A program made the position numbers and the translations under genes. From Lachnospiraceae bacterium (GTDB taxonomy: Bacteria; Bacillota; Clostridia; Lachnospirales; Lachnospiraceae): 64,000 nucleotides of DNA. The DNA lies in contig JALCKY010000001.1 in NCBI GenBank assembly GCA_022647575.1, positions 682,001-746,000 of the forward strand, written 5' to 3'. The notes below the pieces were generated by a model. It was not told the origin of the DNA. It saw nothing but the letters and a program-made list of their open reading frames with translations, and searched no databases. This document shows, piece by piece, positions 1 to 64,000 of this stretch. Numbering within the stretch: position 1 is the first letter of the stretch; each line of letters opens with the position of its first letter.

Positions 1-588
1 CTCAATACCTGGAAGCGCACGGACGGAATGGACTCTCTCATGAACGGCGGACCGCTGGCCAGGGCTTTCCTCAAGACGGACGTGAACATCGGCTTTTTGG
101 CGGCGATTGCCGCGGCACTCTTCATTTCCTGGCTGCTGTACAAAACCAAAAGAGGCTTTGAGCTTCGCGCCGTCGGCTTCAACAAGGACGCGGCGAAATT
201 CACCGGCATCAACGTGAACCGCAGCATCGTCGAAGCCATGATCATTTCGGGTGCTCTCTGCGGACTGGGCGCGGCGTTCTACATCACCGGCCAGTGGCCG
301 CACTGCATTTCCACGCTCACCAACTTCGAAGGCTACGGCCTCAACGGGCTGTCGGTGGCCTTCATCGCGATGAGCTCTCCGATCGGCTGCCTGTTCGCCG
401 GGCTTCTGTTCGGCGGTCTCCTGTACGGCGGCTCGACCCTGCAGCTGGTCATGGGCGTCCCGACCGAAATCATCAACATCATCATCGGCATCATCGTCTT
501 CTTCTGCGCCCTGACGTATATCCTTCCGAAATTCATCGACCGTCTCGGCACGAAGAAAGTGAAGAAAGGAGGTGCCGCAAATGTCTAA
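1..588 (+). CDS. Nucleoside/simple-sugar ABC transporter permease, 5' partial
   Basis: Inner-membrane permease subunit of a BmpA-type (guanosine/nucleoside) ABC importer, NupB/YufP-like. The reading frame is open from base 1, so the N-terminal half lies outside the window. What remains has hydrophobic segments and the family's cytoplasmic loop 'FELRAVGFNKDAAKFTGIN', which couples to the ATPase. The stop overlaps the next permease start by 8 bp, indicating translational coupling. The heterodimeric partner permease and then deoB follow, which fits uptake of nucleosides feeding pentose-phosphate salvage. Substrate is inferred from family and context. Confidence 0.85.
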   Translation, partial: LNTWKRTDGMDSLMNGGPLARAFLKTDVNIGFLAAIAAALFISWLLYKTKRGFELRAVGFNKDAAKFTGINVNRSIVEAMIISGALCGLGAAFYITGQWPHCISTLTNFEGYGLNGLSVAFIAMSSPIGCLFAGLLFGGLLYGGSTLQLVMGVPTEIINIIIGIIVFFCALTYILPKFIDRLGTKKVKKGGAANV

Positions 589-1495
589 CGTGATCCTCTT
601 CATCGGCATCATGCTGATGTATTCCACGCCTCTTGCCCTGGCTGCCGAAGGCTCCGTGATCTCGGAGCGCTGCGGCGTCGTCAACATCGGCATTGAAGGC
701 ATGATGACCATCGGCGCCTTTACGGGCGCGGCCGTCGGCTACTTCACGGGCTCCGCCTGGATCGGCTTTCTGTGCGCGGGCATCGCGGGCGGCGTCTTCG
801 GGCTTCTGCACGCCTGGGCTTCGGTCAGCGGAAAGGCCGACCAGACCGTCTCCGGCATCGCGATCAACCTGATTGCCCCGGGGCTGGCCCTCTTCCTGAG
901 CCGCCGTCTTTTCGCGGGCGGCACGCAGACGCCTCCGGTCACGGACAAGATTCCGAAGCTGATTCCATCCGGCCTGCCCGGCATCTGGAACAATCTGAAC
1001 GTCGACTGGACGACTGTCCTCGCACTGCTCTTCGCCGTCGCGCTCTGGTTCATTTTCTATAAAACGACCTGGGGCCTTCACATCCGCGCGGTCGGCGAAC
1101 ATCCCGGCGCGGCCGATACGCTCGGCATCAATGTCTACAGAGTCCGCTACATCTGCGTGATCCTCTCCGGCGTCCTTTCGGGCTTCGGAGGCGCGGCCGT
1201 CACGCTGGCGATCATTTCCCAGTTCTCGCCGACCGCCATCGCCGGCCAGGGCTTCATCGCCATCGCGGCCGTCATCTTCGGAAAATGGACCCCGCACGGC
1301 GGCTATCTTGCCTGCCTTCTGTTCGGCGCGGCGCAGGCCCTGACCGTTCTTCTGGGCGGCGGCAGCTTCGCGGTGCCTGCGGAGATCCTCAGCATGCTGC
1401 CTTACGTCCTGACCATCATCATCCTGATTCTCTTTGTCGGACGCGCTTCCGCTCCGAAAGCATCAGGTGTCCCTTACGAGAAAGGAGTCCGATAA
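581..1495 (+). CDS. Nucleoside ABC transporter permease (NupC/YufQ-like)
   Basis: Second transmembrane subunit of the same BmpA-type nucleoside importer. ATG at 581 is chosen because AAAGGAGG sits just upstream (566-572); a GTG at 572 would overlap that site. The protein is about 304 aa, normal for the family, with roughly eight hydrophobic stretches and the motifs 'ERCGVVNIGIEGMM' near the N terminus and 'GLHIRAVGEHPGAADTLGI' in the ATPase-coupling loop. It overlaps the upstream permease and ends 3 bp before deoB, so all three are likely co-transcribed. The ATPase and lipoprotein are presumably upstream of the window. Confidence 0.88.
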   Translation: MSNVILFIGIMLMYSTPLALAAEGSVISERCGVVNIGIEGMMTIGAFTGAAVGYFTGSAWIGFLCAGIAGGVFGLLHAWASVSGKADQTVSGIAINLIAPGLALFLSRRLFAGGTQTPPVTDKIPKLIPSGLPGIWNNLNVDWTTVLALLFAVALWFIFYKTTWGLHIRAVGEHPGAADTLGINVYRVRYICVILSGVLSGFGGAAVTLAIISQFSPTAIAGQGFIAIAAVIFGKWTPHGGYLACLLFGAAQALTVLLGGGSFAVPAEILSMLPYVLTIIILILFVGRASAPKASGVPYEKGVR

Positions 1496-1498
1496 GCT

Positions 1499-2693
1499 AT
1501 GTCAAAGTATAATCGCATTTTCGTCATCGTCATCGATTCCATGGGAATCGGGAACGCGCCGGACGCGGCGGATTTCGGAGACAAGGGGGCCGACACGCTC
1601 GGACACATTTCCGAAAAGCTCGGGACCTTCCTCATCCCGAACCTCGTCTCGCTCGGCCTGTCGAACCTGAAGTCCATGACGTGGAATCCGCCCCGGGAAA
1701 ATACGCGCGGCTATGCCTGCCGGATGACCGAGAAGAGCCACGGCAAGGATACCATGACCGGCCACTGGGAAATGATGGGACTCTATACGACGCGTCCTTT
1801 CATCACCTTTACCGAACACGGCTTCCCGCCGGAGCTCATTAAAGAACTCGAAGAAAAATGCGGTAAGGAAATCATCGGAAATAAGGCGGCTTCCGGCACC
1901 GAGATCCTGGACGAGCTCGGCGAAGAGGAAATCTACCACAACAAGATGATTGTCTACACGTCCTCCGATTCCGTGCTGCAGATCTGCGGAAATGAAAAGA
2001 CCTTCGACCTCGACAATCTCTACCGCTGCTGCGAGATCGCGCGGGAGATCACGATGAAGGACGAATGGAAGGTCGGGCGCGTCATCGCGCGTCCGTATGT
2101 GGGAATGCACAAGGGCGAATTTGTCCGCACCGCCAACCGGAGGGATTATTCCGTCAAGCCGTTCGGAAAGACAACCCTCAATGTCCTTGAGGAAAACGGA
2201 TACGACGTCGTCGCCATCGGCAAGATTCACGATATCTTCGATGCCTACGGCGTAACGGAATCCATCCATTCCGTCAGTTCCGTCAACGGCATGCAGCAGA
2301 CGATCGATGCCGCCGAGCGGGATGACTGGAGAGGCCTGTGCTTCGTGAACCTGGTCGACTTCGATGCCCTCTGGGGCCACCGGAGAAATGTACAGGGCTA
2401 CGGGCAGGAAATCGTCCGCTTCGACGTCAAGCTCGGTGAGCTTCTGCGCAGGCTGAAGAGCGACGACCTGCTGATGATCACGGCTGATCACGGAAACGAT
2501 CCGACCTGGACCGGCACGGACCATACAAGGGAGCAGGTGCCGCTTCTCCTCTACTCGCCTTCAATGACCGGCCACGGCACGCTTCCGGACACAGACTGCT
2601 TCGGAGACATCGGCTATACGGTTGCTGAAAATTTCGGACTGAAGATGCCGGAGGGGAACGATCGGAAAATCCCTGCTGGACCGTCTGGCATAG
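1499..2693 (+). CDS. deoB: Phosphopentomutase, apparent frameshift near the C terminus
   Basis: Interconverts (deoxy)ribose 1-phosphate and 5-phosphate in nucleoside salvage; alkaline-phosphatase superfamily, Mn-dependent. Visible motifs are '[13 protein letters not shown]' (metal-binding Asp), '[15 protein letters not shown]' (phosphorylated Thr region) and '[18 protein letters not shown]' (metal ligands), over about 390 aa as usual. A good site AAAGGAG precedes ATG 1499. As sequenced, the frame runs past the normal end into the next gene. Skipping one base in the GGGG run at about 2653-2656 restores a typical tail ([12 protein letters not shown]) with a stop at 2691-2693, just before the lgt-like ribosome binding site. 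The enzyme core is intact either way. Confidence 0.9.
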
Positions 2694-2714
2694 AACAAGG
2701 AGTACTTTGGACTG

Positions 2715-3494
2715 ATGATGCCCTTTATCCATATTTTAGGCAGAGAAATTCCCTCTTACGGCTTCTTTTCCGTGACAGGCTTTGTCCTGTCGCTGATTTT
2801 CATTTTCTTTGCCTGCCGGCACTTCGGCCTGGACCGCGAAAATGCTGTTTATATCTACGTTCTTGCCGCACTGGGCGGGATCCTTGGAGCGAAAGTTCTG
2901 TATCTCCTGACGGTCCTGCCCTCTCTTGCGGCGGATCTTCCCCTGATTTTTTCCGCACCGCAGACTTTCCTGAACCGCTATCTCTATTCCGGCATGGTCT
3001 TCTACGGAGGACTGATCGGCGGACTCCTGACAGCCGTCCTTGTCTCGCGCAGCTATCATGCGAAACTGTCCGACTATCTTCCGCTTTTTGTCCCGGCTGT
3101 CACGCTGTTCTTCGGCTTCGGGCGGATCGGCTGCTTCAGCGTCGGCTGCTGCTACGGAGCAAAGACCGACTCCGCCTGCTCCGTCGTTTTCACGCAGTCC
3201 CTCATCGCACCGAACGGGGTTCCTCTGATTCCCGTGCAGCTGATCGAAGCCGGATTTGATTTCCTGCTGTTCATTTTCCTGCTTATCGTCTATCGCATCA
3301 AAAAGGAAGGGCAGACGATGCTCTTCCTTTATCTGATTCTCTATTCGGTTTTCCGCTTTACGATTGAATTCTTCCGCGGCGACATCGCCCGCGGGATTCT
3401 GTTCGGTCTCTCCACTTCTCAGTGGCTGAGCCTTGCCGTTTTTTCGGGAGCCGTCATCTGGCGGATCCGCTGCTGCCGGAAAGTTCAGGCCTGA
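2715..3494 (+). CDS. Lgt-family (prolipoprotein diacylglyceryl transferase-like) membrane protein
   Basis: Polytopic membrane protein of the Lgt superfamily, about 259 aa with seven or so hydrophobic segments. It keeps '[13 protein letters not shown]' and a 'GRIGCF' signature, but where true Lgt has Asn and Glu (GRxGNFxNxE) it reads '[13 protein letters not shown]' with a paired Cys. It may be a divergent paralogue rather than the housekeeping enzyme that attaches diacylglycerol to lipoprotein cysteines. The start follows AAGGAG at 2697-2702 and the gene lies 21 bp after the restored deoB stop, so it probably shares the nucleoside operon transcript. Confidence 0.75.
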
Positions 3495-3534
3495 TCCGCT
3501 GCTGCGGAAAGCTCCTGCCCGATTCCTGAGCCGT

Positions 3535-4659
3535 TCACACAATGATGTCCGTACCTTTCTCCCTGGCTTTGCTAAGACACTGGTCTGCCATTTCCAGAAT
3601 GCCCTGCGACAGGATGCCGGGCTCGATTTCCATCACGCCTCCGCTGAAGGTGTAGACCGTGCCGGGAGCGAATGAATATTTCTCCCTTGCAAAAGCCGTC
3701 TTCATTTCCGAAGCGGCATGCCGGACGGATTCTTCACTCTGTCCGAAAAACAGCAGGACGATCCGGTCCAGGGCATAGTGATAGGCCTCGACCTGATCCG
3801 CCCTTCCCCTGGTGCGGTCCTTGATGATCCGTACCAGACGCTGCATGACTTCATCGGCCGCGCCGACTCCCCATTTCTCATCGATCTTGGCATACCCGTC
3901 GATGGAAAGGATCAGCAGGTACGGCTTGTAATTCGGGAAATTCAGCGGCGCCGTCCGGTCGAGTTTTTCATTCAGGGCGCGCCGGTTCCGGATGCCGAGC
4001 AGCGGATCCACATTGCATTCCTCGATTAGGATTTCCTGTTTCCGGTTGCTCTCCAGAATATGATCGATCTGCTCTTTCGTGAATTTGTTCAGAAGCAGGA
4101 CCGTCATGTAGACGATCGTCAGAATGAGTCCCGCCAGCAGCACGTCGCTTGCAAGCTGCGTGTCTCCCGCCCGGAGTTCCCGGCTGCCGATCCATGCCGC
4201 AGCAGCCAGCGACAGCAGGGAGCCGATGTAGATGCCGGTCGTCAGTTTTCTGTTCGCAAAAAGAATCGTGACAAACAGGGCAATGCCCGTCAGCGACAGC
4301 AGCGGGCCGTAGACGTAATGCGTGATCTGGATATTGGCGCAGAGAAAAAAGATCATGACGCAGGCCCAGACATTTTTCGCCGCATTGGAAAGCCTGATGC
4401 TCTTCAGACAGAAATAAGTCACCGCCAGGGCCAGAAGATTCAGCGCGGACGGGATATAAATGAACCTTGCCCGGTAAAGCGGCAGCGGCAGAAACAGCGT
4501 CCGCGTGGAAGAATCATAAAGATAAATGGCAATTTCCGCGGCGATGGCCATCAGGACAAACACGCCGCAGATGCGGAACAGGGCCCATCTCCATTTGGCA
4601 TTCATCCGGACAAGATAATTCGCCTCGGCATTGTGCGGCATAGTTAATTTTTCTTCCAT
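3535..4659 (-). CDS. Membrane GGDEF-like protein with degenerate active site
   Basis: 374 aa. The N-terminal half has about six hydrophobic segments, then a short helical linker (QIDHILESNRKQEIL) and a GGDEF fold beginning 'DPLLGIRNRRALNEKLDR' near residue 220. At the position of the GGDEF signature the sequence reads 'YALDRIVLLFFG', so Gly-Gly-Asp-Glu-Phe is lost and diguanylate cyclase activity is not expected. A sensory or c-di-GMP/GTP-binding scaffold role is the likely alternative. It is the last gene of a minus-strand series with the hybrid kinase 72 bp upstream, which suggests it takes part in the same signalling unit. Confidence 0.8.
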   Translation of the reverse strand: MEEKLTMPHNAEANYLVRMNAKWRWALFRICGVFVLMAIAAEIAIYLYDSSTRTLFLPLPLYRARFIYIPSALNLLALAVTYFCLKSIRLSNAAKNVWACVMIFFLCANIQITHYVYGPLLSLTGIALFVTILFANRKLTTGIYIGSLLSLAAAAWIGSRELRAGDTQLASDVLLAGLILTIVYMTVLLLNKFTKEQIDHILESNRKQEILIEECNVDPLLGIRNRRALNEKLDRTAPLNFPNYKPYLLILSIDGYAKIDEKWGVGAADEVMQRLVRIIKDRTRGRADQVEAYHYALDRIVLLFFGQSEESVRHAASEMKTAFAREKYSFAPGTVYTFSGGVMEIEPGILSQGILEMADQCLSKAREKGTDIIV

Positions 4660-4731
4660 CGTCTTCCCCTCTCAGTTTCCGGCATGGCCGGCTGTCTCTC
4701 CGGCATGACCGTTTTTTCCGGCAGTGACGTT

Positions 4732-7428
4732 TTATCGGATGTACTTCAGCAGGACATCACAGAGAGTAGCCGGATCGACCGGCTTGGCAATGTGCTCGTT
4801 CATTCCCGCATCCAGGCTCTTCTCGATGTCCTCCGCAAAGGCATCCGCGGACATCGCGATGATCGGGACTGTCTTCGCATCCGGACGGTTCATTTCCCGG
4901 ATCTTTCTGGCGGCATCGTGACCGTTCATGACCGGCATGCGGATGTCCATCAGGATTGCATCATAGGTTCCGCTGTCCGATTCCGCAAAGCGCAGGCAGC
5001 CGGTCTCACCATTTTCCGCACAGGTCACGGAAATGCCCCTCATCTCAAGAATCGCTTTGGCGATCTCCGTATTCATCGCGTTGTCTTCCACCAGAAGCAC
5101 GCGGCGGCCTTTCAATTTTTCCCATTCCTGAAGGGATTCTTTCTTTTCCGGCAGACGGTCGTCCGCTCTCTCAAAATCCAGCAGGACCGTAAACCTGGTT
5201 CCTTTGCCCAGCTCGCTTTCCACAGTGATCGTTCCGCCCATCATTTCCACCAGTTTCTTTACGATGGACAGGCCAAGTCCGGAACCTCCGACATCAGCCG
5301 TCGCCGCCTGGCGTTCCTGCGAGAACGGTTCAAAAGCCTTCGGAATGAACTCGGGGCTCATGCCGCAGCCGTTGTCCTGTATGATGATCCGGTCGTGTAC
5401 AAGGTCTTTCTCCAGCTTCACGCATTCGACCATCATGGTAATCTCCCCGTATTTCGGGGTAAATTTCACGGCGTTGGAAAGCAGGTTGATGAAAATATCC
5501 TGCAGGCGCATGGCATCGACATTGATGGTCGCCATGACCGCCCTGCTGTTGTCCAGGATGAAGTGAATGTGTTTTTCCTCCATCGACGGCCGGATGGAAC
5601 CGACAACTTTGGAAATGATCTCTCCGCAGGAAACGGGTGCGCATTTCAGCGTCGTATTCCCGCTTTCGATCTTGGAAAGCTCCAGCGTATCGTTGATCAG
5701 GGAAAGCAGGATTTTTCCCGCCTTATCGATTTTTTCCAGATAACCGTTCACGGCTGAAGGATCCTTCGACTTCCGCGCAAGACCCGTGTATCCGAGGACC
5801 GCATTCATCGGAGTGCGCATGTCATGGCTGACATTGGAAAGGAACTCCGTCTTCATCTGGTTGGCATGTCTTGCTTCCTTCAGGGCAACCGACAGCCTCT
5901 CCGCACGTTCCCTCTCCTGCTTCAGCTCTTCGGTAATATCCGTCCGGAAGAAAAGGATGTCCTTCTTCCGTTCATCCAGATAAAGGAACGTAATCCGCTT
6001 CTGCAGGAGTCTTCCCTCCTTCGACGGATACGGAATCACGACGCTGTATTCATCCTGCGTCTTCAGGGCTTCCGATACTTTCGCATAGCTGATTTTTTCA
6101 AAGGACTCTTCTGCCGCCCTGCTGCCGGCGAAATCGCCGAGGATACTCTTGATGACGGTATTGTAATTCTCCATTTTCAGCGTCACGGGCATGACCGCAT
6201 GGGCGGAAATGTACTGATAGTGGATTTTCTCCGTTGCCGTATCAATCAGGGCAATGTATTCATACTCCCGGTCCGTGATGGCGGAAATGACCTTCTCCTC
6301 TTTTTCCTGACGGTCGGTATCGTCGGAGTAGAAAATCGCCTCGATATCGCCGCTGGCGGGATTCTTCAGCATGCTGGCCGTGACCCGGATCCGGTGTGTT
6401 TCTTCTCCGTCGGTCAGCCGGTGGTATTCCGTCGTGATGCGCGTATTCTTCAGTTCAAATTCCTGCAGCAGTTTCTTCCTGCTGAATACTTTTTTAAAAG
6501 AATCCCTTTCTTCCTCTTCCGTCAGGGATTCCGCGATCCCGTTGAACAGATCGTCGACTGTCTTCCCCTTCACCAGGCTTTTCAGATAAGCGGAAGCCGT
6601 ATATTCATAGCTCCGGGTGTTCTGCGTCAGATTCAGGTGGAAAATGGAAAGTGCCTCCGGCCCTGCCGACAGCATGTCTTCCATCGCTTTTTCATACCGG
6701 CGGTTCTCTTCGACGAAGCGTGCCTTTTCCATGGCGTAAGCTGCATTGGCTTTCTGCTGGACTCCGACAAAAACCGTCAGGAGCGCGATGGCTTCCGAAA
6801 TCCCCATGACGGACAGATCCGGCAGGAGATACTGCACCACGGGCCCGAGCACCGGGAAAATGAGAAAAAGAAGGAAAAGCCTGAAGTCATACATCTTCTT
6901 CGTGTCGCTGTTCCGGATGGCCGTGACAGACGTCACCGCAATGGCCGCGATCATGAAGAGGTAGCAGAACAGAATGAACGGGGTAAAGACGTCTCCGCGG
7001 ACATAGGTTCCGGAATCATCAATATAATAAATCCATCCGGTAAACAGGTTGATCAGAAGCAGTAAGACTTCGGCAAGGGGCACGGCCGTCAGGCAGAGCG
7101 CCATATTTCCCTTCACCGGCCGGCCGTTCAGCCAGTAATAAGCATAAAACATCCAGCAGCCGCACAGGCAGACGATGCAGATGTAAAACAGGACATAGAC
7201 CAGACGATAGGCAAAGACGGATGACGGGGACGTACGGTTGCCGAAAACGATCTGCAGGGCTTCCGTAATGACGATCAGCGCATTCAGGCCCAGCATTCCC
7301 ATATAGTTTTTCCGGCTGTAATTCCGTCTTGCTTCCAGGCGGGCCGCCAGAATCAGCGGAATGAGAATGCAGATTCCGATCAGAGGAATCACGATATTTA
7401 TCCTGTCAAATGCTGTCTGTGTCATCAT
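4732..7428 (-). CDS. Hybrid sensor histidine kinase with 7TM-type N terminus and receiver domain
   Basis: About 898 aa. Domain order: roughly seven membrane segments (1-230), a coiled linker and PAS-like sensing region (240-515), HisKA with 'NVSHDMRTPMNAVLGY' (phospho-His near 535), HATPase with 'NLLSNAVKFTP' and 'DNGCGMSPEFIPKAFEPF' and a G2 box 'GSGLGLSIVKKL', then a receiver domain 'LLVEDNAMNTEIAKAIL' with the phospho-Asp in 'ILMDIRMPVMNG'. ATG 7428 is preferred over an upstream TTG because a G-rich site lies directly before it. It is 47 bp downstream of the RyR-like gene and shares its strand. No separate output regulator is adjacent, so phosphotransfer may go to a distant partner. Confidence 0.88.
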   Translation of the reverse strand: MMTQTAFDRINIVIPLIGICILIPLILAARLEARRNYSRKNYMGMLGLNALIVITEALQIVFGNRTSPSSVFAYRLVYVLFYICIVCLCGCWMFYAYYWLNGRPVKGNMALCLTAVPLAEVLLLLINLFTGWIYYIDDSGTYVRGDVFTPFILFCYLFMIAAIAVTSVTAIRNSDTKKMYDFRLFLLFLIFPVLGPVVQYLLPDLSVMGISEAIALLTVFVGVQQKANAAYAMEKARFVEENRRYEKAMEDMLSAGPEALSIFHLNLTQNTRSYEYTASAYLKSLVKGKTVDDLFNGIAESLTEEEERDSFKKVFSRKKLLQEFELKNTRITTEYHRLTDGEETHRIRVTASMLKNPASGDIEAIFYSDDTDRQEKEEKVISAITDREYEYIALIDTATEKIHYQYISAHAVMPVTLKMENYNTVIKSILGDFAGSRAAEESFEKISYAKVSEALKTQDEYSVVIPYPSKEGRLLQKRITFLYLDERKKDILFFRTDITEELKQERERAERLSVALKEARHANQMKTEFLSNVSHDMRTPMNAVLGYTGLARKSKDPSAVNGYLEKIDKAGKILLSLINDTLELSKIESGNTTLKCAPVSCGEIISKVVGSIRPSMEEKHIHFILDNSRAVMATINVDAMRLQDIFINLLSNAVKFTPKYGEITMMVECVKLEKDLVHDRIIIQDNGCGMSPEFIPKAFEPFSQERQAATADVGGSGLGLSIVKKLVEMMGGTITVESELGKGTRFTVLLDFERADDRLPEKKESLQEWEKLKGRRVLLVEDNAMNTEIAKAILEMRGISVTCAENGETGCLRFAESDSGTYDAILMDIRMPVMNGHDAARKIREMNRPDAKTVPIIAMSADAFAEDIEKSLDAGMNEHIAKPVDPATLCDVLLKYIR

Positions 7429-7475
7429 CTGCCCCCATGTAAGCAATCGCTGTCAGAATCCGGATCATCCCGTTC

Positions 7476-9422
7476 CTATCGATACGAAAGCACCGCCGGA
7501 ATGTTCAGGACATTGTTCGAATCCATCTGACGGAAATCAATGTCCTTTCCGGTCAGATCCCGGTACTGTCCGGAAAGCCTGTCCAGATCTTCCCACGGAA
7601 CCAGGCAGGCATGCCTCCCGCCGATTCCGCACGGCGGGATATCCTTCTGGATGGAATGCGCGCCGGACTCAAATCTTAGTTTCATTTCCTCATAGCTCAT
7701 CGGCCGGACGCCGTTGGATGCCTCGAAGGCATTCCAGCGCAGATGCTCCGTCCTCGAAAGATTTTCAAAAAGCACCGGATGGTTCTTCGCAAGCTCCGTA
7801 AAGGTTCCGTCGGAAACCTCCTTCTCATTCAGATGAGCCTCCGCCAGCAGCGCCGGAATAAAGGAGGCGGAGGAGCGGCTGCTTTCCCGGGAAATGTAAT
7901 CCAGCCGGTTCCAGGCTTCGTCCGGATCCTGTCCCGCCTGCTTTGCGTAAATGGCGTTGACGGCAAATGCCCTCTTCTCGTCTTCGCCGTTGATCAACTC
8001 CTTCGGGTTCAGGTTCGGAATCTCGATGTCGCGGAGCGTGCGGTCGTCGCCTGAAGGCGTCGAATAGACGCAGGCGATCTTCCCTTTTTCATCCACCCGG
8101 CAGTCGTTCAGGACAATCCTGTTTTTGTCGCACTGGGCCAGGATCAGCTTCTCCGCGAACATTTCCGGATGGGCTTTCCTCAGCATGCGGAGGCTGCCCG
8201 CGATCCGTTCATTCTCCTCCGGGTCGCCGGCGCACACCAGGATGTAGTCCGGCATGCTGTTCATTTCCTGCATTTTCTCAAAGAAGCCATTGCCGAGCGC
8301 GTCCGCCTTGAGCAGGGAGACGTGGCACATTTCCATCAGGTATGAATAAGTCAGGCGGAAAGCGGAGGTCCGGTCGGGTTCCAGGTCGCAGACCGTCACG
8401 CGGAGATCGCTGCCCGCAAATCGGCTGTGCACCGCGATTTTCCGCAGCATCGTCTGTCCCGTCGAGCCGAAGCCGATGATCATGACGGAGACGTCCTTCT
8501 GCGCGCGTCCGTTTTCGTCAAAGGTCTCGATCTGGTACGGGCTTGCGGTCTTGACCAGATTCTCGGCCGCCAGATCGTATGCCGTAAAGATTCTGGCCTG
8601 GATGATCCGGCCGCTGCTGTCGCATGCGGTCCTCAGGAATTCAAAGCTGTATTCCGAGGAGGCATTGATCAGGAAATGAACCTGTCCGGCAGAAATGTTC
8701 TTCGCTTTCATCTGATCCAGGAAATACAGAAAGAACTCTTTCGTCTTCGGGTCATTTTCCGTCAGCGAGCAGATCTCCAGACGGCGTCTTGGGTCGTGCC
8801 GGACGCCCAGAAGATCGATCCATTTCCCGGCGCGGTCCGAAAGCAAGGTCTTCTCTTCAAGCGGAATCCCGCCCAGTCCGAGTATGCTGCTGTTCAGGTT
8901 ATTGTCGAAGGATTTGGAAATAAACAGGAGGTGAAGCCTGGGATTGTTTTTCAGTGCGGTTTTGACAAAACCGATGTCGTCTGCCGAGGAGCCCCGCACG
9001 ATCAGGACATCCTGGAACCTGAGCCGCCCCATGCGGAGCTTCTGCAGAAGATGTCCGCCCAGCTTGCTGATGACCGCGGAAGTCGTGGCATACATGGCCA
9101 GCAGATGGGCTGCCCAGAAAATCAGCGTAAAGCCCGGAATGGCAAAGAGCGGACACGAAGAAGCAATCGCGCTGTACGCATTTTTCCCGATGAACATCAG
9201 CATGATGGCCATTGCTGCCTGAATCGTCTGGCTGAACAGGCTTTCCAGATCCTGCGCCTTGACGCAGTAGCCGGTTCCGTAGAAAAGGACTCCCAGGATG
9301 AGTGCGATGATCATCATGATCTCAATCGTCCTCGTGATAGCGCCCGGCTTCAGTGCCAGGCACATGATCAGCGCAAGGAAAATAACCGCTGTAATCAGTA
9401 CACCCCAGATCATTATGCTCAT
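7476..9422 (-). CDS. Membrane protein with two Rossmann (TrkA-N-like) domains and C-terminal RyR-like domain
   Basis: 648 aa. Three hydrophobic segments lie in residues 1-135. A first Rossmann-like domain follows ('QDVLIVRGSSADDIGFVK'), then a second with a GxGxxG-type loop 'VSVMIIGFGSTGQTMLRK' near 310. The C terminus (about 555-640) carries 'EHLRWNAFEASNG' and 'GGRHACLVPWEDLD', the hallmark segments of prokaryotic RyR-like domains. Such domains are proposed to bind nucleotide-type ligands and have been described in conflict-linked gene neighbourhoods. It starts 36 bp after the TIR-domain gene, a tight pairing. Inferred role: a membrane-bound sensor or effector for a nucleotide (possibly NAD-derived) signal from the TIR partner. 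Confidence 0.72.
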   Translation of the reverse strand: MSIMIWGVLITAVIFLALIMCLALKPGAITRTIEIMMIIALILGVLFYGTGYCVKAQDLESLFSQTIQAAMAIMLMFIGKNAYSAIASSCPLFAIPGFTLIFWAAHLLAMYATTSAVISKLGGHLLQKLRMGRLRFQDVLIVRGSSADDIGFVKTALKNNPRLHLLFISKSFDNNLNSSILGLGGIPLEEKTLLSDRAGKWIDLLGVRHDPRRRLEICSLTENDPKTKEFFLYFLDQMKAKNISAGQVHFLINASSEYSFEFLRTACDSSGRIIQARIFTAYDLAAENLVKTASPYQIETFDENGRAQKDVSVMIIGFGSTGQTMLRKIAVHSRFAGSDLRVTVCDLEPDRTSAFRLTYSYLMEMCHVSLLKADALGNGFFEKMQEMNSMPDYILVCAGDPEENERIAGSLRMLRKAHPEMFAEKLILAQCDKNRIVLNDCRVDEKGKIACVYSTPSGDDRTLRDIEIPNLNPKELINGEDEKRAFAVNAIYAKQAGQDPDEAWNRLDYISRESSRSSASFIPALLAEAHLNEKEVSDGTFTELAKNHPVLFENLSRTEHLRWNAFEASNGVRPMSYEEMKLRFESGAHSIQKDIPPCGIGGRHACLVPWEDLDRLSGQYRDLTGKDIDFRQMDSNNVLNIPAVLSYR

Positions 9423-9458
9423 CTCAGAAATCCCTGCCTTTCCTTTTTCAGTATAAAC

Positions 9459-12400
9459 CTATTGTCCGATATAGTATCGTGCTTTTTCTTCATCCGTCAG
9501 TGTCCGGTCTCCGATCTGGGTCTTTGCCAGATCCAGCAGCTCATCCAGCGTCTTGAAACGGAAGATTCCGATCTCGCCGGTGCTGGGATTGATATTCAGG
9601 ATTTCCCTGGCGGACGCGCAGGTGATCCCCAGTCCGACGTTGGCATAGCGGCTGAAGGTTCCGTCCGCAGAAAGAGAATAGACGTACTGGACTCTGGAAT
9701 CCTCCCCGGAATCGCTTTCCTGCTTCTTAATGAGAACCGCAAAATACGAAGGATCCCCGTCGATCAGCAGGGCCTGCAGCTGATCGATCGGAGAACTGTC
9801 CTGGTCGGTTCTCTCACCGCTTTTGACATCCCAGGACTCCAGATAGCCGGAATCTCCCCATGTCAGCAGATACCTGTCATCCAGAAGAAAGTTCATCTGA
9901 CAGCGGTTGACCCCGGAGAACGGAATCTTCTGCAGGGTTTTTCCTGTTTCCAGGCTGATGATCTGAATTTCATTTCCTTGATAAAATGCGGCGATATCCG
10001 ACTGGTTTCCTACGGCAGCCGGCGATGAATCCGTCGAAGGATACTCTTCTTCGGTCCAGGCATTTTCTTCGGTGTCCCAGATTTTCTCGCAGTAGCTTTC
10101 CCTGCCGTCCTGGTTCATGTCCTTCGTCGTGCTGAAGACTAAATAACGGCCGCTTGAGGAAACGTTCACATCCGTAAATTCAAAAACACCATTTTCCTTC
10201 CGTTCTTCGTAAGGCAGCACCCACTGCCGGTCATCCAGCCGCATGATGCCGAAACTGGTTCCCCTGTAGAGCAGCAGATACCGCTTGCCTGAATTGTAAT
10301 ACGGGCACAGGGACGGATTCACGGTCTGTCCGTCTTTCTCCTGTCCGAGAGACAGCGACCAGACTTCCGATTGTGAGGCAAAAGAGTAAAAATGCAGCGT
10401 ATCCGATTCATTTTCCGCTGAGGTATAGGTCCTGTAGCAGAGACCGGTACTGCCGTCCGGATCGGTGTACACGAAGAAACTGTATTTTCCCTCTTCGCTG
10501 ACGAACAGGCTCTTGGTGCTGTCGTTCGGTATGACGGCCAGCACCTTAGTTTCTCCGGTCTTCCAGACATAGAGCAGACTCCTCGTCGGATCCGAACGGC
10601 TGAAGGCGATGACGCAGCGGTAGATTCCGTCTGCCTTATCGATTCCCATCATATAAGTTGCATAGGCCGGCAGCATATCCTCATCCAGATTCAGTTTCTG
10701 AAACGAATCATCCTGACGGCTGCTGCTTAAGACCAGTTCATTCGATTCCGCTTTCAGCTGTAGGATGTCTCCTGTCGCCTCGGAATAGGCAAAGCTGCTG
10801 ATCCGGCTGTCGTCGAGGCTTCCGGCCAGCGAAGTCGCATAATTATCGGAAAAGCTGCATTTGACAACCTTGCCGTGCACGGTTCCGATCAGGATTTCCG
10901 TATCGCTGAATTGTTCAACGCCGAGAATATTGTCTGCAAGCATCACCGCCGTGACGGATTTTCCGGTCGAGCCATTCAGGATGAAGCAGTAGTTGTCCGC
11001 ACAGCAGAAAACGGTGCTGTCATTTTCCGCGTCCCCTTCCATCTGAAGAATCCTGATGCAGGAATAATCCGTCTGCAGGTCAATGGACGGCCCCTGCGTC
11101 CTCCATGCTTCCTTCCCGGAAGAGGTATCGTAGCAGCAGAAGCTGGGTGCTCCGGAATAAACCTGATCCGCGGATGTGCCGTCCGATGTTCCTGAAGAAG
11201 TACCGGATGTGCTGTCCGATGTCCCTGAAGAAGTACCGGATGTGCTGTCCGATGTCTTGCTGTACTCCATCGTCATCAGGCGGTCATCGTCTGCAAAAAC
11301 CATTTCCGCAATATTGGTCCGGCAGCTCTCTTCTTCAGTGAACCGGTCCTCTGTCAGATCATAAACCGTAAGGCCGGGAACAGAGGAAGCCGACAGAATC
11401 CTGGTGATTCCGAAAGCAAACCGGTTTCCGGAAGGATTGATGACAAGTTTGGTGATGAAGGCATCCGACGCATTGGAAGCATCGGAAAGGGACGTCTTTT
11501 CCGTCAGGATCTCACCGGTCGCGGTATCCAGAACGAGGAAGCTGTCCATCATCGTGGGACCGCTGATAGCCAGACGGGACGCATCCTGATTGACTGCAAA
11601 GCAGAGGCCTGCCACATAGGAATTTGCTTCCTCTGCCGTAAACTTTCTCTCCCACACCGGCGATGCCGTCAGGAAATCGATGCAGGCAGCTTCTTCTTCC
11701 GTTACCAGGACGAACTGCGTATCGGAAATCATTGCAAAACCCTCGATGGGCAGGCTTTCCGAATCGGCATTTTCTCCGTCCTGACTGAGCACGGCGGACG
11801 TGATGGACGCCTTCTTCTCTTCTGCCTTCACATCGAAGATTGAAATGACATCGCCGGAATCGACGACGCCGCAGAACAGTCCGGACGGGCTCATGGAGCA
11901 CGCGCCTTTCATACTCGTATTCGGAAGATTGTCCATTTTCAGGGCGGTATCCGCCGTAAAGACGTCGGAATTCGAATACGTGTAGCTGCGGAGGGCATTG
12001 TTCAGCGCATAGACCGCTTCTCCCGTGATCGGGCGCGTGAGATTTTCCTCGCTTTCCGGAAGCGCTTCCTTTGCCACTTCCAGGGCCGCCATCCTGTCTC
12101 CCTGCTGAAGGAGATTATCGGACACGGTTGAAAGATAGCGCGATTCATTGATCTGCTTTGCCCGGTACTGGGCCTGAAGAATCGAATTCTCCCGGATCAT
12201 GAAAATGATGAAGGCAGCTGCCAGCGCCGCAGCCCCTGCTCCGATGAAAGCGGCCCGGCGGATGCGGTATTCCCGGTCGCGCTGCTTCAGGTCATCAAAA
12301 CGGCAGGAAAGCATGTCCGCAATCAGGCGGAGCTTTTCGGTCTTCAGCTTCTTCAGCCGGTCGCTGTCTGTTTCGGCGCGCACGTCGGCTGCCATGGGTT

Positions 12401-12827
12401 CGATCGGCACCCGGACGACGTTCTCATTTCCATCCGCGTCTTTTTCTTTTTTCTCATCATAGAAAACTCTCTCCGGAAAGGCGGACGACGGTTCGCCGTC
12501 GGTCAGAAGGAGCAGCACTTTGTCCATGCTGTGCGTCTCAAGGAAAAGGCTCACCTCGCGGTTGACCCACTGGGAAGCCTTGGCATCCGGGGAACAGATC
12601 ACGATCAGGAACTTTGAATGATCCAGTGCATCGTCCAGGGTTTTTGCCAGGTCGGTGTTGGTGGAAAGTTCTTCCCGGTCCCGGAACACCCGCCTGATTT
12701 TTTTGATTCCCGTCTGCTTCTGGATCTGGGCCGGGATATGATAATGTTCCAGGGCACGCTGAAGCGCCCCGGCAACCGCCGCGTCCCGCTCAACATGTCT
12801 GTAGCTGATAAAGGCATCGTATTCCAT
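9459..12827 (-). CDS. TIR domain protein with transmembrane segment and large beta-propeller-like region
   Basis: About 1122 aa. An N-terminal TIR domain (1-150) shows box 1 'YDAFISYRHVERD' and 'SQWVNREV', in which Glu91 matches the catalytic Glu of NAD-cleaving TIRs. One transmembrane helix lies near 190-210 (GAGAAALAAAFIIFMI). It is followed by about 900 residues of WD40/PQQ-like repeats, each with short DTATGE- or DTSSGK-type strands, interrupted by a Ser/Thr/Gly-rich repeat near 530-560. The start is ATG 12827 because GGGAG is spaced correctly for it and not for the ATG at 12836. It is first in the minus-strand signalling series. Role in defence or stress signalling is inferred. Confidence 0.8.
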   Translation of the reverse strand: MEYDAFISYRHVERDAAVAGALQRALEHYHIPAQIQKQTGIKKIRRVFRDREELSTNTDLAKTLDDALDHSKFLIVICSPDAKASQWVNREVSLFLETHSMDKVLLLLTDGEPSSAFPERVFYDEKKEKDADGNENVVRVPIEPMAADVRAETDSDRLKKLKTEKLRLIADMLSCRFDDLKQRDREYRIRRAAFIGAGAAALAAAFIIFMIRENSILQAQYRAKQINESRYLSTVSDNLLQQGDRMAALEVAKEALPESEENLTRPITGEAVYALNNALRSYTYSNSDVFTADTALKMDNLPNTSMKGACSMSPSGLFCGVVDSGDVISIFDVKAEEKKASITSAVLSQDGENADSESLPIEGFAMISDTQFVLVTEEEAACIDFLTASPVWERKFTAEEANSYVAGLCFAVNQDASRLAISGPTMMDSFLVLDTATGEILTEKTSLSDASNASDAFITKLVINPSGNRFAFGITRILSASSVPGLTVYDLTEDRFTEEESCRTNIAEMVFADDDRLMTMEYSKTSDSTSGTSSGTSDSTSGTSSGTSDGTSADQVYSGAPSFCCYDTSSGKEAWRTQGPSIDLQTDYSCIRILQMEGDAENDSTVFCCADNYCFILNGSTGKSVTAVMLADNILGVEQFSDTEILIGTVHGKVVKCSFSDNYATSLAGSLDDSRISSFAYSEATGDILQLKAESNELVLSSSRQDDSFQKLNLDEDMLPAYATYMMGIDKADGIYRCVIAFSRSDPTRSLLYVWKTGETKVLAVIPNDSTKSLFVSEEGKYSFFVYTDPDGSTGLCYRTYTSAENESDTLHFYSFASQSEVWSLSLGQEKDGQTVNPSLCPYYNSGKRYLLLYRGTSFGIMRLDDRQWVLPYEERKENGVFEFTDVNVSSSGRYLVFSTTKDMNQDGRESYCEKIWDTEENAWTEEEYPSTDSSPAAVGNQSDIAAFYQGNEIQIISLETGKTLQKIPFSGVNRCQMNFLLDDRYLLTWGDSGYLESWDVKSGERTDQDSSPIDQLQALLIDGDPSYFAVLIKKQESDSGEDSRVQYVYSLSADGTFSRYANVGLGITCASAREILNINPSTGEIGIFRFKTLDELLDLAKTQIGDRTLTDEEKARYYIGQ
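11172..11256 (-). repeat. 33-bp in-frame tandem repeat (about 2.6 copies) in the TIR-propeller gene
   Basis: Two near-perfect 33-bp units at 11191-11223 and 11224-11256, with a partial third copy upstream, encode an 11-residue Thr/Ser/Gly/Asp repeat (TSGTSSGTSDS). The unit length is a multiple of three, so copy-number change would keep the frame. It forms a flexible loop within the propeller region. Confidence 0.85.
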
Positions 12828-12864
12828 CGCTTCCATCTCCCGGTCTTAGAAATCCCTTTTTATC

Positions 12865-12892
12865 ATTATATTCCCGAACCACAACAAATTAA
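12865..12892 (-). promoter_or_regulatory. Putative promoter of the TIR/RyR signalling series
   Basis: Reading on the minus strand, TTAATT (12892-12887) and a perfect TATAAT (12870-12865) are 16 bp apart in an AT-rich gap, about 40 bp before the TIR start. The -35 is weak. This is the only good -10 seen before the four-gene minus-strand series. Confidence 0.4.
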
Positions 12893-12931
12893 CAACAAAA
12901 TTGAAGCCGGTTTCCCGGAATCACCCCAAAA

Positions 12932-13897
12932 TCAACGGTTTCTCCTGCGGTATTCCCGCGGCGAGATTCCGTATTTTTCACGGAACTTCCGGTAGAAGAA
13001 GCTGGAGTTTTCATAGCCGACCGCATGGTAGATGTCCTCTGCCGGCAGGGCCGTCCTCTTGAGCAGATAGGACGCCTGCTGCAGCTTCCTGTCCATCAGA
13101 ATTTCCTTGAAGTTCTTGCCTGCCGTGCGCTTCAGCATGCGGCTGACCGCATACGGCTTCTCCTGAACGCTCTCCGCAAATTCTTCCAGCGTTCCGTCCT
13201 TATAATGCATGTCCACGTATTTCAGGGCAGAGAAGACCAGGTTCTGCTCGTAATGATTCTCTTCATTTCTATTGACCGTATCTGCGTAGGTCAGCAGGTT
13301 GAGGAAAAGAAGCCCCATGGAGAGGCGGTTCAGGTTGTTGGTATGCTTCTTGTTTTTCAGGAGGTTCCAGATCATGTTCTCGATCAGGTTCTGCACCGGC
13401 AGGATATCGTGCACGCGGAAATGAAGATAGGAAGAGACGCCCTTTTCTCCGGAGAGCGAGGAAACGATGAAATCATAGAGTGCGTTCCGGTCGTCGATCA
13501 TGCCCATCGCACTGTCGAAAAATTCCGGCAGGATAATGAAATTGATCGCGACGTCATTCTCCCCTGCCGGAAGGATTTCCTGCGTCACATTCTGGTTGAG
13601 GATCAGCAGGTCGCCCTCCTGAAGCACGACTTTTTCGGTATCATTGATGATATGCGTCGTCGTGCCGCTGCACATGTAGATCATCTCCACATAATTGTGC
13701 CGGTGCTTCGGAAAATGAATGAAGCGCGTGCCGGGACGGATCTCGAAAAGTCGTCCCTTTTCAAGAAGCTTGCGGCTGTCGATGATGAAGTTCTGTCCGG
13801 AGGTATAGAGTTCCTTCTGTACTTTCCGGTCCCCGTCCAGGATGCGCCGCTCCTCCGGGGTGATTTCCTTCAGCCTCGCTAAAAGTTCCTCATTCAT
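12932..13897 (-). CDS. AraC-family regulator of the rhamnose locus
   Basis: 321 aa. A cupin-like ligand-binding half (about 50-180; 'HFPKHRHNYVEMIYMCSG') is followed by a C-terminal AraC double helix-turn-helix with 'AVSRMLKRTAGKNFKEIL' and 'YENSSFFYRKFREKYGISP'. AAGGAGG sits 11 bp before ATG 13897. It is divergently transcribed from rhaB with 133 bp between them, the usual arrangement for a rhamnose-responsive activator like RhaR/RhaS. The inducer, probably L-rhamnose, is inferred from position only. Confidence 0.85.
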   Translation of the reverse strand: MNEELLARLKEITPEERRILDGDRKVQKELYTSGQNFIIDSRKLLEKGRLFEIRPGTRFIHFPKHRHNYVEMIYMCSGTTTHIINDTEKVVLQEGDLLILNQNVTQEILPAGENDVAINFIILPEFFDSAMGMIDDRNALYDFIVSSLSGEKGVSSYLHFRVHDILPVQNLIENMIWNLLKNKKHTNNLNRLSMGLLFLNLLTYADTVNRNEENHYEQNLVFSALKYVDMHYKDGTLEEFAESVQEKPYAVSRMLKRTAGKNFKEILMDRKLQQASYLLKRTALPAEDIYHAVGYENSSFFYRKFREKYGISPREYRRRNR

Positions 13898-13936
13898 ATG
13901 CCGTCAGTCCTCCTTCTCCAGTATAGCATGTCCTGC

Positions 13937-13975
13937 AAATAAGGTCCTGTTTTTTTATGGCCCCCGACCTTATTT
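13937..13975. promoter_or_regulatory. Perfect 10-bp inverted repeat between the AraC gene and rhaB; candidate operator
   Basis: AAATAAGGTC at 13937-13946 and its exact reverse complement GACCTTATTT at 13966-13975 are separated by 19 bp. They lie in the 133-bp divergent intergenic region, upstream of a weak -10-like GATAAA near 13991. E. coli RhaR binds widely spaced inverted half-sites in the equivalent position, so this is a good candidate site for the adjacent AraC protein. Confidence 0.65.
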
Positions 13976-14030
13976 TTCCGCCTTTCCGATGATAAACTGG
14001 GATTCAGAAAAAAGGAAAGGAAGCATTTCC

Positions 14031-15425
14031 ATGGAATATGTGCTTGCGGTCGATATCGGCGCGTCCAGCGGCCGTCATATCCTCGGACATCTGGAAAACG
14101 GCAGGCTGATTCTCGAAGAAGTCTACCGCTTTGAAAACGGCATGGAAAAAAAGAACGGACACCTCTGCTGGAATACCGCCCGTCTTTTTTCCGAGATCAA
14201 GGCCGGCCTGGCGAAATGCCGGGAAGCCGGAAAAATTCCCTCCAGCATGGGCATTGATACCTGGGCAGTCGACTATGTCCTTCTCGATGAAAAGAATGCC
14301 GTCCTCGGGGAAACCTATGGCTACCGCGATTCCCGCACGGCCGGAATGGATGAGGAAGTCTTTCGGATCATTCCGGAAACAGAACTCTACGCCCGCACGG
14401 GAATCCAGAAGCAGCCGTTCAACACGATCTATCAGCTGATGTCCGATAAGGTCCGCCATCCGGAAATTTTGGCGGAGGCGAAAACGATGCTGATGATCCC
14501 GGACTATTTTCATTTCCTGCTGACGGGAGTCAAAAAGTCCGAATACACCAATGCCTCGACTACGCAACTTGTCAGCGTAAAGACAGGTGACTGGGATCAC
14601 GAACTGATCGGACGGCTCGGTTTCCCGGACGGCATCTTCCTTCCGCTTTCGATGCCCGGCACCGAAGTCGGAATGCTGAAGAAAGAAATCGCGGACGAAG
14701 TCGGCTTTACCTGCTGCGTCGTCCTGCCTGCCACGCACGACACCGGCTCCGCGGTCATGGCGGTTCCCTCGCAGTCCGACGATACGCTGTACATTTCCTC
14801 GGGCACGTGGTCGCTGATGGGCGTCGAGACAGAAAAGGCCATTGTCAATGAAACGGGCCGCCGTGCAAATTTCACGAATGAAGGCGGCTACGGCCGGCGC
14901 ACGCGTTTTCTCCGGAACATCATGGGACTGTGGATGATCCAGAGCGTACGCCACGAACTGGGCGATGCTTATTCTTTCGCGCAGCTGTGTGAAATGGCGG
15001 AAACGGAAAAAGATTTTCCTTCCCGCGTCGATGTCAACGACAGCGCATTTCTTGCTCCGGCCTGCATGCAGGAGGCCATCCGGAATTATTGTGCCGGCCG
15101 GGGCGAGGCGCTGCCGGAGACCATAGGACAGACGGCCGCAGTCATCTACCAGTCGCTCGCCGATTCCTATGCGGAGACTGTTGCGGAGATCGAAGCCCTT
15201 ACCGGCAGACACTACGCGGACATCCATATCGTGGGCGGCGGCTCGAATGCGGAATACCTGAACCGCCTGACGGCGGAGCGTTCCGGACGCAGGGTTCTGG
15301 CCGGTCCGGCAGAGGCCACGGCCATCGGAAATCTTCTGGCCCAGTTGATTGCAGACGGGGAACTGAAGGATCTGAAAGATGGACGCCGGTGTGTCAGCAA
15401 TTCCTTCGAAATCAAAACTTACTGA
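14031..15425 (+). CDS. rhaB: Rhamnulokinase
   Basis: Phosphorylates L-rhamnulose to L-rhamnulose 1-phosphate, step two of rhamnose catabolism; FGGY kinase family, cytoplasmic. About 464 aa. Visible are the N-terminal phosphate-binding 'AVDIGASSGRHIL', 'GIDTWAVDYVLLDE' with the catalytic-type Asp, 'ATHDTGSAVMAVP', 'YISSGTWSLMGVE' and C-terminal 'HIVGGGSNAEYLN'. ATG 14031 is chosen because GGAAAGGAAG lies just before it; the upstream in-frame extension runs into the regulator's promoter region. It is first gene of rhaB-rhaA-rhaD, with 47 bp to rhaA. Confidence 0.95.
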   Translation: MEYVLAVDIGASSGRHILGHLENGRLILEEVYRFENGMEKKNGHLCWNTARLFSEIKAGLAKCREAGKIPSSMGIDTWAVDYVLLDEKNAVLGETYGYRDSRTAGMDEEVFRIIPETELYARTGIQKQPFNTIYQLMSDKVRHPEILAEAKTMLMIPDYFHFLLTGVKKSEYTNASTTQLVSVKTGDWDHELIGRLGFPDGIFLPLSMPGTEVGMLKKEIADEVGFTCCVVLPATHDTGSAVMAVPSQSDDTLYISSGTWSLMGVETEKAIVNETGRRANFTNEGGYGRRTRFLRNIMGLWMIQSVRHELGDAYSFAQLCEMAETEKDFPSRVDVNDSAFLAPACMQEAIRNYCAGRGEALPETIGQTAAVIYQSLADSYAETVAEIEALTGRHYADIHIVGGGSNAEYLNRLTAERSGRRVLAGPAEATAIGNLLAQLIADGELKDLKDGRRCVSNSFEIKTY

Positions 15426-15472
15426 ACAGTTCATTGTCTGCGTACAGCGCAGCTGAAAGGAGAATCTTCATC

Positions 15473-16732
15473 ATGGACATGAAAGAACGCTATGCATCCG
15501 CCAAAGAAATCTACGCCTCCTACGGCGTGGATACCGAAAAAGCGATCCGCGAACTTATGAAAGTCCCCGTGTCGCTCCACTGCTGGCAGGGGGACGATGT
15601 CACCGGCTTCGACCAGGACGGCCCGCTGACCGGCGGCATCCAGACGACCGGCAGCTATCCGGGCAAGGCCCGCACGCCGGAAGAACTCATGAAAGACCTT
15701 GAGTTTGCCATGAGCCTGATGCCGGGAAAAAAGAAGCTCAATCTCCATGCGAGCTACGCGATCTTCGAAAAAGGAAAACGCGTCGACCGTGACAAGCTGA
15801 AGCCGGTTCATTTCCGCAGATGGGCAGAGTTCGCAAAGAAGCATGACATGGGCATCGATTTCAATCCCACGCTCTTCTCCCACCCGAAAATGAAGGACGG
15901 GCTTTCACTCACCAGCCCGGACGAAACGATCCGCAGATTCTGGATCGATCACTGCAAGGCCTGCCTGCATATTTCCGAATACTTCGCGAAGGAAACCGGC
16001 ATCCCGTGCGTCATGAACATCTGGATTCCCGACGGCAGCAAGGACATTCCGGCAGACCGTCTCGGGCCGCGCATGAGATACAAGGATTCGCTCGATCAGA
16101 TTCTGTCTGAGCCGTATGACAGGAAGCTTGTCAAAGTCACCGTCGAGTCGAAAGTCTTCGGCATCGGCCTCGAAAGCTACACGGCCGGTTCTTCGGAATT
16201 CACGCTGCTGTACGCCGCGACGCACAAGGGCGTCATGCCGCTGATGGACAACGGGCATTACCATCCGACGGAAGTCGTCTCCGACAAGATCAGCTCGCTT
16301 CTGTGCTATTTCCCGGAAATCGCCCTGCACATCACGCGCCCGGTCCGCTGGGATTCCGACCATGTCGTCCTGCTCGACGACGAGACGAAAGAGATTGCCA
16401 GGGAGATCGTCCGCAGCGGGAAAATGAACCGGATCCACATGGCGCTCGATTATTTCGACGCTTCGATCAACCGCATCAGTGCCTGGACCGTCGGCTTCCG
16501 TTCTCTTCAGGAAGCACTGCTGAATGCCCTGCTGATGCCGGACAAAGAACTGAAGTATCTGCAGGATCACAGCCAGCTGACCGAACTGATGATGATGCAG
16601 GAACAGCTGAAGCTCCTTCCGTTCGGCGATGTCTGGCAGGAATACTGCACGCGGTGCGGTGTTGAGGGAAATGAAAGCTGGTTCACGAAAGTCCGCGATT
16701 ATGAAAAAGAAGTTCTGGAGGCGAGAAAATGA
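15473..16732 (+). CDS. rhaA: L-rhamnose isomerase
   Basis: Converts L-rhamnose to L-rhamnulose, step one of the pathway; a metal-dependent TIM-barrel enzyme. About 419 aa, normal length. Typical segments are 'PVSLHCWQGDDVTGFD', 'KLNLHASYAIFE', 'DFNPTLFSHPKMKDG', 'MDNGHYHPTEVVSDKIS' (metal-ligand Asp/His) and 'HITRPVRWDSDHVV'. AAAGGAG is about 10 bp before ATG 15473. Its stop overlaps the rhaD start by 4 bp, so the two are translationally coupled. Confidence 0.96.
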   Translation: MDMKERYASAKEIYASYGVDTEKAIRELMKVPVSLHCWQGDDVTGFDQDGPLTGGIQTTGSYPGKARTPEELMKDLEFAMSLMPGKKKLNLHASYAIFEKGKRVDRDKLKPVHFRRWAEFAKKHDMGIDFNPTLFSHPKMKDGLSLTSPDETIRRFWIDHCKACLHISEYFAKETGIPCVMNIWIPDGSKDIPADRLGPRMRYKDSLDQILSEPYDRKLVKVTVESKVFGIGLESYTAGSSEFTLLYAATHKGVMPLMDNGHYHPTEVVSDKISSLLCYFPEIALHITRPVRWDSDHVVLLDDETKEIAREIVRSGKMNRIHMALDYFDASINRISAWTVGFRSLQEALLNALLMPDKELKYLQDHSQLTELMMMQEQLKLLPFGDVWQEYCTRCGVEGNESWFTKVRDYEKEVLEARK

Positions 16733-17559
16733 AATTCGTAAATGCACCGTTCGTAAAAGGTTTTATCCGCATGGCCAATGACGGCTGGGAACAGGGATGG
16801 CACGAAAGAAACGGAGGCAATCTCTCCTATCGCGTCAAGCCCGCGGAAGTCAGACAGGTAAAAGAAAATTTCGTCCCGAAGACCTGGCAGCCGATCGGCA
16901 CCTCCGTACCGGGTGTCGGCGGGGAATATTTCCTCGTCACCGGTTCCGGCAAATACATGCGCAACGTCATTCTCGATCCGGAAGCCAATATCTGCATGAT
17001 TGAGATTGACAAGAAAGGCGAGAAATACCGCATCGTATGGGGGCTGAAGAACGGCGGGCGTCCGACCTCGGAGCTGCCGTCGCACCTGATGAACCATGAA
17101 GTGAAAAAGAAAGTGACGGACGGGAAGTACAGGGTCATTTACCACGCGCATCCTGCCAATACGATTGCCCTGACGTTCGTGCTGCCGCTGACCGATGAAG
17201 TCTTCACGCGCGAACTCTGGGAAATGGCAACGGAATGCCCGGTCGTCTTCCCGAGCGGCATCGGCGTCGTTCCGTGGATGGTTCCGGGCGGCCGCGATAT
17301 CGCCGTCGCCACTTCCAAACTGATGAAGGAATATGACGTCGCGATCTGGGCACACCACGGCATGTTCGCGGCAGGCGAGGATTTCGACCTGACCTTCGGA
17401 CTCATGCACACGGTTGAAAAATCGGCGGAGATCCTGGTGAAGACGCTTTCCATGACCGACAGGAAACGCCAGACCATCACGCCGGATCAGTTCCGTGCGC
17501 TGGCAAAAGACTTCAAGGTCACGCTGCCGGAAAAATTCCTGTATGAGAAAAAGAAATAA
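16729..17559 (+). CDS. rhaD: Rhamnulose-1-phosphate aldolase
   Basis: Cleaves L-rhamnulose 1-phosphate to dihydroxyacetone phosphate and L-lactaldehyde; class II, zinc-dependent. 276 aa, full length. Seen are 'ERNGGNLSYRV' near the N terminus, 'YHAHPANTIALTF' carrying the two zinc-ligand histidines, 'SGIGVVPWMVPG' and 'IWAHHGMFAAGEDFDLTFG'. ATG 16729 overlaps the rhaA stop. No lactaldehyde reductase or rhamnose transporter is adjacent, so those functions are encoded elsewhere. It converges on the CoA-transferase gene with only 3 bp between the two stops. Confidence 0.95.
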   Translation: MKFVNAPFVKGFIRMANDGWEQGWHERNGGNLSYRVKPAEVRQVKENFVPKTWQPIGTSVPGVGGEYFLVTGSGKYMRNVILDPEANICMIEIDKKGEKYRIVWGLKNGGRPTSELPSHLMNHEVKKKVTDGKYRVIYHAHPANTIALTFVLPLTDEVFTRELWEMATECPVVFPSGIGVVPWMVPGGRDIAVATSKLMKEYDVAIWAHHGMFAAGEDFDLTFGLMHTVEKSAEILVKTLSMTDRKRQTITPDQFRALAKDFKVTLPEKFLYEKKK

Positions 17560-17562
17560 GCT

Positions 17563-19074
17563 TTATTCTTCCACTTCAAACGGAAGCAGGTCGAGGATGT
17601 CCTTCTGCTTATCGATTCCCGGATAGACCTCGGTCAGCTTCAGTCCTTTCTCCGTCAGTTCAAAAATACAGCGTTCCGTAATGTAGAGGACCTTCTGCCC
17701 GTTGGCGAGGGCCCTCTTTGCTGAGAAGCTGATGCTCTGAACCTCCGGGACGAACTTCGGGATCTCCCCGTTCTTTTCAATGGTCACATGGTTCTGCCGG
17801 TGGCTGACTTCCAGCCCGCCCGCGTTGAAGGTCATACAGAAGACGACCGTCGGCGTCTTGGCCGTAATGTTTGCGAACCCGCCGATGCCGGAGAAATTAT
17901 CCTGCACGCGGTGCACATTCACATTTCCGCTGCGGTCCGCTTCGAAGGCACCCATGAAGCAGATGTCGAGGCCTCCGTTGTCGTAAAGGTCGAACTGGTT
18001 CGCCATGTCGTAAACAGACGCGGCGCCGATCATCGCGCCGAACACGATGCCGGATGCCGGGAATCCGCCGATGCCGCCGGACTCCACCGTCATGGTGATC
18101 CGTTCCAGCATGCCGCTCTTCCTGGCGTAGCGGCAGATCATCTCCGGAATTCCGATGCCGATGTTGACGATGTCTCCTTCTTTGAGTTCCATGGAGGCAC
18201 GCTTGCCGATGATGTCGTAGGCCGGATTGTTGGCCTGCCTTGTGGAGCTTAAGGCATCAATCATCTCATGCCATCCCTGCCATTCCGCATAAGGAATCTC
18301 AAAGCTTCCGGTCAGGGCCCGGTAGGCCACCGGCCGCTCTTCCTGCTCGACGACGACAACCGCATCCACCAGGCATCCCGGAATGATCGTATTTCTCGGA
18401 CGGGTCGGCGTGTCCACCACCCGGTCGACCTGCACGATCACCTTGCCGTGATTGGCCCGGACGCACTGGCAGATGGAAAGCGCATCGCCCGACATGTACA
18501 TGTCGTCAAAGGAAATATCCCCTTTGTAATTTGCCGCGGTGCCCTTGATCAGCGCCACGTTGATTTTCGGAAGTTTATAATAGAGGAATTCTTCTCCGTC
18601 CAGCTCCACGACTTCCACCAGGTCCTGCGATCTGGAAAGCCCGTTGATGCCGGGCCCTTCTCTCCGCGGATCGACGAAAATATCCAGGCCGACCTTGGAC
18701 AGCGTTCCCGGAATGCCGCTCGCCTGCGCACGGATGGCATGCGAAATGCACCCCAGCGGCAGGTTGTAAGCCTCGAAGCGGTCTTCCAGCACCAGCTTCT
18801 TCGTACTGGGCATCGCTCCGAAATGTCCGCAGATCAGACGTCTGACCGCTCCTTCCCTGATATAGCCTTCCGCGGCGCGGTCCGGATCCCAGACGCCGAA
18901 ACCGGCACTGGAAATGACCGTCAGGTTTCCCGGACTTCCGGTTTCGTGAAAGCGTCTTCCGAGCGCCTCGTGCAGTTCGGCCGGGTTCTCAATCCCGACG
19001 AAAGAATTGACGCAGATGCAGTCTCCGTCCTTTATCATTGAAACAGCCTTTTCAGGGCTCATGATTTCAAACAT
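17563..19074 (-). CDS. Fused-subunit acyl-CoA:carboxylate CoA-transferase
   Basis: 503 aa, containing both the alpha and beta halves of a family I CoA-transferase (propionate or acetoacetate CoA-transferase type, like YdiF). The alpha half begins 'MSPEKAVSMIKDGDCICVNSF'. The beta half carries 'GIGIPEMICRYARKSG' and 'TVESGGIGGFPASG', whose Glu matches the catalytic residue that forms the glutamyl-CoA thioester. ATG 19074 is preferred over an in-frame ATG at 19131 because AAAGGAACC lies correctly before it. It moves CoA between short acyl groups in fermentation. The substrate cannot be fixed from sequence. No operon partners are seen. Confidence 0.9.
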   Translation of the reverse strand: MFEIMSPEKAVSMIKDGDCICVNSFVGIENPAELHEALGRRFHETGSPGNLTVISSAGFGVWDPDRAAEGYIREGAVRRLICGHFGAMPSTKKLVLEDRFEAYNLPLGCISHAIRAQASGIPGTLSKVGLDIFVDPRREGPGINGLSRSQDLVEVVELDGEEFLYYKLPKINVALIKGTAANYKGDISFDDMYMSGDALSICQCVRANHGKVIVQVDRVVDTPTRPRNTIIPGCLVDAVVVVEQEERPVAYRALTGSFEIPYAEWQGWHEMIDALSSTRQANNPAYDIIGKRASMELKEGDIVNIGIGIPEMICRYARKSGMLERITMTVESGGIGGFPASGIVFGAMIGAASVYDMANQFDLYDNGGLDICFMGAFEADRSGNVNVHRVQDNFSGIGGFANITAKTPTVVFCMTFNAGGLEVSHRQNHVTIEKNGEIPKFVPEVQSISFSAKRALANGQKVLYITERCIFELTEKGLKLTEVYPGIDKQKDILDLLPFEVEE

Positions 19075-19215
19075 ATTCCCGGTTCCTTTTTTTTGTTTAT
19101 TATGCTCTTTTGTCTTTCGATGTGTCAACATCCCTCAGCTTTTCCTCATCGGACGCCGTCTTCATTTCCAAAGAGGCACCGGTCCTTTTCCTGCGGAAGC
19201 GCGGCACCATTTTTC

Positions 19216-19244
19216 TGCACAAATCCGGCTTTTCGTTATATAAT
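19216..19244 (+). promoter_or_regulatory. Putative promoter of the CBS gene pair
   Basis: TGCACA (19216-19221) and perfect TATAAT (19239-19244) are spaced 17 bp, about 50 bp before the first CBS gene start. The -35 matches four of six consensus bases. Confidence 0.5.
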
Positions 19245-19295
19245 AATAAAGATTGAAACTTCTTCAGAAAAAGGCATCTTCGAAAGGAGAATCTC

Positions 19296-19994
19296 ATGGG
19301 TGAAAAAAGCAACGCGGAACGCTTTCTTGCTGCCTATCAGACGATTGACGAAATCGTCCGGAAAAATGCAAACGACGTTCCGGAAGCCAAACTGGTCGAC
19401 GTAATCCCGAAAGCTGCTCTTGGCAATTATGTGATTCACATGTTTACGCTGAGTCTTCAGTCGCTTGCGGAAATCCGCAATGCCATCGTCTGCGACACGG
19501 ATTCCTCGGTCATCCTTGCCGAACCGTCCGATGCCGTCGTTACGGAAATCGAAAATGTCCGTGAGCATCTTCTCCGCCGGCATTCTGCCCTGGAATTCGC
19601 CAAAGCGCCGGTCCGGACCGTGACGCCGGAAACGAAAGTCACGGATGCCTTCGATATCATGAAGTCTCTGGATACGACAAAGATCCCTGTCTATTCCGGT
19701 ACGGATTACAAAGGCTTCCTGACAATGGAATCATTTTCCTACTGGTGCATGGCTCATCCGGGTTCCGATGCATCGGTAAAAGATGTCATGAATACGCACA
19801 ATGCAAAAGACACCGTACTCTTTGCAGACAGAAACCGCGAAGCGCAGAGTGCACTGCTTTCCTTCATGCGTCAGATGTGGGACGGTCATAACCTGCTGGC
19901 AATCCTGATTACGGAAACCGGGAAACCGGGCGAAGCTCCCATCGGGATCCTGACGGTATCCGATCTCCCGAAGATTGTCGAAGCCTATAAATAG
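19296..19994 (+). CDS. CBS-pair protein with HEPN-like N-terminal domain, motif degenerate
   Basis: 232 aa. An alpha-helical N-terminal domain (1-100, 'ERFLAAYQTIDEIVRK') is followed by two CBS motifs (about 105-230; 'VTDAFDIMKSLDTTKIPVY' and 'GEAPIGILTVSDLPKIV'), which usually bind adenosine nucleotides. Where the downstream paralogue has an Rx4H motif this protein reads 'RNAIVC', lacking the His. AAAGGAG precedes ATG 19296. The paralogue starts 27 bp downstream, so the two arose by tandem duplication and are co-transcribed. Function is unknown; adenylate sensing is inferred. Confidence 0.8.
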   Translation: MGEKSNAERFLAAYQTIDEIVRKNANDVPEAKLVDVIPKAALGNYVIHMFTLSLQSLAEIRNAIVCDTDSSVILAEPSDAVVTEIENVREHLLRRHSALEFAKAPVRTVTPETKVTDAFDIMKSLDTTKIPVYSGTDYKGFLTMESFSYWCMAHPGSDASVKDVMNTHNAKDTVLFADRNREAQSALLSFMRQMWDGHNLLAILITETGKPGEAPIGILTVSDLPKIVEAYK

Positions 19995-20021
19995 AAAACG
20001 TTTTTTACGGAGGGAATTCCT

Positions 20022-20735
20022 ATGTCCGAAATGTTTACCGAAGGCAGCAACGTCGATCGTTTTCTGAATGCTTTTGCCGTTATTGAAGAGCGCATGAAGG
20101 GAATCCTGCATGCCACACGCTACATTTCCTTTGCACAGTCTGTCAAGTTCTGCAGCGGCCGCAGCCAGGTCATCCGCGAAAATGCCGATATCCTGAATGA
20201 CTACCGCCAGCTTCGGAATTCCGTCGTCCATCAGCGCGACGGGGAAAGCCTTCTCATCGCCGAGCCGAGCGATTTTGCCGTTCAGGACATCGAGCGCATC
20301 GCCGGCCTTCTGATGGAACCCCTGCAGCTCATCAACTGCTGCATCCGTCCGGTCATAACGGCTTCCCCGGAAGATTCCATCGAGGATGCTTTTGCAAAAA
20401 TCGCAAAGCTCAGCACCACGAAGCTCCCGGTCTACGACGGGACGCACTTTGTTTCCCTGCTGACGGTTGAGGATATCTCCTACTGGTATATGAGCGGAAA
20501 GACCGCTTCCCGGAAAGTAAAAGACGTCATCGACAGCATTCCGGAAAAGAACCATGTCCGCTTTCTGGCAGGAAAGCTTTCCGCAGAAGATGCCATCGGG
20601 GTTTTCCGGGATGCCATCTCTTCCGGTGAAAAGCTGCAGGCTGTCCTGGTGACGGAAAATGGTTCCGAAGAAGAAGCTCCTCTCGGAATCCTGACGCTTT
20701 CCGACGTGCCGATCGTACTGAACCGGATTACCTGA
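20022..20735 (+). CDS. CBS-pair protein with HEPN-like Rx4H motif
   Basis: 237 aa paralogue of the preceding gene. The helical N-terminal domain ends with 'LRNSVVHQRDG' near residues 65-75, in which R-N-S-V-V-H fits the Rx4-6H motif of HEPN ribonuclease-type domains. Two CBS motifs follow ('SIEDAFAKIAKLSTTKLPVY'; 'APLGILTLSDVPIVL'). A good site GGAGG precedes ATG 20022. A nucleotide-controlled RNA-binding or RNase function is possible but rests on one short motif and helical context. Confidence 0.78.
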   Translation: MSEMFTEGSNVDRFLNAFAVIEERMKGILHATRYISFAQSVKFCSGRSQVIRENADILNDYRQLRNSVVHQRDGESLLIAEPSDFAVQDIERIAGLLMEPLQLINCCIRPVITASPEDSIEDAFAKIAKLSTTKLPVYDGTHFVSLLTVEDISYWYMSGKTASRKVKDVIDSIPEKNHVRFLAGKLSAEDAIGVFRDAISSGEKLQAVLVTENGSEEEAPLGILTLSDVPIVLNRIT

Positions 20736-20798
20736 AGCTGCTTCATTTCCTTCCTGAATATCGGTTCCCTTTCCGCCTTTTGCGGTATAATGGAAACC

Positions 20799-21896
20799 AT
20801 GAACGATTACGCAGCTGCTCCTTATTTATTGGTCAATGATCTTTTTCCGCTTTCTGTCGGAGCCGTCCTTCTGATTCTGTCCGTTGTCCGGATCCGGAAG
20901 GAGGCGCGCCGCTACTCAAATGCGGTTTTTCTGGCTGCCGCCGTTTTCTTCCTGACCCGCGGCCTGATCCGTTTTTACATCAACAACAACTGGCATATGG
21001 TGCAGACCGCAGAGGGTTTCTATTACACTGATGAATCTGTCGTCCTCAATGTCCTGACGATCATTTTCCTCGCCTCTTTCTTTGCGATCGGTGCCTGGAT
21101 GATCTTCATGGGCATCCGCCTGGTGCGGAAAGAGGGATGGACAAAGAACCATGCCCTCTCCATTTTCTTCGGGCTGATGTCGCTTTCAATGCCGTTCATC
21201 ATTTTCAGCCTGATGGAAAGCGGCGTCTACGGCGGCATTCCTCCGTATCTTTCTTTCTTTATCCTGGGCGGCTTTTACGTGCCGTTCTGCTGCTTTGCCT
21301 ATTTCCTCTACTCCTTCCTCTACCGCCATCTGCCGAAGAGAAGGAAGCCGGACTATGTGATGGTCCTGGGCGCGTCTCTCAGCGGAAAGCGCGTCTCGCC
21401 GCTTCTTGCCCGACGTGCGGACAAGGCCATCGAGGTCTGGAAGAAAAACGGGGAAGAGCCGGTTCTCATTCCTTCCGGCGGACAGGGCAGGGATGAAGAA
21501 ATTTCGGAAGCTTCTGCCATCCACGCCTACCTGAAGGAACAGGGCGTTCCGGAGGACCGGATTCTTGAGGAGAATCAGTCCGTCAATACCTGGCAGAACA
21601 TGCAGTTCTCCAAGAAACTCATGGATGAGCGTTCGGGCGGAAAAGATTACTACGCCATCTTCTCGACCAATGATTTCCATGTGTACCGTTCCGCCGTCTA
21701 TGCGCGCGCAGCCGGACTTCCGGCGGACGGCGTCGGCTGCCGGACAGCCGACTATTATTATCCTTCCGCGATTCTCCGGGAAGTGATGGCTTTCATCCTG
21801 CGCTACCGGAAACTGGCCGTGCTCTATATGTCTGCGGCTGCCGTCTATACCGTCACGGACATCATCAGTCACGACCTTGTCACTTATCTCTGGTAA
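20799..21896 (+). CDS. YdcF/SanA-like (DUF218) membrane protein
   Basis: 365 aa. The N-terminal half has about five hydrophobic segments. The C-terminal half (about 185-340) is a DUF218 domain: 'DYVMVLGASLSGKRVSPLLARR', 'IPSGGQGRDEEISEA', 'ENQSVNTWQNMQFS' and 'FSTNDFHVYRS'. Relatives (ElyC, SanA, YdcF) act in envelope or peptidoglycan metabolism. An ATG at 20790 overlaps a perfect TATAAT (20786-20791), so ATG 20799 is preferred. That leaves almost no leader and no clear ribosome binding site. It converges on the ThiF-like gene. Confidence 0.78.
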   Translation: MNDYAAAPYLLVNDLFPLSVGAVLLILSVVRIRKEARRYSNAVFLAAAVFFLTRGLIRFYINNNWHMVQTAEGFYYTDESVVLNVLTIIFLASFFAIGAWMIFMGIRLVRKEGWTKNHALSIFFGLMSLSMPFIIFSLMESGVYGGIPPYLSFFILGGFYVPFCCFAYFLYSFLYRHLPKRRKPDYVMVLGASLSGKRVSPLLARRADKAIEVWKKNGEEPVLIPSGGQGRDEEISEASAIHAYLKEQGVPEDRILEENQSVNTWQNMQFSKKLMDERSGGKDYYAIFSTNDFHVYRSAVYARAAGLPADGVGCRTADYYYPSAILREVMAFILRYRKLAVLYMSAAAVYTVTDIISHDLVTYLW

Positions 21897-21935
21897 AGCT
21901 GCTGTTTCTCAACATGACAGAAAGAGGGGCTCTGA

Positions 21936-22607
21936 TCACAGATCAAAGACCTGTATCTCACAGACATCAAGATCCGCTGCCAGGAGCTTGTTTTCAAGCT
22001 CCGGCTTTCGGCCGCAGAGAATTTTCACCGCTTCCGCAGCCTGGACCGACGCGCAGAACGCCGGGACGAAAGAAAGAGAACTGCGGTCCGGATCTTCCTC
22101 ATCCGCCGGAGAAATCCGGTCCAGAACTCCCGACCCGGGAGAAATGACGCAGACCTGCGCGCACCAGCCCTGGATTCCTCCGTGCACCATATAGATCCCG
22201 GCCTTCGCGCAGGCGGAGGCAAGAATCTTCCTGGCAGAAAAATAGTCCAGCGCATCCAGGGCAAGATCCTGTCCCTTGAGAAGACGATCTGCATTTTCTT
22301 CGGTCAGAAATTCGCAGACGGGAATCACCTCGGAATCCGGATTGACGCCGGCAGCTCTTTCTTTCGCTGCAAGCGCCTTCAGACTGCCGATGTGCGCCGT
22401 GTCGCTGAGAATCTGCCGGTTCAGATTGGAGGCTTCAAATACGTCTCCGTCGGCCGCCGTAATATGTCCCACGCCGAGCCGGACCAGATATTCAATCAGA
22501 TAGCCTCCGAGCCCGCCGCAGCCGGCAACAAGCACGCGGCTCTCCCGAAGCCTGAGCAGTTCTTCCGGGCTGAGCGCCGGAATCATGCGCTGATACCTTT
22601 CCTCCAA
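21936..22607 (-). CDS. ThiF/MoeB/HesA-family E1-like adenylyltransferase
   Basis: 223 aa. An N-terminal ERYxR segment is followed by the nucleotide-binding loop 'VLVAGCGGLGGYLIEYLVRLG', then 'DGDVFEASNLNRQIL' with the conserved Asp-x-Asn-Arg catalytic set, 'ALDYFSARKILASAC' and 'FVPAFCASVQAAEAVKILCG'. It would adenylate the C terminus of a ubiquitin-fold sulphur carrier or a peptide. The paired CxxC zinc motifs of full MoeB/ThiF are absent. TTG 22607 is used because GGAGG is 8 bp before it and the family N terminus is kept; ATG 22586 is the alternative. It is downstream of tex on the same strand. Confidence 0.82.
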   Translation of the reverse strand: MEERYQRMIPALSPEELLRLRESRVLVAGCGGLGGYLIEYLVRLGVGHITAADGDVFEASNLNRQILSDTAHIGSLKALAAKERAAGVNPDSEVIPVCEFLTEENADRLLKGQDLALDALDYFSARKILASACAKAGIYMVHGGIQGWCAQVCVISPGSGVLDRISPADEEDPDRSSLSFVPAFCASVQAAEAVKILCGRKPELENKLLAADLDVCEIQVFDL

Positions 22608-22641
22608 AAAGCACCTCCGCTTCCTGTGTCCGATGATGCTC

Positions 22642-24864
22642 TCACCGCCTGATCTTCATGGTCAGGGAAATTCTCTTCTTTGCCGGATCCGTCGAAAGCA
22701 CCTGCACGTCGACGATGTCGCCCACGCTGACCGCTTCGAGCGGATGCCGGATGTACCGGTCGCAGATCTGGGAAATGTGGACCAGGCCGTCCTGATGGAC
22801 GCCGATGTCCACGAATACGCCGAAATCAATGACGTTGCGCACCGTGCCTTTCAGGATCATTCCCGGCTTCAGGTCTTCCAGTTTCAGGATATCGCTCTTC
22901 AGGATCGGATGCGGCATGTCGTCACGCGGATCCCTGCCCGGCTTTTCCAATTCCTTCAGAATATCATCCAGCGTGATCCGTCCGATGCCGGCTTCTTTCG
23001 CCAGGAGATCCCTGTCGCGGATCCCGCTTTCAGCCAGACGGAAACTTTCCGTCTTCTTCTCTTTGCCCTGTCCGGCTTCCGCCTTCTTCACTCCGCCCTG
23101 CCCGGCTTCCGCATCCTTCCGGACACGTTTCAGGTCTTCCATCTTCAGTCCGACTGCTGCCATGATTTTTTCCGCAGCCGGGTAAGACTCCGGATGGACT
23201 CCCGTCGCATCAAGCGGATTCTCTCCGTCCGCTATCCGCATGAAACCCGCGCACTGCTCGAAGGCTTTCGGTCCCAGCTTCGGAACCTTCAGAAGCTGCC
23301 GGCGGCTGCGGAAGCGTCCGTTCTCTTCCCTGTACCGCACGATATTGACGGCCAGCGGTTTGGAAATGCCGGACACGTATCCGAGAAGAGGCGCCGATGC
23401 CGTATTCAGGTCGACGCCGACTTTATTGACCGAATCCTCCACGACTCCGTTCAGAGCTTCGGCCAGTTTTTTCTGATTCATATCGTGCTGGTACTGACCG
23501 ACGCCGATGGACTGCGGATCGATCTTGACCAGTTCCGCCAGCGGATCCTGAATCCTCCGCGCGATCGAAGCGGCACTTCTCTGGCCGACGTCGAACTCCG
23601 GAAATTCCTCGGTGGCCAGCTTGCTCGCCGAATAGACCGAAGCGCCGGCTTCGTTGACGATCACATATTTGACAGGTTCCGGAATCTCTTTGAGAAGAGA
23701 GACGATCACCTGCTCTGATTCCCGGGAAGCGGTTCCGTTTCCCACGGAAATAAGCGTGACATGATATTTTTCGATCAGCCTTCTGAGTTCCGCCTTGGCC
23801 TCTTCCGTTTTATTCTGGGGTGCCGTCGGATAAATCACTTTGGTATCCAGCACTTTTCCGGTCTCATCCACGACGGCCAGCTTGCAGCCGGTCCGGAAAG
23901 CCGGGTCCCAGCCAAGGACCGTCTGCCCCGCAATCGGCGGCTGCAGAAGCAGCTGCTCAAGATTCTTTCCGAAGACCCGGATTGCCCCGTCCTCCGCTTT
24001 TTCCGTCAGATCGCTGCGGATCTCGCGCTCGATGGCCGGCTGGATCAGCCGCTTATAGCTGTCCGCAATTGCGGTCTTCAGAAGCGGTGCCGTATGGGGA
24101 TTGTCGTTCAGGATGACACGGCGTTCCAGATAGGAAAGGATTTCCTCTTCCGGCGCCTCAAGCTTCACGTTCAGGATTTTTTCCTTCTCGCCCCGGTTGA
24201 CGGCAAGCACGCGGTGCCCCGCGATTTTCTTTACCGGCTCTTCAAAAGAATAATACATTTCATAGACGCTCTGGACTTTCGGATCCTTTGCCTCGCTCAC
24301 AATCCGTCCTTCTTCCATGGTGCGTCTCCGGATATAGGAACGGACATCCGCATCATCGGAAATCTCTTCCGCAATGATGTCCTCCGCTCCCTGAAGAGCA
24401 TCTTCCGCGGTGAGGACGCCTTTTTCCTCACTGAGATAAGGCTGCGCTTCCTCTTCCATGGAATGCTTTGTCTGCTGCAGGCGCAGGATGGCGGCAAGAC
24501 CTTCGAGTCCTTTTTCCCTGGCTGTGCCCGCACGGGTTTTTCTCTTCGGACGGTACGGGCGGTACAGGTCCTCCACCGCCACCATCGTATCGGCCGCCGT
24601 GATCTTCTCTTTCAGTTCGTCCGTCAGCAGCCCCTGTTCCTCAATGCTCTGCAGCACCTGCTGCTTCTTCTCTTCCAGGCCGCGGAGATAGAGAAGCCTC
24701 TCATGCAGGTTCCTCAGCACCTCGTCATTCAGCGAGCCCGTGATCTCTTTCCGGTAGCGCGCAATAAAAGGGATCGTATTTCCTTCATCAATCAGGCGTA
24801 CGGCTGCTTCCGTCTGCCATTTCTGTATCTGCAGTTCTTCTGTCAGTTTTTTCAGGATGTCCAT
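22642..24864 (-). CDS. tex: Tex-family RNA-binding transcription accessory protein
   Basis: 740 aa, full length. Order: N-terminal helical region, YqgF-like RNase H fold ('VLGWDPAFRTGCKLAVVDETG'), helix-hairpin-helix pair ('ASAPLLGYVSGISKPLAVNIV', 'QLLKVPKLGPKAFEQCAGF') and a C-terminal S1 domain ('LKPGMILKGTVRNVIDFGVFV'). It binds RNA and nucleic acid-associated complexes in the cytoplasm. A low-complexity Lys/Glu/Gln linker with a short repeated unit (KKAEAGQG) lies between the helix-hairpin-helix and S1 parts. AGGTAAAGG precedes ATG 24864. Confidence 0.93.
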   Translation of the reverse strand: MDILKKLTEELQIQKWQTEAAVRLIDEGNTIPFIARYRKEITGSLNDEVLRNLHERLLYLRGLEEKKQQVLQSIEEQGLLTDELKEKITAADTMVAVEDLYRPYRPKRKTRAGTAREKGLEGLAAILRLQQTKHSMEEEAQPYLSEEKGVLTAEDALQGAEDIIAEEISDDADVRSYIRRRTMEEGRIVSEAKDPKVQSVYEMYYSFEEPVKKIAGHRVLAVNRGEKEKILNVKLEAPEEEILSYLERRVILNDNPHTAPLLKTAIADSYKRLIQPAIEREIRSDLTEKAEDGAIRVFGKNLEQLLLQPPIAGQTVLGWDPAFRTGCKLAVVDETGKVLDTKVIYPTAPQNKTEEAKAELRRLIEKYHVTLISVGNGTASRESEQVIVSLLKEIPEPVKYVIVNEAGASVYSASKLATEEFPEFDVGQRSAASIARRIQDPLAELVKIDPQSIGVGQYQHDMNQKKLAEALNGVVEDSVNKVGVDLNTASAPLLGYVSGISKPLAVNIVRYREENGRFRSRRQLLKVPKLGPKAFEQCAGFMRIADGENPLDATGVHPESYPAAEKIMAAVGLKMEDLKRVRKDAEAGQGGVKKAEAGQGKEKKTESFRLAESGIRDRDLLAKEAGIGRITLDDILKELEKPGRDPRDDMPHPILKSDILKLEDLKPGMILKGTVRNVIDFGVFVDIGVHQDGLVHISQICDRYIRHPLEAVSVGDIVDVQVLSTDPAKKRISLTMKIRR

Positions 24865-24874
24865 GTCCGAACCT

Positions 24875-25999
24875 TTACCTGACCGTGATCAGTTCATATG
24901 AACGGGTACCGAAGCCGATTTTTTCACCCTGCTCCAGCATCTCTTTCCAGTGGACGTTCGGATTGCTGTCGAGGAAATTGTCGTGATGGCATTTCCAGTC
25001 TTTCTTGGAAAGATTGTCCGAAAGCTGTGAATCGGGCAGTGCCGGTGCCTGCAGACACAGATCTGCACAGGCCTGGTCAAGCGCCACCGGATCGAAGGAA
25101 GCGAGCATGCCGATGTTCGGCAGGATCGGCGCATCATTTTCCGAATGGCAGTCGCAGTTCGGCGAGACGTCCATGATCAGGCTGATATGGAAATTCGGAC
25201 GTCCTGCGCAGACTGCCGCGGCATACTCCGTAATCTTGCGTCCGAGGATTTCAAAAGCTTCTCCGTTCTTATTCTCAATCGCATCAAAGGCGCACGATCC
25301 GATGCACCGTCCGCAGCCCTTGCAGAGAGCCGGATCAATCTGCGCCTTGCCGTCCGGATAGCTGATGGCATCCGATCCGCACTCCCTGGCACAGCGGCGG
25401 CAGCCCCTGCAGAGGTTCCGGTCCACTTCCGGCTGGCCGGAATTATGCTGATGCATTTTTCCTGCACGGCTTCCGCAGCCCATGCCGATATTCTTCAGGG
25501 TTCCTCCGAATCCGGTGCACTCATGTCCCTTGAAATGCGTCAGGGAAATGAAGACGTCGGCATCCATCACCGCACGTCCGATATACGCTTCCTTGCACAG
25601 CTCACCGTTCGGCACCGGGACCTGGACATCATCCGTTCCCCGGAGACCGTCGCCGATGATGACATGGCAGCCGGCGGAAATGGAATTGAAACCGTTCAGC
25701 TCCGCACAGTCCAGATGCTCCAGTGCGTTCTTCCTGCTGCCCGGATAGAGCGTATTGCAGTCCGTCAAAAACGGCTTGCCGCCCATTTCCTTCACAAGCT
25801 CCGCGACCGCCCTGGCATAATTCGGACGAAGGAAAGACAGGTTTCCCAGTTCCCCGAAATGCATTTTGATCGCGACGAACTTACCGTCCATATCGATGCT
25901 TCCGATGCCTGCCTTCCTGCAGAGCTTCTGAAGCTTGACCGTTGTGCTGATGCCGTTTCCCGTACGGAAATCCGTGAAATAAACCTTTGCCTTTTCCAT
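24875..25999 (-). CDS. DUF362 protein with two 4Fe-4S clusters
   Basis: 374 aa cytoplasmic protein. The DUF362 core has 'DCNTLYPGSRKNALEHL', 'SLTHFKGHECTGFGGTLKNIGMG' and 'FDPVALDQACADLC'. Inserted near residues 190-240 are two ferredoxin-type cysteine sets, 'NLCRGCRRCARECG' and 'ALCKGCGRCIGSC'. Family function is not firmly known; a redox or iron-sulphur role is presumed. ATG 25999 is selected because GGAGGAG lies 5 bp before it; an upstream in-frame ATG (26047) overlaps the GGDEF gene. It follows that gene by 31 bp and precedes tex by 10 bp, suggesting one transcript. Confidence 0.87.
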   Translation of the reverse strand: MEKAKVYFTDFRTGNGISTTVKLQKLCRKAGIGSIDMDGKFVAIKMHFGELGNLSFLRPNYARAVAELVKEMGGKPFLTDCNTLYPGSRKNALEHLDCAELNGFNSISAGCHVIIGDGLRGTDDVQVPVPNGELCKEAYIGRAVMDADVFISLTHFKGHECTGFGGTLKNIGMGCGSRAGKMHQHNSGQPEVDRNLCRGCRRCARECGSDAISYPDGKAQIDPALCKGCGRCIGSCAFDAIENKNGEAFEILGRKITEYAAAVCAGRPNFHISLIMDVSPNCDCHSENDAPILPNIGMLASFDPVALDQACADLCLQAPALPDSQLSDNLSKKDWKCHHDNFLDSNPNVHWKEMLEQGEKIGFGTRSYELITVR

Positions 26000-26030
26000 T
26001 TTTCTCCTCCGAAAATTTTCTCTGTTTTCC

Positions 26031-26891
26031 CTAACGGACATGATCACCCTTCAGTCGTCTTTTATCAAGATACATGGCCTTGTCCGCTCTTTCAACCATC
26101 TGTTCCGTGTCTTCCTGTCCGTCGGAAACCGCCGTCCCCAATGCCACGACGCAGGGGATTTCCATCGGATGCTCCTGCAGGTACTTCCGCAGCCTCACGG
26201 CGATGGTCTGCAGTTTTTCTTCATCGCTTTCTTTGACCATGATGACAAATTCATCGCCGCCGATCCTGTATCCGCAGGCATCCGGAAACTGACCTGATGC
26301 ATCCCGGATTGCCGATGCCGTCGTGCGGATGAGCTTGTCTCCCATTTCATGATGGTACTGGTCATTGGCTTCCTTCAGGTTGTTGATGTCCAGATACACG
26401 GCACCTGCACGGGAGCCATTGTACTGTCCGCCGGCGATATCCAGGTTAAACCGGTTCCGGTTATAGAGGCCGGTCATGGTATCCGTCTTTGCCTCTTTCT
26501 CCAGCGCCGCCTTGATCCTGGCGTTCTCCCTGAGCAGCGCCTGCGTCGAGGCAAGGGTTTCCATGGTTTCCTTGCTGAATTCCATCATATCATTGACGGT
26601 GTTCACGTTGCCTGCCCGCAGCCGTTTCCCGTCCTTTTCAAAGACCCTGTACTTGACCTTGAGCCATCTCTTCCGGTCATGGTCATAGCAGTCCCAGGAA
26701 TAGAATTCCCCGTCCTTCATTTCCGGACAGTAAGGACACGGATCCTGCCTGCCCATGACAGTCTGCCAGCAGTACTCTCCCACGGCATCTGTCCCGCTGA
26801 GCCAGAGCAGCTGTTTGGTTTCATCGTCTGCCACAAAAGAAACTTCCGCACATTCAAGCAGCGGTTTCAGCCATTCCGCGTCAAATTCCAT
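26031..26891 (-). CDS. Diguanylate cyclase with PAS-like N-terminal domain
   Basis: 286 aa, soluble. The N-terminal sensing domain (1-110) contains 'DPCPYCPEM', a CxxC pair typical of a PAS subfamily, and ends in a helical linker. The GGDEF domain (about 130-280) starts 'DTMTGLYNRNRFNLDI' and has an intact 'YRIGGDEFVIM' catalytic motif, so it can make cyclic di-GMP from GTP. GGGAGG precedes ATG 26891, and a TATAAT-type -10 (26937-26942, minus) lies about 45 bp upstream. No membrane segment was found, so it senses a cytoplasmic cue. Confidence 0.9.
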   Translation of the reverse strand: MEFDAEWLKPLLECAEVSFVADDETKQLLWLSGTDAVGEYCWQTVMGRQDPCPYCPEMKDGEFYSWDCYDHDRKRWLKVKYRVFEKDGKRLRAGNVNTVNDMMEFSKETMETLASTQALLRENARIKAALEKEAKTDTMTGLYNRNRFNLDIAGGQYNGSRAGAVYLDINNLKEANDQYHHEMGDKLIRTTASAIRDASGQFPDACGYRIGGDEFVIMVKESDEEKLQTIAVRLRKYLQEHPMEIPCVVALGTAVSDGQEDTEQMVERADKAMYLDKRRLKGDHVR

Positions 26892-26994
26892 AGCATACCT
26901 CCCGGTCAGGAAACAGCAGTTCCGGCCTTCCCTATTATTATAAACTGAACGGCGGATAAAGGGAAGAAGGCATCCTGCAATCTCTTTTGGCCGA

Positions 26995-27023
26995 TTGTTT
27001 TTTTACTGCTTTCAGAGTATGAT
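26995..27023 (+). promoter_or_regulatory. Putative mgtA promoter
   Basis: TTGTTT (26995-27000) and TATGAT (27018-27023) are 17 bp apart, leaving a leader of about 50 nt before mgtA. The leader is too short for an M-box magnesium riboswitch and none of its conserved sequence was recognised. Confidence 0.5.
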
Positions 27024-27079
27024 AGCCATGCAATTCCGAGACTCTGCATACACGTGCATCATGTGAAAGGAACGTCCTG

Positions 27080-29713
27080 ATGAAAAAAACAAATTCTTCC
27101 GCCGGAGGAAATGAAGCGGCTGAACGGATCAGCGCCGAGCTGAAGAAATACAGCCGCCCGGACAAGGCGGAAATACTGAAGGAATTCGGAAGCACCGAGA
27201 ACGGCCTCTCGCCGGTCGAGGCCTCCGCACGCCTGACGAAATACGGCCGCAACCTGATTGAGTCCGGCGAACAGAAAACCTTCCTGAAACGCCTGGCCGA
27301 CGTTCTGATCAATCCCTTCAACCTGGTGCTTTTCGTCGTCCTGGCCGTCACCTTCCTGACCAACGTCGTCTTCGCCTCCGAAAAAGACTGGTCAGCCTCC
27401 ATCCTGATCCTGTCGACCATCACCATTTCGGCAATTGTCGGCTATACCCAGGAATCCAAATCCGGCAAGGCGGCCGCCAAACTCTGCCGGATGATCGAGA
27501 ACAATGCGGACGTCATCCGCAACGGACAGACCCAGACCGTTCCCTTCGAGGAAATCGTCCCGGGCGACATCGTCCGCCTGTCCAGCGGCGACATGCTGCC
27601 CGGCGATGTCCGGTTCATTTCCGCAAAAGACCTCTTCGTCGATCAGGCGACCCTGACCGGCGAATCGGCTCCTGTGGAAAAATTCACGGATTACGCAGAG
27701 ACCGCTTACGTCACCGATCTGGCGAACATCGGGTTCCTCGGCACGAACATCACCAGCGGTTCGGCGCTTGCCCTTGTCCTGCTCACCGGCAAGGACAGCT
27801 ATTTCGGCAGCATGGCCAGATCGCTTTCCACGGATCAGGACACCAGCGACTTTGAAGAGGGCATCGGGAAAATCAGCAAGCTCCTCATCCGCTTCATGCT
27901 GGTCATGGTCCCGGTCATTTTCATCGCCAACATCCTGACGAAAAACAGCGTCATCGACGCCATTCTCTTCTCCATCACGATTTCCATCGGCCTGATTCCC
28001 GAAATGCTTCCGGTCATCATGACCTCGACGCTGGCCAAGGGCGCCGTGGAAATGTCGAAGAAGAATACCATCGTCAAGCGTCTCTCTTCCATCCAGACCT
28101 TCGGCCAGATGGACATCCTGTGCACCGACAAGACCGGCACCCTGACCCAGGACCGGATCGTCCTGGAGAAATATCTGGACGTCATGGGAAATGAAGACAT
28201 GTCCGTCCTCAAGCAGGCTTTCGTCAACAGCTTCTTCCAGACCGGCCTGACCAATGCCATCGACGATGCCATCATCAGCCGCGTGGACAAGGAAGGTCTC
28301 GGAATGTACCGGGAATCCTATAAGGCAGTCGATGAGATTCCGTTCGATTTCCAGCGGCGCCGCATGAGCGTCGTCGTCGAAAAAATCGGCGAGCCGGGAC
28401 GTATCCTGGTCACCAAGGGAGCCACGGAAGAAATCGTCAAATGCTGCAGCACCATATTAAAAGACGGGCAGAAGCTTCCGCTGGACGCCGAAGCAGAAAA
28501 GAACATCATGGCCGTCTTCGATCAGTACAGCGAAATGGGACTGCGCATGGTTGCCGTCGCCGAAAAATGGAACGTGCCTTCGACCGGTGAATTTGACGTG
28601 AAGGATGAAAGCGACATGACCCTGATCGGTTTCGTCGGCTTCCTCGATCCTCCGAAGGAATCTGCCAAGTCAGCCCTCGACAGCCTCCGCTCCCACGGCA
28701 TCCGCACGGTCGTCCTGACCGGCGATGCACCGGGTGTTGCAAAATACGTCTGCGGCAAGCTCGGCCTCGGCACCGGAACTCCCCTGACCGGAGCGAATGT
28801 CGAAGCGATGGATGATGAGCAGCTGAAAAAAGCCGTCGAATCCTGCAGCCTCTTCTCGAAGCTGAATCCTTATCAGAAGCAGCGTGTCGTGCGGATTCTC
28901 CAGGCGAACGGACACACGGTCGGCTACATGGGCGACGGCATCAACGATGCCCCGCCGCTGAAGCAGGCGAACGTCGGCATTTCCGTGGACAGCGCCGTCG
29001 ATATCGCCAAGGAAGTCGCCGACATCATCCTGCTGAACAAAGACCTCATGGTTCTCGACCAGGGCGTCATGGGAGGAAGAAAAACTTTTGCCAACCTCCT
29101 GAAATACATCAAGATGGCCACCAGCGGCAACTTCGGCAACATGTTCTCCGTGGTCGTGGCCAGCATCTTCCTTCCGTTCCTGCCGATGATGCCTGTCCAT
29201 ATCCTGGTGCAGAACCTGCTCAACGATTTTGCGCAGCTGGGAATGCCCTGGGACCATGTGGATGAAAAAGTGCTGACGCGGCCGAAGAAGATCAACACGT
29301 CCGGCATCCGGACCTATATGTTCTGGTTCGGCTTTGCCTCGACAATAGCTGACATCCTGGATTTTGCCGCCATGTGGTTCCTGTGCGGATTCAATCAGGT
29401 TTCCATGCAGACGTATTTCCAGACCGGCTGGTTTGTCTACGGCGTCCTCTCCCAGACGATGGTCATTCTCGTCATCCGGACAAGGAAGCTTTCCCTTACC
29501 GCCGACAGACCGAGTCCGCAGCTGCTTCTGTCAACCGGCATCATTTCCCTGACTGCCCTGCTGATCGGATTCACGGATCTTGCGAAAATCTTCAGCATGG
29601 CCAGACTGCCTCTGATCTACCTTCCGGCACTTGCCGCCGTCATCGTGATCTACCTCATCATCGTGCAGATTCTCAAGCCGCTGTACGTACGAAAATATCA
29701 GGAATGGATCTGA
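27080..29713 (+). CDS. mgtA: Magnesium-transporting P-type ATPase
   Basis: 877 aa P3B-type ATPase that imports Mg2+ using ATP. N-terminal cation-ATPase domain 'GLSPVEASARLTKYGRN', actuator loop 'DQATLTGESAPVEKF', phosphorylation site 'DILCTDKTGTLTQDRIVLE' (aspartyl-phosphate), nucleotide domain 'PFDFQRRRMSVVVEK', hinge 'GYMGDGINDAPPLKQA', and about ten membrane helices including 'SIGLIPEMLPVI'. GAAAGGAAC precedes ATG 27080. It is monocistronic as judged by the separate promoter of the next gene. Length and motifs are complete. Confidence 0.94.
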   Translation: MKKTNSSAGGNEAAERISAELKKYSRPDKAEILKEFGSTENGLSPVEASARLTKYGRNLIESGEQKTFLKRLADVLINPFNLVLFVVLAVTFLTNVVFASEKDWSASILILSTITISAIVGYTQESKSGKAAAKLCRMIENNADVIRNGQTQTVPFEEIVPGDIVRLSSGDMLPGDVRFISAKDLFVDQATLTGESAPVEKFTDYAETAYVTDLANIGFLGTNITSGSALALVLLTGKDSYFGSMARSLSTDQDTSDFEEGIGKISKLLIRFMLVMVPVIFIANILTKNSVIDAILFSITISIGLIPEMLPVIMTSTLAKGAVEMSKKNTIVKRLSSIQTFGQMDILCTDKTGTLTQDRIVLEKYLDVMGNEDMSVLKQAFVNSFFQTGLTNAIDDAIISRVDKEGLGMYRESYKAVDEIPFDFQRRRMSVVVEKIGEPGRILVTKGATEEIVKCCSTILKDGQKLPLDAEAEKNIMAVFDQYSEMGLRMVAVAEKWNVPSTGEFDVKDESDMTLIGFVGFLDPPKESAKSALDSLRSHGIRTVVLTGDAPGVAKYVCGKLGLGTGTPLTGANVEAMDDEQLKKAVESCSLFSKLNPYQKQRVVRILQANGHTVGYMGDGINDAPPLKQANVGISVDSAVDIAKEVADIILLNKDLMVLDQGVMGGRKTFANLLKYIKMATSGNFGNMFSVVVASIFLPFLPMMPVHILVQNLLNDFAQLGMPWDHVDEKVLTRPKKINTSGIRTYMFWFGFASTIADILDFAAMWFLCGFNQVSMQTYFQTGWFVYGVLSQTMVILVIRTRKLSLTADRPSPQLLLSTGIISLTALLIGFTDLAKIFSMARLPLIYLPALAAVIVIYLIIVQILKPLYVRKYQEWI

Positions 29714-29754
29714 TCTGCGGAAAAAGGACGGGCAGATTGTACGGAAAATAAATC

Positions 29755-29782
29755 TTGACTTTTTTTTCCGGATGTTTATGAT
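29755..29782 (+). promoter_or_regulatory. Promoter of the Amt-PII gene
   Basis: TTGACT (29755-29760) and TATGAT (29777-29782) with a 16-bp, T-rich spacer; five of six consensus bases at each box. The predicted start near 29789 places the leader hairpin at the very 5' end of the RNA. Confidence 0.7.
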
Positions 29783-29795
29783 AGACGCATAAAGC

Positions 29796-29831
29796 AAAGG
29801 CGCTCGAGAGCGAAAACTCTCAGGCGCCTTT
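29796..29831 (+). terminator. Leader hairpin with U-rich tail before the Amt-PII gene (possible attenuator)
   Basis: AAAGGCGC (29796-29803) pairs with GCGCCTTT (29824-29831) and GAGAG (29806-29810) with CTCTC (29817-29821) around a CGAAAA loop. TTCTTTGTCTT follows. Because it lies downstream of the promoter at 29755-29782, it is in the gene's own 5' leader and could stop transcription conditionally. It could equally act as a simple terminator for upstream read-through. Confidence 0.65.
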
Positions 29832-29870
29832 TCTTTGTCTTCATAAAACTTTTCTGCAGGGGGATCTATT

Positions 29871-31937
29871 ATGAAAAAAATGCAAAGTGAAATGAGGCTT
29901 CGTAGACATCAGCGAATGAAGCGCATTGCCGCTGCCGCACTGACCGCCGTAGTCATGACCCTGGTCATGATCGTTCCGATCCTGGCAGCAGACGCCGATC
30001 CAACCGGCGCCACCTACGCTTCCAACACGGCCGGCTCGACACTTTCGGATGTCGCGCAGATGGCCAGCAAGGCATTTACAGGCTCCAACATGATCTGGGT
30101 CATGATCTGCGGCTTCATGGTCTTTTTCTTCCAGTGCGGTTTTGCAATGGTTGAAACCGGCTTCTGCCGCGGCAAGAATGCCGCCCACACGATGACAATG
30201 AACTTCATGGTCTTCCTGGTCGGGGCGGTCGGTTTCTTCCTGACCGGCTTCGCCTTCCAGATGGGCGGATACGGCTCCGCTGCAACTCTCGGCCAGACGA
30301 ATGCCGTCCTGAACAGCGAGATTTCCATTCCCGGCCTCGGCGGCATCATCGGGACGAAAGGCTTCTGTCTTGCCGGCACGTATGATGTCAGTGCCTATGC
30401 CCTGTTCTTCTTCCAAATGGTCTTTATGGATACGACCGTAACCATTCCGACCGGAGCCATGGCCGAACGCGTCAAATATTCCGCCGTCGTCATCACTTCC
30501 TTCTTCATTTCCATGTTCTTCTATCCGCTCTTTGCAAACTGGGTATGGGGCGGCGGCTGGCTGTCGCAGCTGGGCAAAAACTTCGGCATCGGACACGGTG
30601 CTGTAGACTTCGCAGGTTCTGCCGTCGTGCATTCCATGGGCGGCATGCTGGCCCTGGCAGGCGCAATCGTCATCGGCCCCCGGATCGGAAAGTTCAAGAA
30701 AGACGGAACCGCCCGCGCTTTCCCGGGCCATGACATCCCGATGGCCATCATCGGCACCATCGTCCTGTTCTTCTGCTGGTTCGCCTTCAATGCCGGCGGG
30801 ACCCTCAATGCATCTGACGGCCGTCTGGCCGTGGCGGCGACCAATACCATGATTGCCGGAGCCGTCGGCGGTCTCGTGGCCATGTTCTACATGTGGGCGA
30901 AATTCGGCAAGCCGGATCCTTCCATGACCGCGAACGGCGCCCTGGCAGGCCTCGTCGCGATCACCTCCCCGTGTGCCTACGTTACAGGCCTCTCCGCTTT
31001 CATTATCGGTGTCGTTGCCGCCTTCCTCGTCTGTCTGGCGGTTCCGTTCGTGGAAAACAAGCTGAAGATCGATGATCCTGTGGGCGCCATTTCGGTTCAC
31101 TGCGTCAACGGCATGTGGGGCGTCCTTTCCGTAGGTCTTTTTGCCGACGGCACCTACGGCGACGGACTGAACGGAGTGTCCGGAGGCGTGCGCGGCCTCT
31201 TCTACGGAGATCCGTCGCAGCTTCTCGCACAGCTGATTACCATGGCTGTCCTCATTGTCTACGGATTCGGAGTTGCCTTCCTCTTTTTCAAAGTTCTCGA
31301 TAAGACCTGGGGCATCCGCGTCAATCCGCAGGACGAACTGGACGGTCTCGATCTTCCGGAAATGGGCGTCCTCGCCTATCCGGATCAGGAGCTTCTCCGC
31401 ACCGGCCTGGATTACAACTCTTCCGACAATGCTCCGATCAGACAGCTGGAACGTTTCAAGGATTTCAATATGAAGAGAAGCGGGTTCCCGAAGAAAGAAG
31501 AAACAGCGGCACCGGTTTCCCAGGCCGTTCCGGTCACCGTCGTGCCGAATGCGGAAGTCACGAATGCTTCCGGCGTCAAGCTGACCAAGATCGATATCAT
31601 TACGAAGCCTTCGAAATTCGAAGACCTCAAGGCTGCCCTCAATGAGATCGGCGTTACCGGCCTCACCGTCACCCACACGCTCGGCTGCGGCATGCAGAAG
31701 GGCAAGACGGAATTCTACAGGGGAGTTGAGACCGAAGTGAATGTTCTTCCGAAGGTCCAGGTGGAAATCGTCGTCGCGAAGGTTCCGGTCGGCCAGGTCA
31801 TCGACACCGTCAAGGATGTCCTCTACACCGGGCACATCGGCGACGGCAAGATCTTCGTCTACAATGTGGAAAATGTCATCAAGGTCCGCACCGGCGAGGA
31901 AGGCTATGATGCCCTGCAGGACGGAGAAGTCGACTGA
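29871..31937 (+). CDS. Ammonium transporter fused to a C-terminal PII (GlnK-type) domain
   Basis: 688 aa. A basic N terminus and a hydrophobic leader (about 1-42, ending 'ILAADA') precede an Amt/Mep/Rh channel of about eleven helices: 'FFQCGFAMVETGFCRGKNAAH', 'FAGSAVVHSMGGMLALAGA' and 'DDPVGAISVHCVNGMWG' with the twin-His pore. After a linker ('AAPVSQAVPVTVVPNAEVT') residues of about 568-688 form a PII domain: 'LTKIDIITKPSKFEDLKAAL', T-loop 'KTEFYRGVETEVNVLPKV' with the uridylylation-type Tyr, and 'GHIGDGKIFVYNVENVIKVRTGE'. PII proteins normally block Amt as separate trimers; here the ratio is fixed at 1:1. GGGGGAT precedes ATG 29871. Confidence 0.93.
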   Translation: MKKMQSEMRLRRHQRMKRIAAAALTAVVMTLVMIVPILAADADPTGATYASNTAGSTLSDVAQMASKAFTGSNMIWVMICGFMVFFFQCGFAMVETGFCRGKNAAHTMTMNFMVFLVGAVGFFLTGFAFQMGGYGSAATLGQTNAVLNSEISIPGLGGIIGTKGFCLAGTYDVSAYALFFFQMVFMDTTVTIPTGAMAERVKYSAVVITSFFISMFFYPLFANWVWGGGWLSQLGKNFGIGHGAVDFAGSAVVHSMGGMLALAGAIVIGPRIGKFKKDGTARAFPGHDIPMAIIGTIVLFFCWFAFNAGGTLNASDGRLAVAATNTMIAGAVGGLVAMFYMWAKFGKPDPSMTANGALAGLVAITSPCAYVTGLSAFIIGVVAAFLVCLAVPFVENKLKIDDPVGAISVHCVNGMWGVLSVGLFADGTYGDGLNGVSGGVRGLFYGDPSQLLAQLITMAVLIVYGFGVAFLFFKVLDKTWGIRVNPQDELDGLDLPEMGVLAYPDQELLRTGLDYNSSDNAPIRQLERFKDFNMKRSGFPKKEETAAPVSQAVPVTVVPNAEVTNASGVKLTKIDIITKPSKFEDLKAALNEIGVTGLTVTHTLGCGMQKGKTEFYRGVETEVNVLPKVQVEIVVAKVPVGQVIDTVKDVLYTGHIGDGKIFVYNVENVIKVRTGEEGYDALQDGEVD

Positions 31938-31944
31938 ATACAGA

Positions 31945-31989
31945 CAGGATACCGGGAATCAGCAGATTCCCGGTATCCTGTTTTTTTTT
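31945..31989 (+). terminator. Rho-independent terminator after the Amt-PII gene
   Basis: Perfect 16-bp stem (31945-31960 with 31965-31980), AGCA loop, then nine T residues (31981-31989). It lies 8 bp after the stop codon and isolates the gene from the next transporter. Confidence 0.95.
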
Positions 31990-32044
31990 GCAGAAAAACC
32001 TCTCACTGCTTGGACAGAAAAAGCTGGCTGAATTGCGTCCGGTT

Positions 32045-32053
32045 TGCTACAAT
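32045..32053 (+). promoter_or_regulatory. Extended -10 promoter of the fused amino-acid transporter
   Basis: TGCTACAAT (32045-32053) is a TGn-TACAAT extended -10 about 50 bp before the start codon. The -35 is poor, as often in extended -10 promoters. Confidence 0.5.
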
Positions 32054-32102
32054 GAAAACAAAGATTTTTTCCATATGACATTTACATGAGCGAGGGGTCA
32101 TC

Positions 32103-34880
32103 ATGAAAAAATTTTACCATGCCATTCTGCCTTTCCTTTTGATTTTTGCGTTCCTCTTCCCATTCAGTACAGATATCCAGGCTTCAGCGGAAACGTCGGC
32201 AGGTACCGAAGCTTCCGTTCAGTCGGATGCCGGCGAAACTTCCTCCCCGGCAGCAGGCGGAACGATTACCGGCGTGGAAGGTCTGACCGGTAAAAAACTC
32301 GGAGTGGCTACCGGCTCCGTCTTTGATGCCCTGACGAAAAAGTATATCAGGGACCCGCAGATTCAGTATTACAACAGCAATGCCGACCTGCTGCAGGCCC
32401 TGAAAAGCGGCAACATCGACGGCTTCCTGATGGATGAACCGGTCGGCACCATGATGCACAGCACGAATCCGGACGTCATGCCCCTGCCGGAAATGCTGCA
32501 GGGGGATGAGTACGGTTTCATTTTCCCGAAAACGTCGGTGAAACTGCTGACGCAGGTAAACGAGTACATCGCCAGGTGCCGGAAGGATGGAACCCTGAAC
32601 GAACTGAAGGACATCTGGATGGGAAGCGATGAATCGAAAAAGACAGTGGAACCTTTGTCCGGGCTTTCAGGGGAAAACGGAAATATTACTCTGGCAACCG
32701 ACACGACAAATGTTCCGTGCGTCTATATTTCGAATAATGTGACGGTCGGCTATGAAATAGACCTGCTCACCCGTTTCTGCAAAGAATACGGCTACAGCCT
32801 GACCATCAGCGACATGACGCTGTCTGCGGTCATCAGCGCTGTCCAGTCGGGAAAAGCCGATATCGGCTCCGGCATGCTCAGCATCACGGATGAGCGTAAG
32901 CAGGCAGTTAATTTCAGTGATTCCTATTATCAGGGCGGCGTCGTGGTCATGCTTCGGACGGCTGACTATACAGGACAGGCGGATACGGGAAGCAGAGATT
33001 TTTTTGCCGCTTTTGCAGAGAGTTTTGAGAAGACCTTCCTCAGGGAGAACCGCTGGATGCTGATTCTTTCCGGCCTTCTGGTCACGCTGCGGATTTCGCT
33101 CTTCTCTGCCGTTTTCGGAACCATTTTCGGTTTCCTGCTGTGTCTGCTCAGAAGGAGCCGGCGGAAGCTCTTCAGCTGGATTGCCGCCGTCTTCATTCGC
33201 ATCGTGCAGGGTATTCCCATGCTGGTCATCCTGATGCTGCTCTATTACATTGTTTTCGCGTCTTCGAATCTCAGCGGCGAAATCGTGGCCGTCATCGGCT
33301 TTTCAATCAACTTCGGCGTATATGTCTCTGAAATGATCAGGAACGGAATCGATTCGGTCGACCAGGGTCAGTGGGAAGCGGCGGAAACCCTCGGCTTCCG
33401 CAAAGCCGGTACATTTACCAAAATCATCATGCCGCAGGCACTGCGCCGCACGATTCCTGTTTACAAAGGAGAGCTGATTTCCCTGGTAAAAATGACTTCC
33501 GTCGTCGGCTACATCGCGATACAGGATCTGACGAAAGTTTCGGATATTATCCGCAGCCGGACCTACGATGCCTTTTTCCCGCTGATCGTCACGGCGATTA
33601 TCTACTTCTTCCTCGCCTGGCTGATGACTCTCCTTCTTGGAATTGCCGAGATCAGGATCGACCCGAAGAAACGGAAGGCGGCCCTGTCCGGAGTGAACAG
33701 GAATGCAGCGATTCCGCAGGAAGAAGGCAGGACTTCTTCGGAAGCTGCCGGAAACCATGCAGCAGACCGAAGCCATCCTGACGGAAATGAAGAAGTCATC
33801 CGCATTGAGCATCTGAAAAAAGTCTACCCAAACATCGTTCCCCTGAAGGATGTCAATACGAGCATCTGCAAAGGGGAAGTCGTGACGGTCATCGGCCCGT
33901 CCGGAACCGGAAAGTCGACGCTTTTACGCTGCATCAATCATCTGGAGGTACCGACGGAAGGCAGGATCACGGTCCTCGGCAAAGACATCGGGGCAAAGAC
34001 CGCGGATCTGCCGGCTCTCAGACAGAGGATGGGAATGGTGTTTCAAAGCTTCAACCTGTTCCCGCATATGACCATCATTGAGAACATCATGCTGGCGCCG
34101 GTCAGCCTGAAGCACATGCCGAAGCAGGAGGCCTATGAGAAAGGGATGCGTCTTCTGTCGGAAGTGGGACTTTCGCTGAAGGCGATGAATTATCCGGATG
34201 AACTCTCCGGAGGGCAGAAGCAGCGTGTCGCCATCGCCAGGACTCTTGCCATGGACCCGGAAATCATTCTCTTCGATGAACCGACCAGCGCGCTGGATCC
34301 GACGATGATCGGAGAAGTGCTGGCGGTCATCCGCAGCCTCGTTTCCAGAGGACTTACGATGATGATCGTTACGCATGAAATGAAGTTCGCAAAGGATGTA
34401 TCCTCGCGGATCTTCTATATGGACGAAGGCGTGATCTATGAGGAAGGCAGTCCGGAGCAGGTCTTCAGCCATCCTCAGAAGGACAGAACCAGGCAGTTCG
34501 TCAGACGTCTGAAGGTCTTCCGTTATGAAATCAATTCAAAACAGTTCGACTTCATCGAGCTGATCAATCAGATTGACAACTACGGACTCAGGAATTCGAT
34601 TCCGAAGAAGCTCATCAATCATTTCCAGGTCATTACGGAAGAACTCTGCGTACAGACAATCCTGCCCCAGCTGAAGGAGAATCCGCACATCGAACTGACG
34701 ATGGAATATTCCGAAGATACGGCGGAGGCTGCGATGCAGGTCCTGTACAGCGGTGAAAAGAAAGACTGCCTGGAAGGAGCGGATGAACTTTCGGAAATCA
34801 TGATCCGGAAATCTGCATCAGAGATTGAATACCGTTTCGATCAGATGAACCAGTACCATATCCGGATTGCAGGAATATAA
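32103..34880 (+). CDS. One-polypeptide polar amino-acid ABC importer with extra C-terminal domain
   Basis: 925 aa. Order: signal peptide (1-30); a family 3 solute-binding lobe 2 type segment (about 60-175, 'LTGKKLGVATGS', 'LKSGNIDGFLMDEP'); a lobe 1 type segment (195-290, 'VGYEIDLLTRFCKEYGY', 'ITDERKQAVNFSDSYYQGG'); permease (315-525) with the EAA loop 'QWEAAETLGFRKAGTFTKII'; ATPase (560-805) with Walker A 'GPSGTGKST', 'LSGGQKQRVAIAR' and 'ILFDEPTSALDP'. A C-terminal 115 residues ('ITEELCVQTILPQL', 'DELSEIMIRKSASEIEYRF') resemble an RsbW-like ATPase fold with an N-box-like Glu-Glu-Leu-Cys. Similar fusions occur in clostridia. The substrate is likely glutamine or another polar amino acid. Confidence 0.88.
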   Translation: MKKFYHAILPFLLIFAFLFPFSTDIQASAETSAGTEASVQSDAGETSSPAAGGTITGVEGLTGKKLGVATGSVFDALTKKYIRDPQIQYYNSNADLLQALKSGNIDGFLMDEPVGTMMHSTNPDVMPLPEMLQGDEYGFIFPKTSVKLLTQVNEYIARCRKDGTLNELKDIWMGSDESKKTVEPLSGLSGENGNITLATDTTNVPCVYISNNVTVGYEIDLLTRFCKEYGYSLTISDMTLSAVISAVQSGKADIGSGMLSITDERKQAVNFSDSYYQGGVVVMLRTADYTGQADTGSRDFFAAFAESFEKTFLRENRWMLILSGLLVTLRISLFSAVFGTIFGFLLCLLRRSRRKLFSWIAAVFIRIVQGIPMLVILMLLYYIVFASSNLSGEIVAVIGFSINFGVYVSEMIRNGIDSVDQGQWEAAETLGFRKAGTFTKIIMPQALRRTIPVYKGELISLVKMTSVVGYIAIQDLTKVSDIIRSRTYDAFFPLIVTAIIYFFLAWLMTLLLGIAEIRIDPKKRKAALSGVNRNAAIPQEEGRTSSEAAGNHAADRSHPDGNEEVIRIEHLKKVYPNIVPLKDVNTSICKGEVVTVIGPSGTGKSTLLRCINHLEVPTEGRITVLGKDIGAKTADLPALRQRMGMVFQSFNLFPHMTIIENIMLAPVSLKHMPKQEAYEKGMRLLSEVGLSLKAMNYPDELSGGQKQRVAIARTLAMDPEIILFDEPTSALDPTMIGEVLAVIRSLVSRGLTMMIVTHEMKFAKDVSSRIFYMDEGVIYEEGSPEQVFSHPQKDRTRQFVRRLKVFRYEINSKQFDFIELINQIDNYGLRNSIPKKLINHFQVITEELCVQTILPQLKENPHIELTMEYSEDTAEAAMQVLYSGEKKDCLEGADELSEIMIRKSASEIEYRFDQMNQYHIRIAGI

Positions 34881-34902
34881 AGGAACCCTTCCCTGTCTTT
34901 TA

Positions 34903-34911
34903 TGCTATAAT
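34903..34911 (+). promoter_or_regulatory. Extended -10 promoter of the Trk operon
   Basis: TGCTATAAT (34903-34911), a perfect extended -10, lies 27 bp before the first trkA-like start codon, followed by AAAAAGG as ribosome binding site. Confidence 0.6.
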
Positions 34912-34937
34912 GAGAAAAAATGTAAAAAGGCAAAAAA

Positions 34938-35387
34938 ATGGGACAGGATAAAAAAAAGCTGATCATTGTCGTCGGATGCGGCCGTCTGGGAAGCATGGCT
35001 GCGGGAAGCCTGTATGAACAGGGGATGGAAGTATCCGTCATCGACGAAAATGAAGATTCTTTCAAGCGTCTGCCGTCTGCTTTCGGAGGACTGACGGTCA
35101 CCGGGTATGCGACACACCTGGACATCCTGAAGAAAGCAGAGACGCCGCGTGCGGATGCCGTCATCTGTGCAACGAATCATGACAACGTCAATATCATGAC
35201 CGCTCTTCTCGTCAGGGATCTGTATCATATCCCGGAAGTATTCGCAAGGATCTACGATCCGGAAATAGCCGGCATCTATGAAGGAATGGGAATCCATACG
35301 ATCTGCCCTGCCACTCTTGCAACTTCGGAAATCCGTCATCTGCTCGGAAGTCTGAAGTCCGGAACGGAGGGATCCCATGAAAACTAG
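34938..35387 (+). CDS. TrkA-N (RCK-type) NAD-binding potassium channel subunit
   Basis: 149 aa single Rossmann domain: 'LIIVVGCGRLGSMAAGSLYEQG' (GxGxxG), acidic ribose-binding 'VIDENEDSF', then 'ADAVICATNHDNVNIMTALLVRD' and 'PEVFARIYDPEIAGIYEGMGI'. It lacks the C-terminal RCK_C ligand domain. Such subunits gate Trk/Ktr potassium uptake in response to NAD(H) or ATP. It overlaps the next trkA-like gene by 11 bp and is two genes before the TrkH-type membrane subunit. Confidence 0.88.
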   Translation: MGQDKKKLIIVVGCGRLGSMAAGSLYEQGMEVSVIDENEDSFKRLPSAFGGLTVTGYATHLDILKKAETPRADAVICATNHDNVNIMTALLVRDLYHIPEVFARIYDPEIAGIYEGMGIHTICPATLATSEIRHLLGSLKSGTEGSHEN

Positions 35388-35812
35388 AATACTTCTGATC
35401 GGCGGAATCAATAAGACACAGCTCCTTGCCCGGGAACTTCTGAAAAAAGGCTATCAGGTGACAGCCGTCAATGAAAGCCGCGACGACTGCCGCAAGCTTG
35501 CGGAAATCGAGAATCTTTCCGTCATCTGCGGTGACGGCACCAAGCCCTTTGTCCTGGATCAGGCGAGACGCTTCCGATGCGGACATCGTGATTGCGATGT
35601 GCCGTCACGACAGTGAAAATCTTGTCGCCTGCCAGATTGCGAAAATGAAGTTCGGCGTTCATAAAACGGTTGCCCTGGTCAATGATCCCGAGCATGTGGA
35701 ATTCTTCCGGAAACAGGGAGTTGATCATACGATATGCGCCCTGAAATTCTTAACCGCCTTCCTCGAACTGGAAGCCTCCGGCGGCACTGACGAACCGGAG
35801 CGGAAACCATGA
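35377..35812 (+). CDS. Second TrkA-N subunit, frameshifted as sequenced
   Basis: Starts 'MKTRILLIGGINKTQLLARELL' after a good GGAGGG site and reads a Rossmann domain up to 'GDGTKPFVLDQA'. It then meets a premature stop at 35616. Skipping one base (the A at about 35566) continues 'DASDADIVIAMCRHDSENLVACQ' and 'VNDPEHVEFFRKQGVDHTICA' to a stop at 35812 that overlaps trkH by 4 bp. The two halves join into an ordinary TrkA-N domain of about 145 aa, so this is one gene with an apparent single-base insertion, either an assembly error or a recent mutation. It pairs with the preceding subunit. Confidence 0.78.
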
Positions 35813-37284
35813 GGCGCAGGAACAATTACGGCCGGCTTCTCATTCTGATCGGGATCATTATCCTTCTGGCTATTCCGGCTTTTCTGTTTTATCCGGATGA
35901 GATCCGCTATCTCCCGGCTTTCCTCATTCCCGGAATCATCGCCGCTTCCGCCGGCGCCGCTCTGTGCTTCTTCGTCCGTCAGAAAGAGACGGATGACTCC
36001 TGGAGGTACGATCTGTATTCGGGGAGCATGACCGTTCTGTTTGCCTGGATCTGCGGCATCCTGTTTTCATCCGTCCCCTTTGTGATCGGCAATCTTCTGA
36101 CGCCTCTTCAGGCGATATTCGAGGCGGTCAGTGCCTGGACAACGACCGGGCTGTCCGTCATGGACGTCGAATCGGTTCCGTGCGTCTATCTCTACTACCG
36201 CGGCTGGATGCAGTTCTGCGGAGGCCTCGGCTTCATCCTGATCATGCTGGTCTTTCTTCAGGGCAAAAAATCCGCCATGCTTTACAGCGCCGAAGGCCAT
36301 TCGGACAGGATCCGTCCCCATCTGCGTAAAACGGTCCTCATGATTGTCGGCATGTATTTCTCCTTTCTGATTGCCGGCGTCGCCGCCTACCGGATTGCGG
36401 GAATGAATTTCCTTGACAGCATCGTCCACTGCATGGCTGCCTTGTCGACCGGCGGTTTTTCCAACCGCGCAGACAGCATCGGCGCATACAACAGCATTCC
36501 CATTGAAATCATCACGATGCTGATCATGCTGGCCGGTTCTGTCAATTTCGCAGTGATGCTGGTCCTGGTCAGAGGCCGGATCCGGAAATTCTTTGAAGCG
36601 ACGGAAGTCCGTTTCCTCGGCGTCCTCCTCGCTGTCCTCGTTCCGGTTTTAACCCTGGTTCTTTTCTGCTGCCTTTACGGCAGGCTGGGGCACAGCTTCC
36701 GGGAAGCCATTTTCAATGCGGTATCTGCCCTGACTACCAGCGGTTTTTCCACAGTTGATTATAACAGCTGGCCTCAGGCAGCCGTCGGGATCATGATTCT
36801 CCTGATGATCATCGGCGGCGGGATCGGCTCCACTGCCGGCGGCATCAAGCTTCTCCGTGTCTACATCATGCTGAACACGGTCGGAGACAGCATCCGCAGG
36901 AAGCTTTCTCCAGACAGCAGCATCCGCATCCGTCACTATACAAATGCCCAGGGGAAAATGCCGATCGAGCCTTCTCTTGTTTCCGATACCTTCGCCTTCA
37001 TCGGTCTTTACCTGACCCTGCTGATGTCCGGCAGCATTGCCGTCACGGCCCTGGAAGGCTGCTCTTTTACGGACGGACTTTTCGAATTTGCTTCTTCTCT
37101 GGGAACCGTCGGTCTTTCCATCGGCCTGACCGGTCCTTCCACACAGGCCGGGACTCTGATCGTGGAAATCATCGGCATGTTCCTCGGCCGGCTGGAAATC
37201 TTCATTGTCCTGATCGGCATCTATTCAGCGGCCGATTCCCTCTTCCGCGCTCTCCGCAGAGGCAGGAAAAAGAAAGCTGCATAG
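35809..37284 (+). CDS. TrkH/KtrB-type potassium uptake membrane subunit
   Basis: 491 aa. It forms the K+-conducting channel of a Trk/Ktr system. About ten hydrophobic segments are arranged as four M1-P-M2 repeats, with selectivity-filter loops 'SAWTTTGLSVMD', 'AALSTGGFSNRAD', 'SALTTSGFSTVDY' and 'SSLGTVGLSIGLTG', and the segment 'IGGGIGSTAGGIKLLRVYI'. ATG 35809 overlaps the preceding stop, so it is the third gene of a trkA-trkA-trkH operon. The operon ends at a hairpin terminator. Confidence 0.92.
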   Translation: MRRRNNYGRLLILIGIIILLAIPAFLFYPDEIRYLPAFLIPGIIAASAGAALCFFVRQKETDDSWRYDLYSGSMTVLFAWICGILFSSVPFVIGNLLTPLQAIFEAVSAWTTTGLSVMDVESVPCVYLYYRGWMQFCGGLGFILIMLVFLQGKKSAMLYSAEGHSDRIRPHLRKTVLMIVGMYFSFLIAGVAAYRIAGMNFLDSIVHCMAALSTGGFSNRADSIGAYNSIPIEIITMLIMLAGSVNFAVMLVLVRGRIRKFFEATEVRFLGVLLAVLVPVLTLVLFCCLYGRLGHSFREAIFNAVSALTTSGFSTVDYNSWPQAAVGIMILLMIIGGGIGSTAGGIKLLRVYIMLNTVGDSIRRKLSPDSSIRIRHYTNAQGKMPIEPSLVSDTFAFIGLYLTLLMSGSIAVTALEGCSFTDGLFEFASSLGTVGLSIGLTGPSTQAGTLIVEIIGMFLGRLEIFIVLIGIYSAADSLFRALRRGRKKKAA

Positions 37285-37292
37285 AGGCAAAA

Positions 37293-37327
37293 AAAGCGCT
37301 GCGTACCCAAACGGTACACAGCGCTTT
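37293..37327. terminator. Bidirectional terminator between trkH and the B12-locus surface protein
   Basis: AAAGCGCTG (37293-37301) pairs with CAGCGCTTT (37319-37327) and GTACC (37303-37307) with GGTAC (37313-37317). A-rich sequence lies on the left and T-rich on the right, so it can serve the plus-strand Trk operon and the converging minus-strand B12 operon. Confidence 0.85.
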
Positions 37328-37353
37328 CTGTTCTCTTTCTCTGCAGCTGATGA

Positions 37354-39885
37354 TCAGGAAATTTCTTCATCGACTGCTGTTTTGGCTGCTACCGAAACTG
37401 CATTTTCCCCGCCGAGGATCCATACCTTTCCGGCATTCCTGATGATCTGCTTCTGATCTTCATTCAGCGACTCTGCGTTTCCGTTGATCAGCACGATCGA
37501 GCCGCCGTTCTTTCCGGACAGGGAGGCACCTGCAAGTGCATCCGGATAGTTTTCGCCGGTCGCTGCAGCAGCGGCGGAAACCTTGCCGCCGTACAGTCTG
37601 GTAAGGATATCCAGGGAAGTTGCATATCTGTCTTCTCCGCCGTATCGTTCAACGTCCAGTGCTTTCAGCTGTTTGTCAACGTCAGCGCTGACGGCTCCCT
37701 GCAGGCCGATAATCATGGCTTTCTTAAACTTCCCGGCAATCGCCAGAGTTTCATCCGTCAGTTTTCCGTCAGCTCCGGTCAGCAGAATCGGAAACTTGTT
37801 CGTATAAGCATAAGATGATATCGCCAAAGCATCCGGATAATTATTTCCGGAACAGATGATGCAGGTATCCGCTGTGCTGAGTTCCGCGACTTTCTTTTCA
37901 ATCTGATCTGCCGTCTTAGTACGGTCATCTCCGAAAATGCGGTCTGCTGTGATTTTCATAGCTTCCACGGATGCTTTTACCTGATCCGTCACGGCAGCCG
38001 TTCCCCCGACAAGCAGAACGTTCTTCACACCGAGCACTGTCAGAAGTTCCGAGGCCTGTTCCGTCAGCTTATCGGGTTCTGTCAGAATGACAGGGCAGCC
38101 TTCTGCACCGGCCAGTGAAGAAGCGGCAAGCGCATCCGGCCAGTTCGCGCCGGAAGCCAGGACAGCCGTATTGCATCCGTCCGGGAATGCTTTCCTGACA
38201 ATTACTTCAGCCGTTTCATAACGGTCTTCTCCTGAAACCCGTATACTCTGCTTCATGCTGAAAAGACTTGACTTTTCTTCTATGAAACGATCATAGGCTG
38301 TCAGGGCTTCATAGGCCTGTACTGCTGCCATGCTGTTTGCGCCTCCGCCTATCGTATGTGCAAATGTTCCGTTTTCTGTATAGTAACTGCAGAGCGCATC
38401 CAGTACGCTGACATTATTTTTGATAAATCGGCTGTCTTCTGCCGGATTTACTCCGAGAGCCGTCAGCGCGATAATGACCTGAGCTGACGATTCACAGTTT
38501 TCATTTCCGTAACTGATGTACCCCCCGTCACTCTGCTGCTGTCCGGACAGGAAAGTCAGTCCCTTGTCCACTGCCGCTTTGACATCCGTGTTTGAAGAGA
38601 CATAAGGTGCCAGAGCCTGCAGGACCATGGCCGTGATATCCGGGTCGCCTGTCTTTCCGAAGAGGGCCCAGCCTCCGTCTGTAAGCTGTTTGCCCAGGAT
38701 ATATTCCACCAGTTTGTCGCGCGTCACGGTTTCCGTACTATCTGACGCAGCCGGCACTTCATACTGATTGCTGTCCATTGCAAGCAGTGCCCAGATCGGA
38801 CCGTTAAGTCCCTGCTTTGTCAGATAGCTGAAAGTATTGAGGCCCTGAAGCAGATTTATACCATCCACATAGGACGGATCCTTTCCGATGGCTGTCAGTG
38901 CCAGGATTGTACGGGAATTTTCTGTCGACTTCGTCGTTGAAAGCTGCCCCGAGGAATTGGCATTGGCCTTTACATAAGACGCCACGGAATCATAATAACC
39001 TTCGGAAACGCTGCGTCCGCTGCGGGCCAGTCCGAGAGCTATCCATTCCGTGCCGAAAGTCAGATCGTTTTTGGCTAATGCATCGCCGGTTTCCCGGTAA
39101 ATATCCGCACGCTTTGCATCGGCCGCCGATAATGCAACCGTGACGACGCAGACCGGAGCCGTGATGGCGGTTACGCTGCTTCCGTTCACTGTCTTTTTCA
39201 TTTCCGCGGAAACGACATAAGTGCCGGCCTTATGAAAAGTCAGGCTGGCTTTTCCGTCAGTATCGGTCACGGCAGACTGCACCGTTCCGTCGACTGTAAG
39301 TACCGCACCGCTGCAGGCAGAAAAGACCATTTTCCAATTTGCATCATAGCCTGCCTGTTTCAGGGCCAGGTTCAGCTTCTCTCCTGTTTCGACTGATGCC
39401 GTGGTTTTATCAAAAACAGAATAAGCCTCGGTATCCGGAAATGCCGACTGCAGGACATAGGCATCTATGGTCTGTCCGTCCGTGACTTTCTGGTCAAGGT
39501 TCATGACGGTTTCCTCACCGGATTTGACCTGATAGCCGAAATTTCCGGTACTGTCACCCCACAGGGTCTTCAGGTAAAGTCCGTAAGTCGGATCATTCAC
39601 GGAAGCATAGCCTGCAGCAGCCCCTCCTTCGTAGCACTGTTCGTGTACCGCTTTCAGGGCATCGTCAATGCTGTAGCTGTCTTTTCCTGTCAGGGTAACG
39701 GCTGTTTCAGCAACTGCCTTCCCGTCTTTTCCATTGACAATGGAGCCGTCCTTGCTGATGGTGACATAAACCGTTTCTGAGGCTGTACCTGACGCAAAGA
39801 CTGCAGCCGGCAGCATCGTAAATGTCAGGATGACTGCCAGAAGCAGTGCCATTGCCCTGGAAAATCTTCTGTTCAAAGCCTTCAT
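37354..39885 (-). CDS. CWB2-anchored surface protein with DUF4430-like and alpha/alpha-toroid domains (transcobalamin-like)
   Basis: 843 aa secreted protein. Signal peptide (1-31); DUF4430-like domain (about 35-150, 'SYSIDDALKAVHEQC', 'GNFGYQVKSGEE'); Ig-like domain (150-255); an alpha/alpha toroid of prenyltransferase-type repeats (255-555, 'ILALTAIGKDPSYVDGINLL', 'QLTDGGWALFGKTGDPDITA', 'QQQSDGGYISYGN'); three CWB2 repeats (555-843, each opening GEDRYETA, GDDRTKTA or GGEDRYATS) that bind anionic wall polymers. Toroid plus DUF4430 is the fold pair of intrinsic factor and transcobalamin, in a different order. It sits downstream of a cobalamin-riboswitch ECF operon on the same strand. B12 binding is inferred. 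Confidence 0.75.
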   Translation of the reverse strand: MKALNRRFSRAMALLLAVILTFTMLPAAVFASGTASETVYVTISKDGSIVNGKDGKAVAETAVTLTGKDSYSIDDALKAVHEQCYEGGAAAGYASVNDPTYGLYLKTLWGDSTGNFGYQVKSGEETVMNLDQKVTDGQTIDAYVLQSAFPDTEAYSVFDKTTASVETGEKLNLALKQAGYDANWKMVFSACSGAVLTVDGTVQSAVTDTDGKASLTFHKAGTYVVSAEMKKTVNGSSVTAITAPVCVVTVALSAADAKRADIYRETGDALAKNDLTFGTEWIALGLARSGRSVSEGYYDSVASYVKANANSSGQLSTTKSTENSRTILALTAIGKDPSYVDGINLLQGLNTFSYLTKQGLNGPIWALLAMDSNQYEVPAASDSTETVTRDKLVEYILGKQLTDGGWALFGKTGDPDITAMVLQALAPYVSSNTDVKAAVDKGLTFLSGQQQSDGGYISYGNENCESSAQVIIALTALGVNPAEDSRFIKNNVSVLDALCSYYTENGTFAHTIGGGANSMAAVQAYEALTAYDRFIEEKSSLFSMKQSIRVSGEDRYETAEVIVRKAFPDGCNTAVLASGANWPDALAASSLAGAEGCPVILTEPDKLTEQASELLTVLGVKNVLLVGGTAAVTDQVKASVEAMKITADRIFGDDRTKTADQIEKKVAELSTADTCIICSGNNYPDALAISSYAYTNKFPILLTGADGKLTDETLAIAGKFKKAMIIGLQGAVSADVDKQLKALDVERYGGEDRYATSLDILTRLYGGKVSAAAAATGENYPDALAGASLSGKNGGSIVLINGNAESLNEDQKQIIRNAGKVWILGGENAVSVAAKTAVDEEIS

Positions 39886-39993
39886 GATTCATTTCCTCCC
39901 TTTCTTTTCTGAGTGATTTCTGATCCGGGCTTCAGCCCGCCTGCTATAAAAAAATCCGACTCATGGTGTCCGTGAAAATCCATCTGCCTCCTT

Positions 39994-42700
39994 TCATTCC
40001 ACGAGTCCGTATTTAACTTTGATCCGGTCAAGCTTGTCCAGCATCGGCTCGGCACCGAGCCAGAGGAACAGCCAGGTTGCCGCAGCACGGACGCAGTCAA
40101 TCGGAAAACCGGTAAGATAATAAGTAAGAAGAACCGAAGGATCCGGCGTATTCATCCAGATCAGCGCCGAGACCGGATTCATGATTCCTCCGTAAATAAC
40201 GATGGAACTGAAGGCTCCGAACACGCACAGCGGCAGCCGGCCCCTTCGCAGGAAACCTTTTCGGAACAGAATACCGGCCAGAAACCCGATGAGTCCCATC
40301 GCGAACATCTGGAAAGGCGTCCACTGTCCCTGTCCGAACATGACATTGGACAGCAGCATCGTCATGGCACCGACCAGGAATCCGGTCTCTCCGCCGAAAG
40401 AAACTCCCGACAGGATCGTAATGGCAACAACCGGCTTGAACTCCGGCAAGGCAAAAAATGCTGCGCGGCCCGCCACCCCGAGCGCACAGAGGACGGCAAT
40501 CATCACCAGTTCCCGGGCCTGCGGTTTTCTTCCCTCAAAAATCATGAAGAAAGGCAGCATCATTTCCAGAAGGATCAGAAGGGCAATGAAGTAGTATTTC
40601 TTTCCGCCCCAAAGCACGATGCCGAAATAAAGCGTCAGAGGAATCAGCAGCAGAATCATCACAGAAGCCGCAGCGGTCCTCCGTGACAGTTTCCTTTTCT
40701 CTGCCGGTGTCCGTTCCGGAGTTCCCGGACGTGCGGTGCGCCTGGCAACGCATCCCGCAAACACGAATAAGGACACCAGAAAAAAGACATATAGACGAAT
40801 CTGATCCGTACCCATTGCCGTCATTCCGTTCCGGCCGATCAGCTGCGTCAGGTCCGTCACGCTCATGATCCGGATAAACAGAAACAGGGAAACCGCTCCG
40901 GATAGAACTGCACCTGCCGCACGGGGCCGGGACAGAGGCTTCGGCTTCCGGTCTGCAGAGTTTTCCGACGGTTCCGGAAGCGGCGGAAAATCATCCGGAA
41001 GCAGCGGAGCCGGCGGCACTTTCCCTCCGGTCGCCGCAATCAGGTCATCAGCCGTCACCGCATCCGGAATGAAACCGCGGGACATCCGGCTGGCGGCTGT
41101 CGTATAAAAACTGCTGCCGGCAAAAAATGCCCTGGGGGTATTTTCCGTCACAACCGATCCGTCAAAAAACAGTGCACAGTAATCGGCATATTCCGCACAG
41201 AATTCCACGTCATGGCTGACCATGAAAACCGTCACTCCGTGACGGCAGAGCATCTTCAGAATCTGTGCCAGGGTTTGCTTGAATTCCGCATCGAGCCCCT
41301 TGGTCGGCTCATCCAGCAGAAGAAGTTCCGGTTCCGGAAGCAGCACCTTGCACAGGGCAGCCCTCTGCTGCTCCCCGCCGGACAGATCATACGGATGACG
41401 GTCGAGAAGATTCTCCAGCCGGCAGAGCCGGACGGCACGGGCAATCCTGGCCTCATTTTCCGGATTCTCCGGCAGCATTTCCTGCAGGTCTTCCCGGACC
41501 GTTTTCTTCAGAAAAACCGTCTGGGGATTCTGGGGCAGCAGCCCTGTCTTTACGGAAATGTTCACTTTGCCGCGGTACGGCTTCCGCATTCCGGCAAGAA
41601 TCAAAAGAGCCGTTGTCTTGCCGGCACCGTTCCCTCCGAGCAGGGCAGTCAGCTTCCCCTTCGGAAGGCGAACGCTGAGATCCCGGATCACATCGGGCGA
41701 TGCTTCTTCGTATTTGAACCATACATGTTCCAGGACGGCAGCCGCCGGCATTTCCGCAGCGGGCTTCTTCCCTGAAGAAGCCTTTTCAGCCTTCCGGCTT
41801 TCAAAAGACTCCGGCGCTGCCGCATCCGGAAGCGCTTTAAAGGAATGGGATTTCGAAAAATCCGACAGCCATCTGCGGCCGTCCCTGACCGTCACCGGAC
41901 AGGGAGGCTCACTCTCCGATGCTGCCCAGACGCGCATGGCAGTCGGCATGGCCAGGAACATGGCGTGCCCGCTCTGCCGCAGCTGCATCCCCGCCGCCTG
42001 CGGCGTTCCGTCGGCTATCAGCTTTCCGCTGTCCAGTACCAGCATGCGGTCTGACAGCGGAAGAACCTCTTCGAGACGATGTTCGGAGAGCAGGACCGTC
42101 GTGCCGAGCTCCCGGTTGATCCTCCCGATGGCTCCCAGAAAATCGGAAGCGGCTATCGGATCAAGCTGGCTGGTCGGCTCATCCAGAATCAGGATGCCCG
42201 GCTCCATCGTCATGACAGCCGCCAGATTCAGCAGCTGTTTCTGACCGCCGGACAGCTCCGTGACATTTTTATAGAACCAATTTTCGATGCCGAAGAAACT
42301 TGCCATTTCTGCGACGCGTGCGCGGATCTCCCCGGTCGCATATCCCAGGCTTTCCATTCCGAAAGCCAGTTCATGCCATACCTTATCCGTGACAATCTGG
42401 TTATCCGGCGACTGCTGCACGAAACCGATGCCGGCAGTCTGCGTCCGCAGATCCACACTGTCGAGATGCTTTCCCTTCAAACAGGATTTCTCCGCTCCGG
42501 CGTCCATGCGGGGCAAGAACGGTTTTCAGCTGCCTTAAGAGGGTTGATTTCCCGCAGCCCGAAGGACCGCAGAGTGTCACGAATTCCCCGTTCTGCACGG
42601 AAAATGATAAATCGCAGACTGCCGGAAGTTCCTGCTCCGGATAGAAAAAAGTCAGGTTCCGAAGCTCCACGCAGGCCGGACGGATGGCTGTTTCACCCAT
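39994..42700 (-). CDS. Fused ECF transporter: EcfA-EcfA'-S component, frameshifted as sequenced
   Basis: About 900 aa after repair. First ATPase: Walker A 'GPSGCGKST' (Lys51), Q-loop '[11 protein letters not shown]', '[12 protein letters not shown]', '[11 protein letters not shown]'. Second ATPase: '[17 protein letters not shown]', '[13 protein letters not shown]', '[13 protein letters not shown]'. Then a membrane S component (about the last 280 residues, '[21 protein letters not shown]', '[20 protein letters not shown]', '[18 protein letters not shown]') that captures the vitamin. The frame breaks near 42469: skipping one base joins 'GEILFEGK' to '[11 protein letters not shown]'. ATG 42700 overlaps EcfT by 8 bp. 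Substrate cobalamin or a corrinoid is inferred from the riboswitch. Confidence 0.85.
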
Positions 42701-43604
42701 CGTTTTTTCCTCCTTCCTGCAGAATACGCCAGCTGACCATAGCCCCCAGGTCCATCAGGACCGGAAGCAGGCAGAGAAAAAGATAAACGGCAAGAAAGCC
42801 TGCTGAAGAAGGCGTCAGACTTTTAAAATCTGCGCTGGGATAATACCGGGAAGAGACACTGCCTCCGGCCCAGCCCGCAGTCAGGATCGTCCCGCAGAAA
42901 ACAAGGCAGCAGAGCGCCGCCCTGTCGCGGCGGTCAAAACGGTAAATGGAGAAAGCCGTCCTGCCCGGGAGTCCGTATCCGCGGCTGCGCATGCTGTCCG
43001 AAGTCTCAATGGCATTTTCAAAACTCCACGTCATCATGATGGAAAAAATTCTGACGCCGCTGCGGATCTTCGCGGCAGGATTTTTTCCGGATGCATTCCG
43101 GCCGATTGCCTGCTGCGATTCCCTCACGATTCTCATCTGCGTCTGGAAACGCGGTACAAAACGCAGGGCCATGCTGAGGACCAGACTGAGGGCGGGAATC
43201 ATTCTTCCGAAAAGATAGACAAACTTGTCCGTGGTCATCACGCAGTTTGCACAGGAAAACCACAGCACGACCGTACCCAGCATAACGGCTGCCGCCAGCC
43301 CGTAGAAAATGCTTTCAAGCGTCAGCGGATTTCCGTCCGGCAGCCAGGCAAGAATCGTCATTCCCGCATGTGTCAGCAATGGATTGAGAAGAGCCGTCAG
43401 AATCATCACAGGCAGAACAAACCCAAACGATTTCCCCTTTCCGAGGCGCAGGGCATAGACTGCGGCGCAGGAAAAGGAAATGATCAGGCACAGCGGGTGC
43501 ATAAGAAACATGGAGAAAACCAGAACAAGAGTAAAAAACAGAAAATTGACCAGAGGGTGACATCCCGCAAAGGCATCCTGCCGGCCGTATTTTTTATCCG
43601 TCAT
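42693..43604 (-). CDS. ecfT: ECF transporter transmembrane (T) subunit
   Basis: 303 aa. Five to six hydrophobic segments plus the long cytoplasmic coupling helices of EcfT: '[21 protein letters not shown]' and the Ala-Arg-Gly-type motif region '[19 protein letters not shown]', where the SRG motif contacts the ATPases. ATG 43604 lies directly next to the stop of the DUF4430 gene and its own stop overlaps the fused ATPase gene, so all are translationally coupled. It links ATP hydrolysis to toppling of the S component. Confidence 0.9.
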
Positions 43605-44546
43605 TCAGCCCACCGTATTGCTTCCGCCGACATCCGCTCCCAGATTGCAGGTATAAACCCATTCGATCACATCGCCGTTCTGAACGGTATAGCGCGAACA
43701 GCCATAGTTCGGAAACCAGCCGTTTACTTTATACATCCAGCCCGAATTCTCGCCGACATCGAATTCGTAGATATTTGAAATTCCTTCCACATAGGTACTG
43801 TCATAGACAGGCGTCCACTTTGCTTCAATCTGGATGCCGTTTTCTTTGCAGACACGCTGCAGAACATCTGAGACAGATTCTCCCTCAGAAAATGGAACTG
43901 CCGTACTCCCCAGAATCTGTCCGTCCGCAGGGATGATGCCTGCTTTCGACGGATCGCAGAGAGACATATTATTCAGAATGGTTCCGCAGGAAATGGAAAT
44001 CGTGCAGGTCGGATCCGGTGCAGGTGTCTCCTGCGGCGCTGCCGGAGTTTCCGAAGCAGAGGATGCTTCTGCCGGTGCCTGCGGTGTCTGATCAGCAGCC
44101 TGTGCTGTTCCCTGGTCCGCTGTCTGAGCCGTATCCTGATTTGCCGCCTGAGCCGTGTCCTGATTCGCTGCCTGTTCTGTTTCCTGAGACGATGCCTGCA
44201 GAACGCTTTCATCCGATGCCGTCTTTGCGGCAGAGGAAACTGCAGCAGAGGATGCTGCGGAAGATCTGGAGGAATTTCCTGAACCGGACTGCGTATCCGC
44301 GCCTGACGTCTTTTCTTTCGGGCCGGATGAAGTACTCTGCGTCTCCGTTGAAGAGGACTGCCCTTTCAAAAGGCTGTCTGTCTGATTAGCGCCGGAAGGC
44401 TCCGATACCGTATCTGCTTTTCCCGTTACGTTCCATCCGCGGGCACCCGGGGCACTGCCTCCGTACCAGAACGCAAATGCCAGCACAGCCAGAACCGCTG
44501 CCGCTGCAATGATCTTCCGTTTATTCCTTCCGAGCCAATCCTTCAT
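43605..44546 (-). CDS. Membrane-anchored DUF4430 protein of the B12 operon
   Basis: 313 aa. ATG 44546 has GGAAGGA before it; the upstream extension covers leader RNA. Order: short basic N terminus, one transmembrane anchor (about 12-28), a long Ser/Thr/Gln/Ala/Asp-rich low-complexity stalk with an eight-residue repeat (AANQDTAQ type), then a DUF4430 domain (last 120 residues) with 'VSDVLQRVCKENGI', 'ENSGWMYKVNGWFPNYGCS' and 'NGDVIEWVYTCNLG'. DUF4430 is the beta-domain fold of transcobalamin-type proteins. First gene behind the cobalamin riboswitch, so a surface corrinoid-capture role that hands over to the ECF transporter is likely. Confidence 0.8.
   Translation of the reverse strand: MKDWLGRNKRKIIAAAAVLAVLAFAFWYGGSAPGARGWNVTGKADTVSEPSGANQTDSLLKGQSSSTETQSTSSGPKEKTSGADTQSGSGNSSRSSAASSAAVSSAAKTASDESVLQASSQETEQAANQDTAQAANQDTAQTADQGTAQAADQTPQAPAEASSASETPAAPQETPAPDPTCTISISCGTILNNMSLCDPSKAGIIPADGQILGSTAVPFSEGESVSDVLQRVCKENGIQIEAKWTPVYDSTYVEGISNIYEFDVGENSGWMYKVNGWFPNYGCSRYTVQNGDVIEWVYTCNLGADVGGSNTVG
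44086..44205 (-). repeat. 24-bp in-frame tandem repeat in the stalk of the DUF4430 protein
   Basis: About five imperfect 24-bp units start at 44086, 44110, 44134, 44158 and 44182 and encode an eight-residue Ala/Gln/Asp/Thr repeat. The unit length keeps the frame, so stalk length may vary between strains. Confidence 0.8.
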
Positions 44547-44639
44547 GAGGTCCTTCCTGCCGCTGCCCGGAATTCTTTTCCGGCTGCCGGCGAATCCTGT
44601 CAGAAGTTCTACGGCACCCGTATATGTCCTGCATTTCCA

Positions 44640-44680
44640 AAATAAAAACCGCCGGTTTTCCATACGGAAAATCAGCGGCC
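44640..44680 (-). terminator. Intrinsic terminator, expression platform of the cobalamin riboswitch
   Basis: On the minus strand GCCGCTGATTTTCC (44679-44666) pairs with GGAAAACCGGCGGT (44661-44648) with one A-C mismatch and two G-T wobbles, a GTAT loop, followed by TTTTTATTT. It sits between the aptamer and the DUF4430 start codon, as expected for a riboswitch that stops transcription when B12 is bound. Confidence 0.82.
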
Positions 44681-44724
44681 ATTTCAATCGAAACAGGCAT
44701 ACGGAGAGAACGTCCGCTGTTTTA

Positions 44725-44968
44725 GGCCCATCTGTCGTGCAATTCTCCTGGCTCGCGTTCTGGGAAAATCTTTCCCGCGTATGTTTCCTACCTTCTCACA
44801 GATTTCTCTGCAATGGCGGACTTTCGTCCATGCGGTATCTTACCGTTTCGGAACATCCTCACGCTCACAGTGCCGTTCGCGCCGGGTTTTCAACCCGTTT
44901 TCTTTTGGCTGCTGCCTGACTCCTTCAGAGTCTTTGCAGCAAACAGCCACACTCCATGCTATCGGACC
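44725..44968 (-). ncRNA. Cobalamin riboswitch
   Basis: Read on the minus strand the element shows the conserved cobalamin-aptamer order. A possible P1 starts with GGTCC (44968-44964) matching GGGCC (44729-44725). A long P2 hairpin follows, then core segments GGTTGAAAACCCGGCGCGAA and GGCACTGTGA (B12-box type), a peripheral GC hairpin region, and the 3' core GAGCCAGGAGA near 44752-44742. The usual GGGAA segment reads GAAAA. It lies in a leader of about 470 nt after a strong promoter and before a terminator, so it should repress the DUF4430-ecfT-ecfA-S operon when adenosylcobalamin is plentiful. Confidence 0.88.
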
Positions 44969-45021
44969 ATTATTCAGTTTATTTAATAGCAGAAAATATT
45001 CTGCTGTCGTCTTACAGGTTC

Positions 45022-45049
45022 ATTATAAGACATGCGGTCTCAAAGTCAA
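45022..45049 (-). promoter_or_regulatory. Promoter of the B12 uptake operon
   Basis: On the minus strand TTGACT (45049-45044) and a perfect TATAAT (45027-45022) are separated by 16 bp, about 45 bp upstream of the riboswitch aptamer. Confidence 0.8.
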
Positions 45050-45086
45050 TGAACAGAACCTGTAAATGTTGATGTGATGTGCCTGT

Positions 45087-46599
45087 TCATCTTTGCGGAC
45101 GCATAAGTTCTGTGCATTTCACGCACATCAGCAATACCCTTCCGGCAGCCATCGCTATTATCAGTGCCAGCCCTGTCTTCCAATCAAGCCAATAAGCTGC
45201 TGCCGCAAAAAGCACTGCAAGCAGCACATCTGCGATTTCCTGTTTCATGATTTTTATGCCCAATATTTTTCCCAGCAGCATATCTGAAATGACCGCACGA
45301 AAGACAACGGCTGCTGTCATGCTGACTGCAGCAAATAGCAGATTATCCATTATGTATGCAGAAAAGATTCCCAGGGAAATCCCGAGCAGAAGAGAAAAAA
45401 TCTCTATTTTCAGAAGAGCTGCCTGCTGATGGATAACCTTGAAGAATGTAATTCCAATCAGGTTCATTTTGCAGTCAAAGAAGCAAATCGGCAGAAGAAC
45501 AGAAAGATAGCCGATACTTTCAGCATAATCCGGCAGCCACGAATTCAGGATGAAACGAAAAGGAAAATACAGAATATACAGTACCGGAAGAATATAAAAT
45601 AAAATATCCGTAAGTTTCCGGAAATAGATATTCACTGCATCCGCTTTCATTCTTCGTAAGGCCGGGAATAAAACCATTCCTGTCTGGGACGCGAATGTCA
45701 CAGCGATATTAATCAATGTCAGAGAGAAAGAAACCTTTCCAAATGCAAGAATGCCCCATTTGAAATCAATGATCTGACGTCCCGCTCCAAGAATAAGTAT
45801 GGAACAGATATTTGCCGCCATCAGGCTGATTCCGGTTTTTATACTGATGATTCCCTCGGCTTTCCCAACAGAGAAACTGACCGGTACAGATTTAAAGAAA
45901 GGATAAATATGAACCAGTAAATAGAAAAGGGCAAAAAAGAGCATCAAGTATATAAAGGAGCATCAGCCAGTACACGTTAACAGAATTGAGCATGATTAAT
46001 GAGCATTGAACCCCCAGAAAAAGCAGACGATTGATGAATAATCGACTTTGAATAAAGATTCGTCTCATTGACAGCCTGAAAAACATATCCGAAAAAGGTG
46101 TGGCAGGTATAGACAAGAAAGAAAAGCAGCGTGCAGAGAATGAAATGCCCGGCCTGCGGAACCACCATGCTCTTCCTGGAGCTCTACCATAACCACCATC
46201 GCGTCCCTCTGGATGAAATGTACCGAAACCAGCCGCCGTGCAGAATCGTGTACGGTAAAAACAGCAGCCGCTGCCAGAGCGGCCGCCAGAATGAGGAAGG
46301 CTTCCCTGATAGATGAAGCCGAAACAAAACTGACTTTTTACGGAACGGTAGTCTATGTGATGGATATCCGCTCCACCGAGCCTCAGATAGATTCCTTCAT
46401 TGAGTCCGAGTGCCAGGCAGGGAACATAATTTGCATAAAAAACGAACAGCTGCCAGTAGCTGTAATCATTGATACTCAGGTATTTCGGCAGAATCAGATT
46501 CATGACACAGCTTACGACAAGGGAAACAGCCTGCTCTATAAAGGCAAATGAGAAGTTCTTCTTCAGCTGCCGGTTTATTTTCTCGGCCTTTATCTCCAT
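45087..46599 (-). pseudogene. Polysaccharide flippase (Wzx/MATE-like), multiply frameshifted
   Basis: The coding trace begins 'MEIKAEKINRQLKKNFSFAF' (ATG 46599) and 'ILPKYLSINDYSYWQLFVFY', typical of polysaccharide exporters. It then changes frame near 46305, 46170, 46030-46080 and 45945, each time by +1, before running to a stop at 45087. Segments in each frame read as plausible membrane helices (for example 'EAFLILAAALAAAVFTV', 'GHFILCTLLFFLVYT', 'CSLIMLNSVNVYWLMLLYIL'). Repaired, it would be about 500 aa with 12-14 helices, flipping lipid-linked glycans. Either a decaying gene or a badly resolved AT-rich stretch. It follows the methyltransferase by 10 bp. Confidence 0.7.
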
Positions 46600-46609
46600 T
46601 TTCGCCGAA

Positions 46610-47194
46610 TCACGTCTGTACTTTGGAAAAAGTGCACGCATACAGATTCTCTCCCAAAAGGAAATCATCCGCACAGGCAAAACCTCCGGCGGCCATCATC
46701 TTCTTCAGGGCGTCCGGCGAAATCCGCACTTCCGGCGGGGCTCCTTTTTTTGCCTCAGGCCGGAATTCAATCACCGCTGCGGTTCCTTCTTTTCTCAGGA
46801 TGCGGAACATCTGGCGGATCATCTCCTCCTGATCTTCCACCTCATGCAGAACCGTGCAAAGAAGCGCGATATCCGCGGCAGAATCCGGAACCTCTTCAAT
46901 GGACCCGCAGACGGAAATGAATCTGCAGCCTTCAGCGTTTTCTCCTCCGTCGGTATTCCGGAAGGATGCCCTGAGATATTCCTGCATCGGTTCCGATGTA
47001 TCCACGGCAAAGATTCCGCCGGCTTCCAGTTCCCGTGCCGCCTTAACAAAAAGACCGGTTCCCGCTCCGATGTCGCAGAAAGTCTTCGAAGGCATCAGCC
47101 CGATTCTCATCAGCGTATCCTTCGGATTCAGTTCCGCCACCCTCCACGGCGATTCCAGTTTTTCTTTCATCCGGGCAACAAGATCAGGGGTCAT
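46610..47194 (-). CDS. Class I SAM-dependent methyltransferase
   Basis: 194 aa. SAM-binding motif I 'TFCDIGAGTGLFVKAARELE', acidic motif II 'GIFAVDTSEPMQEYL', motif IV region 'AADIALLCTVLHEVEDQEEM' and 'ILRKEGTAAVIEFRPEAK' follow the methyltransferase 11/25 fold order. AGAGAGGAACC precedes ATG 47194. The substrate is unknown; location between a GT-C-like protein and a flippase suggests, but does not show, a link to surface glycan formation. Confidence 0.85.
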   Translation of the reverse strand: MTPDLVARMKEKLESPWRVAELNPKDTLMRIGLMPSKTFCDIGAGTGLFVKAARELEAGGIFAVDTSEPMQEYLRASFRNTDGGENAEGCRFISVCGSIEEVPDSAADIALLCTVLHEVEDQEEMIRQMFRILRKEGTAAVIEFRPEAKKGAPPEVRISPDALKKMMAAGGFACADDFLLGENLYACTFSKVQT

Positions 47195-47259
47195 AATGGT
47201 TCCTCTCTGCTCTTTCTCTTTATTTCCGCATCAGGCATCCTGAAAATTCCGAATTCTTC

Positions 47260-49071
47260 TTACTGTTTACTCTGGTTTACAATCTCATAGGTTAATTTAT
47301 TAATATTCTTATAATCCTTACTATATATCGTCACTCCGGTCAGATCTTCAATATCTTCCGAAATGCATATGATTTTTTTATTCTCTCCTGCTTTCAGTTC
47401 AATGTTCATATACTTTCTCGGTCCGGAACGTTTCAATCCGCTGAGATCAACTTCCATCAGGGCATCTGCCTTATTTTCCGATGTTACTATCAGGTAAGTT
47501 CCCGTCAGGCTTCTGCAGTCAAGCGGTTCCGCATAATTCATGCTCATCGTATCTGCGGATATATTGTCGTATGTCATCGTACTCATTGACTTATACTCTG
47601 TGGGATGATTCATTCTGACATTTTCACCCGCAAAATAATAAACATCCGACACAATCATAAAAGCTGCCAGAAAGGCAAGCGTACCCTTTAAAAAAGCCGG
47701 ATGTTTCCGTATATCGATTTTCTCCGCCCAATAATCAATGCAGAATAAGAATAAAAAAGCGCAGGAGAACATTGCCCTGGGAGTAATCACGAACAGGTTC
47801 GTGCTTGCTGATGCATAAACCTGCGACAGATATGCCAGTAAAACAGAAAGGACCGACGCTGTCAGAAGAATATCTTTTTCCTGAAATTTGAAAATCGATT
47901 TTTCCTGAATCGCATACCTGATGAGATAGATGACAGAACCTGCAATTGAAAGAAGGATGATCACCGTCAGGAAAGATGCAATATAAGTTATAGAACCGCC
48001 GGCGTTGGAGAAAGCAGCAGAGTTGAACATTCCGCGGATACTGTTCGGAATTTCTATCATGTAACGTGTCCATTTAATTTTTTCCCCGGAAGGATTCAGC
48101 ATACTGCTTACGATGGCCACATGTCCTGCAGCCCCCGTAAAGTCTCCGTTAACTGCTTTGTTATAGATCAGCCACGGTGAAATGCCCAGCAGAACAGCCC
48201 CGACGCTCAGGAACATCTTCTTAACCTGTCTCTTCATCAAAAGCACCGCTGCCAGAACCGCGACGAAATAAACCGCACTGAATTTTGTCCAGGCCAGAAG
48301 AATCAGCAGCACCGCTGCCGGAAGATATCCTTTATTTTCAAAAATGATCCTGCAAAGGAAAAAGATAAAAAGATCAACAAGCAGGTACATCATCGCATCA
48401 TTCGTTACGACGATTCCTGATGTCAGAAAAAGCGGACAGAAAACAAGGAACAGAAATACATAAACAAGATACTGCAGATCTTTGAATGCATTTTTCGCCG
48501 CAAGATAGAGCATCGTTTTATAAAGAGTGAAGATTGCCCCTATGCTGAGACATAAATCAAAAATCCTGCAGATATAGAACCGCATCTTAATATCCGCCGT
48601 GATACCGGCCAATGCAGCAGAAACAAGATAATACAGCGGTGGCTGTATCGCTTCATAAAATCCTTTGAAATCCGTGTTTCCCGGGAATACTGCGTTTAAA
48701 GGTGCCGCAGGAATCGTGTCTGAAAATGACGGAAGCCGCCTGTTGTCAAGGATAAATTCAATATAGGAGAAATGGCTGGCCTCATCTATCGGACTGAACT
48801 GATTATACAGAAAAATAAACAGAAGTCCCAGAGCACCGTAGCAGATACACATCAATACCGGATTAGGCTTCAATAGATAAAAGATTCCTGTCAGGACAAT
48901 GACAAAAAGAATCATCATTCCGGCAGAAAGATAATAATTGCTGCTGTCGATTCGGCAGTAGCTGATATAAAGACTCCATGCAAAGGCAGCGACTAAAAGG
49001 GCCAGAAGAAAAAATAGTGCAAATCTGGCCAAAACAGTCTTTCTGTCTTTGAAAGCAGTTTCATCCCTCAT
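47260..49071 (-). CDS. Polytopic membrane protein, GT-C/DUF2142-like glycosyltransferase
   Basis: 603 aa with about 11-12 hydrophobic segments and an extracellular C-terminal tail of about 120 residues. After the second to third helices it has 'FSPIDEASHFSYIEFILDNRR' with an Asp-Glu pair and His typical of GT-C polyprenyl-phosphate sugar transferases, and 'AIQPPLYYLVSAAL', common in DUF2142/GT39-type proteins. It probably transfers sugars from a lipid carrier outside the membrane. AGGAAAGC precedes ATG 49071, and a well-formed promoter lies 80-110 bp upstream. AT-richer than the flanking operons, like the flippase next door. Confidence 0.7.
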   Translation of the reverse strand: MRDETAFKDRKTVLARFALFFLLALLVAAFAWSLYISYCRIDSSNYYLSAGMMILFVIVLTGIFYLLKPNPVLMCICYGALGLLFIFLYNQFSPIDEASHFSYIEFILDNRRLPSFSDTIPAAPLNAVFPGNTDFKGFYEAIQPPLYYLVSAALAGITADIKMRFYICRIFDLCLSIGAIFTLYKTMLYLAAKNAFKDLQYLVYVFLFLVFCPLFLTSGIVVTNDAMMYLLVDLFIFFLCRIIFENKGYLPAAVLLILLAWTKFSAVYFVAVLAAVLLMKRQVKKMFLSVGAVLLGISPWLIYNKAVNGDFTGAAGHVAIVSSMLNPSGEKIKWTRYMIEIPNSIRGMFNSAAFSNAGGSITYIASFLTVIILLSIAGSVIYLIRYAIQEKSIFKFQEKDILLTASVLSVLLAYLSQVYASASTNLFVITPRAMFSCAFLFLFCIDYWAEKIDIRKHPAFLKGTLAFLAAFMIVSDVYYFAGENVRMNHPTEYKSMSTMTYDNISADTMSMNYAEPLDCRSLTGTYLIVTSENKADALMEVDLSGLKRSGPRKYMNIELKAGENKKIICISEDIEDLTGVTIYSKDYKNINKLTYEIVNQSKQ

Positions 49072-49149
49072 GAACTGATCCGCTTTCCTGAGTTATTCAA
49101 ATATTCGGATGATTCAGTTTTCCTTCAGAATCATTCCTGTTGTATCAAT

Positions 49150-49178
49150 ATTATACTGTTGTCCGCTGGAATAGTCCA
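49150..49178 (-). promoter_or_regulatory. Promoter of the GT-C-like gene
   Basis: On the minus strand TGGACT (49178-49173) and perfect TATAAT (49155-49150) with a 17-bp spacer, 79 bp before the start codon. Confidence 0.6.
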
Positions 49179-49204
49179 GATGACTTTTTGCAGGGCTGCA
49201 TGCA

Positions 49205-49240
49205 AAGAAGCAGCCATTGCCTTCGCAGCAGCTGCCTCTT
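49205..49240 (-). terminator. Hairpin after the permease-dehydrogenase gene
   Basis: On the minus strand AAGAGGCAGC (49240-49231) pairs with GCTGCTTCTT (49214-49205) over 10 bp with one wobble. The U-tail (TTCTTTGC) is weak. It lies 38 bp after the stop of the last gene of the aminotransferase cluster. Confidence 0.45.
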
Positions 49241-49277
49241 GTAATATTATGTAAACTTATAAACTGATTGCCGTTTT

Positions 49278-51986
49278 CTACATCGCATCCTGATAGATTT
49301 CGGCAATCTCATCCCGGCTGAAGACAACCGGATTGTTCGCAATGCCTGCAGCGGATACTTTCATGCAGTTGTCGGCCATCCACGGAATGTCTTCTTTGCT
49401 CAGTCCCAGATCCGACAGGCACAGCGTCAGATTGATTTTCTTCAGAAGCATCCTGACCTGCAGGGCACAGTCTTCGGCTGTCAGGCCTCCGAGAAGCCGT
49501 GAGATCTTAGAATATTTTTCGCGGCATCCCTTATAGCTCTTCTCAATGACAGCCGGCGTCAGCGCTGCAAGTCCCTGGCCATGAACGATATTTTTCAGGC
49601 CGGATGCCGGATGCTCCATGCCGTGGGCCAGCGTAACGCCGGCCGTATTGATGACCATGCCCCCGATCGTGGAGGCGACTGTCAGCTTCTCCCAGGCTTC
49701 TTTCGATTCGTCGCGGCCGGTATAGACATTGACCAGGTTATCGGCAATCAGGGAAATCGCATAGAGTGCCAGGGCATCGGTAAATGGCTGCGAAATTCTT
49801 GACGTATAAGCCTCCATGCAATGGCACAGGGCATCAAAGGAAACAGAAGCAAGCACTTTCTTCGGCATCGTCATCATGCATTCCGGATCGACAATGGAAA
49901 CTTTCGCGATAATGGCACTGCAGCGCAGGGACTTCTTGTCCTGATTGTCCGGATTGGTCAGGACCGCAAAGCCGTTGCCCTCGGAACCGGTCCCGCATGT
50001 CGTCGGCAGAAGAATCAGCGGCAGCGCCCGGTCGCTCTTTCTGCGTCCGTAGATATAGTCGCTGATGTCCCCTTCATTTTCACAGAGAAAAGCAATGCCT
50101 TTGGCACAGTCCATGATGGAGCCGCCGCCGATGGCAACGACCATGTCGCAGCCGTTCGCTTTTGCAAAACCGGCCCCCTCTTCCGCTGTCACCGTCAGAG
50201 GGTTTGCGGTGACCTTATCATAAAGGACACTGTCGATTCCCTCTGCCGAAAGGGCTGCAGAGACCTTGTCATAGAGTCCTGACTTTTTCGCGCTGGATGT
50301 TCCTGTGACGATCAGCGCTTTCTTCCCGTAGGGCTTTGCGTACTTCCCGATCTCGCCCGCCTTGCCGCAGCCGAAGACGATGTTCACCGGAAGATAATAG
50401 CCGAAATCAATGGTCGGTTCATTTTCAGCCTGCACCGGCAGTTCCTCGGAACGGGCGGCAAGAAGAGCCTTGTCGATTTCTTCCGATGTCAGCACCCCGG
50501 CCGTAAGCGCCGGAGCCGCGGCAGCCTGACCGTTCTCCTTCTGTTCAAGTTCCTCCAGTTCCTCCGAGGCCACATCGATGTGCGTGGCAAATTTTTCCTT
50601 GTACTTTGCTTTGCAGAAAACATAGAATACGACACCCAGGGCACCCCAGCCTCCGGCGATTGCCCATTCCTGCGGAGCAAGAGTGCATCCGCTTCCCGGA
50701 ATGGCATACAGGACGACCATGATGCCGGACATGATGCAGGCAATGGCCCCGACGATTTTATAATGCTTCACCTTGTAAGGACGCGGCATGTCCGGCGCCT
50801 TTTTCCGGAGAATCACGAAGGAAAGCGAAACCATGCAGTATGCCAGACAGCAGCCCATGTTGCCGGCATCGACGATCCACACCAGCATTTTCCGTCCGAA
50901 GAACGGAGCAATAATCGAAAGGATTCCGATCAGATAAAGAGCATTGACAGGGGTTTTATGCTTCTTGTGCAGCTTGGCAAAAACGTGGGGAATCATATAG
51001 GCATTGGCCATCGAATACATGGCACGGCTGCCGCCGATCAGGAAGGAATTCCAGCTCGTGATGATGCCGCACATGCCGCCGATGATCAGAACCTTGGACA
51101 TGGCTTCCGAATGAAATGCTGCCGACATGGCATCCGCTGTGACCAGTCCGTTCCCCTTCTGTGCCTCCGCGATCGCGGCAGGATTCAGGGAATAGCCGAC
51201 TCCGAAAATCACGAGTGCATAAAAGGCGATGGCCAGCAGGATGGACAGGATCAGGATGCCTCCGATTCTCTTCAGCGGTATCTTGATTTCCTCGGCGGCC
51301 TGCGGAATGACATCGAAGCCTATGAAATAAAACGGCGTCATGATTGCGACACGCAGTACATTGGTAAACATCTCACTGCCGGAACTGCCGGCAAACATCT
51401 GCGGCATCAGGTTATCGGAGCTGCCCGTAACGACCGAGGCCGCCACCAGCATGATTCCGACGACGCCGATGATGACCGTCAGGATCGTCTGCAGGATTGC
51501 CGCGGTCTTCGCCCCGCGGATATTGATATAAGTGATGAAGACAGACATCAGGACAGCGACCGCCACCCAGGATGCATAGATCTTGAATCCGCTGACTGTA
51601 TACATATAGCCGACCAGGAAGGAAGGCCAGATATAGGTAATGATGGTCGGCAGTGCGCAGGCTTCGAAAATAACGACGCTGACATAGCCGAGTACGATTG
51701 CCCAGGTGCAGACGAAGGAACCGTTGGGACCCATCGCCTTGTAGCTGAAGACATGCTCGCCGCCGCACTGAGGCATCGCCGCCGTCAGTTCGGCATAGGT
51801 CAGTCCGATGAAGAAAATCATGAATCCGGCAATCGCAAAACCCAGCATGGCGCCGATCACGCCGCCTCTCTGAATCCAGTCCCCGGAGGATACGACCCAG
51901 CCCCAGCCGATCATGGCACCGAAGGCGATAACCAGGATATCCCAGCCGCTGTACACTTTATCGAATTTTGATTCCGCCTTTTCCAT
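49278..51986 (-). CDS. Fusion of APC-family amino-acid permease and iron-type alcohol dehydrogenase
   Basis: 902 aa, one uninterrupted frame. Residues 1-470 form an APC permease of about 12 helices ('VYSGWDILVIAFGAMIGWGWV', 'FIGFDVIPQAAEEIKIPLKRI'). A charged linker (470-535) follows. Residues 540-902 are a group III dehydrogenase: 'DFGYYLPVNIVFGCGKAGEIG', NAD-binding 'AIGGGSIMDCAKGIAFL', 'LPTTCGTGSEGNGFAVLT' and metal-ligand histidines in 'SFDALCHCMEAYTS' and 'GVTLAHGMEHP', 'IVHGQGLAAL'. GAAAGGAG precedes ATG 51986. Upstream aminotransferases would yield a semialdehyde that this enzyme could reduce (for GABA, succinate semialdehyde to 4-hydroxybutyrate). Substrate is inferred. Confidence 0.87.
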   Translation of the reverse strand: MEKAESKFDKVYSGWDILVIAFGAMIGWGWVVSSGDWIQRGGVIGAMLGFAIAGFMIFFIGLTYAELTAAMPQCGGEHVFSYKAMGPNGSFVCTWAIVLGYVSVVIFEACALPTIITYIWPSFLVGYMYTVSGFKIYASWVAVAVLMSVFITYINIRGAKTAAILQTILTVIIGVVGIMLVAASVVTGSSDNLMPQMFAGSSGSEMFTNVLRVAIMTPFYFIGFDVIPQAAEEIKIPLKRIGGILILSILLAIAFYALVIFGVGYSLNPAAIAEAQKGNGLVTADAMSAAFHSEAMSKVLIIGGMCGIITSWNSFLIGGSRAMYSMANAYMIPHVFAKLHKKHKTPVNALYLIGILSIIAPFFGRKMLVWIVDAGNMGCCLAYCMVSLSFVILRKKAPDMPRPYKVKHYKIVGAIACIMSGIMVVLYAIPGSGCTLAPQEWAIAGGWGALGVVFYVFCKAKYKEKFATHIDVASEELEELEQKENGQAAAAPALTAGVLTSEEIDKALLAARSEELPVQAENEPTIDFGYYLPVNIVFGCGKAGEIGKYAKPYGKKALIVTGTSSAKKSGLYDKVSAALSAEGIDSVLYDKVTANPLTVTAEEGAGFAKANGCDMVVAIGGGSIMDCAKGIAFLCENEGDISDYIYGRRKSDRALPLILLPTTCGTGSEGNGFAVLTNPDNQDKKSLRCSAIIAKVSIVDPECMMTMPKKVLASVSFDALCHCMEAYTSRISQPFTDALALYAISLIADNLVNVYTGRDESKEAWEKLTVASTIGGMVINTAGVTLAHGMEHPASGLKNIVHGQGLAALTPAVIEKSYKGCREKYSKISRLLGGLTAEDCALQVRMLLKKINLTLCLSDLGLSKEDIPWMADNCMKVSAAGIANNPVVFSRDEIAEIYQDAM

Positions 51987-51997
51987 AGTACTCCTTT

Positions 51998-52600
51998 CTA
52001 GTGAATGCCGCCGAACCGAAGATCAATCAGCTGCAGCAGGTATTCAGAGGTGCCTTCCCATCCGAGAAGAGAACTGTCGATCATCATATGGCGCTCATGA
52101 CGGTCTCCCCGGTAGGTACCGGTCAGATACTTGTAACGGATATGAAGCTGTTCATCGTTGTACCTGATCTTTTCACGGGCTTCATTTTCCTCAATACCCT
52201 GGTGATCCATGACCGACTTCACCCGGATGTCCTCCGGTGCATAAATAAACAGGTTCAGGGCATCGCTGCGGTCGCGGAGGATATAGTTCGCACACCGTCC
52301 GATGATGACGCAGGAACCGTTATCCGCGAATTTCCGGATGACCTCGCACTGCATATAGACAACCCGTTCCGACAGGTTCGCATACCGCGGTCCGTACTGC
52401 GTCTCAAAGCTGTAGCGGACATTGCTGTCACCCTCATCCGCCCGGACAACCAGGTTCCGGTCGACGCCGAGCTGTTCAACCACCTTGTCCACAAGATCGC
52501 GGTTATAATATTCAATCCCCAGTTCATCGGCGATTCTGCGGCCGATTTCCGGCCCGCCGGCACCGTATTCGCAGCCGATGGTAATAATCATGTGTTCCAT
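51998..52600 (-). CDS. Cytidylate kinase-like family protein
   Basis: 200 aa. P-loop-like 'ITIGCEYGAGGPEIGRRIADEL' near the N terminus, 'GIEYYNRDLVDKV', then 'GSCVIIGRCANYILRDR' and a C-terminal Lys/Arg-rich lid 'DEQLHIRYKYLTGTYRGDRH'. These proteins resemble Cmk but are a separate family of unknown substrate. ATG 52600 has GGAGG before it; an in-frame ATG at 52657 lies in a small tandem repeat. It sits 11 bp before the permease-dehydrogenase gene inside the aminotransferase cluster. Confidence 0.85.
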   Translation of the reverse strand: MEHMIITIGCEYGAGGPEIGRRIADELGIEYYNRDLVDKVVEQLGVDRNLVVRADEGDSNVRYSFETQYGPRYANLSERVVYMQCEVIRKFADNGSCVIIGRCANYILRDRSDALNLFIYAPEDIRVKSVMDHQGIEENEAREKIRYNDEQLHIRYKYLTGTYRGDRHERHMMIDSSLLGWEGTSEYLLQLIDLRFGGIH

Positions 52601-52626
52601 AGATCCTCCTTCCGCAGCCAGGTCCC

Positions 52627-52682
52627 CACAGGGATTCCGCTGCTGTTTCGTCCTCACAGGGATCCTGCTGCTGTTTCGTCCG
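52627..52682. repeat. 28-bp tandem duplication between kinase-like and aminotransferase genes
   Basis: Two copies with period 28 begin with CACAGGGAT at 52627 and 52655 and share the segment CTGCTGTTTCGTCC, with two mismatches. They are non-coding under the start assigned to the kinase-like gene. Confidence 0.8.
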
Positions 52683-52705
52683 CGCAGGCTTTCCCCGCAG
52701 CTTTC

Positions 52706-53920
52706 TCAGCTCAGCGCTTCAACGGTCTCCTCAATGATGTCATATGCCTTGTCGCAGTCTTCCTCCGTGACGATCAGCGGCGGAATCATGCGGATGATGT
52801 GCTGTCCTATCGCAGTGATCAGAAGATGCCTCTTCAGGCAGCCGTGCTTGACCTCGACGCCGTTGATGCTGTCATCAAATTCAACGCCGATGAAAAGTCC
52901 CTGCCCGCGGACTTCTTTGACATGCGGCAGATTCTTCAGTTTATCCATGAAATAATTTCCGACCTTCTCCGCATTTCCCGCCAGATCACGGTCCAGAAGC
53001 TCCCCTACTTCTGCAAGAGCCGCCGCGCAGCAGACCGGATGCCCGCCGAAGGTGCTGCCGTGCGAACCGATGGTAAATGCAGCAGCGACTTCTTCCGTCG
53101 CACAGATTGCACCGATCGGCATTCCGCCGCCGAGCGCCTTGGCCATCGAAATGATGTCCGGCTTGATATCGTAGTGCATGAAGGACATGATTTTTCCTGT
53201 CCGGCACCAGCCGGACTGGACTTCATCCAGCAGAAGCAGGATTCCCTTCTCATCGCAGAAGCTGCGCAGTCCCTGCAGGAATTCCTTTGTTGCCGGATGC
53301 ACGCCGCCTTCGCCCTGGACCGGTTCGACCATGATGGCGATCGTGTCCTCCGTGCAGGCTGCCTTGAAGGCTTCCAGGTCATTGAAGTCCGCATAGGAGA
53401 ACCCTTCCGTCATCGGTCCGAATCCGATCTGGCAGGCATTGTCCGGCTGTCCGGTTGCGGACATGGCGCCGAACGTACGCCCGTGAAAACTGTCCTTTGC
53501 CGTTACGATGTGATATTTCTTCGGCCCGTATTTCTCAACGCCGTATTTTCTTGCCATCTTGATCATGGCTTCATTTGCCTCTGTCCCGGAGTTCTGGAAG
53601 AAGATTTTCGGCATGCCGATGGCCGTGCAGACCTTCTCTGCCAGCAGCGCCTGCGGAATCGTATACGGATAGTTGAAGGTCTGCATGATATCCTGACACT
53701 GGTCAATGATGGCCGCGACGACTTTTTCATTGCAGTTTCCTGCCGAGTTGACGGCGATGCCCGCATAGAAATCCAGGTACGGCGTTCCGTTCTCGTCGTA
53801 CATATACTGGTCCTTTGCCGTTTCCGCCAGGAAATCGAACCGTTCATAAGTTTCGATCATATACTTGCTGACCTTCGCCTTGATGTCTTCATAAGTAAGT
53901 CCCGTATCTTTCAGCTTCAT
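52706..53920 (-). CDS. Class III (acetylornithine/GABA-type) aminotransferase
   Basis: 404 aa, PLP-dependent fold type I. Seen are 'YLDFYAGIAVNSAGN', 'FFQNSGTEANEAMIKMARKY' (phosphate-binding loop), 'DSFHGRTFGAMSATGQ', 'MVEPVQGEGGVHPATKEFL', 'LLLDEVQSGWCRTGK' (PLP-contacting Asp) and 'SMAKALGGGMPIGA' with the Schiff-base Lys. ATG 53920 is 9 bp after GGAGG; ATG 53929 abuts the site and is less likely. It is ArgD/GabT-like and lies 51 bp after a second class III aminotransferase, so the pair may act on different omega-amino acids or form a heteromer. Confidence 0.9.
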   Translation of the reverse strand: MKLKDTGLTYEDIKAKVSKYMIETYERFDFLAETAKDQYMYDENGTPYLDFYAGIAVNSAGNCNEKVVAAIIDQCQDIMQTFNYPYTIPQALLAEKVCTAIGMPKIFFQNSGTEANEAMIKMARKYGVEKYGPKKYHIVTAKDSFHGRTFGAMSATGQPDNACQIGFGPMTEGFSYADFNDLEAFKAACTEDTIAIMVEPVQGEGGVHPATKEFLQGLRSFCDEKGILLLLDEVQSGWCRTGKIMSFMHYDIKPDIISMAKALGGGMPIGAICATEEVAAAFTIGSHGSTFGGHPVCCAAALAEVGELLDRDLAGNAEKVGNYFMDKLKNLPHVKEVRGQGLFIGVEFDDSINGVEVKHGCLKRHLLITAIGQHIIRMIPPLIVTEEDCDKAYDIIEETVEALS

Positions 53921-53971
53921 TTTGATCATCCTCCGTTTTTTGTGGGAACCGCACGTACCGGCTCCTGTCTT

Positions 53972-55348
53972 TTAAAGGTTTTCTTTCAGGCACTGTTCGA
54001 AAATTTCAAAGCCGGCTGCCAGCTGCTCATCCGTGGCGCACAGCGGCACCAAAAAACGGATGCACTGTCCGGCAAAGCCGCAGTTCTCCATCAGCAGGCC
54101 TTTCTGGATTCCCGACCTGACCATCGCTGCGGCAAATGGACCATCCGGTTCCTTTGTTTGACGGTCTTTGACAAACTCAATGCCGATCATGGCTCCCAGA
54201 CCGCGGACATCGCCGATGACACTGTACCGATCCTTCATGGCTTCAAAAGCCTTCATGGCCAGTTCTCCGATGTGCATGGATTTTCCGGCATAATCATCGC
54301 GCTTCATGATTTCCATCGTCTTGATGGCTGCTGCGCATGCCAGCGGGTTCCCGCAGAACGTTCCGCCGATGGTTCCGGCCGGAGCCGCGTCCATCACTTC
54401 CGCCCTTGCGGAAATGGCACTGATCGGGATGCCGGCACCCATGGATTTCGCTGTCGCAATGATATCCGGCGCGCATCCTGCGTCCTTCCAATATTCGGAA
54501 CAGAAGTATTTCCCGGTGCGGCAGTTGCCGCACTGCACTTCGTCCGCCACCAGCATGATGCCGTACCGGTCGCAGATTTCGCGAAGCTTCTTCGCAAATT
54601 CGATCGGGCACGGAATAAATCCGCCTTCGCCCTGCAGAGGCTCAATCAGGATGGCCGCGACTTCTTCTGCCGGGCTGGCCTCGTCGAACATCTGCTCCAG
54701 GCCGTCCAGGTAATACTTCAGGGCTTCCTCCCGGCTGTAGCCTTTCGGCGCGCGGTAAAGATACGGATATTCAGCCCTGTAGATTCCTGCCGGGAACGGT
54801 CCCATTCCCTTCGCATAGCTCTTCTTGGCTGTCAGGGCCATCGTCAGGTTGGTGCGTCCGTGGAAGGCGCCTGAGAAACAGATGATGTTCTCACGGTGCG
54901 TATAGGCCTTCGCGATCTTGATTGCATTTTCATCTGCCTCGGCACCGGAGTTTGCGAAATACGTCTTGATGCCGCAGTCGGGTTGGGAGGCATCCGCTCC
55001 CTTGACCGGCATGGTTTCATCGAACATTTCCGCAAGATGGACATAGCCTTCATGGGGATAGACATTGAAGATTCCATGGAAATACTTGTCCGCCTGCTTC
55101 TTGACCGCTTCCACGACTTCCGGATTGGAATAGCCGATATTCAGAACACCGACGCCTCCCACCCAGTCCAGGAATTCATTTCCGTCGACATCCTGCAGAA
55201 TGGCTCCTGCGCCTTCTTCCGCACAGATCGGATATGTGCTTCCGCACATTGCCTGCGGAACCGCCTGATTTCTTCTTTCCAGAATGGCTTTCGCCTTCGG
55301 TCCCGGAACAGATCCTGTAACAATTTTCGGCAGATCTTCTCTTGTCAT
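53972..55348 (-). CDS. 4-aminobutyrate-type class III aminotransferase
   Basis: 458 aa. 'FLDWVGGVGVLNIGYSNPEVV', 'TYFANSGAEADENAIKIAKAY', 'SGAFHGRTNLTMALTAKK', 'LIEPLQGEGGFIPCPIEFAKK', 'LVADEVQCGNCRTGKYFC' and 'TAKSMGAGIPISAISARAEV' with the catalytic Lys. It transfers the terminal amino group of GABA or a similar omega-amino acid to an alpha-keto acid, giving a semialdehyde. ATG 55348 lies 9 bp after GGAGG; the longer frame would begin with TTG inside the site. Two terminator-like hairpins directly precede its ribosome binding site, pointing to attenuation. Confidence 0.9.
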   Translation of the reverse strand: MTREDLPKIVTGSVPGPKAKAILERRNQAVPQAMCGSTYPICAEEGAGAILQDVDGNEFLDWVGGVGVLNIGYSNPEVVEAVKKQADKYFHGIFNVYPHEGYVHLAEMFDETMPVKGADASQPDCGIKTYFANSGAEADENAIKIAKAYTHRENIICFSGAFHGRTNLTMALTAKKSYAKGMGPFPAGIYRAEYPYLYRAPKGYSREEALKYYLDGLEQMFDEASPAEEVAAILIEPLQGEGGFIPCPIEFAKKLREICDRYGIMLVADEVQCGNCRTGKYFCSEYWKDAGCAPDIIATAKSMGAGIPISAISARAEVMDAAPAGTIGGTFCGNPLACAAAIKTMEIMKRDDYAGKSMHIGELAMKAFEAMKDRYSVIGDVRGLGAMIGIEFVKDRQTKEPDGPFAAAMVRSGIQKGLLMENCGFAGQCIRFLVPLCATDEQLAAGFEIFEQCLKENL

Positions 55349-55364
55349 TTTCTTTTCCTCCTGC

Positions 55365-55405
55365 AAAAAAAGAGGCAGGGAATGCCTTTCGGCTTCCTTG
55401 CCTCT
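55365..55405 (-). terminator. Terminator hairpin immediately upstream of the GABA-type aminotransferase
   Basis: On the minus strand AGAGGCA (55405-55399) pairs with TGCCTCT (55377-55371), extended by GGAA/TTCC and GCC/GGC to about 15 bp around a GAAA loop, followed by seven T residues. It ends about 9 bp before the GGAGG of the aminotransferase gene, too close to be an ordinary gene-end terminator for the regulator. Confidence 0.8.
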
Positions 55406-55411
55406 GAATTT

Positions 55412-55446
55412 AAAAAGGGCACCGGATCCATGTCCGGCGCCCTTAC
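55412..55446 (-). terminator. Second hairpin between the PucR gene and the aminotransferase
   Basis: On the minus strand GGGC-CCGGA type arms (55442-55433 with 55426-55417) pair with one mismatch around a six-base loop and are followed by five T residues. It directly precedes the stronger hairpin at 55365-55405, forming a tandem pair. Confidence 0.72.
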
Positions 55447-55526
55447 CTTTGATGGAAACAGCATAGCACTTTGAGAAGAATCCTCAACCGTTTCCTGCAC
55501 AGAGGTTCTGTGCACCGTGCACAGTT

Positions 55527-56699
55527 TCACAGATAGAGAATGAGCTCACGGATCTGCAGTGCCGTCAGAAAATCCCGGCGGTCTTCCAGGCTGTCCGGAT
55601 TTCTTCCGGTAATGCCGGCAATTCTTTTTACGGCAGCAGTCATGCTGTTCCGGTGCAGAAAGCACTTCTCTGCTGACGCTTTGATGCTTCCGTTTTCCGC
55701 AAGATAGTTCTTCAGCAGGAACAGATCTCTTCTTCCCGTCCGGCTGTCGCTTTCCTCCAGATTCTTCAGGACACTGTCCGCATAATCCGTCAGTGTTTTT
55801 TTATCTTCCGTGTCCAGGAGAATCCTGAGGATTCCCGTCTCCTTAAGACTGCGCAGAGGGATCTTTGCGTCGGCATCCATGCGGCACAGAACAAACAGCT
55901 GATGATAAACGGACGGCAGCCGTTCGATGGAGGTATTCGCAGGGCCGTACGCGGTATAGATTTCTATCCTGTCTTCCAGCGGGGAATACTTCTGAATCTC
56001 TTCTGCAGTTTTTTTCATAATTTCCTCATCCGTCTCCGGAAGAAGGACCGTCACGCACTCATTTTCCTGAAAGACGGCAAATTTCTTAATCCTGGCACCG
56101 ACCGACTGTTCACAGTGGTCACGGAAAAGATGTCCCATAAAGGTCGTATCGAGTTTTTCACTGCCGCCGGAAGATACAGCCATATTCTGAATGATGCCGC
56201 ATCCGTTTCCGGTCCCGATTCCTTCTTTCAGCAGCACCGGCATAAAGCTTTCTTTTTCAGCGGGAGAAAGAACAGCTTTTTTCATGGCATCCTCAAAGCT
56301 TTCATTTTCCTCTTCTGCCTGATAGATCATGCTGCAGAGCGAGTGGTTGAATTCCTCCAGATGGACTTTCCACGGCAGCGTAAAAACCGGGAAGTCATTC
56401 CGGTCCGCGTACTCCAGAACCTTCCTCGGTATCCGGAGAATCGGACCGCCCGTATTGAAGACAATACCCGCCGATCCTGCCCTGTGAATCTTCTCCGTAA
56501 AGCGGAGCAGATCTTCATCATTGGAAATGTGTATGCCTGTGATGACGACCAGTTCATTTCCGACAAGAAAGCGGATGTAGTTTTCGGTCTCAACCGTATG
56601 CACCCAGTTGACGCCGCGGCTCAGCCCTCTCTCGCCGCCGGCCAGTTTCATATTGAAATGCTCAAGTGCCACCTGGTAAACCCGATCCAGCCGTATCAT
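55527..56699 (-). CDS. PucR-family transcriptional regulator
   Basis: 390 aa. N-terminal PucR domain (1-125, 'LSRGVNWVHTVETENYIRFL', 'ELVVITGIHIS', 'DFPVFTLPWKVHLEEFNHS'), a GGDEF-like middle segment typical of the family, and C-terminal helix-turn-helix (about 335-390, 'YLAENGSIKASAEKCFLHRN', 'VKRIAGITGRNPDSLEDR'). GGAGGACTCGAT precedes ATG 56699; the in-frame extension to 56765 reaches into the upstream terminator. PucR proteins control purine or amino-acid degradation; here the target is probably the adjoining aminotransferase-permease cluster. Confidence 0.88.
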   Translation of the reverse strand: MIRLDRVYQVALEHFNMKLAGGERGLSRGVNWVHTVETENYIRFLVGNELVVITGIHISNDEDLLRFTEKIHRAGSAGIVFNTGGPILRIPRKVLEYADRNDFPVFTLPWKVHLEEFNHSLCSMIYQAEEENESFEDAMKKAVLSPAEKESFMPVLLKEGIGTGNGCGIIQNMAVSSGGSEKLDTTFMGHLFRDHCEQSVGARIKKFAVFQENECVTVLLPETDEEIMKKTAEEIQKYSPLEDRIEIYTAYGPANTSIERLPSVYHQLFVLCRMDADAKIPLRSLKETGILRILLDTEDKKTLTDYADSVLKNLEESDSRTGRRDLFLLKNYLAENGSIKASAEKCFLHRNSMTAAVKRIAGITGRNPDSLEDRRDFLTALQIRELILYL

Positions 56700-56753
56700 A
56701 TCGAGTCCTCCGTTTTCTGAAGCTAACCTGAAAATCCGCATTATTTTCAGATA

Positions 56754-56794
56754 TAAAAACAGCACAAAGACGTATCAACGCGTCTTTGTGCTGT
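56754..56794 (-). terminator. Strong terminator between the S-layer-like gene and pucR
   Basis: A perfect 14-bp stem, ACAGCACAAAGACG (56759-56772) with its complement (56781-56794) and an eight-base loop. On the minus strand it is followed by TTTTTATAT. It prevents read-through from the upstream surface-protein gene into pucR. Confidence 0.85.
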
Positions 56795-56850
56795 CTTTAT
56801 CATAAACCTGTTTATAGAAAATGCAAGAAACTTAATTTAGATATAATATG

Positions 56851-56881
56851 CCCCGGACAGCCTGGGTTGGACCGTCCGGGG
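56851..56881 (-). terminator. GC-rich hairpin after the S-layer-like gene
   Basis: CCCCGGAC (56851-56858) pairs with GTCCGGGG (56874-56881). No U-run follows on the minus strand, so it is a weak terminator or 3' stabilising stem ahead of the strong terminator at 56754-56794. Confidence 0.5.
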
Positions 56882-56943
56882 ACTTTAGGGTTAAATGTGG
56901 TGCACATGAAGTTTTAGATGCATCACTGGTGAAACCTGATTAA

Positions 56944-59900
56944 TTACTTGTTCTCTACATAGTCAAAGTAGTTTGTAACATTAACCTTCGATGACCAATT
57001 CGAGAGAATTGCATCTTCAGTCGCCTGAGAAACAGCTGCTGTACCGCCAAGGAATGCAATCGTATTAATGCCATTAGCTGTCTTGTTGAACTCGCTGTTG
57101 ATGTAATTCATGCTTGCACTTGATGTTCCGTCAACCAGAAGGATTGGAGCGCCTGTGCCGTAGAGACCCATTAATTCAGCACCGACAAGTGCATCTGAAT
57201 AATGGCTGTCGTCACCAGAAGCAATACCTACTCCATCCATTGATGATGCGAAGTACTTGCAGATCTTTGCAGAAGTATCATATCTGTCAGCACCGTCGAA
57301 TCTGATAACATTAATGCTATTGCTTGAATGTGCCTTAATATCTGCAATTGTCTCGTTGCTTACTGCATTTACTCCGCCGACAACATAGATCTTAGTTGCT
57401 TTTGCAGCCAGCTTCGTGGAATTGCCTGTAAGCTTTCCGTCTGTTGCTAACAGCATTGGATAATGTTTAGAATAAGCCCACGGTGAAATGCTGATAGCAT
57501 CTGATGCTTTATCACCTGTTGCGATGACGACTGTATCATAGTTCCATCCAAGTTCCTGGTATACGTTCTCTGCTGTTTCACGTCTGTCATCACCATAGAC
57601 CCTGTTAACGTTATCTACACCAATAGCTCTAAGCGATGATACAACATTATCAGAAACTGCAGCCGGGCCACCTACAATCGTTATTGAGGTGATTCCCTTT
57701 TTCTTAATCTCATTAGCTGTAACAGTTGAAAGTGTATCTTTCGTTGTAAGGAAAATCGGCTCTTCATAGACGCCTGCTAAACTGCTTGCAGTAAGAGCAT
57801 CTGCAAAATTCTCGCCTGTTACAAGAATAGCTGAATTTCTTCTGTAAGTATCGTTCCCATTATCCATGTACTGGTAATACTGCTCTGCCATTGCAACGGA
57901 TGTCTCATATCTGTCATTTCCAGCTATTCTGAGATAATTGATGTTGCTGTTCTTATCTGTTACAGTAATCGTAACAGCTGTTGATCCCTGATAAGTATAT
58001 CCATCAGTTGAATTTCCTGATACGCCGTAGTAAATGTAAAGAGTCGTTGTCCCAGGTTTAAGACCTTTAATACCAGTAACAACTTTTCCACTCAGTCTGT
58101 CATCCACTACTGCATTAGGATCACTGTCTGCTCTGTCAGAATATGCGCCCTGAGAATCTACAAGACTTGCGATGTCATTATAGCCGAATCCCATAGTTGC
58201 AATTTTCTTACGAACTGTCCACGGTGTTGTGAAAGCGTAGATCGGAACGCGGCCATAAGAACCGGTTGTATAGTTTGCATTAAACGGTGAATATAAGATT
58301 TCCGGCAGGCTAGCTACTTCACCAGTTGCAATTGTAATCTGTTCAGGACTTGCTGTGATCTTCTGAACCGGAATCTTTGTGGTTGTAGCTGTTACCTTGA
58401 TCTTGTCTGCACACTGCACACCCTTATAGGTAAATGAGAATTCTTTTTCACCAACAGATGTAAACTTGAATCCCTTGTCAGGTGTAAACTTGAAATCATC
58501 AGGACTCTCATTATAAGGAACTGTGAATGTAGCGCCATTAGTTGTGGTTCCTGTAATTACAAGACCTGCAGGATCAAATGTATCACCCTTCTGAATGTAG
58601 GTGTTGTAAGGCTGATATTTGATTGTGACTGATTTCAGAGTAGCGCCTTCAACAACAAGCGGAGACGGGCTCTCACGACGGGAATCATAGACAACGAAGT
58701 TATCTTCTGCGTCGCTGCTCATTTCCATCGGATCATAAATCTGATAATTCTTATTGTCAGGTGATGAAAGAACGATCTTTTTCAACTTGCCGTTTGCAAT
58801 CGGATTTTCAAATGTTCCAGTCACATCCGTTGCTGTACTGTTTTCATATGTAACTACTGCTTTAACATTTACAGTATCTGTAGGAAGAATTGAATCACCT
58901 TTCAAAGAAGAAACATCCGTCTTTGTAGTGATCTTTAAAGCATCAACAGTGAACTGAAGACTTGCCTGAGCTTCAAACTGTTCACGTGCAGCCAGCGTAA
59001 ATGTGATATCATCCGCATATACTTTTCTCGGATGAATGACAAACGGTCCGAAGTTTACAGTAGCGGCTGTAAATTTCTTCGAATTGGAAAGGTTTACGCC
59101 TTCTGCTACATCAGCCTGAAGATAATAGATACCTGCATCAACAATTTTGTCTGCATCAAGCGGTGTTGTATAGGAATCATCCGCATAAACCTTGATGTTT
59201 TTAATGTCAGTTCCATAAGTAAATGTCTGTTTACCGTTAATGCAATCTCCAAGAGATGTATCCGTCTTATCTGTTCCGTCTGTAGCCGGTTTAATCATTC
59301 CTACGAAATCAGAAAGGCGCCAAGAATCACCCTTGTATGTATAATTTGAATCATCAAGTGTGAAGTTTGAAGCATCCGGCGTATAAGTGTTTTCACCAAG
59401 AGTCGGGGTAGAAGTAAAGCGAGTTACTGCTCCCGTTGCAGTGGACTCAAGGAATAAATAATTATACTGGAATTTATCAGCGCCAGAGAGCGTTGCTTTA
59501 CCATTAGTTAATTTAAGCTGCTGATATGCATATACGGTTGCATCGCTTGCTGTGTAAGCATTTGATGTTCCAATCCAATACAGATTGTATTTAGATGCAT
59601 CAAATTTTGTACTTACAGTTGCCGTGTCAGTAGACTTATCGAACGTCCAGGAAACATCCGGTACAGATGTATCTTTGAATGAATAATAAACTGTACCATC
59701 ATCGCTTGTGGATTTTAACCATGCCTTAGACTGATCAATCTGTACTGCAGGAAGATAAGCCATAGCACTTGTTGTCTTTGTGCCGGCAGTAGCAGTCGTT
59801 AACTCAGCCCATGGTTCCGTTGCACTGACATACGCACCAGCGAAGTCAGAATTAACCGGCGCGGAAGCAACATCCGTACCTGTGCGAACACTGTCCCGTG

Positions 59901-60423
59901 TCCAAACTTCATTTGTACTGCTAACTGCCCAAGCTTTCAATTCGCTGTAAGACGGTACATATACAGACGTAGCGTCAAGCTTCGGAGCTGTTAAATCAGC
60001 ATAATTATATCCTTTTCCGTGCTTTGAATCAAAATCACTTATTACTGTTTCATCGCCGTCTGCAGTTGCATCTGCCTTTGCTTCAGCAATTGCTGCCTGC
60101 TCTGCTTTATTGGCAATATATGTTGTTTCAAAGTCAGTTCCATATGTGCTGCTATAAGCTTTACCAGTAACAGCAGTGTCTTTCAGCAAAGTAATAACAT
60201 TTCCCTTTGTTGACTTTACATCCCAAATAACGCCTTTGTCTGAATCTTCACCAAAAGCGACCTTGCCAGTTGTTGGCACTGTTGTGTTGGAATTTGTAAC
60301 CAGTTCCGGTAATGTACCTGCATACACGCTTGTTGCCATCGCCGGTATAGCTCCGCTCATGGTTCCTACCATTGCTGCAGAGAGTACCCACGACAATGCC
60401 TTTTGCATAACCTTGTTCTTCAT
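56944..60423 (-). CDS. Large S-layer-like surface protein with three C-terminal CWB2 repeats
   Basis: 1159 aa exported protein. Signal peptide with Lys-rich start (1-36, 'MVGTMSGAIPAMATSVYAG'); a long unique extracellular part (40-610); bacterial Ig-like domains near 600-690 ('LKSVTIKYQPYNTYIQKGDTF', 'GKEFSFTYKG'-type strands) and 690-850; three CWB2 repeats (about 860-1150) opening 'IAGNDRYETS', 'YGDDRRETAENVY' and 'FDGADRYDTSAKI'. TGGAGG precedes ATG 60423. The gene is visibly AT-richer and more Thr/Asn/Lys-rich than its neighbours, as is common for abundant surface-layer proteins. Likely the main or a major wall-associated protein; no enzymatic motif was seen. Confidence 0.85.
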   Translation of the reverse strand: MKNKVMQKALSWVLSAAMVGTMSGAIPAMATSVYAGTLPELVTNSNTTVPTTGKVAFGEDSDKGVIWDVKSTKGNVITLLKDTAVTGKAYSSTYGTDFETTYIANKAEQAAIAEAKADATADGDETVISDFDSKHGKGYNYADLTAPKLDATSVYVPSYSELKAWAVSSTNEVWTRDSVRTGTDVASAPVNSDFAGAYVSATEPWAELTTATAGTKTTSAMAYLPAVQIDQSKAWLKSTSDDGTVYYSFKDTSVPDVSWTFDKSTDTATVSTKFDASKYNLYWIGTSNAYTASDATVYAYQQLKLTNGKATLSGADKFQYNYLFLESTATGAVTRFTSTPTLGENTYTPDASNFTLDDSNYTYKGDSWRLSDFVGMIKPATDGTDKTDTSLGDCINGKQTFTYGTDIKNIKVYADDSYTTPLDADKIVDAGIYYLQADVAEGVNLSNSKKFTAATVNFGPFVIHPRKVYADDITFTLAAREQFEAQASLQFTVDALKITTKTDVSSLKGDSILPTDTVNVKAVVTYENSTATDVTGTFENPIANGKLKKIVLSSPDNKNYQIYDPMEMSSDAEDNFVVYDSRRESPSPLVVEGATLKSVTIKYQPYNTYIQKGDTFDPAGLVITGTTTNGATFTVPYNESPDDFKFTPDKGFKFTSVGEKEFSFTYKGVQCADKIKVTATTTKIPVQKITASPEQITIATGEVASLPEILYSPFNANYTTGSYGRVPIYAFTTPWTVRKKIATMGFGYNDIASLVDSQGAYSDRADSDPNAVVDDRLSGKVVTGIKGLKPGTTTLYIYYGVSGNSTDGYTYQGSTAVTITVTDKNSNINYLRIAGNDRYETSVAMAEQYYQYMDNGNDTYRRNSAILVTGENFADALTASSLAGVYEEPIFLTTKDTLSTVTANEIKKKGITSITIVGGPAAVSDNVVSSLRAIGVDNVNRVYGDDRRETAENVYQELGWNYDTVVIATGDKASDAISISPWAYSKHYPMLLATDGKLTGNSTKLAAKATKIYVVGGVNAVSNETIADIKAHSSNSINVIRFDGADRYDTSAKICKYFASSMDGVGIASGDDSHYSDALVGAELMGLYGTGAPILLVDGTSSASMNYINSEFNKTANGINTIAFLGGTAAVSQATEDAILSNWSSKVNVTNYFDYVENK

Positions 60424-60463
60424 GCTCTAACCTCCATTAACCTTAAGTTTGTTGTAAAAAAAT

Positions 60464-60552
60464 ATGCCTTTTATTACCTCAAACCTGTCAGAATTGATGT
60501 TTCCGATCGGGTCAGTCCTCGAAGCTTTTGATCGGTTGCATGTGACGGGCAT
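60464..60552 (-). ncRNA. Unassigned structured element in the leader of the S-layer-like gene
   Basis: Minus-strand pairings nest. An A-tract plus ATGCC (60559-60548) pairs with GGCAT plus a T-tract (60468-60456). CCGTCA pairs with TGACAGG (bulged A; about 60548-60543 with 60490-60484), and CCGATC (60535-60530) pairs with GATCGG (60508-60503). The outer stem ends in seven T residues, so the whole could act as a large terminator or regulatory leader between the small RHH gene and the surface-protein gene. No known riboswitch class was recognised. Confidence 0.4.
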
Positions 60553-60564
60553 TTTTTTTACTGC

Positions 60565-60729
60565 CTATTTCTTGTTTTTCTTTTTTGTCACATCCACTCC
60601 CCTCGCTATCAGGTCTTTGAGCATCTCGCTTTCGGACTTGCTGCCATAGTAAATGGACTTGACTTCGTGAAGTTCCTCCTTCATTGGTGTTGTAAATTCG
60701 AGTACCATTCTGTTGGTATTTTCAGGCAT
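60565..60729 (-). CDS. Small ribbon-helix-helix-like protein, likely autoregulator
   Basis: 54 aa. A short strand-like stretch 'NRMVLEFTTPMKEELHEV' is followed by two helices 'KSESEMLKDLIARGVDV' and a Lys-rich tail, fitting the ribbon-helix-helix DNA-binding fold. GGGGGAGG precedes ATG 60729; the longer in-frame ATG (60777) lies within the operator and promoter start region. Its promoter is covered by two 19-bp palindromes, the expected layout for a self-repressing RHH dimer. It is upstream of the S-layer-like gene on the same strand and may influence its expression. Confidence 0.72.
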   Translation of the reverse strand: MPENTNRMVLEFTTPMKEELHEVKSIYYGSKSESEMLKDLIARGVDVTKKKNKK

Positions 60730-60759
60730 GTTCAATACCTCCCCCACAGAGATAGAGAA

Positions 60760-60778
60760 AGTGGTGCACTGAACCACT
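60760..60778. promoter_or_regulatory. 19-bp palindromic operator, downstream copy
   Basis: AGTGGTGCA (60760-60768) and TGAACCACT (60770-60778) form an inverted repeat with one mismatch around a central base. It lies just downstream of the minus-strand -10 box, over the transcription start of the small RHH gene. Confidence 0.7.
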
Positions 60779-60789
60779 CGCTTACAGTA

Positions 60790-60818
60790 ATAATAGCGGT
60801 TCAGTGAACCACTGTCAA
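60790..60818 (-). promoter_or_regulatory. Consensus promoter of the small RHH gene
   Basis: On the minus strand a perfect TTGACA (60818-60813) and TATTAT (60795-60790) are separated by 17 bp. The spacer is filled by the second palindromic operator. Confidence 0.8.
60795..60813. promoter_or_regulatory. 19-bp palindromic operator, copy within the promoter spacer
   Basis: AGCGGTTCA (60795-60803) and TGAACCACT (60805-60813) form an inverted repeat with one mismatch. It is exactly 35 bp from the other copy and occupies the -35 to -10 spacer, so a bound dimer would exclude RNA polymerase. Confidence 0.75.
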
Positions 60819-60860
60819 GTAAAAACGGGATTTTTTTCGTGAAATTCGGTCATGTAGAGT

Positions 60861-60888
60861 TTGAATTTTGGACAGAATATGGTATATT
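60861..60888 (+). promoter_or_regulatory. Putative promoter of the plus-strand RHH gene
   Basis: TTGAAT (60861-60866) and TATATT (60883-60888) with a 16-bp spacer in an AT-rich stretch, about 55 bp before the start codon. Other AT-rich -10 choices exist here. Confidence 0.45.
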
Positions 60889-60944
60889 ATTTAATATAAA
60901 TGAGTAATTAAAAAAGTAATATTTTTTTAGCGAGGTAACTGTCT

Positions 60945-61133
60945 ATGCCAACAAATAAACCGCGTTATACCGTGTCGGTCGATGATGATCTGTTCAAGAA
61001 AATAGAGGACTTTCGCTACGATAATCGATATCAGACAAGATCAGAAGCAACGGTTGAACTGATACGGCTCGGACTTGAAACTCTGAAAAAAGAAAACTCC
61101 AAGAAAAAGAAAAATCAGCTCACGTTGTCCTGA
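60945..61133 (+). CDS. Ribbon-helix-helix (CopG/Arc-type) DNA-binding protein
   Basis: 62 aa. 'PRYTVSVDDDLFKKIEDFRY' gives the DNA-reading strand and first helix, 'QTRSEATVELIRLGLETLKKE' the second helix, and a Lys-rich tail follows. GCGAGG precedes ATG 60945. It is divergent from the other small RHH gene with 215 bp between starts. No toxin gene follows it, so an antitoxin role is not supported. Target unknown; it could also act on the shared upstream region. Confidence 0.82.
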   Translation: MPTNKPRYTVSVDDDLFKKIEDFRYDNRYQTRSEATVELIRLGLETLKKENSKKKKNQLTLS

Positions 61134-61195
61134 CCTGAGTATCTTCTCATGCAGTAAGAAAGCTTTGCCCGACATCATCCGGATATAAACAAAAA

Positions 61196-61219
61196 AAAAG
61201 CACCCTCACGGGCGCTTTT
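61196..61219. terminator. Bidirectional terminator between the RHH gene and ybaK
   Basis: AAAAGC (61196-61201) with GCTTTT (61214-61219) and CCC with GGG pair around a TCAC loop, with one mismatch. A nine-A tract on the left gives a strong U-tail for minus-strand transcripts from ybaK; the plus-strand tail is TTTT. Confidence 0.8.
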
Positions 61220-61263
61220 AAGGTGTGTTCTTACTATTTATATGGCAATCATTGAACCTGCCT

Positions 61264-61819
61264 TCAGTCTTCTCCGGTCAGGTCCACAAGAAGTGCTTCA
61301 TGATGAACCGCCGGCAGGAACTTCTCCATCAGATCCGCCGTGCGGATTCTCAGACTGGCTGTATTTTCGCACGGATGGCATCCAAAGTATTCCCCTTTCA
61401 AAAGCTCCCTGTCAATCAGCAGCTGCACATGATGGTCATGATCGTTCATCAGTCCCATGACCGAAACTGAACCCGGATGAATATCCAGGTATTTTTCCAG
61501 GAACTCTTCGCCGGCAAAGGAAAGTCTCGCCGAACCGATCTGATGGCTGAGCTCTTTTGTTTTAAACTTCTTCTCACCGGGCATCATGAGAAGGTAGAAT
61601 TCTGTCTGCTGCCGGTTGCAGAGAAATAAATTCTTGCAGATGGCTGCATGGATTGCCTCATCCACCGCCAGACAGGCTTCCATCGTATCTGCCCGTTCAT
61701 GATCGATCCGTTCGTAGCCGATGCCTAAAGAATCAAGAAGATCGTAGACACGGATTTCTCTCTGACTCCGTCCCTTGCAGATTCTTCGGACGTCCTTTCT
61801 CCAAAACCAGTTCCGGCAT
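61264..61819 (-). CDS. YbaK/ProX-type aminoacyl-tRNA deacylase, frameshifted as sequenced
   Basis: Trans-editing protein that hydrolyses mischarged tRNA (usually Ala- or Cys-tRNAPro). Starting at ATG 61819 behind GGAGG, the first 19 residues (MPELVLEKGRPKNLQGTES) are in one frame. Skipping one base near 61755-61770 leads into 'IRVYDLLDSLGIGYERIDHE', 'TMEACLAVDEAIHAAICKNL', 'GSARLSFAGEEFLEKYL' and 'PGSVSVMGLMNDHDHHVQLL' (the conserved GxVxxxGL loop), to the stop at 61264. Together about 184 aa, the normal length. It follows the GH3 gene by 32 bp. Confidence 0.8.
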
Positions 61820-61851
61820 TCTTTCTTTTTCCTCCGCCTGCTGTATCTTCT

Positions 61852-63963
61852 CTATCCTTTTATAATAAAGTCAATCCGGACAGGCTTCATTCCCGTTCGC
61901 TTTTCGCTGACTTGATCAGGCTGGCTTAAGCCTGCAAAGAGCTGGAAATGCCTGCCTTCCCTCACCGCATGTCCTTCCTCATCAATCGTAAGCAGGGCTT
62001 CCTTCGGGATCCGGAGTTTCGCTGCGGCCGTTTTACCCGGAAGGACGGAAATCCGTTCAAATGCGCATAAAGAATAATTGTCTTTTGCATCTGCCGCATC
62101 CTTCTTTTTCAGATACACCTGAAGGACTTCTTCGGTCTTTCGCTTCCCCGTATTCCGGACGGTCATCTGCACGAAGAGATCCTTTTCAAAGGACGGCTCT
62201 CCGATCAGCTCTGCCTTCTCCACTGTGCACGGAGAATAGGTCAGTCCGAAACCGAACGGGAACTGCGCCGCTTTCTTCATGTACCGGTAAGTTCTGTCCT
62301 TCATCGCATAGTCCGTGAATTCCGGCAGGTCTTTTTCGGAGCGATAGAACGTGACGGGAAGTTTCCCTCCCGGTTCTTTCTGTCCGAAGAGAACTTCCGC
62401 AGCCGCCTTGCCTCCGCGTGCTCCCGGATACCAAAGATCCAGTATAGCAGAAAAATGCTGATCCGCATAGGAAAGATCAATGTCCGAACCTGCCATCAGA
62501 CAGAGGATAACCGGCTTGCCGGTCTTCGCAACTGCTTCCATCAGTCTCCGCTGGGGCTCCGGAAGCAGAAGGTCCGTCTTGTCTCCTGACCCGACGTGGT
62601 TCCCGGTATCCATCTCTTCGCCTTCCAGCGACTCATTCAGCCCAAGGCATAAAATAACCGCATCCGACATTTCCGCAGCGGTTACGGCTTCCGCAATCCG
62701 GTCCCCGTCCTGCGCCAGGCCTTCCGTTTTCGGTTCTGAAATATCGCATCCCTCGGAATAATAAATCCGCACGGACCTGCCGGCAGTGCGGCGGATTCCT
62801 TCAAGGACCGTGATGTACTCGGAAGAGGTTCCGTGGTAATTTCCGATCAGTGCAGCCCGGCTGTCTGCATTCGGCCCGATTACGCTGATGGAGTGCAGCT
62901 TCTTTTTGTCGAGCGGAAGGATGCCGTCATTTTTCAGAAGGACCATGCTCCTGCAGGCAGCTTTCTCCGCAAGTGCAAGATGGCTTCCGGATTCCACGGC
63001 GCTGTAGGGAATTTTATCGTAGCTGCTCCCGTCCATGATTCCGAGCAGATAGCGTGTCGTGAAAAGACGCACCGCCGCCTCGGTAATCTGATCTTCCGTA
63101 ATCAGTCCCAGCTTTACCGCATCCGTCATGAACTGATAAGTTTTTCCGCAGTTCAGGTCGCAGCCGGCGGACATGGCAAGCGCCGCAGATTCTTCCGGCG
63201 TCTTTGTCACTTTGTGATGCTCATGAAAATCGACCAGCGCCCAGCAATCGGAAACAACGTGCCCTTCGAAGCCCCAGTCCTCCCGGAGGATTTTCTTTAA
63301 AAGGGTTTTGCTCCCGCTGCAGGGTTCGCCGTTCGTACGGTTATAGGCGCCCATGACGGCTTCCACTTTTGCTTCCGTAACCAGTGCGTGAAAAGCAGGC
63401 AGGTAAGTCTCATACAGATCCTTCTGACTGACTTCCGCATTAAAGGAATGCCGGACAGCCTCCGGCCCGCTGTGCACCGCAAAGTGCTTTGCACAGGCCG
63501 CCGCTTTCATGACCGGTCCTTTTCCCTGAAGACCTTCTACATAGCTTACCCCCAGCCGCGACGTAAGGAACGGATCCTCGCCGTAAGTCTCCTGACCGCG
63601 TCCCCATCTGGGATCGCGGAAAATGTTCACGTTCGGAGCCCAGAACGTCAGTCCTTTATAGATATCCCTGTCACCGTGTTTCGAATAGGCGTTATACTTC
63701 GCCCTTGCCTCCTCCGCAATGACAGCCGCCATGTCCCTGACCAGTTTTCGGTCAAAGGAAGCACCCATTCCGATTGCCTGCGGAAACATCGTGGCAGTGC
63801 CTGCCCGTGCGACGCCGTGCAGTGCCTCGCACCACCAGTTATAGGCAGGAACGCCCAGCCTCCTGATGGCCGGCGCATTGAATTTCAGCTGGGAAGACTT
63901 TTCTTCCAGCGTCATTTTTGAAACCAGTACCTCTGCTTTTTTTCTCGCCTCTATCCTATTCAT
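61852..63963 (-). CDS. Glycoside hydrolase family 3 (beta-glucosidase/beta-xylosidase type)
   Basis: 703 aa, no signal peptide, so probably cytoplasmic and acting on imported oligosaccharides. N-terminal TIM barrel with 'YNWWCEALHGVARAG', 'RDPRWGRGQETYGEDPFL', 'CAKHFAVHSGPE' and nucleophile Asp239 in 'GHVVSDCWALVD'. Middle alpha/beta sandwich with 'GPNADSRAALIGNYHGTSSEY'. C-terminal fibronectin III-like domain from about 600. AAGGAGAG precedes ATG 63963; ATG 63978 lies in that site. The 'WWxEALHGV' segment resembles beta-xylosidases, but the substrate is uncertain. Confidence 0.92.
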   Translation of the reverse strand: MNRIEARKKAEVLVSKMTLEEKSSQLKFNAPAIRRLGVPAYNWWCEALHGVARAGTATMFPQAIGMGASFDRKLVRDMAAVIAEEARAKYNAYSKHGDRDIYKGLTFWAPNVNIFRDPRWGRGQETYGEDPFLTSRLGVSYVEGLQGKGPVMKAAACAKHFAVHSGPEAVRHSFNAEVSQKDLYETYLPAFHALVTEAKVEAVMGAYNRTNGEPCSGSKTLLKKILREDWGFEGHVVSDCWALVDFHEHHKVTKTPEESAALAMSAGCDLNCGKTYQFMTDAVKLGLITEDQITEAAVRLFTTRYLLGIMDGSSYDKIPYSAVESGSHLALAEKAACRSMVLLKNDGILPLDKKKLHSISVIGPNADSRAALIGNYHGTSSEYITVLEGIRRTAGRSVRIYYSEGCDISEPKTEGLAQDGDRIAEAVTAAEMSDAVILCLGLNESLEGEEMDTGNHVGSGDKTDLLLPEPQRRLMEAVAKTGKPVILCLMAGSDIDLSYADQHFSAILDLWYPGARGGKAAAEVLFGQKEPGGKLPVTFYRSEKDLPEFTDYAMKDRTYRYMKKAAQFPFGFGLTYSPCTVEKAELIGEPSFEKDLFVQMTVRNTGKRKTEEVLQVYLKKKDAADAKDNYSLCAFERISVLPGKTAAAKLRIPKEALLTIDEEGHAVREGRHFQLFAGLSQPDQVSEKRTGMKPVRIDFIIKG

Positions 63964-64000
63964 GCTTCTCTCCTTCATTCCGGTAATGCAGCGGCGACTT

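Follow-up and report, generated by a model that had tools for sequence, protein, structure and literature searches.

Four genes and a leader RNA make up a compact locus within a 64,000-nt stretch of Lachnospiraceae DNA, hereafter the window. In transcriptional order on the minus strand, a promoter-like site, an aptamer and a hairpin precede genes for a DUF4430 protein, for EcfT, for an EcfA-EcfA-S fusion and for a CWB2-bearing wall protein with a toroid domain (Table 1). The initial annotation had proposed this gene order and a single strand for all four genes, and the list of open reading frames (ORFs) agrees on both. The coupled starts it described are also present: the DUF4430 and EcfT genes abut, and EcfT overlaps the first EcfA frame by 8 bases. 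A simple scan of the minus strand from 37200 to 40100, including the 108-base gap 5' of the last gene, gave no promoter-like or terminator-like sites, so all four genes may lie on one transcript. Beyond the promoter-like site, at 45087-46680 (minus strand), two ORFs overlap in different frames and by eye look like a single multi-pass membrane protein; neither piece gives a Pfam match at E≤0.01.

Table 1. Features of the locus, in minus-strand order, with positions in the window.
Feature	Positions	Strand	Basis
Sigma-70-like promoter, TTGACT-16-TATAAT	45022..45049	-	Consensus scan, 11/12 matches
Cobalamin riboswitch aptamer, RF00174	44721..44969	-	Rfam covariance model, 32.3 bits (gathering score 31.5)
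Putative intrinsic terminator hairpin with U run, between aptamer and first gene	44647..44680	-	Folding energy versus shuffles
DUF4430 protein ("REC"), predicted membrane-anchored, 313 aa	43605..44546	-	PF14478; N-termini of relatives
EcfT	42693..43604	-	ORF; profile of 14 members versus PDB EcfT chains
EcfA-EcfA-S fusion, frame interrupted around codon 77 of 901	39994..42700	-	Two ORFs; Pfam; intact relative
S component, CbrT relative	39997..40602	-	20-row profile versus PDB
Wall protein, 843 aa	37354..39885	-	N-terminal domain 31-152, middle, toroid ~256-545, three CWB2 ~546-843

The leader carries the three elements that the annotation had read from it. Its aptamer passes the Rfam gathering score marginally and can be assigned to the cobalamin riboswitches on that footing. 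It is the sole match above any gathering score in the window, and the genome's only RF00174 match in a genome-wide scan. Two relative loci of the same genus score 52.6 to 56.2 bits, against 32.3 in the window. A covariance model of our own, R1, built from 11 aptamers of the window and eight relative loci, gives the window aptamer 124.4 bits, with that aptamer in its training set. The hairpin folds at -20.5 kcal/mol (z -3.64; 0 of 200 shuffles equally low), and we infer that it serves as the expression platform of the riboswitch; a simple consensus terminator scan of the leader region did not list it. Shuffles of the region contain on average 0.9 promoter sites as good as the one found, which makes that site weak as sole evidence.

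The first gene encodes a DUF4430 protein, as annotated (PF14478, E 5.8e-19). Its longest ORF spans 43605-44687, and the N-termini of relatives indicate that translation likely starts at the ATG at 44546, 3' of the terminator. EcfT is identified by profile: taken by itself the window protein has no Pfam CbiQ match, nine of 14 family members do, and the profile of all 14 reaches its best PDB EcfT chain at E 3.9e-15. A PDB EcfT sequence matched by this profile is also present in 6FNP, the entry for the importer ECF-CbrT.

The transporter parts are complete in the window, with two EcfA ATPases, EcfT and an S component, and the frame of the fused gene is broken in the assembly. Its two ORFs (42401-42700 and 39994-42516) together carry two ABC domains and an ECF S domain in Pfam. 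Both match a single intact protein of 901 aa, P0241, over residues 1-77 at 100% and 74-901 at 98.8% identity, so an intact form of EcfA-EcfA-S exists; P0241 represents a database cluster of 17 member sequences. The "fused EcfA-EcfA-S" of the annotation thus stands in its domains and in its intact relative, and falls short of a single open frame in this assembly. The break might mean that this strain carries the locus as a pseudo-operon in decay. We consider this quite unlikely, given the intact copy in the databases at 98.8 to 100% identity in the matched parts and the open frames of the remaining three genes. A neighbouring TrkA-like gene (34938-35812, plus strand, upstream of TrkH) is likewise in two frames, and the two broken genes together make assembly indels in this genome a fair guess.

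The S component points to a corrinoid substrate. A 20-row profile of it finds a single PDB chain at E≤0.001, 6fnp_A (E 2.1e-12), with 4hzu_S following at E 0.11. By this comparison the S component is closer to CbrT than to other S components of known structure. The domain also matches Pfam ECF_trnsprt, and NCBIfam returned folate and riboflavin S families only, all below their cut-offs. ECF-CbrT (6FNP) is reported to mediate ATP-dependent uptake of cobalamin and cobinamide (PMC5997447).

CbrT's transport of cobinamide also leaves room for a substrate other than B12. The riboswitch may sense only the end product while the importer takes up another cobamide, cobinamide or a cobalt compound, a reading that would be compatible with the clamp proposed below. 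CobS, CobU and CobT homologues for salvage are encoded in the window genome, and a cobalt ECF importer of C. difficile is reported to follow a cobalamin riboswitch (PMC11477304). For cobalt itself the evidence points the other way: the S domain matches ECF_trnsprt and CbrT, with no match to CbiM, the cobalt S component, at E≤0.1. It can also be argued, on general grounds, that a metal has no need of a clamp like transcobalamin. We rejected cobalt import on these matches and judge a non-B12 substrate as a whole somewhat unlikely.

The wall protein at the end of the operon combines a toroid with three Pfam CWB2 domains. In a structure model of the protein (A8) the toroid is well predicted, the first 220 residues are poorly predicted, and the middle part between N-terminal domain and toroid has low confidence. 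The annotation had described a CWB2-anchored toroid/DUF4430 protein, and the toroid and its anchor hold up. The N-terminal domain is not recognisably DUF4430: it has no Pfam match at E≤1, and against the DUF4430 profile hhalign gives a probability of 0.4%, that is, no match, on which grounds we rejected that assignment. A match of the same domain to Tako8 in a PDB profile search (E 6.5e-8, 32 columns) was taken as chance, and others were weaker. The domain encoded at 39430-39795 (minus strand), with the pattern AGYA...GLS..KLWG, forms a conserved small family (A10) in wall proteins of relative operons. At one relative locus (L003) the toroid protein ends in SLH repeats by Pfam, and other relatives look alike by eye; by domain assignment, CWB2 and SLH are thus two different wall anchors on the same toroid domain.

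Taken alone, the window toroid has better structural matches among terpene cyclases than among B12 carriers. The toroid might be an enzyme, for instance terpene-cyclase-like or sugar-active, that acts on the substrate or on the wall. Class II terpene cyclases (SHC) carry the catalytic motif DxDD. The fourth D of this motif is present in 0 of 54 aligned toroid rows (alignment A6, which excludes the window protein), and the window toroid has DPDIT at this position. We therefore rejected the toroid as a terpene cyclase, its motif being incomplete in 54/54 rows. The wall-binding domains on the same protein and the fusion of toroid to DUF4430 in relatives, in the order of the animal carriers, also speak against an enzyme, which we regard as very improbable.

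Those fused relatives connect the locus to animal B12 carriers. The protein collection contains at least 120 one-chain toroid-DUF4430 proteins whose domains follow the same order as in intrinsic factor (P0121-P0240; also L048:18207-19595), and 119 of 120 align at ≥90% coverage among the matches listed. The AlphaFold2 model of one natural relative has a pLDDT of 89, and its Foldseek ranks 1-15 in the PDB are transcobalamin, haptocorrin and intrinsic factor. These carriers (2BB6, 4KKI, 2PMV) likewise place an alpha toroid before a beta domain, and the matches span nearly the whole chain. DUF4430, which is reported to occur in TCN proteins (PMC4350170), marks the beta domain of transcobalamin-type carriers and is found in the first window gene. 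The beta half of the fused model also matches a bacterial domain from Ruminococcus gnavus, PDB 3U7Z, which is placed in the CATH superfamily holding the beta domains of animal B12 carriers (PMC13385337) and differs in being deposited as a putative metal-binding protein.

The likeness is one of predicted fold. Neither the DUF4430 nor the toroid profile has a transcobalamin or intrinsic factor chain among the PDB sequence matches listed. Pfam's eukaryotic cobalamin-binding family, which we take to be the alpha-domain family of the animal carriers, is absent from the window protein at E≤0.1 and from three fused relatives at E≤1. Alignment A4, which mixed toroid-only and DUF4430-only rows, was excluded because its consensus appeared to blend unrelated parts, as were A3, A5 and A7. 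Compared with the animal carriers, the bacterial pair has no sequence match found, is anchored to wall and membrane, is tied to an ECF importer and is split over two genes in the window, the one-chain form occurring in relatives like L048:18207-19595. At several loci, surface proteins of ~1,000 to 2,800 residues with both toroid and DUF4430 domains lie upstream of the operon (for example L030:1174-8307 and L062:1-8280).

The operon recurs widely. A 30-row DUF4430 alignment found at least 597 matching stretches in named genomes, 567 of them confirmed, and the locus counts below refer to the best 80 of these 567, presumably from Clostridia and other Bacillota to judge by record titles. A phmmer survey of these 80 returned a recurrent set of a ~550-aa toroid protein, a DUF4430 protein, EcfT and an ~890-aa EcfA-EcfA-S fusion, often with a single very large surface protein ahead of it. 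The trio of DUF4430, EcfT and the fusion is complete at 57 loci. At 13, EcfT lacks a detected fusion: S is a separate ORF in L023 and L054, and others reach a contig edge. At 10 there is no EcfT at the threshold used. A toroid gene ends ≤1.2 kb upstream at 68 of the 80.

Cobalamin riboswitches accompany many of these operons. Among 21 loci chosen regardless of prior matches, Rfam found RF00174 in eight, and scores in relatives reach 107.5 bits. Upstream of the DUF4430 gene and on the same strand as the operon, R1 matches 50 of the best 80 loci at E≤1e-4 and 35 at E≤1e-10, the eight loci of its training set being counted within the 50. Rfam confirmed 17 of 23 further loci picked by R1 match (8/8; 3/8, mostly weak matches; 6/7), for a total of 25 of the 44 loci scanned. 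One of the first 21 loci, L055, also has a weak R1 match without Rfam support, so weak R1 matches are doubtful. In the 30 loci without an R1 match, the DUF4430 gene lies ≤4 kb from the start of the retrieved sequence in 14 and farther from it in 16. Within the window's genus, 3 of 25 genomes have a strong DUF4430 match and two more have matches at only ~1e-4; both same-genus loci retrieved have RF00174, and in one of them the large surface protein bears CWB2. Among three loci taken from the order's other families, one has RF00174 and two lack it.

The S component and the DUF4430 protein also tend to occur in the same genomes, the association that the annotation had proposed to survey. Across 398 genomes of the phylum (cut-offs E≤1e-40 for S and E≤1e-25 for DUF4430), S was found in 30 and DUF4430 in 31: 27 have both, three S alone and four DUF4430 alone. 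According to the listed positions, 23 of these 27 genomes have the two genes on one contig, at most ~6 kb apart, and four have them on different contigs. Two of the four DUF4430-only genomes were inspected (L109, L110); in both a more divergent EcfT-EcfA-A-S set adjoins the DUF4430 gene, with a riboswitch present at L109 and absent at L110. Inspection of two of the four different-contig genomes showed a riboswitch directly 5' of the DUF4430 gene in L111 and none in L112. The L111 gene (6095-7018), whose S component is on another contig, has no ECF gene within the 14 kb stretch around it.

Family, operon and fold evidence together give good support to a corrinoid-import operon whose surface proteins are transcobalamin-like: a riboswitch lies in the window and at many relative loci, the S component is homologous to CbrT, and the fold predicted for a fused relative resembles B12 carriers. 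The annotation's proposal of B12 acquisition by an ECF importer with transcobalamin-like proteins stands to this extent, without the one-frame fusion and the DUF4430 domain in the toroid protein. Alternatively, the ECF complex might import B12 alone, with the surface proteins serving adhesion or wall structure and merely sharing the riboswitch. Very large surface proteins do occur in the same operons of many relatives, and the purified L. delbrueckii ECF-CbrT complex is reported to transport cobalamin in liposomes (PMC5997447). Yet DUF4430 and S occur together in 27 of the 34 genomes having either, the DUF4430 gene abuts EcfT, the top Foldseek matches of the fused relative are B12 carriers, and at L111 the DUF4430 gene sits directly behind a riboswitch without ECF neighbours (L112, also without them, has no riboswitch). 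We hold import by the ECF complex alone to be unlikely.

We think it probable that the operon serves B12 uptake through a CbrT-related importer joined by a transcobalamin-like clamp, predicted to consist of the toroid as its alpha half and DUF4430 as its beta half, which would close on B12 and pass it to the S component. The evidence favours one such clamp over the two successive receptors of the relay that the annotation had suggested (wall protein, tethered DUF4430, then S), because relatives fuse toroid and DUF4430 in that order. When the alpha and beta domains of human transcobalamin are expressed separately, they are reported to assemble into the holo form only upon cobalamin addition, with the same behaviour cited for intrinsic factor (PMC5599065), and isolated carrier domains are reported to bind cobalamin (PMC11107200). 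Division of the clamp between two proteins is therefore feasible.

We infer capture of B12 and its hand-over to the S component as follows. When AdoCbl is scarce, the riboswitch, presumably an OFF switch like its family, would let transcription pass the terminator. The CWB2 domains would hold the toroid protein in the wall, and a hydrophobic N-terminal segment would hold the DUF4430 protein in the membrane; both anchors are read from sequence. B12 would then bridge toroid and DUF4430 as it does the halves of human transcobalamin (PMC5599065). The membrane-tethered DUF4430 half, encoded start-to-stop with EcfT, would release B12 to S, and the EcfA-A ATPases would power uptake.

A broader reading is that Bacillota possess their own version of intrinsic factor, a B12 clamp in two pieces (toroid on the wall, DUF4430 tethered to the membrane) that closes on B12, docks on an ECF importer as its extracellular binding protein and shares ancestry with the animal carriers, one-chain versions being present already in Clostridia. 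We see the chances of this as evenly balanced. To our knowledge no external binding partner is known for any ECF importer, and a conserved external clamp, if real, would be a new way to load one. It would also offer a bacterial comparison for the origin of intrinsic factor and transcobalamin, open to binding assays.

The membrane S component of an ECF importer is itself described as the substrate-binding protein, and the available text on ECF-CbrT, whose ECF module also serves S components other than CbrT, names no extracellular partner (PMC5997447). Relative to ECF-CbrT, the window operon fuses S to two ATPases (intact in relatives) and adds surface proteins. BtuG of Bacteroides is similarly reported to capture corrinoids at the cell surface and to be encoded next to genes for B12 transport, and the locus studied has a riboswitch; it differs in fold, being a beta-propeller lipoprotein of the outer membrane with BtuB as partner (PMC6143338). 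In the openly accessible journal literature, covered largely through titles and the beginnings of abstracts, we found no description of a DUF4430-toroid-ECF operon. A survey of gut genomes presents it as an open problem to identify the systems by which numerous genomes transport B12 (PMC6593275). With S in 30 and DUF4430 in 31 of the 398 genomes sampled, this gene pair is a direct candidate.

The window genome has other links to B12. It contains three B12-binding-domain matches, and the MetH activation domain is matched once, weakly and over a short length. A BtuFCD-CobSUT locus apart from the operon (L102) gave no RF00174 match. The ECF operon is thus the only one in this genome for which a cobalamin riboswitch was detected, though it may not be the sole B12 route. 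A xylose-isomerase-like TIM-barrel protein adjoins the BtuFCD genes (L102:3110-3865), and a protein of this kind also lies between EcfT and EcfA in L074 (Pfam) and in L029 and L076 (by eye). L074 additionally encodes a diphthamide-synthase-like protein, and L011 a DUF2284 protein (Pfam).
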